37,651 bases of DNA, from NCBI GenBank assembly GCA_945907245.1, contig CAMDTB010000032.1:1-37651 (forward strand). The letters run 5' to 3'. The notes under the pieces are model-generated. The model did not search any database, was not told where the DNA came from, and worked only from the letters and a program-made list of their open reading frames with translations. Both the position numbers and the translations under genes were made by a program. The DNA is from Rhizobium sp. Q54. GTDB taxonomy: Bacteria; Pseudomonadota; Alphaproteobacteria; SMXS01. Positions 1-37,651 of the stretch are shown here, piece by piece; the first letter of the stretch is position 1, and every line of letters starts with the position of its first letter.

Positions 1-2
1 CG

Positions 3-77
3 CGCTACATGACAGTGGAAACGCTCGCGCCGTTGAGCGATGATCCCCTCGTCAGCCTGCCCGCCGTGGCCGTCTGA
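3..77 (+). CDS. C-terminal end of an unidentified protein (5' end outside window)
   Basis: An open frame enters from the left edge and ends in TGA at 75-77. The 24 visible residues include a TLAPLSDDPL stretch and end in LPAVAV, followed directly by a noncoding stretch. This is too little to recognise a family. The frame being open from the window edge and codon-third positions rich in G/C are the only support for it being a real gene end. No T-tract terminator hairpin is evident after it. Confidence 0.4.
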   Translation, partial: RYMTVETLAPLSDDPLVSLPAVAV

Positions 78-301
78 TCAACCCGGCCCCGCCGGAGAGC
101 GCGGTGACCACATCGCCGCAGTTACACCACGCGGTGGGACACGATCCCGAGTGGGTACGGGAAATATAATATCGCCATATTTTTTGGTGGTCCGCGTTCA
201 CCATCTGTCGAAGTCCTCTATCGACCGAGATAGAACACTCGCTTAAACTCTCCGGGGGAATTGTCCGGGCATCGCGCGCGGGCCAAACGGGGAAAATGAC
301 C
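78..301 (+). promoter_or_regulatory. Noncoding region upstream of the cupin operon with a -10-like TATAAT
   Basis: No convincing gene is present here; the overlapping short frames on both strands look like chance. A/T-rich sequence at 162-182 stands out from the GC-rich surroundings and holds a perfect TATAAT at 165-170, with no good -35 seventeen bases upstream. The same stretch has short inverted arms (AAATAT at 162-167, ATATTT at 177-182). A purine-rich GGGG at 289-292 precedes the cupin start at 302. The promoter role is an inference. Confidence 0.35.
217..234. promoter_or_regulatory. Perfect 6+6 inverted repeat, candidate operator
   Basis: TCTATC at 217-222 and GATAGA at 229-234 are exact inverted copies separated by six bases. 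The site lies about 50 bp downstream of the TATAAT at 165-170 and about 70 bp before the first cupin start, where a repressor of the MarR/TetR/GntR type could sit. No regulator gene is seen nearby, so the operator role is inference only. Confidence 0.3.
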
Positions 302-748
302 ATGCCGATGCAGGACATCCAGCCGATCAATGGCAACATTCAGGACACGCTGGTCGAGGCGGCCAAGACGCCCTGGATCCAGACGACGCCGCTGTCGTTC
401 ACCAAGGTGCTCTATACCGGCGCCGAAACCGGCACCTGGGCGGTCCTATACCGCTGGCTGAAAGGCTATGTCGCTCCGCAGCACAAGCATCTGAGTGCAT
501 CCCACACCTTCATCCTGAAGGGCAAGCTGAAGGTCCGCGACGGCGTGCTGAATGCCGGCGACTACGTCTACGAACCGAACGGCGTGCTGCACGGGGCCAC
601 CGAGGCGCTGGAGGACACGGAATACCTGTTCATCTGCAACGGGCCGATCCTTTTCTACGACGACGAGCACTTCACGGTTTACAAGAGTTGGGAAGAGATC
701 GAGAAGCTGCGCCGTTCGGCCGCATCGCAGGCGAAGGCCGCGGAATAG
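302..748 (+). CDS. Cupin-domain protein, 2,4'-dihydroxyacetophenone dioxygenase-like (copy 1)
   Basis: This is a 148-residue single-domain cupin. Motif 1 is G-x5-H-x-H with His61 and His63, and His68 stands where many cupins have Glu. Motif 2 reads [13 protein letters not shown], giving His97 as a further metal ligand. Overall it resembles the family named after 2,4'-dihydroxyacetophenone dioxygenase, a metal-dependent C-C cleaving enzyme, but the substrate here is unknown. ATGs exist at 296 and 302. I chose 302 because it gives a protein collinear with and exactly as long as the downstream copy, and places GGGG nine bases upstream. It leads a three-gene operon with a second cupin and a glyoxalase, which suggests metabolism of a keto or aromatic compound, though this is not proven. 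Confidence 0.8.
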   Translation: MPMQDIQPINGNIQDTLVEAAKTPWIQTTPLSFTKVLYTGAETGTWAVLYRWLKGYVAPQHKHLSASHTFILKGKLKVRDGVLNAGDYVYEPNGVLHGATEALEDTEYLFICNGPILFYDDEHFTVYKSWEEIEKLRRSAASQAKAAE

Positions 749-805
749 GTCACATTGACGCTGGCCCAGCGGCAATGCCGCCGCGGCCAAAACGGGAGAA
801 CGAAC

Positions 806-1252
806 ATGGCATTGCAGGACATCTTTCCTATCAACGGCAATCTGCAGGACACGCTGGTCGAGGCGTCGAAGACGCCGTGGATCCAGCAGACGCCGCTGTC
901 GGCCACCAAGGTGCTGTACACTGGCGCCGAGACCGGCACCTGGGCGGTGCTGTTCAACTGGAAGAAGGGCTATATCGCGCCGCCGCACAAGCACCTCAGC
1001 GCGTCGCACACCTTCATCCTGAAGGGCCAGCTGAAGGTGCGCGACGGCGTGCTCAACGCGGGCGACTATGTCTACGAGCCCAACGGCGTGCTGCACGGCG
1101 CGACCGAGGCGATGGAGGATACCGAGTACCTGTTCATCTGCAACGGGCCAATCATCTTCTACGACGACGAACATCTCACCACCTACACCAGCTGGGAGGA
1201 GATGGAGAAGATGCGCCGCTCCGGTGTCGCACCGACGGTCGGAGCGGTATAG
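806..1252 (+). CDS. Cupin-domain protein, 2,4'-dihydroxyacetophenone dioxygenase-like (copy 2)
   Basis: The second member of a tandem pair is 148 residues, the same length as copy 1 and very similar throughout (shared [20 protein letters not shown], among other blocks). It keeps the HxH pair, the third His in LSASH and the His of GVLHG, so the metal site should be intact in both copies. ATG 806 is preceded by GGGAGA at a proper distance; the frame is open to 755 but has no comparable ribosome-binding site there. The gap to copy 1 is 57 bp and the next gene begins 4 bp after its stop, so the three are probably cotranscribed. Differences are concentrated in the C-terminal tail. Whether the pair form a hetero-oligomer or have split substrates cannot be told. 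Confidence 0.8.
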
Positions 1253-1256
1253 ACGC

Positions 1257-1772
1257 ATGCTGCCTACCGACGGTTTTCGTTTCAACCACACCATGCTGCG
1301 CGTGCGCGATCCCGAGGCCTCGCTGGCCTTCTACCGTGACACGCTCGGCATGACCGTGATCGACCGCTTCGACTTCGAGACGGGCAAATTTTCGCTGTAT
1401 TTCGTCGGCTATCCGGAAGGTCCGGTGCCGCAGGACCGGGACGAGCGCGTGCAGTGGCTGTTCGAGCAGCGCGCATTGCTGGAGCTGACCCATAATTGGG
1501 GCACCGAGAACGACCTGGAATTCGCCTATCACAACGGCAACGCCGAGCCGCGCGGCTTCGGCCACATCGCCCTGACCGTGCCCGACGTGGACGCCGCGTG
1601 CGCCCGCCTCGACCAGTTGGGCGTTGAGTTCGTGAAGCGGCCGCAGGACGGCTCCATGAAGGGCCTCGCCTTCATCAAGGACCCTGACGGCTACTGGATC
1701 GAGATCGTCTCCGGCCCGAATTTGCGCACTTTGATGGCCGGTGTGCGGGCGGCGGCGAAACAGGACGCCTGA
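1257..1772 (+). CDS. gloA: Lactoylglutathione lyase (glyoxalase I)
   Basis: This 171-residue vicinal-oxygen-chelate protein would isomerise the methylglyoxal-glutathione hemithioacetal to S-lactoylglutathione. The four expected metal ligands are visible: His in FNHTMLRV, Glu in [11 protein letters not shown], His in GFGHIALTV and Glu in YWIEIV. The spacing and the NPDG-like DPDGYWIE ending match the longer, eukaryote/proteobacterial GloA form. The start at 1257 lies just after the cupin stop at 1252; an open frame further upstream runs through the cupin gene and is not used. Being in an operon with two cupins is unusual for gloA and suggests detoxification of a dicarbonyl formed by, or supplied to, those enzymes (inference). 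Confidence 0.88.
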
Positions 1773-1793
1773 GTACTATTCGCCGGCCCTGAA

Positions 1794-1822
1794 TTGACAG
1801 CCATGCGGATGGCGCATGTTGT
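1794..1822 (+). promoter_or_regulatory. Candidate sigma70-type promoter for the asd leader
   Basis: A perfect TTGACA lies at 1794-1799. Seventeen bases later is TGTTGT (1817-1822), a weak -10. Transcription would begin near 1829, about ten bases before the first possible start codon of the threonine-rich leader ORF at 1838. The -10 is poor, so the call rests mainly on the exact -35 and its position. Confidence 0.4.
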
Positions 1823-1837
1823 CCCGGCGAGACGCCC

Positions 1838-1930
1838 ATGTTAAACAGCCGCCCCATGTCGATGACCAAAACCACCACCACGACGAAAACGACCGCTTCG
1901 GCGGGGCGTTCGCTGGTGCGCGCGGGTTAA
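1838..1930 (+). CDS. Threonine-rich leader peptide upstream of asd
   Basis: A short frame ends in TAA at 1928-1930. ATG codons at 1838, 1856 and 1862 would give 30, 24 or 22 residues. From the ATG at 1862 the peptide begins MTKTTTTTKTT: eight of the first eleven residues are Thr (ACC and ACG codons) and two are Lys, followed by a nine-residue Ala/Ser/Gly/Arg-type tail. Thr and Lys are both end products of the pathway fed by Asd, the next gene. The arrangement resembles classical ribosome-mediated attenuators such as thrL of enterobacteria. I favour 1838 because of a weak GGCGAG upstream and closeness to the predicted transcription start, but the start is uncertain. Chance low-complexity sequence cannot be excluded without comparison to relatives. 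Confidence 0.5.
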   Translation: MLNSRPMSMTKTTTTTKTTASAGRSLVRAG

Positions 1931-2008
1931 GAGCGGCAAATCAGCGGAAGCCCCGGAGACGGGGACACGCTTACGCCGCCCCGTCTCTCCCCCAACAAAG
2001 GAAGAGAC
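1902..2008 (+). promoter_or_regulatory. Competing hairpins between Thr leader and asd; possible translation attenuator
   Basis: Mutually exclusive pairings can be drawn by eye. One: CGGGGC (1902-1907) with GCCCCG (1950-1955), leaving GAGACGGGG (1956-1964) to pair perfectly with CCCCGTCTC (1979-1987), which keeps the asd ribosome-binding site free. Two: CCCCG-GAGA-CGGGG (1951-1964), a GNRA-capped hairpin, which frees GTCTCT (1983-1988) to pair with AGAGAC (2003-2008), over the asd Shine-Dalgarno sequence. Ribosomes stalled at the Thr codons would leave 1902-1907 available for the first fold. There is no U-tract, so control would be of translation rather than termination. Folding energies were not computed. 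Confidence 0.4.
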
Positions 2009-2012
2009 GATC

Positions 2013-3056
2013 ATGCAGACCACCTCACCCCGCCAGATCAATTCCAATGCGCCCGTCGTCGCCATCGTCGGCGCGACCGGTGCTGTCGGCGTCGAGCTTA
2101 TCAATTGCCTCGAGAACCGGAACTTCCCGGTCGGCAGGCTGAAGCTGCTGGCGTCCGCCCGCTCGGCCGGCAAGACGCTGCCGTTCAAGGGCAACGACGT
2201 CGCTATCGAGGAACTGACAGCCGGCAGCTTCGCGGGCGTCGACGTCGCGCTGTTCTCGGCCGGCGCCAGCATCTCGCGCCGCCATGCGCAGGATGCCGTG
2301 GGCGTGGGCGCGATCATGGTCGACAACTCGTCTGCCTTCCGGATGGACCCGAACGTGCCGCTGGTGGTGCCCGAGGTGAACGGCGAGACGCTGGCCCGCC
2401 ACAGCGGCATCGTCGCCAATCCGAACTGCGTCGCCGCCATCGCGACCGTGGCAGTCGCGCCGTTGCACAAGGCCCATCCGATCCGCTGCCTCAGCATGGT
2501 GACCTACCAGGCCGCTTCCGGCGCGGGCGCCGCGGCCATGGAGGAGCTGCGCGAGTCGACCGCCGCCCAGCTGCGCGGAGAAAGCTTCGAGCCCAAGGTG
2601 CTGCCGCACCCCTACGCCTTCAACCTGTTCAGCCACAATGCCGAGGTGGACGCCGAGAGCGGCTACAACGGCGAGGAGACGAAGGTCATCGCCGAGACCC
2701 GCCGCATCCTCGGCGTCGATGATATGCCCATCGGCATCACCTGCATTCGCGTGCCGGTGCTGCGCGCCCACGCGATGGCGATCTCGCTGGAATTCGACGA
2801 GGTAGTGACGCCCGAGGAAGCCCGCGCGCTGCTGCGGGGCGGCCAGGGCCTGCGCGTGGTGGACGACCGCGCCGCCAACCACTTCCCCATGCCGTCGGAG
2901 GCCTCGGGCCAGGATGACGTGCTGGTGGGCCGCATCCGCGTCGACACCGTCGATCCGTCAGGCCGGACACTCGCCCTGTTCGCCGCCGGCGACCAGCTGC
3001 TGAAGGGCGCGGCGCTCAACGCGGTGCAGATTGCCGAGCTGCTGCTGAAGCGGTAG
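2013..3056 (+). CDS. asd: Aspartate-semialdehyde dehydrogenase
   Basis: This 347-residue enzyme reduces aspartyl phosphate to aspartate semialdehyde with NADPH, the branch point towards Lys/diaminopimelate, Thr and Met. The N-terminal Rossmann motif is AIVGATGAVG (residues 17-26). The catalytic Cys139 sits in ANPNCVAAI. A substrate-binding stretch follows around the RVPVLRAHA segment. Length matches the bacterial family. The ATG at 2013 follows AAAGGAAGAGAC, a good ribosome-binding site that is part of the hairpin system described upstream. The gene is monocistronic here and converges on DUF971. The Thr-rich leader suggests end-product control at this step, instead of (or besides) at aspartokinase. 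Confidence 0.95.
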   Translation: MQTTSPRQINSNAPVVAIVGATGAVGVELINCLENRNFPVGRLKLLASARSAGKTLPFKGNDVAIEELTAGSFAGVDVALFSAGASISRRHAQDAVGVGAIMVDNSSAFRMDPNVPLVVPEVNGETLARHSGIVANPNCVAAIATVAVAPLHKAHPIRCLSMVTYQAASGAGAAAMEELRESTAAQLRGESFEPKVLPHPYAFNLFSHNAEVDAESGYNGEETKVIAETRRILGVDDMPIGITCIRVPVLRAHAMAISLEFDEVVTPEEARALLRGGQGLRVVDDRAANHFPMPSEASGQDDVLVGRIRVDTVDPSGRTLALFAAGDQLLKGAALNAVQIAELLLKR

Positions 3057-3075
3057 CCGCTCAGTCCCGCTTCAG
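3045..3075. terminator. Hairpin at the convergent asd / DUF971 ends
   Basis: CTGAAGCGG (3045-3053) is an exact inverted copy of CCGCTTCAG (3067-3075), giving a 9-bp stem and 13-base loop between two convergent stop codons only four bases apart. It has no T-tract on either side. The arms also encode the LKR near the C-terminus of both proteins, so the symmetry serves coding and possibly bidirectional termination. Confidence 0.4.
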
Positions 3076-3420
3076 TCCCTTCCAGTCGAGCGCCTGCAAG
3101 TACGTCGTCCACAGCTCGTCCTGCCTGGTGCCGAGTTCGTAAAGGTAGTCCCAGCTGTAGATGCCGGTGTCGTGGCCGTCGTCGAACTGGATGCGGACGG
3201 CGTAGTTGCCGGTGGGGACCACGCCGGCGACGGTGACGTTGCGCTTGCCCGGCACGATGGTCTTCTGGCCTGCGCCGTGCCCTTGCACCTCGGCGGACGG
3301 GCTTTCCACGCGCAGCAGCTCATAGGGCAGGCGGAACCTGCTGCCGTCCTCGAAGTCGATCTCGAGCAGCCGTTCCGCCTGGTTGAAACGGAGGTCGGCG
3401 GGCCAGGGTTTCGTGGTCAT
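3061..3420 (-). CDS. DUF971-domain protein (gamma-butyrobetaine hydroxylase N-terminal-like)
   Basis: This 119-residue protein is essentially one DUF971 domain: an opening P[19 protein letters not shown], then [20 protein letters not shown], and a closing [12 protein letters not shown] block typical of the family. The domain also forms the N-terminal part of gamma-butyrobetaine hydroxylase, where it binds zinc; stand-alone bacterial versions have no settled function and have been linked to iron-sulfur metabolism. The start overlaps the Trm112-like stop in an ATGA, and it is the last gene of the cnoX operon. Confidence 0.88.
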
Positions 3421-3605
3421 TGGCCGTCGAGACTGCGGGCTTCGTCGACCAGCATGATCGGGATGCCGTCGCGGATCGGGAACGCGAGGCCCGCCTTGCG
3501 GCTGACCAGTTCCTGCGCCTGCCGGTCGTAGTCCAGCGGCCCCTTGGTCAGCGGGCAGACCAGGATCTCGAGCAGCTTGGGGTCGATCTCGTTGGATGAC
3601 GGCAT
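3417..3605 (-). CDS. Trm112-family small protein (UPF0434-like)
   Basis: This 62-residue protein matches the bacterial Trm112/YcaR family: [19 protein letters not shown] at the N-terminus, then [20 protein letters not shown]. Only the first Cys of the zinc-ribbon pairs is kept, as is common in bacterial members. Eukaryotic Trm112 activates methyltransferases; the bacterial role is unclear. I chose the ATG at 3605, nine bases after AGGA, over an in-frame TTG at 3611. It follows the LON-domain gene closely and overlaps DUF971 by four bases. Confidence 0.87.
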
Positions 3606-3616
3606 GGCCAAGGTTC

Positions 3617-4264
3617 CTATTGCAACGAGCCGCCGGCGCCGCCTGCCTGGGCGATGGCCATCTCGTAGAGCGCGATCAGCGTCTCGTAGCGGCGGTCGAT
3701 GTCCGGCGCCTCGAGCAGCGCCTGTTTCTCGTTCGGCGCCCAGGGCGCCAGGGTCGAGGACGCGTGAATCAGGGTTTCGGTGTCAGTGTTCTCGATCACG
3801 TCCCAGTCGACGCTGTAACCCTGGATGTCGACATATTGCCGGATCAGCTTCAGGAAGTACGCCCGGTCGGCGCTCGACGCGGTCTCCGGCTCGAAGTCCT
3901 GCATGAAGTCGGCATAGTCCACCCGGAACATGCGGTAGGGCGTCGTGCGCGCCATCTCCTCGACGATGCGGAATCTGCGGATCCCGGTCAGGGTGATGAT
4001 GTAGCGGCCGTCCTCCAGCTCCTGGAAGGCGGTGAGCCGTCCGGCGCAGCCGATGTCGTAGACTGGCGGCTCCTGGGTATCGCCCTCGTGCACCCTCGGC
4101 TGAACCATGCCGATGACGCGCTTGCCCTTGATCGCATCCTCGGCCATCGCCCGGTAGCGCCCCTCGAAGATATTGAGCGGCAGCGCGCCCCGCGGCAGCA
4201 GCAACGCGCCGGTCAGCGGAAAGACCGGCATGGTGCTGGGCAGGTTGGTCCAGTCCTGGATCAT
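3617..4264 (-). CDS. LON peptidase N-terminal (substrate-binding) domain protein
   Basis: This 215-residue protein is a stand-alone LonN domain, with no ATPase or protease part. It opens [19 protein letters not shown], followed by [24 protein letters not shown] and a [17 protein letters not shown] block, all characteristic. The C-terminal half is helical. In Lon protease this domain recognises substrates; free forms are widespread but their targets are unknown. Its ATG overlaps the cnoX stop (ATGA at 4264-4261), so translation is probably coupled. Pairing with a chaperedoxin suggests a role in protein quality control (inference). Confidence 0.9.
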
Positions 4265-5154
4265 GAAAACAGCAGCGACGACAGCGATTTGCGGGTCTGC
4301 ACCGTCAGCGGGTGGGTCGGCCCCCAGGCATCGAACAGGGTGACGAGCTGCTTGCGCGCGCCGTCGTCGTTCCAGGCCCGGTCGTTGCGGACGATGTGAA
4401 GCAGTTCCCTGGCCGCGTCCTCGTTCCGGCCGGCGCCGGCCAGCGCCAGCGCCAGGTCGAAGCGGGCCTGGCTGTCGGCCGGGTCGGCCTCGACCTTGGC
4501 CCGCAGATCGGCCACGTCGCCCGCGTCGCCCGCCTGCTCGGCGAGCTGGAGCGCGGCGCGCACGCCGGCGAACTCCTTCTGGCCCTGGGTGTCGGCGTCG
4601 AGCGAGGCGAACATCTGCTTCGCCGCGTCCAGGTCGCCGGATTTCAGCCGGGCCTGCATGATGCCGGCATAGCCGGTCAAATTGTCGGGCTCGGCGGCCA
4701 ACACCTCGGTGAAGATCGCCTCGGCGCCCTGGAAATCGCCGGCCTCGAGCGCCTCGGCGCCCACCGCCAGCATCTCCTCGATGGGGCCTGGGCCGCCCAT
4801 GCCGGACAGGCGGTCGACGAACTGCTTCACCTGGCTCTCCGGCACCGCGCCCATGAAGCCGTCGACCGGCTGGCCGTTGAAGAATGCGAACACCGCCGGG
4901 ATCGACTGGACGCGGAGCTGGGCGGCGAGCTGCTGGTTCTCGTCCACATTGACCTTCACCAGCCGGACCCGGCCGTTGGCGGCATTGACCACCTTTTCGA
5001 TGATCGGGGTGAGCTGCTTGCACGGCCCGCACCACGGCGCCCAGAAGTCGACGATCACCGGCACGGTGCGCGACGTCTCGATGACGTCGGCCATGAAATG
5101 GGCGGTGTCCGAATCCTTGATCAGTTCGCCTTGCGGCGCCTGCAACGTGCTCAT
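4261..5154 (-). CDS. cnoX: CnoX/YbbN-type thioredoxin-fold chaperedoxin
   Basis: The 297-residue protein has an N-terminal thioredoxin domain with an intact WCGPC active site (Cys42, Cys45), and from about residue 130 a helical TPR-like region with repeated LAEQ/ALALAGAGRNEDA motifs, ending in SLLFS. Length equals E. coli YbbN (about 296). The E. coli protein lacks the second active-site pattern and acts as a chlorine-activated holdase, whereas Caulobacter CnoX keeps CGPC and reduces disulfides; this one should be of the latter kind. The ATG at 5154 has GGAAGG five bases upstream; the open frame extends 30 codons further without support. It is first in the minus-strand operon. Confidence 0.92.
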   Translation of the reverse strand: MSTLQAPQGELIKDSDTAHFMADVIETSRTVPVIVDFWAPWCGPCKQLTPIIEKVVNAANGRVRLVKVNVDENQQLAAQLRVQSIPAVFAFFNGQPVDGFMGAVPESQVKQFVDRLSGMGGPGPIEEMLAVGAEALEAGDFQGAEAIFTEVLAAEPDNLTGYAGIMQARLKSGDLDAAKQMFASLDADTQGQKEFAGVRAALQLAEQAGDAGDVADLRAKVEADPADSQARFDLALALAGAGRNEDAARELLHIVRNDRAWNDDGARKQLVTLFDAWGPTHPLTVQTRKSLSSLLFS

Positions 5155-5163
5155 GCTTGCCTT

Positions 5164-5192
5164 CCGGTTCGTTATGGGCCGGTTCGTTATGG
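5164..5192. repeat. 15-bp tandem repeat in front of cnoX
   Basis: CCGGTTCGTTATGG occurs at 5164-5177 and again at 5179-5192, a 15-bp period starting ten bases before the cnoX start codon and overlapping its ribosome-binding region. It could be a slippage product or a protein-binding site in the 5' untranslated region. Confidence 0.6.
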
Positions 5193-5332
5193 TCCGGGTT
5201 ATCGCGCCGCCGGCCGGCTGATCCCGCTGGCGGTGACCTAGCACAATCAGGTGGTGAAATTAAGCGTTCCGTCAAGGCTCGCGGCCTGCGGAAGGGCCAA
5301 ACGGCGCGTCGATTTTTCCCTCAAGATTGGGG

Positions 5333-5360
5333 TTGCAAACCCAAAACCAATGCGTAATAT
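5333..5360 (+). promoter_or_regulatory. Promoter for tRNA-Gly
   Basis: TTGCAA (5333-5338) and TAATAT (5355-5360) are separated by 16 bases and resemble -35 and -10 elements. Transcription would begin near 5367, about 37 bases before the mature tRNA 5' end. The A-rich spacer is distinct from the GC-rich surroundings. Confidence 0.5.
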
Positions 5361-5403
5361 CCGCCGCCTGCACCGGGGCGATGCCCTTTGGTGCGAACGG
5401 AGC

Positions 5404-5478
5404 GCGGGCGTAGCTCAGGGGTAGAGCATAACCTTGCCAAGGTTAGGGTCGTGAGTTCGAATCTCATCGCCCGCTCCA
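5404..5478 (+). tRNA. tRNA-Gly (anticodon GCC)
   Basis: A full cloverleaf is readable: acceptor arms GCGGGCG (5404-5410) and CGCCCGC (5468-5474) pair perfectly, the D arm holds TAGCTCAGGGGTAGAGCA, the anticodon stem is TAACC/GGTTA with loop TTGCCAA (GCC at 5436-5438), and the T arm contains GAGTTCGAATCTC. The discriminator T at 5475 is followed by an encoded CCA. I saw no second copy of its 3' end in the window, so there is no sign of an island using it as an attachment site. Confidence 0.97.
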
Positions 5479-5620
5479 ATTTTCTCGCAGACCGACACCG
5501 TCGCCGCGCCCGGAACAGGTTCCGGCTGCCGCGTCAAAAATCGTTTCACTCCCGCATCCAGCCGTATGATGCTGGAGCAGGCGCATCTGGCTGGGGGTTG
5601 GGCACCTGACTGCCGCATCA

Positions 5621-6511
5621 TTGCTGTTTCAGAGGCGGCTGGCCCGCCTGAGCACGTCGGAATGGCTCCGGAACGCCTATGCCATGGCGGTGCTGTACCC
5701 CGCCTCGTGGATCGACTACGCCGCGCACCGCCGGCTGTTCGACACCGTGCAGGCCTACGTCACCTTCATCGGCTATCCGCGCAGCGGCCATTCGCTGGTC
5801 GGCGCGCTGCTCAACGCGCATCCGCAGGCGCTGATCGCCCATGAACTGTTCGCCACCCGCTACTTCCGGCTGGGCTTCCGGCGACAGCAGATCCTGGCGC
5901 TGCTGCGGCGGCGGGACCAGGATTTCGCCGAGCGGGGCTGGATCAACGAGGGCTATGCCTATGACGTGCCCGGCGCCTTCCTGGGCAAGCACGACGACAT
6001 CCGGGTGATCGGCGACAAGAAGGGCGGCGGCACCAGCTGGCACCTGCTGCGCGACCCGTCGCTGCTCGATACCATCAGGCGGCGGATGGACATGCCGCTG
6101 CGCTTCATCCACAACGTCCGCAACCCCTACGACAACCTGGCCACCATCTCGCGGCGCGAGACGCGGTCCATGCCCGCCACCATCGACCGCTACCACGCCC
6201 TGGCGACATGCTGCCAGGCGGTGATCGACCGGCTGGCGCCTGACGAAATCCTCACCCAATGGCACGAGGACTTCGTCGCCGACGTGGAAGGCCACCTGGA
6301 ACAGCTGTGCGCCTTCGTCGGGCTGGAGGCGGACCCGGCCTACCTGGCGGCCTGCAGCGCCGTGGTGTTCGAATCCCCCAGGCTGTCGCGCGACAGTGTT
6401 TCATGGACCCGCGAGGATGTCGAAAGGGTGGAAGGCATGTGCCGGGAACTGCCGTTCCTCGCCCGTTATGCCGGCTCGCCGGTGACGATCGGCGCGCGCG
6501 CGGCCGCATGA
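5621..6511 (+). CDS. Sulfotransferase-family protein
   Basis: This protein of about 296 residues carries the 5'-phosphosulfate-binding loop FIGYPRSGHSLVGALLNAHP (near residues 49-68) and a 3'-phosphate-binding-like segment FIHNVRNPYDNLATI further on, both typical of PAPS-dependent sulfotransferases. The acceptor is unknown; a carbohydrate, lipid or peptide are all possible. No signal peptide is evident. The frame begins with TTG at 5621 without a clear ribosome-binding site; an in-frame ATG at 5684 (residue 22) is an alternative and would keep the whole catalytic fold. It stands alone between tRNA-Gly and a TPR gene. No PAPS-synthesis genes are in the window. Confidence 0.82.
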   Translation: MLFQRRLARLSTSEWLRNAYAMAVLYPASWIDYAAHRRLFDTVQAYVTFIGYPRSGHSLVGALLNAHPQALIAHELFATRYFRLGFRRQQILALLRRRDQDFAERGWINEGYAYDVPGAFLGKHDDIRVIGDKKGGGTSWHLLRDPSLLDTIRRRMDMPLRFIHNVRNPYDNLATISRRETRSMPATIDRYHALATCCQAVIDRLAPDEILTQWHEDFVADVEGHLEQLCAFVGLEADPAYLAACSAVVFESPRLSRDSVSWTREDVERVEGMCRELPFLARYAGSPVTIGARAAA

Positions 6512-6553
6512 GGCCAAGCACGATTTGGCCATCGGGTCGCACGGGCGTATAAT
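6512..6553 (+). promoter_or_regulatory. Promoter with inverted repeat over the -35, upstream of the TPR gene
   Basis: GGCCAA (6512-6517) and TTGGCC (6525-6530) are exact inverted copies with a 7-base loop directly after the sulfotransferase stop. The right arm doubles as a -35-like TTGGCC, and TATAAT lies exactly 17 bases on at 6548-6553. The repeat may be a weak terminator, an operator overlapping the -35, or both. The leader to the TPR gene would then be about 130 bases, and nothing else is seen in it. Confidence 0.45.
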
Positions 6554-6689
6554 ATCACTCAGTCGCCGAGTCCGATTTAAAACAACCGTTGTCCCATCAC
6601 ATCTATTCGACGCTGACTTTTGCTGATGCGGAGCGACCGAATACTACCGAACGCGAGACGGTTACTCTTGCACGCTGGGGAGACCGGCT

Positions 6690-7253
6690 ATGAACGCCAG
6701 ACTGTTGATGGTCATGACCGCCGTTTTGTCGCTCGCCGGGGCGCCGGCCTGGAGCGCCGTCACCATCATGGGTGACTCGAAGGCGGCGGAATGCTCGAAG
6801 GCGGCGCTGTGGGGCAGGGCCGACGAAAAGTCGCTGGCGACCTGCGACCTCGCGCTGCAGGAGGAACCGATGGACCAGCTGCGCCGCGCCGCCACCTTCA
6901 TCAACCGCGGCATCATCCACATGCGCCGCAAGGCCTGGGACCAGGCCCACGCCGACTTCAACGACGCGCTCGAGCGCAAGCCCGGCCTGGGCGAGGGCTG
7001 GGTCAACCGCGGCGCGCTGATGATCGGCACCAAGCGCTTCGCCGAAGGCCTCGCCGACACCAACAAGGGCCTGGAACTGGGCGTCGAGGAGCCCGAGAAG
7101 GCCTATTACAACCGGGCGATCGCCCATGAAGGGCTGGGCGACACCACGGCGGCCTATTACGACTACAGCCAGGCGCTGGCGCTCAGCCCGGAATGGGAGC
7201 TGCCGAAGAAGGAGCTGACGCGGTTCACGGTCACCCGGCGCGAGACGCGCTGA
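6690..7253 (+). CDS. Exported TPR-repeat protein
   Basis: The 187-residue protein starts with a Sec-type signal peptide (MNARLLMVMTAVLSLAG, cleavage likely after AWSA near residue 23). The mature part holds about three tetratricopeptide units, recognisable from AATFINRGIIHMRRKAWDQA, GWVNRGALMIGTKRFAEGLA and YYNRAIAHEGLGDTTAAYYD. Cys35 and Cys52 could form a disulfide in the periplasm. It probably acts as a protein-interaction scaffold; no partner is encoded next to it. ATG 6690 has GGGGAGA upstream at a good distance. Confidence 0.85.
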   Translation: MNARLLMVMTAVLSLAGAPAWSAVTIMGDSKAAECSKAALWGRADEKSLATCDLALQEEPMDQLRRAATFINRGIIHMRRKAWDQAHADFNDALERKPGLGEGWVNRGALMIGTKRFAEGLADTNKGLELGVEEPEKAYYNRAIAHEGLGDTTAAYYDYSQALALSPEWELPKKELTRFTVTRRETR

Positions 7254-7319
7254 ATCGGCTTGGAATCCGGCGACGTGATGGGCACTCTGCGCGCCTGAAC
7301 ACCAGCCGAAAGCCGATCC

Positions 7320-7586
7320 ATGACCGATACCCTGCCCGACCGCCTCTCCACCAACCCGAAAAGCCCTCACTATGACGAGGAGCTGCTGCGGCGCGGCATC
7401 GGCATCCGCTTCAAGGGCGTCGAGAAGAACAACGTGGACGAGTACTGCGTCAGCGAAGGCTGGATCAAGGTCAGCGTCGCCAACTCGCTGGACCGCCACG
7501 GCAATCCGATGACCATCAAGCTGAAGGGCGCCGTGGAAGCCTATTTCCGCGACCCGGAGCCGGACGCGGAAGCCGCGTCGGAATAG
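7320..7586 (+). CDS. DUF3297 family protein
   Basis: This 88-residue protein matches the small DUF3297 family by its RLSTNPKSPHYDEELLRRGI opening, IRFKGVEKNNVDEYC middle and a GWIKV...NPMTIKLKG end. The function is unknown; such proteins are soluble and conserved in proteobacteria. The acidic C-terminal tail (DPEPDAEAASE) is probably disordered. It sits 21 bp upstream of the dienelactone hydrolase gene and may be cotranscribed with it. Confidence 0.85.
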   Translation: MTDTLPDRLSTNPKSPHYDEELLRRGIGIRFKGVEKNNVDEYCVSEGWIKVSVANSLDRHGNPMTIKLKGAVEAYFRDPEPDAEAASE

Positions 7587-7607
7587 CCCGAACCTGGGGA
7601 GGATGAG

Positions 7608-8321
7608 ATGCCGGGCCGTTACCACGAGCACGTCCATGGCGACGTGACCTGCGAACTCTACGTCTCCATCCCGGTCGGCGCCGGCAAGCGGCCCGCCGTG
7701 CTGGTCGCCCACAACTGGGCCGGCCAGGGCGATCCCGAGCGCGGCGTGGCCGACCGGCTGGCGGCGATGGGCTATGTCGGCATCGCCGTCGACGTCTATG
7801 GCAAGGGCAAGCGCGGCGGCCCGGGCGAGGACAACAGCGCGCTGATGGCGCCCTACATGGCCGACCGCGCGCTGCTGCGCGACCGATTGCTGGCCATCGT
7901 GGACGCCGCCGCCGCGCTGCCGAAAGTCGACCCGAGGCGCATCGTCTTCGCCGGCTACTGCTTCGGCGGCCTGTGCGCGCTCGACTTGGCGCGCAGCGGC
8001 ACCGACAAGGTGAAGGGCGTGGTCAGCCTGCACGGCGTCTATACGCCGCCGAACCTGGGACCGCAGGGCGACATCAGGACGAGCGTGCTGGTGCTGCACG
8101 GCTGGGAAGACCCGATGACGCCGCCGGCCGACGTGCTGACGCTGGCGACCGAGCTGACCGACGCGGGCGCCGACTGGGCGCTGCACGCCTACGGCCACGC
8201 CATGCACGCCTTCACCCATCCGGGCCTCAACATGCCCGAACGCGGCGTAAAATATGACGAGAAGGCCGACAAGCGGTCGTGGCAGGCGATGATCAACTTC
8301 GTCGAGGAAGTGATCGCCTAG
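7608..8321 (+). CDS. Dienelactone hydrolase family protein
   Basis: This 237-residue alpha/beta hydrolase shows the family triad: nucleophile Cys in GYCFGGLCALD, Asp in HGWEDPMTPP and His in YGHAMHAFTHPG. The early VLVAHNWAGQG gives the oxyanion-hole region. Cys as nucleophile separates it from ordinary Ser hydrolases and fits carboxymethylenebutenolidase-like enzymes, but most members act on unknown esters or lactones. A GGGGAGG ribosome-binding site precedes ATG 7608. Its stop overlaps that of the opposite-strand CoA-transferase within CTAG. Confidence 0.88.
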   Translation: MPGRYHEHVHGDVTCELYVSIPVGAGKRPAVLVAHNWAGQGDPERGVADRLAAMGYVGIAVDVYGKGKRGGPGEDNSALMAPYMADRALLRDRLLAIVDAAAALPKVDPRRIVFAGYCFGGLCALDLARSGTDKVKGVVSLHGVYTPPNLGPQGDIRTSVLVLHGWEDPMTPPADVLTLATELTDAGADWALHAYGHAMHAFTHPGLNMPERGVKYDEKADKRSWQAMINFVEEVIA

Positions 8322-9523
8322 ATCGCTCCCTTGGCGCGCAGATCTGCGATTTCGTCGCTCGACAGCCCCAAAAGTCCGCCAAAGACCTCCTCGTTGTGCT
8401 GGCCCAGCATGGGGCTCGGCGCCGTCGCGGGCCGGTCGGCGCCGTGGATGCGCAGCGGGCTGGTTGGCAGCACCACGCGCCCAAGTTCGGGATGGTCGAC
8501 CCATTCCAGCATGCCGCGCTCGTGCATGTGCGGGTCGTTCATCACCTCCTCCAGGTCGCGGACCGGCGCGCAGGGGATGCGGAACTGCTTGATGGCGGCA
8601 AAGATCTCCGCCCGGGTCCGCGCCGTGGTCCAGGCCTCGACGACGGCGTCCGTCGCCTCCAGGTTGCGCACCCGCAGGGCATTGGTGGAAAAGCGCGGGT
8701 CGTCGGCCAGGTCCTCGCGGCCCATGGCGCGCAGCAGGTTGGTCCAGTGCGCCTCCTTGATGCACAGGATGGCGACATGGCCGTCGCCCGCCGGATAGAC
8801 GTTATAGGGCGCGATGGCGAGGCCGCCGTGCCGGTTGCCGGTGCGGGTGGTGACCGCGCCGCTGGTGCCGTAGAGCAGGCTGAGGTTGGAGGCGAGCGCC
8901 GGGTAGACGGTCTCGACCATGGCCACCTCGACCAGCCTTCCCTTGCCCGTCCGCGTCCGTTCGAACAGCGCGGTCAGCACCGCGCCGTAGAGATGGGTAC
9001 CGCTGAGAAAGTCGGCGAAGGTCGGGCCGGACTTGAGCGGCGGGCCGTCGGGGAAGCCGGTGACGCTCATCGCGCCCGACACCGCCTGGATGGTGAGATC
9101 CATGGCCAGCGCGTCCCGGTCCGGGCCGGACAGGCCGAAGCCGCTGGCCGAGGCGTAGATCAGCCGGGGATTGACGGCATGCAGCACCTCCCAGCCGACG
9201 CCGAGGCCGTCCATCACGCCCGGCGCGAAGTTCTCCAGCAGCACGTCGGCATGTTCGACCAGCCTCAGCAGCAGGTGGCGTCCCTCTTCCGATTTCAGGT
9301 TGAGGGTGATGCCGCGCTTGTTGGAGTTCAGCATGGCGAGCGGCAGCATGGCGCCCTTCGACACCGCCGAGCGGCGGCGCACCGGCTCGCCGTCGACCGG
9401 CTCGACCTTGATCACGTCGGCGCCGGCCCGCGCCATCAGCATGGCCGCGTACGGCCCCTGATAGACCTGCCCCAGGTCCAGCACGGTGATGCCGCTAAGT
9501 GGCATGTTGACGGTGTCGGTCAT
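8318..9523 (-). CDS. CaiB/BaiF-type class III CoA-transferase
   Basis: The 401-residue protein opens with PLSGITVLDLGQVYQGPYAA and AGADVIKVEP, hallmark of family III CoA-transferases. The catalytic Asp is in LAMDLTIQAVSGAMSVTG. These enzymes move CoA between carboxylic acids such as formate/oxalyl, carnitine or succinyl derivatives, through an aspartyl-CoA thioester; the pair of acids here cannot be predicted. I chose ATG 9523, preceded by GGGGAAG, over a frame extension of 17 codons. The gene stands alone on the minus strand, diverging from the GNAT gene. Confidence 0.9.
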   Translation of the reverse strand: MTDTVNMPLSGITVLDLGQVYQGPYAAMLMARAGADVIKVEPVDGEPVRRRSAVSKGAMLPLAMLNSNKRGITLNLKSEEGRHLLLRLVEHADVLLENFAPGVMDGLGVGWEVLHAVNPRLIYASASGFGLSGPDRDALAMDLTIQAVSGAMSVTGFPDGPPLKSGPTFADFLSGTHLYGAVLTALFERTRTGKGRLVEVAMVETVYPALASNLSLLYGTSGAVTTRTGNRHGGLAIAPYNVYPAGDGHVAILCIKEAHWTNLLRAMGREDLADDPRFSTNALRVRNLEATDAVVEAWTTARTRAEIFAAIKQFRIPCAPVRDLEEVMNDPHMHERGMLEWVDHPELGRVVLPTSPLRIHGADRPATAPSPMLGQHNEEVFGGLLGLSSDEIADLRAKGAI

Positions 9524-9625
9524 GCGTTCTTCCCCGCGACAGGGTGGCGCAAACGGGACCCGTTCACCAGCCAAACCAGCGATTGAAGCTGCAACCTGCG
9601 CGTCAACCCGGCATCATGGCGCTGC

Positions 9626-10096
9626 ATGCTGCCCTCGCCCTTCCAGATCCGCACCGCCACACTGGACGACATACCCGCCATGGCGCGGCTGGAGGAGATA
9701 TCGTTTCCCGGCGACCGGCTGTCGGCCCGCGCGCTGCGGCGTCTGGTGCGCGAAGGCCGGGCCCTGTGCCTCGTCGCCGAGCGCGGCGGACGTTTGGCAG
9801 GCGACGCCATCGCGCTGCCGCGCCAGGGCAGCCGGTCGCTGCGGCTCTATTCGGTCGCGGTCGATCCAGGCTTCCGCAAGGCGGGGATCGGCACCGCACT
9901 GCTGGCGGAATGCGAGCGGCAGGCAAGTTCGGCCGGCCATCACGAGATCAGGCTGGAGGTCCGCGAGGACAACGCGGCGGCGATCCGCCGTTACCTGGCC
10001 ACCGGCTATGTGACGACCGGCCGCAAACCGGACTTCTACGACGATGGCGCCGCCGCCATCGTCATGAAAAAATACCTCGGCGCCATACCGGCTTAA
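9626..10096 (+). CDS. GNAT-family N-acetyltransferase (RimI-like)
   Basis: This 156-residue protein has the acetyl-CoA-binding motif A with VDPGFRKAGIGTALLAECER (R-K-A-G-I-G pyrophosphate loop) and a C-terminal NAAAIRRYLATGY typical of RimI-type GNATs. In other proteobacteria RLAN-RimK genes are often next to a GNAT fused to a C39-like peptidase; only the GNAT part is present here. It lies 144 bp upstream of the RLAN-RimK gene on the same strand, so it may acetylate the substrate or product of that ligase (inference). The ribosome-binding site is weak. Confidence 0.87.
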   Translation: MLPSPFQIRTATLDDIPAMARLEEISFPGDRLSARALRRLVREGRALCLVAERGGRLAGDAIALPRQGSRSLRLYSVAVDPGFRKAGIGTALLAECERQASSAGHHEIRLEVREDNAAAIRRYLATGYVTTGRKPDFYDDGAAAIVMKKYLGAIPA

Positions 10097-10240
10097 CCTC
10101 CACGCGCTATCTTTACTGCAACACCGGCGGCGCGCATCATGACGCGCGGCGGGGTTCTACAATGCCATGAGTCCGGCCGGGCCTGGAGCGGTTCGGCCAG
10201 TCACGGCGGCGACATTTTCAGCCCCAATCGCGAAGGCCCC

Positions 10241-11701
10241 ATGGCGCGTCACATCATTATCGTCGACTCCCTTGCCGACTGCGAATGGGCGCGGAAGGCC
10301 GGCAAGGCCGTGACCCTGCAACAATATGTGGAAACGCCCGAGGGCCTGTCGAGCAAGAGCGCGCGCGTCATCAATCTGAGCGGCGACCTGGAATATCTCG
10401 ACCTGGGCTATTACTGCTCGCTGCTGGCCGAGGCACGCGGCCAGAAGGTGGTGCCGACGGTCGAGACCATCCTGAACCTGTCGCGCAAGCAGCTGTATAG
10501 CGTCGAGCTGCCCGACCTGAACTACACCCTGCGCGACGAGATCAAGAAGCTGTCCAACCCGCCGCAGGCCGCGTTCACCCTGACCGTCTATTTCGGCCAG
10601 ACCGCCGGCAACCGGTTCCGCACCTTCGCGCGCCAGCTGTTCGACCGCTTCCGGTGCCCGCTGCTGCGGGTCGAGGTGGCGTTCGACGAGCGCTGGAGCG
10701 TCAAGTCGCTGCAGGCCATCGCGCCCCGCTCGCTCAGCCCCGAGGAGTTCGACTTCTTCCTGGCACGGCTCGAGCACTACACCCGCGCAGACTGGCGTGC
10801 GCCCAAGGCGCGGCCCACCGCGCGCTTCGCCCTCGGCGTGCTCTACGACGCCTCGGCCAAGCTGCCGCCGTCGTCGCCCGAGACGATCAGGAAATTCATC
10901 TCCATCGGCGCCCAGATGGGCATCGACGTGGAGACCATCGAGCGCAAGGACTATCTGCGGCTGGCGGAATACGACGCCCTGTTCATTCGCGAGACCACCA
11001 CGCTGGAGAACCACACCTTCCGCTTCGCCCAGAAGGCGGTGTTCGAGGGCCTGCCGGTGATCGACGATCCGGTGTCGATCCTGCGCTGCACCAACAAGGT
11101 CTACCTGGCCGAGCTGCTGCAGACCAACAAGGTGCCGGCGCCGAAGACGGTGATCGTCGACCGGCAGAACCTCCTCAACGCCGAGGCGGCGCTGTCCTAT
11201 CCGCTGGTGCTGAAAATTCCGGATGGATCGTTCTCGCGCGGCGTCGTGAAGGTCGAGAACCGGTCCGATCTGCTCGAGCACGGCAAGCGGCTGTTCCGGC
11301 ACTCGGCGGTGATCCTCGCCCAGGAGTTCATGTATACGGAATATGACTGGCGGGTTGGGGTGCTGAACCGAAAGCCGCTGTTCGTTTCCCAGTACTTCAT
11401 GTCGCGCAGGCACTGGCAGATCATCAATCACAAGCCGGGCGGCGGCTTCGCCGAGGGAGCGTTCCGGGCGGTGGCGGTCGAGGACGCGCCGAAGGAGGTC
11501 GTCGAAGCCGGCGTGCGCGCCGCCAACCTGGTCGGCGACGGCCTGTACGGAGTCGACCTGAAACAGCGCGAGAACGGCGTTTTCGTCATCGAGATCAATG
11601 ACAACCCGAATATCGACCGGGGTGTCGAGGACGGCATATTGAAGGACGATCTGTACAAAACCGTACTGAGAGATTTAGTCCGCCGGATCGAGAGCCGCTA
11701 A
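10241..11701 (+). CDS. RimK-like ATP-grasp ligase with N-terminal RLAN domain
   Basis: The 486-residue protein has an N-terminal RLAN domain (roughly residues 1-160; opening HIIIVDSLADCEWARKAGKA) and a C-terminal RimK-type ATP-grasp domain (about 270-480). Visible ATP-grasp features are PLVLKIPDGSFSRGVVKVE (ATP-binding Lys and Gly loop), ILAQEFMYTEYDWRVGVLN, and FVIEINDNPNIDRGVEDG with the metal-binding E-x-N-D-N-P-N. RimK enzymes join amino acids to carboxylates through acyl phosphates, and RLAN-RimK proteins have been proposed as amidoligases making unknown peptides or metabolites. ATG 10241 with GAAGG was preferred to an upstream frame extension. The asparagine-synthetase-like genes follow at once. 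Confidence 0.9.
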   Translation: MARHIIIVDSLADCEWARKAGKAVTLQQYVETPEGLSSKSARVINLSGDLEYLDLGYYCSLLAEARGQKVVPTVETILNLSRKQLYSVELPDLNYTLRDEIKKLSNPPQAAFTLTVYFGQTAGNRFRTFARQLFDRFRCPLLRVEVAFDERWSVKSLQAIAPRSLSPEEFDFFLARLEHYTRADWRAPKARPTARFALGVLYDASAKLPPSSPETIRKFISIGAQMGIDVETIERKDYLRLAEYDALFIRETTTLENHTFRFAQKAVFEGLPVIDDPVSILRCTNKVYLAELLQTNKVPAPKTVIVDRQNLLNAEAALSYPLVLKIPDGSFSRGVVKVENRSDLLEHGKRLFRHSAVILAQEFMYTEYDWRVGVLNRKPLFVSQYFMSRRHWQIINHKPGGGFAEGAFRAVAVEDAPKEVVEAGVRAANLVGDGLYGVDLKQRENGVFVIEINDNPNIDRGVEDGILKDDLYKTVLRDLVRRIESR

Positions 11702-11712
11702 CCCCACGCCGC

Positions 11713-11742
11713 GTTTCCTTTCCGGGAGCGGTGTACTAGTAT
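11713..11742 (+). promoter_or_regulatory. Putative promoter of the first Asn-synthetase-like gene
   Basis: GTTTCC (11713-11718) and TAGTAT (11737-11742) followed by GCGCCGCGA recur, at nearly the same spacing, upstream of the second paralogue. The shared block suggests a duplicated promoter with TAGTAT as -10. The -35 match is poor, so this rests on the repetition. Confidence 0.35.
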
Positions 11743-11776
11743 GCGCCGCGAGGGCACCAAGACTTAAGGAATGGTC

Positions 11777-13306
11777 GTGTTGCGCGAGCCGGTATTCGTC
11801 GCGGTCATCTATGCCGGGAATGCTGCCACGACCGCCCGAAGCCTCGTCATGGAACTGGCGCCGCGGGACGCGACGGACATCCCGCTGCAACAGGGCCGCA
11901 TGCTTCTGTGCAACTGGCGAACGCCGCCCGCGCGATCGGACACCGGCATCCTCGCCGTCGTCGATGGCACCGGCGTCGTCTCCATGGACCGGACACTGCA
12001 TGCCGGCATCAGCGCGCTGCCGGTCGCCAGCGTGGTAACGGTTTCCGACTCCGGGCTCGTGCCCCGGCGCTACTGGGACTTCCGCCCGGGCCAGGATCCC
12101 GATCCGGACACCGAAGCGGTGGCGCACCGCATGTGGGCGCTGATCGAATCCAGCGTCGCCGCCCACACCGCGGACCGGCAGGTGGTGCTGCCACTGTCGG
12201 GCGGCTACGATTCGACGACCTTGCTGGGCATCCTGCACCGGGCGGGCGCGCCGCTTACGGCATTCTCCTACGTCAATGGCGAGCCGCAACCCCATTCCGA
12301 TGCCGCCGTGGCCCGCGACCAGGCCAGGCGCCTCGGCGTCGAACACCACATCCACCGGATCGACGGCATCGACACCATCAGCCTCGTCAACGACAACCTG
12401 GCGCAGGGCTTGCGGCTGCGAGGGTGCTGCAACGAGATCGGCGCCTACCGCGACGCGGCGGCGGCGGCCCGCGAGCGCTTCGCCGCACCGCTCTTCGTGT
12501 TCGGCGACCACCTGTTCGGCCAGCGGACGCTGCGGCTGAGGTCGCAAACCGACATGCTCGGCGGCGCCGCGGTAAAGCACCCGGACACGCTGCTGGCCTA
12601 CCTGCCCTTGCTGGGCAAGGATCGGGTCACCCGACTGCAGCAGGACGTGGCGGCCGACTACCGCCGGCTGCTCGCCGATGCACCGCCTTTCGCCCACCCC
12701 GACGACCTCAAGGACTTCCTCTATGCCTCGGTGTCGGCAACCTGGGACCTGCTGCCCATGCGGGTACACGCCGCCGGCACCCAGATGCCGTTCACGACGC
12801 CGCTCTATGACATCGCCATGCTCGACTTCCTGAAGCACGTGCACTTTTGGCACCGCCTGGACAAACGCCTTTACCGGCAGGTGTGCGAGCGAAACCTGCC
12901 CGAGTTGTTCCGCACGCCGCGTTCGCGCGACCGCCAGGGCGTCGCCGACATGGCTGCCATGCTGCGACGGGACGAGGCGTCCATTCGCGATATCACGCCG
13001 GCACTCGACCGCGCGATTCCCGGCCTGACCTTGCCGGGCGGCTTCGACGCCCTGCTGGACGGGGTGCTCAGCGTCGCAACGCCGCCTGGCGGTCCGCTGC
13101 TGTCGCGCCCGGAGGCCTTCGGCCTGCAGTTCTTCCGCAGCCTGACACGGCTGCAGATCATGCCGCTGCACTGGCTGCAACCGGTCAAGCGGCGCTTCTG
13201 GAACACCCATCAGATCCTGCTCGATCCGGCCTACATGTTCCGCAGGGCACTGCATCTCGCCATGGGGTTCCAGCAGGTCGGTGCGCCGATCCGCCTGTCC
13301 GAGTGA
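11777..13306 (+). CDS. Asparagine-synthetase-like protein lacking a functional glutaminase (copy 1)
   Basis: About 509 residues. The PP-loop LPLSGGYDSTTLLGIL (near 138-153) marks the ATP-pyrophosphatase domain of the AsnB / beta-lactam synthetase / lasso cyclase group, which adenylates a carboxylate before amide formation. FVFGDHLFGQ takes the place of the usual GADELFGG. No Cys follows the start, so there is no glutamine amidotransferase nucleophile. Compared with the next gene, about 90 residues are absent between DGTG (63-66) and DRT (71-73), removing the core of the degenerate Ntn domain while the frame stays intact. AAGGA ends directly before ATG 11771, so GTG 11777, six bases on, is the better start. 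The substrate is unknown. Confidence 0.82.
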   Translation: MLREPVFVAVIYAGNAATTARSLVMELAPRDATDIPLQQGRMLLCNWRTPPARSDTGILAVVDGTGVVSMDRTLHAGISALPVASVVTVSDSGLVPRRYWDFRPGQDPDPDTEAVAHRMWALIESSVAAHTADRQVVLPLSGGYDSTTLLGILHRAGAPLTAFSYVNGEPQPHSDAAVARDQARRLGVEHHIHRIDGIDTISLVNDNLAQGLRLRGCCNEIGAYRDAAAAARERFAAPLFVFGDHLFGQRTLRLRSQTDMLGGAAVKHPDTLLAYLPLLGKDRVTRLQQDVAADYRRLLADAPPFAHPDDLKDFLYASVSATWDLLPMRVHAAGTQMPFTTPLYDIAMLDFLKHVHFWHRLDKRLYRQVCERNLPELFRTPRSRDRQGVADMAAMLRRDEASIRDITPALDRAIPGLTLPGGFDALLDGVLSVATPPGGPLLSRPEAFGLQFFRSLTRLQIMPLHWLQPVKRRFWNTHQILLDPAYMFRRALHLAMGFQQVGAPIRLSE

Positions 13307-13362
13307 GGGGCGCCATGCAGGCCCCCTCGTCATTCGTCCAGACTTTGCATGACCATCAGCCC

Positions 13363-13393
13363 GTTTCCCCGCGACACCAATGCGGCTTAGTAT
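13363..13393 (+). promoter_or_regulatory. Putative promoter of the second Asn-synthetase-like gene
   Basis: GTTTCC (13363-13368) and TAGTAT (13388-13393), followed by GGCCGCGACG, match the block before the first paralogue. Transcription would begin about 30 bases before the TTG start at 13433. The resemblance to a sigma70 -35 is weak. Confidence 0.35.
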
Positions 13394-13432
13394 GGCCGCG
13401 ACGCCGAACGGCCGGCGCGAAGGGCTTGTCCA

Positions 13433-15235
13433 TTGCATGTAGCGGAATTCCTGGCGGTCATTCACCCCCCCGGAGGTGAGAACCCTGCGCTGTCCCTGGC
13501 GCAACGCTACGCGCCGTCGTCGATCACGCCGCTTCGTCTCGCCGAGGGCGGCCTGCTGCTCTGCCGCTGGGACGGGAAGTCGGTTCCGGCCCAGGGAGTC
13601 GTCGCCGCCATCGACGGCACCGGCGGCGCGCCCGAGGCAAGCCTGCCCCGCGGATTGATCGATGCCGGCGACGCCCCGCGCGGCGTGCTCGCGGCGGCGC
13701 GGCAACACCAAAGCTATCTATGGCTGGACGGCGGCGGGCGGCTCACCTGCTGGACCGATCACCTCGGCATGTCGCGCGTCTACCAGGCACGCGTGAACGA
13801 TTGCCTGCTGCTGTCCGACGACCCCGCCCTGCTCGCCGGGTCAGATCCCGCGCCCGATCTTGCCGGAGTCTGCAGCTTCCTGGTCAACGGCTACGTCCTG
13901 CGCGACCGGACGGTGTTCGAGCAGGTGAGCAGCATCCCGGTTGCCAGCGTCGCCACGATCGAACCGAAAGGGATCTACGCCCGGCCCTATTGGCGCCACC
14001 AGCCGGGCGCCGACATATGGACCGATCGGGCGGAGGCCGGCCGGGAACTGTGGTCGAGGATCACCGCGGCGGTGCTGGACCGGGCGCGAGGCAACCACGC
14101 CATGGTCGCCCTGTCCGGAGGCTATGATTCCGCCGCGCTGCTCGGCATTCTCCACGGCGCAGGCCACCCGGTCAGCACGTTCTCCTTTGTCGTGGGCGAG
14201 CCAAGACCGGGTTCCGACGCCGACGTGGCGCGCCGGCGGGCGGCTTCCCTGGGTATTGCGCACAGGTTCTACCGGTTCGACGAGGACTTCGACATCGCCG
14301 GCATGCTGCGATCTCACCTCGACAGCGGACTGATCCTGCGGAAGGCATGCTACGAGATTGGTGCCTATGAGCGGGCGTGTGCGGATGCGCCTGGTGACGC
14401 GGTCATGTTCTTCGGCGACGAGGCATTCGGCCAGGGTGCGTTCCGGATCGGCAGCGACCACGAACTGCTGGCCTCGACAGCGCTGAAGTCGCCCGCGATC
14501 CTCTCACGCCTAACCCCGCACCTGCCCGAAGACCGGGCGGACCTGCTTCGGGCGGCGCTTTGGCCCGTCTATGATGAAATCCTGGCCCTGCCGAGGATGC
14601 GCACGGACGAGGACACCAAGGACATGTTGTTCCTCGCGTCCTATCTCTGCGCCAACATGGTGGAGATGCGGCGTCAAACCGTTGGCCGGCGGCGTCCCAT
14701 CGCCATGCCGCACCTGGACCTGGCGGTAATCGACATGGCGCGGCACGTTCCGTGCCGGCTGCGTACCGGAAAGCGTTTCTTCGAAGCGGTGGCGCGGCGG
14801 AACCTCCCCGATCTGTTCCGCATCAGGGGTGCGGAGCATTCCCAGGGCCAGCCCGTCATCGCCACGGAGATGCGGCGGCAGCGCCGGTCGCTCGACCAGG
14901 AGATCCGTGGGCTTGCGACGGGCATTCCCGGCATCATCGCCCCTGAAGGGCTGTCCGCCGCGCTGGATGAGCTCTGCGCCACGCCGGTGCTTCCGGTGTC
15001 GCGCTCGCAGAAGATGACGAAGGCCGTGCTGCGGTTCGCAGTCAAACGCGGCCTCGTTCCGCATGTCCTGCTCGACGCGTACCGCCGCCGCTACTGGTGC
15101 ATGTTCGAAACCGGTGCCGACGAGGCCAGCCTGCTGATGCGCGCCCTGCATCTGTCCATGACGTTCGACCGGCTGTCCGGCCGACAGGCCCGCGCCATGG
15201 CCGAACCTAGGCCGACCGTGAGTCTTTCGGCCTGA
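13433..15235 (+). CDS. Asparagine-synthetase-like protein with degenerate glutaminase domain (copy 2)
   Basis: This 600-residue paralogue of the preceding gene has a full-length but degenerate N-terminal Ntn domain (about 1-175; CWTDHLGMSRVYQ corresponds to the DPxGxxPLYY region of AsnB) with no Cys after the start, and a synthetase domain with ALSGGYDSAALLGIL (PP-loop near 228-233) and MFFGDEAFGQG. The layout is like that of lasso-peptide cyclases and beta-lactam synthetases, which keep a non-catalytic N-domain and use no free glutamine. The start appears to be TTG 13433: it aligns with copy 1 and has AAGGG about eight bases upstream, while no in-frame ATG is available. It overlaps the convergent antiporter gene by 29 bp. 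No precursor-peptide or lasso protease gene was found. Confidence 0.85.
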   Translation: MHVAEFLAVIHPPGGENPALSLAQRYAPSSITPLRLAEGGLLLCRWDGKSVPAQGVVAAIDGTGGAPEASLPRGLIDAGDAPRGVLAAARQHQSYLWLDGGGRLTCWTDHLGMSRVYQARVNDCLLLSDDPALLAGSDPAPDLAGVCSFLVNGYVLRDRTVFEQVSSIPVASVATIEPKGIYARPYWRHQPGADIWTDRAEAGRELWSRITAAVLDRARGNHAMVALSGGYDSAALLGILHGAGHPVSTFSFVVGEPRPGSDADVARRRAASLGIAHRFYRFDEDFDIAGMLRSHLDSGLILRKACYEIGAYERACADAPGDAVMFFGDEAFGQGAFRIGSDHELLASTALKSPAILSRLTPHLPEDRADLLRAALWPVYDEILALPRMRTDEDTKDMLFLASYLCANMVEMRRQTVGRRRPIAMPHLDLAVIDMARHVPCRLRTGKRFFEAVARRNLPDLFRIRGAEHSQGQPVIATEMRRQRRSLDQEIRGLATGIPGIIAPEGLSAALDELCATPVLPVSRSQKMTKAVLRFAVKRGLVPHVLLDAYRRRYWCMFETGADEASLLMRALHLSMTFDRLSGRQARAMAEPRPTVSLSA

Positions 15236-16943
15236 TTCCCTCATAAATCTGGGTGCGAATCCGCTCGACCAGCGGCGTCACCGCATCGGCCGGGATGCCG
15301 CGATCCATCAGCACCTCGGCGGCGAGCTGCAGGCTGGACTCGACCATTTCCGGCACTGCCTGGCGGGCACCCCCTTCCATCAGGGCGCGAGCGTCGCCCA
15401 TGTCGCGGGCTCGCGCGAAGACGCGCAGGTGCGGCCAGTGATGATGGACAGCTGCCAGCGCCGCCCGGGCGCTTTCGGCGTCGTCCAGGGTGATGACCAG
15501 CGATGAGGCCTTGCCGGCGCGCACCGCCTCCAGCACCTCCGGCCGGCGCGAGTCGCCGAAATACACCGGAAGGCCGCCACGGTGCAGCCGCGACACCAGA
15601 TCGGCGTCCATGTCGAGCGCCACATACGGTACCTGGCGCTCTGAGAGCAGCTGCCCCACCGTCCGCCCGACTCGGCCGAAGCCGGCGATCACCACATGAT
15701 CCTCGAGGTCGGCGAAATCTCCAGGTGCGCCGCCGGGCTGTTCGGTTGACGCACGCTCAGCGGCCTTGCTCGAGATCCATTCGCCCAGCATGCCGGCGAA
15801 CGGCGTGAGGGCGATGCTGAGGCCGGTGACCACCAGCATGAACTGGGCGGTCTCCGGCGCGATGATCGCTCCCGCGAGCGCCGCCGCGACGACGACGAAG
15901 GCGAACTCGCCGCCCTGCCCCAGGTTGAAGCCGACCTGCAGCGCCTGCGGCAGGGTGTGTTGCCAGGCGAGCGCCAGCAGGGTGATCACCGCGGTCTTGA
16001 TCGCATAGAGGCCCAGCACCGCGATGGCGACGTTGCCCCAGTCGTCCATGATCAGCGACAGGTCGATGCGCATGCCCATGGAAATGAAGAACAGGCCGAG
16101 CAGCAGGCCCTTGAAGGGCTGGATGTTGGCGTCGATCTGATGGCGGAATTCGCTTTCGGCCAGCAGCATGCCGGCGAGGAACGCGCCCAGCGCCATGGAC
16201 AGTCCGGCGTGGAAGGTCGCGACCGCCGTGCCCAGGATGGCGAGCAGGGTCATGGCCATGAACAGCTCGGGGCTGTGCAGCCCGGCGGCCCGCCGGAACA
16301 ACGGGCGCAGCAGCAACCGCCCCAGCACCAGGATGACGGTGACGGCCAGGACGGCCTTGCCCAGGCTGAGGGCGAGGCTGGACAGGTCGGACGCACCACC
16401 GCGGGTGCTCAGCAATGCCGTCAGGAAAAGGATCGGCACCACTGCCAGATCCTGAAACAGCAGGATGGCGAAACTGGTCCGGCCGGCGCGCGAGGACATC
16501 TGGCCGCGCTCCACCAGCAGCTGCATCACCATCGCCGTCGACGACAGCGCCATGCTGAGGCCAAGCAGCAGGCTGGCGGCCCAATTGTTGCCCCACAGAT
16601 AAGCCAGCCCGCCGATCACCGCCGCGCACCCCAGCAACTGCAGCGAGCCCATGCCGAAGACGTAGCGCCTGGCCTTCCACAGCCTGTCCAGCGACAGGTC
16701 GAGCCCGATGGTGAACAACAGGAACACCACCCCCAACTCGGCCAGGGCCTCGATCCGCTCGGCGTCGTGGGCAATCGCCAGGGCCGAGGGGCCGACCAGC
16801 ACGCCGACGCCGAGGAAACCGATGATCGGACTGATCCTTAAAAGCCGCGACACCGGCACCACGACGATGGCGGTGACCAGGAAGGTCAGCAGCTCCGTCA
16901 GGAACGGAAGGCCGGTGTCGTGATCGACGGGCATTTCTGGCAC
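15207..16943 (-). CDS. CPA2-family monovalent cation:proton antiporter, Kef type
   Basis: A 578-residue inner-membrane protein. About twelve hydrophobic segments fill residues 15-385, with the family signatures FLLFTIGLDLSLDRLWKAR, LGLSMALSSTAMVMQLL, LLFQDLAVVPILFL (the QD of the ion site) and FNLGQGGEFAFV. A cytosolic TrkA-N (RCK) domain follows, with NAD-binding HVVIAGFGRVGRTVG and GDSRRPEVLEA. This matches KefB/KefC-like glutathione-gated K+ efflux systems; no ancillary KefF/KefG is adjacent. GTG 16943 has AAGGA eight bases upstream, better than ATG 16934 or the longer frame. It diverges from gdh and converges on the Asn-synthetase-like gene. Confidence 0.9.
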   Translation of the reverse strand: MPEMPVDHDTGLPFLTELLTFLVTAIVVVPVSRLLRISPIIGFLGVGVLVGPSALAIAHDAERIEALAELGVVFLLFTIGLDLSLDRLWKARRYVFGMGSLQLLGCAAVIGGLAYLWGNNWAASLLLGLSMALSSTAMVMQLLVERGQMSSRAGRTSFAILLFQDLAVVPILFLTALLSTRGGASDLSSLALSLGKAVLAVTVILVLGRLLLRPLFRRAAGLHSPELFMAMTLLAILGTAVATFHAGLSMALGAFLAGMLLAESEFRHQIDANIQPFKGLLLGLFFISMGMRIDLSLIMDDWGNVAIAVLGLYAIKTAVITLLALAWQHTLPQALQVGFNLGQGGEFAFVVVAAALAGAIIAPETAQFMLVVTGLSIALTPFAGMLGEWISSKAAERASTEQPGGAPGDFADLEDHVVIAGFGRVGRTVGQLLSERQVPYVALDMDADLVSRLHRGGLPVYFGDSRRPEVLEAVRAGKASSLVITLDDAESARAALAAVHHHWPHLRVFARARDMGDARALMEGGARQAVPEMVESSLQLAAEVLMDRGIPADAVTPLVERIRTQIYEGIRPKDSRSA

Positions 16944-17065
16944 GGGTGGGTTCCTTCCGGCAGGCGCTTGCCGCGAGGCTTCGCCAAAACGCCACAGAAT
17001 TCCTATATTGTAGCAGACCAATCGTCCGGAGGCCCAAGCCGAAGACCGGATGAAAAGGGGGAAAC

Positions 17066-20000
17066 ATGGATAACCGCTGGGACCGGAAGCAACAGCATCT
17101 GGACCGCATTGGCGAACTGGCGCGGGACAACCTGGAAGCCGCAGAAGCCGGCCCGTTCCTTGAGTTCATGACCCGCTTTTTCGCAGGCGTCACGCCGGAA
17201 GACCTGCTGGACCGGCGGCCGGAGAGCCTGTTCGCCCTCGCCCTGTCGCTGTGGCGTTTCGCGGCAACCCGCGCACCTGGAACAGCCAAGGTGCAGGTCT
17301 TCAACCCGTCCATGGCGGAGACCGGCTGGCAGGACCGCCACACGGTGGTCGAGATCGTCAATGACGATATGCCGTTCCTGGTGGACTCGGTCACCGCCGA
17401 GCTGGCCCGCCAGGGCCGCGAGATCACCTTGCTGGTGCATCCGGTGATGACCGTCGAGCGCGACGTGGCCGGCCAGCGCGCCGCGAATGGCCTAGGCTAC
17501 ATGGAATCCTACATGTATCTCGAGATCGACCAGCAGACTTCTGGCGAGTCGCTCCATGCGATCGAATCCGGGGTTGGCGCCGTGCTGGCGGACGCACGCA
17601 CGACGTTCGAGGACTGGCAACCCATGGTCGCCCGCCTGCGCGGCGCGGTCGACTGGCTGCTCGCCCATCCCGGTCCGGCGCCGGTCGACGAGGTGCGGGA
17701 GGCGGTGGATTTCCTCAACTGGCTCGCCGACGACAACTTCACCTTCCTTGGCTTTCGCGAATACGACTTCGTCGACCGTGGCGGCGAATGGCACGCCGTC
17801 ACGGATCCGAAGGAAGGCCTCGGCCTGATGCGCGACCCGGAATTCCCGGTGCTGCGCGAGCATGGCGCGGATTCGCTGCTGCCATCCACCGCCCGGACAT
17901 TCCTCGACCACCCCATGCCGCTGATCATCGGCAAGGCCCACCGCCGGTCGACCGTGCACCGGCCGGTTCAGCTCGATTACGTCGGCGTGAAGCGCTACGA
18001 CGACCACGGCACCTTGATCGGCGAGTGGCGCTTCATCGGCATGTTCACGTCGCTCGCCTACACCATGTCGCCAAAGTCGATCCCGGTGCTGCGGCGCAAG
18101 GCGGCGATCGTGACCCAGCGTGCCGGTTTCAACCGCTACAGCCACGACGGCAAGATCTTCGCCAACATCCTGCATGCCTACCCGCGCGACGAGCTGTTCC
18201 AGATCGAGCCGGACGAGCTGTACGAGACGACGATCGGCATCCTGCGCCTGCTGGAGCGGCCGCACGCCAAGTCGTTCATCCGCATGGACCCGTATGGCGG
18301 CTTTGCCTCGATACAGGTGTTCATTCCCAAGGATGCCTTCACCGACGACCGGCGCCGGCGCATCGCGGCGCTGTTCGCCGGCGCGCTGGGAGGCGAGATC
18401 GCGTCCGAGAACCTCCAGATCGGCGATTCGCCGCTGGCGCGCCTGTACCTGCTGGTCAGCCTGCCGCCGGGGCCGCTGCCCGACGTGGAAGCGGACGAGC
18501 TCGACGACCAGGTCACCGAGATCATCCGCACCTGGCGCGACCAGTTGAGGGACGCCCTGCGCGAGCATCTCGGCGAGGAGCGCGGCAACCAGCTGTGGAC
18601 CCGATATGCCGAAGGCGTCAGCCTCTCCTACTGCGACGCCTACGAGCCTGATCTGGCGGTCCACGACTTCGAGAAGCTGGACCAGCTGACCGGCCCCGAA
18701 TCCCGCGCGTTCAATATCTATCGACGGGTCGGCGACCACGCCAACATCCTGCGGGTCAAGATCTACCACGCCAGTCATCTGGTGCCGCTGAGCGACGTGC
18801 TGCCCAAGCTCGAGAATCTCGGCCTCAAGGTGATGGAAGAGCAGGCCTATTCGGTGCGGCCGCGCGGCGCGGACCACGAGGCCTGGATCCACGACATCCT
18901 TGTCGTCGACGCCACCGGCACCGAGCACCGCCTGCGCGACGTGAAGGCGCCGCTCGAGGACGCGCTGGCCGAAATGTGGGACGGCTCGGCCGAGGACGAC
19001 AGCCTCAATCAGCTGGTGCTGCACACCGCCATGGGCTGGCGCGAGATCGTCATCCTGCGCGCCTACCTGAAATATCTGCGCCAGGCCGGCACCACCTTCT
19101 CGCAGTCCTATATGCGCAAGTCGCTGACGAACAACCCCGAGATCGTCGGCAACCTGGTGACGCTGTTCGCCGCCCGGTTCGATCCCGCGGCCGACCACGC
19201 AGCCGCCGGCGAGATCGCCCGGCTGATCGAGGCGCAGCTCGAGTCGGTGCAGAGCCTGGACGAGGACCGCATCATCCGCCGCTTCGTCAACCTCATCCAG
19301 TCGACCCTGCGCACCAACTACTACCAGCCCGGTCCCGACGGAAAACCCAAGCCCTATCTGTCGCTGAAGCTCGACAGCCTGATGGTCGAGGGACTGCCCA
19401 AGCCCCGGCCGGCGGTCGAGGTGTTCGTCTATGCGCCATGGGTGGAAGGCATCCACCTGCGCGGCGGCAAGGTGGCGCGGGGCGGCATCCGCTGGTCGGA
19501 CCGGCCAGAAGATTTCCGCACCGAGATCCTCGGCCTGATCAAGGCGCAGATGGTGAAGAACGCCGTCATCGTGCCCGACGGCGCCAAGGGCGGTTTCGTG
19601 CCCAGGTCTCTGCCCGAGGGCGGCACCCGCGAGGAAATCCAGGCCGAAGGCATCCGCTGCTACCGGACACTGATGCACGGCCTGCTCGACATCACCGACA
19701 ACATCGTCGGCGGCCAGATCGCGCCGCCCGCCAGCGTTGTCCGCTACGACGAGGACGATCCCTATCTGGTGGTCGCCGCCGACAAGGGTACGGCCAGCTT
19801 CTCGGACATCGCCAACGAAATCTCCCGGCACTACGGCTTCTGGCTGGGCGACGCCTTCGCCTCCGGCGGCAGCAACGGCTATGACCACAAGAAGATGGGC
19901 ATCACCGCGCGCGGCGGCTGGATCAGCGTTCAGCGCCACTTCCGCGAACTAGGCATCGACGTGCAGACCCAGCCGATCACCGTCGTCGGCATCGGCGACA

Positions 20001-21850
20001 TGTCCGGCGACGTGTTCGGCAACGGCATGCTGTTGTCGCACACGGTGAAGCTGGTCGCCGCGTTTGACCACCGGCATGTGTTCATCGATCCGGACCCCGA
20101 TCCTGAGGCAAGCTTCGCCGAGCGGCAGCGGCTGTTCGACCTGCCCCGGTCCAGCTGGGCCGACTACAATCCCGAACTGATCTCGGAAGGCGGCGGCGTC
20201 TTCGCACGGTCGGTCAAGTCCATCGCGCTGACGCCGCGGATCAGGGCGCTGACCGGCATCGAGACCGAGGCCACCACGCCCGCCGAGCTGATCCATGCGC
20301 TGCTGAAGGCCGATGCCGACCTGTTGTGGGTCGGCGGCATCGGCACCTATGTGAAAGCCAGCGACGAGACCCATGCCGAGGTCGGCGACCGCGCCAACGA
20401 CGCGGTCAGGGTCGATGGCCGGGACCTGCGCTTCAAGGTGGTGGGCGAAGGCGGCAATCTGGGCTTCACCCAGCGCGGCCGCATCGAGTACGCCCGCCGC
20501 GGCGGGCGGCTGAACACCGATGCCGTCGACAACTCGGCCGGCGTCAACTGCTCGGACTACGAGGTCAACATCAAGATCCTGCTGAACGCCGTGGTGGCCG
20601 ACGGCGACATGACCGAAAAGCAGCGCAACGCCCTGCTTGTCGAGATGACGGGCGATGTCGCTGCCCTCGTCCTGGCGACGAATTACCGGCAGACCGAGAC
20701 CCTGTCGACAACCCAGGCCCGCGCCGCCGAACTGCTCAACGCCCAGGCCCGCTTCATGCACCGGCTGGAGCACGAGGGCGCGCTCGAGCGGCCGGTGGAG
20801 TTCCTGCCCGACGACGACGAGATCGCGCGGCGCCACGCCGCCGGCGAGGGACTGACCCGGCCCGAACTGGCCGTGTTGATGGCCTATGCCAAGAACTCGC
20901 TGAAGCGGCGGCTGGCGCGCAGCGACCTGCCCGACGATCCGTGGATCTGCAACGACCTGATCGCCTATTTCCCGCCCGCCATGCGCGAGCGCTTCACCGA
21001 CAGGATCAGGGAGCATCAGCTCAGGCGGAACATCATCGCCATGACGGTCGGCAACGAGATCGTCAACCGGGCCGGCATCACCTACGTCACCCGCGTGGCC
21101 GAGGAGAGCGGTGCGCCTGTCGACCAGATCGCCACCGCCTATATCGTCGCCCGCGAGGTGATGGGCCTGCAGGCGCTGTGGGACGACATCGACCGGCTGG
21201 ACAACGTCGTTCCGGCGCATGTGCAGACCGGCATGATCCTGGAGGCCAAGGAACTGCTGCACCGCATGTCCAGCTGGTTCCTGACCCATCTTGGACTGCC
21301 GCTGGACATCGGCTCTGTGGTCGATCGCTTCCGGCCGGGCGTGCAGGCCCTGTTCGACTCGGCGGCCCTCATGGAGGTGAGCAGCGGCGACGCCATCGCC
21401 GAGCAGATCAGCCTGCTGGTCGCCAAGGGCGTGCCGGCCGCGCTGGCGCACCGCATCGCCTCTCTCGAGCTCATGCTCTCGGCGCCCGACATCGTGCTGT
21501 TGCGCGAGCGCGACGCAGGCTCGCTGGACGAGATCGCCCGCGCCTATTTCGCGGTGGGCGAGCGCACCGGTCTCGACTGGCTGCGCAGCGCCACCGACAT
21601 GGTGATCACCGGCGACCACTGGGACCGGCTGGCGCTGGGCAGCATCGTCGACGACCTCTACGATCAGCAGCGCGAGCTGACCGGCATGGCGCTGGCTGAA
21701 GGCTGCCTCGATACCTGGGCCGACAACCACGCCAAGGCGCTGTCGCGCGCCCGCGAACTGATCGCCGAGTTGCAGTCGAGCGGCAGCATCACCGTCGGCA
21801 AGCTGGGCTACGTGGCCCGCCAGATCAGGGGCGTGTTCGCGTCGATTTGA
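17066..21850 (+). CDS. gdhB: NAD-specific glutamate dehydrogenase, large (GDH-180) type
   Basis: The 1,594-residue enzyme belongs to the ~180-kDa NAD-GDH class that oxidises glutamate to 2-oxoglutarate and ammonia in catabolism. The first ~650 residues hold ACT-like regulatory regions. The catalytic core follows, with GGIRWSDRPEDFRTEILGL, the Lys-containing VPDGAKGGFV, and the dinucleotide segment TVVGIGDMSGDVFGNGMLLS. A long C-terminal helical domain ends in QIRGVFASI. Length and order match the Pseudomonas/Caulobacter enzymes. AAGGGGGAAAC precedes ATG 17066. The last 48 codons are duplicated in diverged form immediately downstream. Confidence 0.95.
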   Translation: MDNRWDRKQQHLDRIGELARDNLEAAEAGPFLEFMTRFFAGVTPEDLLDRRPESLFALALSLWRFAATRAPGTAKVQVFNPSMAETGWQDRHTVVEIVNDDMPFLVDSVTAELARQGREITLLVHPVMTVERDVAGQRAANGLGYMESYMYLEIDQQTSGESLHAIESGVGAVLADARTTFEDWQPMVARLRGAVDWLLAHPGPAPVDEVREAVDFLNWLADDNFTFLGFREYDFVDRGGEWHAVTDPKEGLGLMRDPEFPVLREHGADSLLPSTARTFLDHPMPLIIGKAHRRSTVHRPVQLDYVGVKRYDDHGTLIGEWRFIGMFTSLAYTMSPKSIPVLRRKAAIVTQRAGFNRYSHDGKIFANILHAYPRDELFQIEPDELYETTIGILRLLERPHAKSFIRMDPYGGFASIQVFIPKDAFTDDRRRRIAALFAGALGGEIASENLQIGDSPLARLYLLVSLPPGPLPDVEADELDDQVTEIIRTWRDQLRDALREHLGEERGNQLWTRYAEGVSLSYCDAYEPDLAVHDFEKLDQLTGPESRAFNIYRRVGDHANILRVKIYHASHLVPLSDVLPKLENLGLKVMEEQAYSVRPRGADHEAWIHDILVVDATGTEHRLRDVKAPLEDALAEMWDGSAEDDSLNQLVLHTAMGWREIVILRAYLKYLRQAGTTFSQSYMRKSLTNNPEIVGNLVTLFAARFDPAADHAAAGEIARLIEAQLESVQSLDEDRIIRRFVNLIQSTLRTNYYQPGPDGKPKPYLSLKLDSLMVEGLPKPRPAVEVFVYAPWVEGIHLRGGKVARGGIRWSDRPEDFRTEILGLIKAQMVKNAVIVPDGAKGGFVPRSLPEGGTREEIQAEGIRCYRTLMHGLLDITDNIVGGQIAPPASVVRYDEDDPYLVVAADKGTASFSDIANEISRHYGFWLGDAFASGGSNGYDHKKMGITARGGWISVQRHFRELGIDVQTQPITVVGIGDMSGDVFGNGMLLSHTVKLVAAFDHRHVFIDPDPDPEASFAERQRLFDLPRSSWADYNPELISEGGGVFARSVKSIALTPRIRALTGIETEATTPAELIHALLKADADLLWVGGIGTYVKASDETHAEVGDRANDAVRVDGRDLRFKVVGEGGNLGFTQRGRIEYARRGGRLNTDAVDNSAGVNCSDYEVNIKILLNAVVADGDMTEKQRNALLVEMTGDVAALVLATNYRQTETLSTTQARAAELLNAQARFMHRLEHEGALERPVEFLPDDDEIARRHAAGEGLTRPELAVLMAYAKNSLKRRLARSDLPDDPWICNDLIAYFPPAMRERFTDRIREHQLRRNIIAMTVGNEIVNRAGITYVTRVAEESGAPVDQIATAYIVAREVMGLQALWDDIDRLDNVVPAHVQTGMILEAKELLHRMSSWFLTHLGLPLDIGSVVDRFRPGVQALFDSAALMEVSSGDAIAEQISLLVAKGVPAALAHRIASLELMLSAPDIVLLRERDAGSLDEIARAYFAVGERTGLDWLRSATDMVITGDHWDRLALGSIVDDLYDQQRELTGMALAEGCLDTWADNHAKALSRARELIAELQSSGSITVGKLGYVARQIRGVFASI

Positions 21851-22070
21851 GGGCTGGGCTGGGTGCGAGGGCGCCGTAATTAAATGCACAGTCACCGCAA
21901 TCGGCCTCGATCCGTGGGCGGGCAACCACGCCAAGGCGCTGGAGCGGGAGCTGATCGCCGAGATGCAGTCCAGCGGCAGCGTCACCGTCGGCAAGCTGGG
22001 CTATGTCGCCCGTCAGATCAGGGGCGTGTTCGCGTCGATTTGAGGGCGGGGCTGGGTGCGAGGGTGCCGT
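21705..22070. repeat. Tandem direct repeat of the gdh 3' end and its downstream flank
   Basis: Segments 21705-21877 and 21904-22070 are diverged copies. They share an uninterrupted 34-bp identical block spanning the stop codon (21821-21854 and 22014-22047; period 193 bp) and then the GCTGGGTGCGAGGG flank. Upstream of the block the copies differ by one in-frame 6-bp deletion and scattered changes, several of them synonymous (TCG/TCC, TAC/TAT, GTG/GTC, CGC/CGT). Between them is a 26-bp A/T-rich spacer (21878-21903). Confidence 0.9.
21904..22043 (+). pseudogene. Relic 3' end of a second gdh allele
   Basis: The frame LDPWAGNHAKALERELIAEM continues to ...GYVARQIRGVFASI and a TGA, clearly the last ~45 residues of an NAD-glutamate dehydrogenase, with two residues fewer than the intact copy. 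Nothing of the gene lies upstream. Conservation of frame and synonymous third-position differences indicate it diverged inside a working gene before being left here, as expected if an allele with another 3' end replaced the resident one, or an element integrated at the gene end. Confidence 0.75.
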
Positions 22071-22312
22071 CACCGTAATGCATAAATATTTCAACACACT
22101 ATTTCTTAAAAAAGATATTGTACACCCCCCATATAACCACAAATGCCGAACCTATCTCAAATGAGTTATCCCAAAACCAAGTCACATTAAAAACATTTTC
22201 AAGCATAGTGCTGGCAAAAATGCCAGCCGCGAGTATAATCCATCCAATAAATACCCAATTCTTCACTCTTTTTTTACCCGCTTTTATTAATGGGCTCCAG
22301 GATTACAGTGAC
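22069..22312. repeat. A/T-rich islet bounded by 11-bp imperfect inverted repeats
   Basis: GTCACCGTAAT (22069-22079) and ATTACAGTGAC (22302-22312) are inverted copies with one mismatch. They frame about 220 bp of strikingly A/T-rich DNA; in 22141-22200 only 20 of 60 bases are G or C, against a clearly GC-rich window. No target duplication is seen beside the repeats. It could be a miniature element, a decayed cassette, or chance symmetry at the edge of a foreign insert. A/T-rich sequence continues to about 22345. Confidence 0.5.
22099..22266 (-). CDS. Small hydrophobic membrane protein in the A/T-rich islet
   Basis: A 55-residue frame runs from GTG 22266 to TAG 22099, not recognised as any family. 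It begins MKNWVFIGWIILAAGIFAST (first membrane segment, about 3-20), has a short loop with Glu/Asn/Trp/Asp, then AFVVIWGVYNIFFKK (second segment with a positive end). The Trp-rich, Phe-rich make-up with Lys at both ends is that of a genuine small inner-membrane protein, and codons are A/T-ending, unlike the neighbours, implying transfer from a low-GC source. The ribosome-binding site is weak (AAAGA). The frame is open for 12 codons upstream, so it may start earlier at a rare codon or be the tail of a truncated gene. A competing + strand frame (22118-22381) is less protein-like. Confidence 0.45.
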   Translation of the reverse strand: MKNWVFIGWIILAAGIFASTMLENVFNVTWFWDNSFEIGSAFVVIWGVYNIFFKK

Positions 22313-22352
22313 AGTTTACTAATAGACTTTGTCCTAAGGGATTTTCGAGAAG

Positions 22353-23933
22353 TCAGTGCCGGAAGTGCCGCATTCCGGTGAGGACCATGGCCAGCCCGGC
22401 CGCATCGGCGGCGTCGATGACTTCCTGGTCGCGCATGGAGCCGCCCGGCTGGATCACCGCGGTGGCGCCCGCCTCGGCGGCGGCGAGCAGGCCGTCGGCG
22501 AAGGGGAAGAAGGCGTCTGAGGCCACCACCGAACCCTTCGTGCGCGGCTCGGCCAGACCTTCGGCCTCGGCCACGTCCATGGCCTTCCTGGCGGCGATGC
22601 GGGCTGAATCGACCCGGCTCATCTGGCCGGCGCCGACGCCCACCGTGGCGCCGTCCTTCACATAGACGATGGTGTTCGACTTGACATGCTTGCAGACCCG
22701 GAAGGCGAACAGCAGGTCGGTCAGCTCGCGCTCGGTCGGCGCGCGCTTCGTCACCACCTTCAGGCCGTCGCGGAACACCCGGCCATTGTCGCGATTCTGC
22801 AGCAGATAGCCGCCCGCCACCGACTTCACCGTCATGCCCGGCGCCGCCGGGTCGGGCAGGCCGCCAGCGAGCAGCAGGCGCAGGTTCTTCTTGCCGGCGA
22901 TGATTGCGCGCGCCTCGTCGGTGGCGTCCGGGGCGATGATCACCTCGGTGAAGATCTTGGCGATCTCGGCCGCCGTCTCGCCGTCGAGCGTATTGTTGAG
23001 CGCGATGATGCCGCCGAAGGCGCTGACCGGATCGCAGGCGAGCGCGCGGCGATAGGCCTCGGCCATGGAGGGGGCGATGGCGACGCCGCAGGGATTGGCG
23101 TGCTTGACGATGACCACGGCGGGCTGCTCCGCCGGGTCGAACTCGGCGACGGCCTCGTAGGCGGCGTCGGTGTCGTTGAGGTTGTTGTAGCTGAGCTCCT
23201 TGCCCTGGAGCTGGCGTGCGCTCGCCACGCCGGGGCGCTTGTCGCCCGAGACGTAGAAAGCGGCCTGCTGGTGCGGGTTCTCGCCGTAGCGCAGGGTCTG
23301 CTGCAGCTTGCCGGCGATGGTCAGGCGCTCGGGGAAGGTATCGCCGAGTTGGCCGGCGAACCAGCCGGAGATGGCCGAGTCATAGGACGCCGTGCGTGCG
23401 TAGGCCTTGGCCGCGAGCCGGCGGCGGGTCGCCTCGGTGGTCGCGCCGCCATGGGCGATCATGTCGTCGATCACCGCCTTGTAGTCGGCGGCCTCGACCA
23501 CCACGGTGACGAATTTGTGGTTCTTGGCCGCCGAGCGGATCATCGCCGGGCCGCCGATGTCGATATTCTCGATGCACTCGTCGAAGTCGCCGCCCTTGGC
23601 GACGGTTTCCTCGAAGGGGTAGAGGTTCACCACCAGCAGGTCGATGGCGCCGATGCCGTGCTGCGCCATGGCGTCGGCGTGCTTGTCGCGCAGGCCGAGC
23701 AGGCCGCCATGCACCTTCGGGTGCAGCGTCTTCACCCGTCCGTCCATCATTTCCGGGAAGCCGGTGTAGTCCGCCACTTCGCGCACGGGAATGCCGTTCT
23801 CGGCCAACAGCTTGGCCGAGCCTCCGGTGGACAGGAGCTCGACGCCGTGGCCGGCGAGAAAGCGGCCCAGCGCCACCAGCCCGGTCTTGTCGGAAACGGA
23901 AAGCAGCGCCCTGCGGATGGGTTGGTCGGTCAT
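22353..23933 (-). CDS. purH: Bifunctional AICAR formyltransferase / IMP cyclohydrolase
   Basis: The 526-residue enzyme carries out the last two steps of IMP synthesis. The N-terminal MGS-like cyclohydrolase domain (1-~140) begins [20 protein letters not shown] and has [11 protein letters not shown] and [15 protein letters not shown]. The transformylase domain follows, with [14 protein letters not shown] and the catalytic [10 protein letters not shown] (around 275-285), ending [10 protein letters not shown]. Length equals the family norm. AAGAAGG lies before the ATG, and the gap to the heparinase-like gene is 21 bp, so it is the last gene of the rpe operon. Confidence 0.97.
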
Positions 23934-23954
23934 GATGGCCTTCTTGTTCTTGCG

Positions 23955-25622
23955 TTAGACTTTGAGCAGGCGCCAGTTGATCTGCAGCCGCTGCGCCCCG
24001 GTGGTGCTTACCACGAGCTGCCGCGTCGACCGCACATGGCCGCGCTCGCCCAGATAGATGCTTTCCTCGACATTGACGCCGTGGGTCGATTCGAACCGCC
24101 ACATGGCGCCGCCCGGCAAGGACAACTCGACCGCGCCGCCGTCCACGGTGCGCCTTGCGTCCACGTCCGGATGCAGATGGAAGCGGATGTCGACGGGCGC
24201 CTTGGGGCGCTTCTTGCGGTTGACCGACCGCAGCGCGTCGATGCCCTCGACCACCTTGCCGCTGCGCGCCACCTTCAGGATGCGCTCGTGTTCGTAGCCG
24301 AACGCCATGACATAGCCATAGTGGGTGATGTCGAGGCTGACGGTGTCGTCCATCTCGTCGCGCGTCGCCAGCACCTTCTTGGGCCGCTTGCCGATGCGCT
24401 GGTTCCTAAGGATCGGGAACGAGTTCTTGTTGTCGATGATCAGCGTGGAATGGGCGGCCGTGGTGCGGCTGACCTTGTGCACGCCGTCGAACATGATCTC
24501 GTCGCTGGAGCCGCAATTGACGATCAGCCGCTCGGCGCCGACCGACATCTCGAACGCGTTGGGGCTGGCGTGGGCGTTGACGCTGAGGTCGCCCACGGGC
24601 GGCGAGCCGGCATCGACGACGATGGTGGCCTGGCCTGCCTGCACCCGCTGAAAACCCGAGTAGATCGCGCCGCCGAGCGGCTTGCCCTGGGCCTTGGCCG
24701 CATCGAGCACCTGATCGATCTCTTCGGCGGACTCCTCGAAACTGCCGTTGAACAGCGCCAGCCGGCCGTCGCCCAGCCGGAAGAAGCGGAGCATGGGCAC
24801 CATGCGGTCGATGGCGCGCTGGATGTAGTTGGGCACCTCCTGGTTGGCGGCGCGCAGATCCGCCTTCAGCGCGACGAGCGCCCTCAGCGCCTCGAACTGG
24901 TCGCTGGGGTTGCGGGTGACGATGCAGCCATCGGCCAGCACCAGCCGGTCCAGCTCGCGCTCGAGCAGTTGCAGGCCTTTCGACATCCGTCGCGCGCCTT
25001 CGGGCAGGCAGAAGCCGCTGTAGACCAGGCCGATGATGGCGATCAGCCGCGGCAGGCCATCGCGGGCGGTGGGAGCGGTGCGCGCCAGGTGGCGCGCCTG
25101 CCGCGCCATGGAATTCATCACCGCGCTGTGATGCACCAGGTCCTGCGTGCTCACCGCCATGGAGGCATCGCTCATCCAGGCGATCAGCCGCTGGGCGATC
25201 ACCTCGGGCTGCCAGGCGACCGGATCCCAATCCTGGAAGTCCTGCAGCCACTTCTTGATCAGCGATTCGACGTGGCGCTTGGCCGCGTCGCCGCCCTGGG
25301 CGCGGAAATGCCGCAGCCAGCCGAAGCCGTGCAGCGCGTCCTGCCAAGCCTGGCTGGGCGCGGGCAGCCGCCACGGGTTCTCGTTGGGCGCACTGACCGT
25401 GTGGCCGGCGAAGCTGTACTGGCCGCGGAACAGGGCGTCGGCCACGGCCACGTCGCCGCCCCAGTGGTTCTTGGGGTTGAACTTGATCTGCACCGGATGG
25501 GTGCCCTTCAGCACCCGGCGGTACACGAACGTGCCGTAGTAGTAGGTGCGCAGCCGCTGCCGCAGTCCGTGCGACATCCCGCGCGTCGGATCGGTAAACC
25601 TGGATTTCGCCTTGCTGGCCAT
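23955..25622 (-). CDS. Heparinase II/III family protein
   Basis: This 555-residue protein has the alginate-lyase-like helical N-terminal half (KFNPKNHWGGDVAVADAL, then PVAWQPEVIAQRLIAWM) and a C-terminal heparinase II/III beta domain (about 330-550; AHASPNAFEMSVGAERLIVNCG, TTAAHSTLIID). No signal peptide is visible, so it is probably cytosolic. Proteins of this kind are commonly found next to purH in alphaproteobacteria, yet their polysaccharide or peptidoglycan-like substrate is not established. ATG 25622 has GGAG five bases upstream; rpe ends 14 bp before it. Confidence 0.9.
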   Translation of the reverse strand: MASKAKSRFTDPTRGMSHGLRQRLRTYYYGTFVYRRVLKGTHPVQIKFNPKNHWGGDVAVADALFRGQYSFAGHTVSAPNENPWRLPAPSQAWQDALHGFGWLRHFRAQGGDAAKRHVESLIKKWLQDFQDWDPVAWQPEVIAQRLIAWMSDASMAVSTQDLVHHSAVMNSMARQARHLARTAPTARDGLPRLIAIIGLVYSGFCLPEGARRMSKGLQLLERELDRLVLADGCIVTRNPSDQFEALRALVALKADLRAANQEVPNYIQRAIDRMVPMLRFFRLGDGRLALFNGSFEESAEEIDQVLDAAKAQGKPLGGAIYSGFQRVQAGQATIVVDAGSPPVGDLSVNAHASPNAFEMSVGAERLIVNCGSSDEIMFDGVHKVSRTTAAHSTLIIDNKNSFPILRNQRIGKRPKKVLATRDEMDDTVSLDITHYGYVMAFGYEHERILKVARSGKVVEGIDALRSVNRKKRPKAPVDIRFHLHPDVDARRTVDGGAVELSLPGGAMWRFESTHGVNVEESIYLGERGHVRSTRQLVVSTTGAQRLQINWRLLKV

Positions 25623-25636
25623 GGCGCTCCGGCGGA

Positions 25637-26305
25637 TCAGGCGGACGGGCCGCGAAGGCGGCGGATATTGTCCGAGTACTGCACCGATCCTCCCTTGAAC
25701 GCCGCCGTGCCGGCGACGAGAACGTCGGCACCGGCCGCGACGACCCTGGCGGCGTTGTCGGCGGTGACGCCGCCATCCACTTCCAGGTCGATCTTCCGGC
25801 CGCTGCGGTCGATCATGGTACGCAGCCGTTCGATCTTCGCAAGCTGGCTGTCGATGAAGGACTGGCCGCCGAAGCCCGGGTTGACGCTCATCACCAGAAT
25901 CAGGTCGATGTCGCCCAGCACGAAGTCGACGGCCTCGACGGGGGTCGACGGGTTGAGCGACACGCCGGCCTTGGCGCCCGTCGCCTTGATCGCCTGGACG
26001 GTCCTGTGCAGGTGCGGCCCGGCCTCCGGGTGCACGGTGATGATGTCGGCGCCCGCGTCGCGGAACGCCTGGATGAACGGATCGACAGGCGAGATCATCA
26101 GGTGAACGTCGAACGGTTTGTCGCTGTGCGGCCGCAGGGCCTTGATGACGCTGGGACCGATGGTAAGGTTGGGTACGAAATGACCATCCATCACGTCGAT
26201 ATGGATATAATCCGCGCCGGCCGCGTCGATCGCGCGGACTTCCTCGCCCAGCTTCGCGAAATCAGCGGATAGGATGGACGGTGAAATCCGGACCGGTTGT
26301 TGCAT
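25637..26305 (-). CDS. rpe: Ribulose-phosphate 3-epimerase
   Basis: The 222-residue TIM-barrel enzyme interconverts ribulose 5-phosphate and xylulose 5-phosphate. Signature segments are [14 protein letters not shown], the metal-binding [35 protein letters not shown] and EVDGGV (phosphate-binding end). Length is typical. It is first in an rpe-heparinase-purH minus-strand operon and diverges from the export cassette; the 170-bp divergent gap holds no obvious strong promoter on either strand. Confidence 0.96.
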
Positions 26306-26475
26306 GGACCGTGCTTACCAACTTGACCCAGAAGCCGCAAGCACGACAGTCGTTTTTTGGCAGCGCATCACCCATTTACAGTGCATTGTTCGCGGCCTTA
26401 CCAACAGGTAACTCTCGCTGCGGCGAACCCGGGGAGAAACTGTGCGTTTTTCTGGATCGGCTGGTATGACTGCGC

Positions 26476-27489
26476 ATGAATAAATGGTTGGTTCGTTCTC
26501 TCCTCCTCGTCGCGGTAGTCGCCGCGGCCGGGGCGGCGTTCTGGTGGCGCGCCGGACCGGTGGCGGTCCAGGTCGCGCAGCCGCGGATCGGACCGGCGGT
26601 GCAGGCGGTCTATGCCTCGGGCACCGTCGAGCCCACCGTGATGATGCCGATCGCACCGATGTCCGGCGGACGGCTCGCGCAACTCCTCGTCGACGAGAGC
26701 GCCACGGTGACGAAGGGCCAGAAGCTCGCCACCTTCGACAACGAGGAACTGGCCCAGTCCGTGCGCGAATGGGAAGCCCGGGTCCGTTTCGCCCAGAACC
26801 AGTTCGACCGGGCGGCGAATCTGTTGGCGCGCGGCGTCGGCACCGGCGTCGCCCGGGATTCGGCCAGGAACGATCTCGATACGGCAAAGGCATCGCTCGC
26901 CCGCGTGCGCAAGCAGAACCAGGAAATGGAGCTGCACGCGCCGGAGGCCGGCCGGATCATCCGGCGCGACGGCGAGGTCGGCCAGGTATTCCCCGCCGGC
27001 CAGGCGCTGTTCTGGATGGCCTGCTGTGCGCCCCTGCGCGTTTCCGTCGAGGTCGACGAGGAGGACATACCGCAGGTCCGTCCGGGCCAGAAGGTGCTGA
27101 TCCGCGCCGACGCATATCCGGACAAGGTGCTGGACGGCACGGTCAGCGAGATCACGCCGAAGGGCGATCCGGTGGCACGCAGCTTCCGGGTGCGCATCCG
27201 CCTGCCCGAGGACACGCCGTTGCTGATCGGCATGACCGCCGATTGCAACATCATCGCCGATGAGAAGCCGAACGCGCTGCTGGTGCCGGCGACCGCCGTC
27301 AGCGACGGCAAGGTCTGGCTGGTCAGGGACGGCAAGGTTCAGGAGCGGGCGGTGGTGACCGGCGCGTCCGGCAACGACTGGACGGAGGTCAAGTCGGGGC
27401 TGACCCGGGGCGACACCATCGTGATCCAGCCGGACGACCGGCTCAAGCCCGGCCGGGACGTGACGGTGCGGCGCGCCGGGCCGGGCTGA
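26476..27489 (+). CDS. MacA/HlyD-type periplasmic adaptor (membrane fusion) protein
   Basis: The 337-residue protein has one N-terminal membrane anchor (LVRSLLLVAVVAAAGAAFWW), then a short barrel-sandwich/lipoyl part (VMMPIAPMSGGRLAQLLVDE), a coiled-coil hairpin (about 90-155), the second lipoyl half (LHAPEAGRIIRRDGEVGQVF) and beta-barrel domains. It should couple the downstream ABC permease to a periplasmic or outer-membrane partner. The stop overlaps the permease start as TGATG. No outer-membrane factor gene is adjacent, so it may borrow a TolC or act only in the inner membrane. Confidence 0.9.
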   Translation: MNKWLVRSLLLVAVVAAAGAAFWWRAGPVAVQVAQPRIGPAVQAVYASGTVEPTVMMPIAPMSGGRLAQLLVDESATVTKGQKLATFDNEELAQSVREWEARVRFAQNQFDRAANLLARGVGTGVARDSARNDLDTAKASLARVRKQNQEMELHAPEAGRIIRRDGEVGQVFPAGQALFWMACCAPLRVSVEVDEEDIPQVRPGQKVLIRADAYPDKVLDGTVSEITPKGDPVARSFRVRIRLPEDTPLLIGMTADCNIIADEKPNALLVPATAVSDGKVWLVRDGKVQERAVVTGASGNDWTEVKSGLTRGDTIVIQPDDRLKPGRDVTVRRAGPG

Positions 27490-28733
27490 TGCCGCTCACC
27501 CTGAAGATCGCGGTCACCCACCTCAACAGCCGGCGCCGGCAGACGCTGATGTCGCTGCTGGGGGTCATGCTGGGCGTGGCGTTCTTCATGGCGGTGAGTT
27601 CGCTGATGCGCGGCTCGGAGCAGGACTTCATCAAGCGGCTGGTCGATTCCGCGCCCCACATCACGGTCAGCGACGAATTCCGCGACGCGCCGGTCCAGCC
27701 GGCGGTGAAGCAGTTCCCCGACGGCGCTGTCGCCATCTCCAACGTCAAGCCGAAGACCGAGGTCCGCGGCATCCGCGGCTACAAGCAGAAGATGGCCTAT
27801 ATCGAGAACATTCCCGGCGTGAGGGTCGCGCCGGTGCTGTCCGGCCAGATCATCCTGACTTATGCGGGCAAGGAACAGGGCGTGCTGATGAACGGCGTCG
27901 TGCCTGAGCTGATGTCCGGTGTCAGCGACATCGAGGAGAAGATCGTCGCCGGCAACATGCAGGCCCTGTCGTCCAATCCCAACGGCGTCATCATCGGCCG
28001 GGCGCTTGCCAGGAAGATGAACCTCGGCATGGATGACAACATCACGGTCTCCTCGCCCGTGGGACAGGTGCGCACCATGAAGATCGTCGGCCTGTTCGAG
28101 ACCGGCGCGACCGCCATCGACGAGGGACAGGCCTATGTGCTGCTCAAGCGGGCCCAGGTGCTGCTCGACCGGCCGGACCGCGCCAACATGCTGGTGATGC
28201 AACTCGACGATCCCTATGCGTCGCGCGAGGTGGCGGCGCGCATCGAAAAGCATATCGGCTATCGGTCCAGATCGTGGCAGGAGGCGTCGGAAAGCCTGCT
28301 GTCGGTGCTGCTGGTGCGCAACATCATCATGTACAGCGTGGTCAGCGCCATTCTCGTCGTCGCCTCGTTCGGCATCTACAACATCATCTCCACGGTAGTG
28401 ATGGAGAAGCGCCGCGACATCGCCATCCTGAAATCCATGGGATTCACGGCCCGCGACGTGCGCCACATATTCCTCTGGGAAGGCACCATCATCGGGCTGA
28501 TGGGCAGCGTCGGCGGGCTGACACTGGGTTATGGCCTGATCTGGGTGCTGTCGACCCTGCGCTTCCAGGTACCCGGCGTCAGCGTTCCCATCGAGATGCC
28601 GGTCTACTGGGGCCTCGACCAGGCGCTGATAGCGTGTGCCTTCGCCGCACTGAGCGCCATGGGCGCTGCCTATTTCCCGGCGCGCAAGGCCGGGCTGGTG
28701 CATCCGGTCGACATCCTCCGGGGGCAGGCGTGA
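27489..28733 (+). CDS. ABC transporter permease, FtsX/MacB type
   Basis: This 414-residue protein has the MacB/LolC layout: a first membrane helix near residues 15-37 (TLMSLLGVMLGVAFFMAVSS), a large periplasmic domain (about 40-270), then three C-terminal helices (NIIMYSVVSAILVVASFGIY; GTIIGLMGSVGGLTLGYGLI; ALIACAFAALSAMGAAYFPA). EKRRDIAILKSMGF before the third helix is the coupling segment typical of FtsX permeases. It works as a mechanotransmitter with the ATPase encoded next. Overlaps with both neighbours suggest strict co-translation. Confidence 0.92.
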   Translation: MPLTLKIAVTHLNSRRRQTLMSLLGVMLGVAFFMAVSSLMRGSEQDFIKRLVDSAPHITVSDEFRDAPVQPAVKQFPDGAVAISNVKPKTEVRGIRGYKQKMAYIENIPGVRVAPVLSGQIILTYAGKEQGVLMNGVVPELMSGVSDIEEKIVAGNMQALSSNPNGVIIGRALARKMNLGMDDNITVSSPVGQVRTMKIVGLFETGATAIDEGQAYVLLKRAQVLLDRPDRANMLVMQLDDPYASREVAARIEKHIGYRSRSWQEASESLLSVLLVRNIIMYSVVSAILVVASFGIYNIISTVVMEKRRDIAILKSMGFTARDVRHIFLWEGTIIGLMGSVGGLTLGYGLIWVLSTLRFQVPGVSVPIEMPVYWGLDQALIACAFAALSAMGAAYFPARKAGLVHPVDILRGQA

Positions 28734-29437
28734 ACGGGGATGGCGCTGTCGAGGTGCTGCGCGCGGAACACGTCACCCGCGAGCTGACCGGCGAGGTGCC
28801 GGTGACCCTGGTCAAGGACGCGAGCCTCGCCATCAATCGCGGCGAGTTCGTCTCGATCATGGGGCCATCCGGCTCGGGGAAATCCTCGTTGCTCTATCTG
28901 CTCGGCCTGCTCGACATGCCGACCTCGGGCAAGATCTGGCTCGACGGGGAAGAAGTCACGACGCTCACCGAGCGCCAGATCGCCCGCATCCGGCTGGAGA
29001 AGCTGGGCTTCGTGTTCCAGTTCCACTTCCTGCTGGTAGAATTCACCGTGCTCGACAACGTCATGCTGCCGATGACCAAGCTGGGCCGGCTGCCGGAAAA
29101 GGAACAGCGCGAACGCGCCGAGGCGCTGCTGGCGGATTTGGGCATGGCCGACCAGCTCCGCAAGCGGCCCGACCAGCTCTCCGGCGGCCAGCGCCAGAGG
29201 GTGGCCATCGCCCGCGCGCTTGCCAACGACCCGCTGGTCATCCTGGCCGACGAACCGACAGGCAACCTGGATTCCAAGTCGAGCGCCAATGTGCGGGATA
29301 TCCTGTCCGAGTTGGTGCACGATGGGAACAAGACCGTGCTCGCCGTCACTCACGACCCGGAATTCGCCCGGGCCGGCGACCGGCAGATCCACATCGTCGA
29401 CGGCAGGATCGCGACCGACGGAATGCGGCCGGACTAG
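28730..29437 (+). CDS. ABC transporter ATP-binding protein (MacB/LolD type)
   Basis: The 235-residue ATPase has Walker A GPSGSGKS (45-52), a Q-loop in VFQFHFLL, signature LSGGQRQR, Walker [10 protein letters not shown] and the switch His in VTHDPEF. The LolD/MacB subgroup is indicated by the 235-residue size and by the FtsX-type partner. It starts at GTG 28730, overlapping the permease TGA in GTGA; a longer frame upstream lies inside the permease gene and is not real. Its stop overlaps that of convergent rsmB within CTAG. The cargo of this tripartite-type exporter is unknown. Confidence 0.94.
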
Positions 29438-30726
29438 CCCTTCTTCACCAGCCGTGCGGCGAAGAAGCCGTCCATGCCGCCCTGCTCGGCGAGATGCAGC
29501 GGCAGGGTGCGCAGGTCGCCGTCCGGCGTGATCAGTTCGGCGAGGCCGCCGATCTCGCCGGCGGTCAACGGCTTGCGCGAGAAACCCTGGTTGGCCTTCA
29601 GGAAAGCGGCGATCTGCTGTTGCCCTTCCTCGGGCTGCAGCGAGCAGACGCAATAGACCAGCGTGCCGCCTGGCTTCAGCATGCGGGCCGCGTTCTTCAG
29701 CAGCTCGGCCTGCACCGGCTTCACCGAGGTCACGTCGCGCTCGGTCTTCAGCAGCGCCACATCCGGATGGCGGCGGATGGTGCCGGTGGCCGAGCACGGC
29801 GCGTCGAGCAGCACGGCGTCGGCGGGCGCGGGCGGCTTCCAGGTCGCGCCGTCGGCGGTGACCACCTCGACCTGCAGCTTCAGCCGGCGCAAATTGATAT
29901 TGAGGAGCTTGACCCGGGGCGGCGCGCGGTCGACGGCGGTCAACGACACGCCCGCCGAGGCAAGCTGCGCCGTCTTGCCGCCCGGCGCGGCACACAGATC
30001 GATCACGGTCTTGCCCGAGATATCGCCGAGCAGGCGCGCCGGCAGTGCCGCGGCGGCATCCTGAACCCACCAGGCACCGTCATTGTAGCCGGCCAGCTCC
30101 TCGATTCGGCCGCCCGCGGTGATCCGGATGGTTCCGGTCGGCAGCGCCTGGCCGCCCAGCTTCTGCGCCCACTGCTTGAGGTCCAGCCCCGGCTTCAGGG
30201 TCAGGTCGAGCGGCGGCTCGCGCAGGTGGATTTCGGCGATCTGACGCGCCTGCTGGCCGCCATAGGCCTTGGCCCAGCTGTCCCACAACCATTTCGGCGT
30301 GTTCAGTTTCGGACCGTCCTGCCGGGCGCGTTTGGCGGCGCCTTCCTGCGACAGCCGGCGCAGCACGGCGTTGATCACGCCCTTGAACGCGGCGACCCGC
30401 TTGTCGTCATGCTCGTCGGCGAGGTTGACGGATGTGTCGATGGCGGCATGCGCCGGGGTGTTGAGGAACAACAGCTGCGCCACGCCGAGCCGCAGGATAT
30501 CGCGCGGCGCCGCCATGGCGGGCGGCAGCGGCTTCTGCAGGCAGCCGTCGATCAGGTCGTCGATCTGGCCCAGCCGGCGCAGCACGGTGGCACAGAGCTG
30601 CCGGACGAACCCCCGGTCCTGCGGCGCCAGCGGCTCGACCGCGCGGGCGAACGAATCATCGAAGGCATGGCGCTTTGAAAGCACCGTTTCGAGCAGGGCG
30701 AGGGCGGTCTGGCGTGCAACATCCAT
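29434..30726 (-). CDS. rsmB: 16S rRNA (cytosine-5)-methyltransferase, RsmB type
   Basis: A 430-residue protein: an N-terminal NusB-like RNA-binding domain (1-~135) followed by a Rossmann methyltransferase with the SAM loop VIDLCAAPGGKTAQLA, the motif IV LLDAPCSATGTIRRHPD (Cys for product release) and motif VI VYCVCSLQPEEG (catalytic Cys). This layout is that of RsmB, which methylates C967 of 16S rRNA. I chose ATG 30726, with AGGA five bases upstream, over a nine-codon extension. Its end overlaps the ABC ATPase by four bases. Confidence 0.92.
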   Translation of the reverse strand: MDVARQTALALLETVLSKRHAFDDSFARAVEPLAPQDRGFVRQLCATVLRRLGQIDDLIDGCLQKPLPPAMAAPRDILRLGVAQLLFLNTPAHAAIDTSVNLADEHDDKRVAAFKGVINAVLRRLSQEGAAKRARQDGPKLNTPKWLWDSWAKAYGGQQARQIAEIHLREPPLDLTLKPGLDLKQWAQKLGGQALPTGTIRITAGGRIEELAGYNDGAWWVQDAAAALPARLLGDISGKTVIDLCAAPGGKTAQLASAGVSLTAVDRAPPRVKLLNINLRRLKLQVEVVTADGATWKPPAPADAVLLDAPCSATGTIRRHPDVALLKTERDVTSVKPVQAELLKNAARMLKPGGTLVYCVCSLQPEEGQQQIAAFLKANQGFSRKPLTAGEIGGLAELITPDGDLRTLPLHLAEQGGMDGFFAARLVKKG

Positions 30727-30842
30727 GGCTGTCCTGAGTAGAGGGCGCGGCACGCCGTTTCAAGCGCTGTTTCGGGGCGTCACAGGCATTTAACCGAAGC
30801 GGGCGCAGACAACGCCCGAACGATCTGGTAAGCCTCGATTCC

Positions 30843-31541
30843 GTGAGCACCGACCCATCGCCCGATACTGCAGATCCCGATAGCGCAACGAGGCCCGAGA
30901 CCGGCCACTCGAGGCCGCACGGCCCCAAGCTGTCCGAGTTGCTGACCCAGATCGCCGCAGATCATCCAACCGAGCGCATCTCGATCGCGGACATCGCGGC
31001 GCGGCTCGACGACCGGGCGTTCGGTGCGCTGATGTTCATCTTCTCGGTGCCCAATCTTCTGCCCACCCCGCCCGGCACGTCGCTGATTCTCGGCGCGCCG
31101 CTGGTGTTCCTGGCGCTTCAGCTCGCCATCGGCCGGTCGACGCCGTGGCTGCCCCGGCTGATCTCGCAGCGTTCCCTGCTGCTGACCGACTTCGCCCGCA
31201 TCGTCGTGCGGGTCGCGCCGGTCATGGCCCGCGCGGAGCGGCTGATGCGGCCGCGCCTGATCCTGCTGGCGACGCGGCCGTTCGACCAGCTGATGGGTGT
31301 GACCTGCCTGTTGCTGTCGGTGATCCTGTTCCTGCCCATTCCGCTGGGCAACATGCCTCCGGCGCTGGCGATCTGCCTGTTCTCGCTGGCGCTGCTGGAG
31401 CGCGACGGGCTTGTCTATCTGGGCGCGATGCTGGCGGCGGTGCTGTCCGTCGCCCTGATCTCCGGCGTGGTCTACGGGATGATTGTGAGCCTGATTTTCC
31501 TGCTGTCCGACGTCCTCGGGCTGGTCAAGCCGCACCCCTGA
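30843..31541 (+). CDS. ExoD family membrane protein
   Basis: This 232-residue protein has a disordered, Asp/Pro-rich N-terminus (about 1-30) then an ExoD domain: LSELLTQIAADHPTERISIADI, FGALMFIFSVPNLLPTPPGTS, and four or so membrane helices (VTCLLLSVILFLPI; MLAAVLSVALISGVVYGMIV). ExoD of Sinorhizobium affects exopolysaccharide production and alkali tolerance; the molecular role is unknown. The start is GTG 30843 with only a weak ribosome-binding site (GGTAAG). It diverges from rsmB and converges on htpX with a strong hairpin in between. Confidence 0.85.
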   Translation: MSTDPSPDTADPDSATRPETGHSRPHGPKLSELLTQIAADHPTERISIADIAARLDDRAFGALMFIFSVPNLLPTPPGTSLILGAPLVFLALQLAIGRSTPWLPRLISQRSLLLTDFARIVVRVAPVMARAERLMRPRLILLATRPFDQLMGVTCLLLSVILFLPIPLGNMPPALAICLFSLALLERDGLVYLGAMLAAVLSVALISGVVYGMIVSLIFLLSDVLGLVKPHP

Positions 31542-31573
31542 CCGCAGGGCGGCGACGCGCCGCCCTGCGGTCA
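31539..31573. terminator. Bidirectional hairpin between exoD and htpX
   Basis: A perfect 16-bp inverted repeat (31539-31554 with 31558-31573) encloses a 3-base loop, ACG. It begins with the exoD stop codon itself and ends eight bases before the htpX stop. No T-tract follows on either strand, but stem strength and the convergent position make termination or mRNA 3'-end protection likely. Confidence 0.65.
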
Positions 31574-31581
31574 GGCAATTG

Positions 31582-32439
31582 TCAGCCCCAGGGTCCCCGC
31601 GCGGTCGCGCCCGCCATGGCCCGCAGCGCGGCGATACGGTTGGCGGTCTTCGGATGGGTGGTGAACAGGCCGTCCACGGCGCCACCGTGCAGCGGGTTGA
31701 TGATGAACACGTGCGCGCTGGCCGGGTTACGCTCTGCGGTCGGGTTGTCGATGCGCTGCGCGCCCATCTCCAGCTTCTCCAGCGCCGAGGCAAGCCATAA
31801 CGGCCGGCCGCTGATCTCGGCGCCGGCGCGGTCGGCGGCGTATTCGCGGGTGCGCGAGATCGCCATCTGGACCAGCATGGCGCCGATCGGCGCCAGGATC
31901 ATCATGGCGATGGACCCGATCATGCCCATGGGATTGTCGCGGTTGCCGCCGGTGAACATGGCGAAGTTGGCCAGCATGGAGATGGCGCCGGCAATGGTCG
32001 CCGTGACCGTCATGATCAACGTGTCGCGGTTCTTGATATGCGCCAGCTCGTGCGCCACCACGCCCGCCACCTCCTGGTGGCTCAGCAGGCGCAGCAGGCC
32101 GGTGGTCACGGCGACGGCGCCGTTCTCCGGGTTGCGGCCAGTGGCGAAGGCATTGGGCTGGTCCTCATCGACAATGTAGAGCGCGGGCATGGGGAGACCG
32201 GCGTTCTGCGCCAGCTGCGAGACCATGTCGTACAGCTCGGGCTCCGAGCGCGCGTCGACCGGCTGCGCGTTGTGCATGCGCAGCAGCATCTTGTCCGAGT
32301 TCCAGTAGGCGAAGAGGTTCATGCCGCCCGCCACCATCAGGGCGATAAGGGCGCCGGTGCCGCCACCGATCAGACCGCCGATCGTCATGAATAGCGCGGT
32401 GAGCGCCGCCATCAGCAGGGTTGTGCGAAACCAGTTCAT
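31582..32439 (-). CDS. htpX: Protease HtpX, membrane zinc metalloprotease
   Basis: The 285-residue inner-membrane M48 protease has two N-terminal helices ([39 protein letters not shown]), the zinc motif [11 protein letters not shown], two further hydrophobic stretches ([34 protein letters not shown]) and the third ligand Glu in [15 protein letters not shown]. HtpX degrades misfolded membrane proteins with FtsH. Length fits the family. It diverges from the SDHAF4-like gene. Confidence 0.95.
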
Positions 32440-32531
32440 CGAGAGTTTTCCGACTCATTAATGTTGCGAACCAGGCGATATGTGGGGATTGTCTGCGTCC
32501 ATTCAATGAACCGCCCGACGGATTCGCAAGC

Positions 32532-32690
32532 ATGACCGACCCCAAGGAAAAGCAGCCCGAGGCGACACAAGAGGACGCGGCGAAACCCGCAGATCCAAAG
32601 CAGAAACCGACCGAAATCGGTGGGCCGAAGGGTCCGGAGCCGACCCGCTACGGCGACTGGGAACGCAACGGCATCGTCAGCGACTTCTAG
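32532..32690 (+). CDS. DUF1674 / SDHAF4-like succinate dehydrogenase assembly protein
   Basis: This 52-residue protein has a charged, disordered N-terminus (Lys/Glu/Pro/Ala-rich) and the conserved C-terminal block [17 protein letters not shown] ending in VSDF, diagnostic of DUF1674. Its mitochondrial counterpart SDHAF4 binds flavinated SdhA and promotes assembly of succinate dehydrogenase. It is encoded next to htpX, as is frequent in alphaproteobacteria. The ATG at 32532 gives the family's usual short form; an upstream extension of the frame is unsupported. Confidence 0.88.
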
Positions 32691-32740
32691 GTCGTTTCCC
32701 CCTATCATCCCGGTCTCCTGAGTCCAGGGAGACCCAATCC

Positions 32741-33139
32741 ATGATCATGGCCAAGTTGACCGCGCTGGTGACCATCGCGGCGATCCTCTACACCTTCATG
32801 CTGGGCGGTCGCGTCGGCGCGCTGCGCGGCAAGACCGGCGTCGCCGCGCCGGCCACCACCGGCGATCCGATCTTCGAGCGCGCCTTCCGCGTCCACATGA
32901 ACACCACCGAGCAACTGGTTGTGTTCCTGCCGGTGCTGTGGCTGTCGGTGCAGGTGATCGGCGATGCCTGGACCGGGCTGGTCGGCACGGTCTGGCTGGC
33001 GGGCCGGGTGCTCTACACCGCCAGTTACATGAAGGATCCCACCAAGCGTGGCCCGGGCATGCTGATCACCCTGTCGGCCACGCTGGTGCTGATCGTTGTC
33101 ACCATCGTCGGCATCATCCGCGGCTTCCTTGCCACGTAG
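32741..33139 (+). CDS. MAPEG family membrane protein
   Basis: This 132-residue protein has four hydrophobic segments and the MAPEG hallmark FERAFRVHMNTTEQLVVFLPVLW with the Glu/Arg/His-Asn cluster, followed by GTVWLAGRVLYTASYMKDP. The family covers microsomal glutathione transferases and leukotriene-C4-synthase-like enzymes; bacterial members often have glutathione-dependent peroxidase or transferase activity, not testable here. AGGGA lies ten bases before ATG 32741; a second ATG two codons on is possible. Confidence 0.9.
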   Translation: MIMAKLTALVTIAAILYTFMLGGRVGALRGKTGVAAPATTGDPIFERAFRVHMNTTEQLVVFLPVLWLSVQVIGDAWTGLVGTVWLAGRVLYTASYMKDPTKRGPGMLITLSATLVLIVVTIVGIIRGFLAT

Positions 33140-33145
33140 ACGCCG

Positions 33146-33178
33146 CCGCCGTCCGGGCCATCAATGGCCCGTCGGCGG
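33146..33178. terminator. Hairpin between convergent MAPEG and terC genes
   Basis: CGGGCCA (33154-33160) and TGGCCCG (33165-33171) pair around a TCAA loop. The stem extends, after a small internal loop, by CCGCCG (33146-33151) with CGGCGG (33173-33178). It covers the terC stop codon and starts seven bases after the MAPEG stop. No T-tract is seen. Confidence 0.55.
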
Positions 33179-33892
33179 ATGTTTGTTCGTCCGGCGCTTC
33201 TGCACCGCCAGGTTCAGCACCTCGACCAGCACCGAGAACCCGATGGCGGCGTAGATGTAGCCACGCGGCAGGTGCGCGCCGAAGCCGTCGGCGATCAGCG
33301 CCATGCCGATCATCAGCAGGAAGCTGAGCGCCAGCATCTTGGTGGTCGGATGCTTCTGGATGAAGTCCGAGATCGGGCCGGCGGCGAACAGCATGACGCC
33401 GATGGAGATCACCACGGCGGCGATCATCACCTCGATGTGCTCGGCCATGCCGATGGCGGTCAGCACCGAATCCAGCGAGAATACCAGGTCGAGGGCCATG
33501 ATCTGGGCGATGATCAGCCCGAACGCCGACGCCGCGCCCATCTTCCGCTCTTCCACATGACCTTCGATGGAGTGGTGGATCTCGATCGTCGCCTTGACCA
33601 CGAGGAAGACACCGCCACCGATCAGGATGATGCCGCGCCACGAAAAGGTGTGTCCGGCGAGGTCGAACAGCGGCTTGGTGAGCTTGGTCAGCCAGACGAT
33701 GGCGAACAGCAGCAGCACGCGCATGATGAGCGCGCCGCCCAGGCCGAGAACCCGCGCCTTCGCCTGCTGCTCGACCGGCAGCCGCTGTACCAGGAGGGCG
33801 ATGAAGATGACGTTGTCGATACCGAGAACGATTTCCAGGATCGTGAGGGTCGCGAGCGATGCCCAGACGTCCGGATTGGTCAGCAGCTCCAT
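33161..33892 (-). CDS. TerC family integral membrane protein
   Basis: The 243-residue protein has about seven membrane helices and the two Asp-bearing family motifs, EIVLGIDNVIFIALL near the N-terminus and DLVFSLDSVLTAIGM in the second half. TerC proteins relate to tellurite resistance and, in characterised cases, to manganese export that metallates exoenzymes. No other ter gene is near. I chose ATG 33892, which has GAGG five bases upstream, over an in-frame GTG at 33898. It lies just downstream of acs on the same strand (about 20 bp). Confidence 0.9.
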   Translation of the reverse strand: MELLTNPDVWASLATLTILEIVLGIDNVIFIALLVQRLPVEQQAKARVLGLGGALIMRVLLLFAIVWLTKLTKPLFDLAGHTFSWRGIILIGGGVFLVVKATIEIHHSIEGHVEERKMGAASAFGLIIAQIMALDLVFSLDSVLTAIGMAEHIEVMIAAVVISIGVMLFAAGPISDFIQKHPTTKMLALSFLLMIGMALIADGFGAHLPRGYIYAAIGFSVLVEVLNLAVQKRRTNKHPPTGH

Positions 33893-33913
33893 ATGCACCT
33901 CATCTGATCGGTC

Positions 33914-35851
<1,938 letters not shown>

Positions 35852-35893
35852 GCTCATCTCCCTTTCCCGCCCGGCCGGATGATAGGTGGCTGT

Positions 35894-35921
35894 CCCACGC
35901 CCGCACAATAGCGCGCGTGGG
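35894..35921. promoter_or_regulatory. Inverted repeat in the acs upstream region
   Basis: CCCACGC (35894-35900) and GCGTGGG (35915-35921) are exact inverted copies about 40 bp upstream of the acs start. On the minus strand a TATGAT lies just upstream of them, a possible -10 of acs with no clear -35. The repeat could be an operator or an mRNA leader hairpin. Confidence 0.3.
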
Positions 35922-35952
35922 CCGATCATAAACAGGATAGGTTACCGCAAGC

Positions 35953-35989
35953 TTAACAAAATGCGCCGCCGCGCAAGACGTTACGGCGC
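35953..35989 (-). terminator. Candidate terminator after the LLM oxidoreductase gene
   Basis: Read on the minus strand, GCGCCG (35989-35984) and CGGCGC (35968-35963) form a stem with a 15-base loop, followed by ATTTTGTT. The hairpin begins ten bases after the oxidoreductase stop. It would separate this gene from acs downstream. The short stem and long loop keep confidence moderate. Confidence 0.4.
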
Positions 35990-35998
35990 CGCACCATG

Positions 35999-36850
35999 CT
36001 AGAGCAAGGCGGCGGCGGTTTCCTCGATGAACCGCCGTGCCCGGTCGACCAGCGGACCCTCGCCGGCGAGGGTCGGCACCAGGTTCAGGCGGTGCACGCC
36101 CAGATCCTCGTAACGCCTGAGCCGGTCGCGGTCGATCGGCCCGCGGGGCGTCACGGAAATCTCCAGCTCATCGAAACGGCCGGCCCGTCCGGCCTCGCGC
36201 GCCGCCCGCTTGAGACCCTCGATGGACTCGGCGACCGCGTCCTCCTTCTGGCCGTAGCCATACCAGCCGTCGCCGTGCCGGATGGCGCGCTGGTATCCGG
36301 CCGGCGACATGCCGCCGATGACGATGGGCGGATGGGGCTTCTGTGCCGGCAGCGGCTTTTGCTGGATGCGGTCGAACTTGGTGAAACTGCCGTCGAAGGC
36401 CGGCTTGTCCTGTGTCCACAGGGTGCGGATGACCTCGATATGCTCGTCGACCCGGGCGCCGCGTTCTTCGTAGGGCACGCCGATCGCCTCGAACTCGCGG
36501 GGAATGTAACCGACGCCGACGCCGAAGATGAGCCTGCCGCCCGACAGCACGTCGATGCTGGTGAGTTCCTTGGCCAGCACCACCGGATTGCGCTGCGCCA
36601 GCAGGATGATGCCGGAACCAAGCTTCAGCTTGCTGGTGACGCCGGCCGCGAACGACAGCGCCGCCACCGTGTCGATGAACGGGAACTCCGGTGGCACCGG
36701 CGACGGCGGCTCCTGGGGATCGATCACCACCACATGCTCGCCGGTCCAGGCGGACTCGAACCCGGCGTCCTCGGCGCACTTCAGCAGGTCGGCGATCGAC
36801 CGAGGCTCGGCCAGCGGCCCGGCGTTGAATCCTGTGTAACCGAGTTTCAT
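35999..36850 (-). CDS. LLM-class (luciferase-like) flavin/F420-dependent oxidoreductase
   Basis: This 283-residue TIM-barrel protein has the bacterial-luciferase fold features CAEDAGFESAWTGEHVVV, KLGSGIILLAQRNPVVLAKE, IDVLSGGRLIFGVGVGYIPREFEA and PPIVIGGMSPAG. This subgroup is often labelled F420-dependent, but FMN use is equally possible and no F420 biosynthesis gene is in view. The substrate is unknown. The ribosome-binding site GGAGG lies five bases before ATG 36850. It is encoded after the Rieske gene on the same strand. Confidence 0.87.
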   Translation of the reverse strand: MKLGYTGFNAGPLAEPRSIADLLKCAEDAGFESAWTGEHVVVIDPQEPPSPVPPEFPFIDTVAALSFAAGVTSKLKLGSGIILLAQRNPVVLAKELTSIDVLSGGRLIFGVGVGYIPREFEAIGVPYEERGARVDEHIEVIRTLWTQDKPAFDGSFTKFDRIQQKPLPAQKPHPPIVIGGMSPAGYQRAIRHGDGWYGYGQKEDAVAESIEGLKRAAREAGRAGRFDELEISVTPRGPIDRDRLRRYEDLGVHRLNLVPTLAGEGPLVDRARRFIEETAAALL

Positions 36851-36898
36851 GACATCCTCCGCGAAAGTCGCCTGTCACGTTGACCGAAGGCCATCGGC

Positions 36899-37279
36899 CT
36901 ACGCAACGAGTATCTCATCGCCCCGAACGGTGATCCGCACCGGCGTCAGGTATTCGCCCTTGCATGGCCCGTCGATGCACAGGCCGTCCTCGACCCGGAA
37001 GCGGGCGCCGTGATGGCCGCACTGGATGTGTTGTCCCTCGATGTCGAGGAAGTGGCCGCGCCGCCAGTCCAGCGGCAGCTTCAGGTGCGGGCACGCGTCC
37101 CGGTAGGCGTAGACCTTGTCGTCCCAGCGCTGGATGAAGATATCGTAGCGCAGCCTTCCGTCGCGGAACTGGAAGGACTTCGAGCCGCGCGGCGGCAGGT
37201 CGCCGAGACGGCACAGCACGGCACCGAACGGCGGCGCGCCGGGAACCTCGTCCAGGCTCTCGGCGCGCGGCGGCTTCAC
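36899..37279 (-). CDS. Rieske-type [2Fe-2S] ferredoxin-like protein
   Basis: This 126-residue protein is a single Rieske domain: Cys63-x-His65 in DACPHLKLP and Cys87-x2-His90 in QCGHHGARF bind the cluster, with a final CIDGPCKGEYLTPVRI. Such small Rieske proteins pass electrons to ring-hydroxylating oxygenases or act with unknown partners. It starts at GTG 37279, overlapping the EVE-gene TGA in GTGA, so the two are translationally coupled. There is no oxygenase in the window. Confidence 0.9.
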   Translation of the reverse strand: MKPPRAESLDEVPGAPPFGAVLCRLGDLPPRGSKSFQFRDGRLRYDIFIQRWDDKVYAYRDACPHLKLPLDWRRGHFLDIEGQHIQCGHHGARFRVEDGLCIDGPCKGEYLTPVRITVRGDEILVA

Positions 37280-37651
37280 GGCTTCAGGCCGCCCATGCCG
37301 CAGATGATCGCCCAGTGCTCGTCGGTGACCGGCACCACCGACAGCCGCGACTGGCGCACCAGCCCGAAATCCGCCATGCGTGGGTCGGCCTTGATGTCGG
37401 CGAGCGTGACCGCCTTCGGCACCGGCTTGACCGCCTTCAGGTCGACGGTGACGAAGCGGCCTGTCGGGTCGGTCGTGTCCGGATAGGCTTCCTTGACCAC
37501 CTCGACCACGCCGACGATCCGCTTCTCGTCGACAGAGTGGTAGAAGAACGCCTTGTCGCCCTTCTTCATGGCCTTCAGGTTGATCGCCGCCTGGTGGTTG
37601 CGCACGCCGGTCCACGAGGTGGTCTTGTCGCGCGCCTGGTCGTCCCACGAC
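37276..37651 (-). CDS. EVE domain-containing protein (5' end beyond window)
   Basis: The open frame reaches the right edge, so the N-terminus is missing. Visible residues start SWDDQARDKTTSWTGVRNHQ, then KKGDKAFFYHSVDEKRIVG, VVKEAYPDTTDPTGR and end ...VTDEHWAIICGMGGLKP, the typical EVE (PUA-like) fold of about 135-140 residues. An internal GTG at 37605 is not the true start because the conserved WTGVRN block extends upstream of it. EVE domains bind modified bases in DNA or RNA; stand-alone forms are common next to housekeeping genes in proteobacteria. Confidence 0.92.
   Translation of the reverse strand, partial: SWDDQARDKTTSWTGVRNHQAAINLKAMKKGDKAFFYHSVDEKRIVGVVEVVKEAYPDTTDPTGRFVTVDLKAVKPVPKAVTLADIKADPRMADFGLVRQSRLSVVPVTDEHWAIICGMGGLKP

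Follow-up and report, generated by a model that had tools for sequence, protein, structure and literature searches.

A conserved Thr-codon-rich leader and a probable translational attenuator upstream of a second asd gene in alphaproteobacteria

Results

A divergent second asd gene and its leader

The stretch analyzed here, 37,651 nucleotides from Rhizobium sp. Q54 (contig CAMDTB010000032.1; hereafter the window), contains near its start two neighboring and similar ORFs at 296–748 and 806–1252, both cupin-like and possibly dioxygenases, followed by a glyoxalase-like ORF at 1258–1772. Downstream of these lies an aspartate-semialdehyde dehydrogenase gene with a short ORF in front of it (Table 1). 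The gene product matches TIGR01296 (asd_B) with 368 bits against a cut-off of 324, and its nearest solved relative is 2YV3. The same genome also harbors a canonical asd (G000:C16:21515-22510), which shows 43% identity to the window gene and whose counterpart in G001, from the same genus, sits immediately 3′ of a leuB-like gene (leuB by eye). Judged from its sequence, the window gene is a second, divergent asd, here named asd2; the first-pass annotation had not recognized it as a paralog. Its closest relatives are dispersed among the alphaproteobacteria, in records titled Roseomonas, Neorhizobium, Bradyrhizobium, Inquilinus, Rhodobacteraceae, Phenylobacterium and others, though the titles of metagenome-assembled genomes may be wrong. 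The only match to Rfam at gathering level in the whole window is a tRNA at 5404–5475; the leader itself has none at that level, and at a permissive threshold the region 1750–2100 gave three chance-level scores only, with no threonine-leader or other family.

Table 1. Features of the asd2 leader region in the window
Feature	Position	Strand	Remark
−35 element, TTGTCC (likely promoter)	1819–1824	+	Putative; the asd2 loci conserve a TTG roughly 37–32 bases 5′ of the leader ATG
−10 element, TTAAAC	1841–1846	+	Putative; conserved GCTAnnn-like element about 9–15 bases 5′ of the leader ATG
Leader ORF, MSMTKTTTTTKTTASAGRSLVRAG plus stop, 24 codons	1856–1930	+	Start lies 9–12 codons 5′ of K-T-T in 69/69 loci
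Sensor codons, T-K-T-T-T-T-T-K-T-T	1865–1894	+	K1886, T1889 and T1892 form the near-invariant K-T-T
Segment 1 (CCGC)	1893–1896	+	Pairs with GCGG 1901–1904, inside the ORF
Segment 2	1901–1917	+	Partner is segment 1, or segment 3 via 1902–1907 and 1909–1917
Segment 3	1940–1955	+	Pairs with segment 2 (ON) or, via 1951–1955, segment 4 (OFF)
Segment 4 (GGAGACGGGG)	1955–1964	+	OFF partner, segment 3; ON partner, segment 5
Segment 5 (CCCCGTCTCTCCC), anti-Shine-Dalgarno	1979–1991	+	ON partner, segment 4; OFF partner, segment 6
Segment 6 (AAAGGAAGAGACG), asd2 Shine-Dalgarno region	1997–2009	+	2000–2001 and 2003–2009 pair with segment 5
asd2, aspartate-semialdehyde dehydrogenase paralog, 347 aa	2013–3056	+	TIGR01296 asd_B match

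The first-pass annotation had described eight Thr and two Lys codons within eleven codons read from an ATG at 1862. The frame M-T-K-T-T-T-T-T-K-T-T is present as described, but relatives keep the ATG at 1856 instead, and the candidate starts at 1838 and 1862 were set aside on the basis of the conserved distance from start to motif. The window contains six overlapping 11-codon stretches with at least seven Thr codons, every one of them in the leader, while 60 dinucleotide shuffles of the window yielded none. The promoter proposed earlier, a TTGACA near 1796, did not survive comparison: it is absent from near relatives, and a conserved −35/−10 pair is found at 1819–1846 instead. Given the spacing of this pair from the ATG at 1856, the transcript probably starts at that ATG or a few bases 5′ of it and would therefore be leaderless or nearly so. 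The S. meliloti trpL transcript is likewise reported to be leaderless or nearly so (PMC10117765).

The sensor codons are conserved in 69 asd2 loci

The first-pass annotation had proposed aligning the upstream regions of relatives in search of conserved Thr codons and compensatory stem changes. In 69 alphaproteobacterial asd2 loci, from which the duplicates L032 and L033 and loci with short upstream sequence were omitted, a short ORF with its Thr run is present 5′ of asd2 without exception, and its stop lies ∼76–105 bases from asd2. The start is 11 codons from K-T-T in 51 of the 69, the ATG nearest to that distance having been chosen where several were possible. More distant homologs, from other phyla, lacked a Thr run. 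Conservation of the element in alphaproteobacterial loci from many separate assemblies led us to reject an artefact.

Asd feeds the synthesis of Thr, Lys and Met, and Ile is made from Thr. In the sensor part of the 69 leaders, which runs through K-T-T and ends before the motif alanine, Thr accounts for 42% of codons, Lys for 17%, Ile for 11% and Met for 9%; together these residues make up 78% (rounded) of the sensor, compared with 4% of the ORF tail and 13% of Asd2. At motif position 0 all 69 leaders have K or M, at position 1 Thr is present in 68 and at position 2 in 65, and the peptide motif TKTTAxAG is strongly conserved. The codons themselves vary, with 245 ACC and 92 ACG for Thr, 69 AAA and 68 AAG for Lys, and mostly ATC or ATT for Ile. 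Thr, Lys and Ile are thus kept through synonymous codons, which indicates that the amino acids are under selection.

Alternative helices extend from the ORF to the asd2 Shine-Dalgarno sequence

All four pairings listed in the first-pass annotation are exact: 1902–1907 with 1950–1955 (CGGGGC:GCCCCG), 1956–1964 with 1979–1987 (GAGACGGGG:CCCCGTCTC), 1951–1955 with 1960–1964 (CCCCG:CGGGG) and 1983–1988 with 2003–2008 (GTCTCT:AGAGAC), the last adjoining the asd2 Shine-Dalgarno sequence. The first of these helices continues into 1909–1917/1940–1948 and the last extends to 1982–1991/2000–2009. An acknowledged weak point, that a ribosome at the stop codon would not clearly cover 1950–1955, is removed by a hairpin that had been overlooked, 1:2; in the consensus fold each of its pairs is kept in more than 60 of the 69 leaders, and a few leaders have both sides changed. 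Once the ORF has been read through, segment 2 would be held in hairpin 1:2, or covered by a ribosome resting on the stop codon, leaving 3:4 and 5:6 free to form. Helices 1:2, 3:4 and 5:6 probably conceal the asd2 ribosome-binding site, and 2:3 and 4:5 would release it.

MAFFT misaligns hairpin 3:4 of the window's closest relatives, and coevolution was therefore assessed by swapping segments and not by counting columns: the pairing energy of each segment with its own partner was compared with that obtained with partners from other species over 5,000 permutations. Own partners were better for 1:2, 2:3, 3:4, 4:5 and 5:6, with 0/5000 permutations reaching the observed mean in each case. Among 30 representatives sharing less than 70% identity, z for own versus swapped partners lay between −4.6 and −9.0, and among 49 sharing less than 85%, between −5.6 and −10.3; these values are indicative only, as related sequences are not fully independent. 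Coevolution is seen in all five helices. Helix 5:6 shows clear double changes, such as CGUCUCU/AGAGACG in the window and GUCUUCC/GGAAGAC in L066; further variants with both sides changed are the GUCCUUU/AAAGGAC form of L086, CUCCGGU/ACCGGAG in L088, GCUCUCU/AGAGAGC in L050 and GCCUCCGG/CCGGAGGC in L093. The Shine-Dalgarno helix 5:6 is conserved together with its competitor 4:5 and both coevolve, the arrangement that characterizes a translational attenuator.

Modeled release coincides with the K-T-T codons

The effect of a stalled ribosome was modeled codon by codon by removing the RNA as far as the ribosome edge, assumed to lie 12 bases beyond the beginning of the A-site codon, and calculating the energy needed to open the Shine-Dalgarno sequence; folding was treated as an equilibrium, not as co-transcriptional, and the ribosome as a simple block. 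Averaged over the 69 leaders, the opening energy reaches its minimum at K-T-T (4.1 kcal/mol at K0, 4.0 at T1 and 4.8 at T2), with 6.8 kcal/mol at the codon after T2, 7.4 at the stop and 6.9 in naked RNA. Placing the edge at 9 or 15 shifts the minimum by one codon. The difference between stop and T1 is 3.4 kcal/mol in real leaders versus about 0 in shuffled ones, and it exceeds 1 kcal/mol in 57 of the 69 real leaders versus 7–13 of the shuffled. For the window leader the model gives 1.4–1.6 kcal/mol at K-T-T, 5.8 just past it and 4.8 at the stop; as naked RNA it is closed only in part, at 3.0 kcal/mol. A clear dip is absent in 12/69 leaders, near relative L005 included. With the ribosome stalled far 5′ in the sensor, most leaders stay closed in the model, which does not account for the Ile and Met codons there. 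In silico, the position of the stall at the sensor codons chooses between exclusive helices, as it does in an attenuator.

Related elements precede other genes

The 69 asd2 leaders were turned into a covariance model, which gave 63 hits at E ≤ 0.001 in 48 of 385 sampled genomes of the class. The genes 3′ of these hits are asd2-type (23), truncated thrS (13), a dapA paralog (6), DUF1127 (4, by eye) and GNAT acetyltransferase-like (3), and the remaining 14 hits, mostly weak, are unassigned. The model also found a second element in the Q54 genome (G000:C78:7369-7520, also L112:1501-1652; E 2e-13), located 5′ of a threonyl-tRNA synthetase gene, thrS2, whose 396-aa product has only the catalytic and anticodon domains by Pfam; a longer threonyl-tRNA synthetase copy is present on C30 (open frame 1078). 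In the thrS2 leader on C78, MNAMRRNQSTTTTTASGGRSCGRAR, all sensor codons are Thr, and a T-run stands at the end of hairpin 3:4, as in a terminator. Further thrS2 elements were found outside the class in a sample of the phylum (L221, L223). In general Thr codons abound in thrS2 leaders, almost always in runs, and Lys and Ile are scarce. Elements 5′ of the dapA paralog (L258–L268, from several class genomes) have Lys codons at the same place and, in nearly all cases, a terminator hairpin. That the sensor codons track the downstream gene, Thr before thrS2 and Lys before the dapA paralog, gives strong indirect support to the sensing of codon hunger.

Elements were also seen 5′ of DUF1127-like genes (L142, L154, L165, L222, L224 and L226), with leaders such as ..NHMTRFGWAVGGVAR, and, outside the class, 5′ of an isochorismatase-like gene with the leader ..TRTTTTTA.. 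(L218, L219). No Rfam family was found in representatives of the related elements. Taken together, the elements suggest a modular, widespread attenuator cassette, in which one hairpin architecture precedes several spare enzymes (asd2, truncated thrS2, the dapA paralog and others), the sensor codons match the gene, and a transcription terminator and a relay to the Shine-Dalgarno sequence are interchangeable as outputs, this one genome having an example of each; we favor this view, with some reserve.

The output of the asd2 leader and competing explanations

An alternative is that the asd2 leader acts on transcription, with hairpin 3:4, or Rho acting on an untranslated leader, stopping transcription before asd2 and stalling preventing this. 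Most of the thrS2, dapA and DUF1127 elements, the thrS2 element of the same genome included, do carry hairpin 3:4 followed by 6–9 T in 11 bases, and clear T-runs are found in L007 and L087 by a hairpin scan and in L066, L072 and L076 by eye, some Rhodobacteraceae-type asd2 leaders being of this kind. However, no terminator-like site is present on the + strand at 1700–2100 of the window, 38 of the 69 asd2 leaders have two T or fewer after the hairpin chosen by the scan (a crude picker), and the coevolving helices 4:5 and 5:6 would be superfluous for a terminator alone. We regard transcription attenuation as unlikely for asd2, if still a serious competitor. In the window the output is therefore most likely translation initiation, to which polarity or Rho effects may possibly be added.

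The strong conservation of TKTTAxAG as a peptide would also be expected if the nascent leader peptide, and not codon hunger, halted the ribosome on a metabolite or drug. Yet AxAG is accounted for by RNA hairpin 1:2, any of T, K, I and M may occupy the positions 5′ of K-T-T, and in related elements Thr gives way to Lys in keeping with the gene downstream, which together make such arrest quite improbable. Less probable still is a switch independent of translation, a riboswitch or protein site in which the ORF is incidental: the structure is strongly conserved, as such a switch would require, but the amino acids persist through synonymous changes, the distance from start to motif is fixed and the permissive Rfam search gave no match.

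Discussion

Sequence, conservation in 69/69 loci, coevolution of five helices and the coincidence of the best modeled release with the invariant K-T-T codons agree with the proposal of the first-pass annotation, and we consider it highly probable that the asd2 leader is a ribosome-mediated translational attenuator set by stalling at Thr codons, the best-supported reading of the locus. We infer that the leader is translated, that ribosomes stall in it, that it responds to Thr and that its output is translation initiation, not termination. In this mechanism the leader ORF would be translated while the RNA is synthesized. With charged tRNA-Thr, and probably tRNA-Lys, in ample supply, the ribosome would pass straight through, and segment 2 would be concealed by the ribosome and next by hairpin 1:2; 3:4 would then form, segment 5 would take the asd2 Shine-Dalgarno sequence and translation would stay low. 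When Thr is scarce, the ribosome would halt at K-T-T and mask segment 1, and 2:3 and 4:5 would form, opening the asd2 ribosome-binding site.

In the leader of enterobacterial thrABC, thrL, a ribosome stalled in a short ORF rich in Thr and Ile codons picks between exclusive pairings. The asd2 leader has in common with thrL such an ORF and, in the proposed mechanism, the choice of RNA pairings by the stall, but thrL controls thrABC through an intrinsic terminator, whereas in the asd2 leader no terminator was found and two extra segments would pass the choice on to the Shine-Dalgarno sequence. In the drug-sensing translational attenuators of the ermC/cat type, a stalled ribosome frees a concealed Shine-Dalgarno sequence. 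The asd2 leader would do likewise, but would sense hungry codons through a longer relay.

A closer precedent is SEP5, a small S. meliloti ORF in which Thr is coded six times and Lys three times and which lies 5′ of a gene called “aspartate dehydrogenase”; a 2023 ribosome-profiling study (PMC10117765) reports its translation by Ribo-seq and Western blot, proposes a leader peptide and gives conservation as Sinorhizobium only. The gene that follows SEP5 is apparently canonical asd. Most of 30 loci in family f174 have a SEP5-like Thr/Lys ORF, ending in TKTTAKTTTKTV or alike, 5′ of canonical asd1; from their sequences these leaders (L229–L257, L013) appear to be SEP5 homologs, and their distribution is broader than the reported one. 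The f174 leaders place Thr and Lys at the very end of the ORF (TKTTAKTTTKTV-stop) and have no Gly-containing hairpin motif, in contrast to the asd2 leader, which, judged by the f174 leaders, is set apart from SEP5 by both its gene and its anatomy. The first-pass annotation, which gave no Thr leader as known for an alphaproteobacterial asd, had missed this suggestion; such a Thr/Lys leader is therefore not wholly new. Another alphaproteobacterial uORF attenuator, that of an S. meliloti DUF1127 gene (PMC12218461), shares its type of target with the DUF1127-like hits but differs in that C-rich codons and probable Rho involvement are reported for it. A search of the open-access literature found no account of the elements that precede asd2, thrS2 or the dapA paralog.

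If correct, these findings would reveal a Thr-tRNA-sensing circuit of alphaproteobacteria for the spare copies of asd and of the threonyl-tRNA synthetase gene. They also suggest that both enzymes are kept in reserve for emergencies and induced once tRNA can no longer be charged with Thr (or Lys). The elements would, in addition, form a natural series: one attenuator would have changed not only the amino acid sensed but also the output, and how transcriptional attenuation evolved into translational attenuation could be tested directly.
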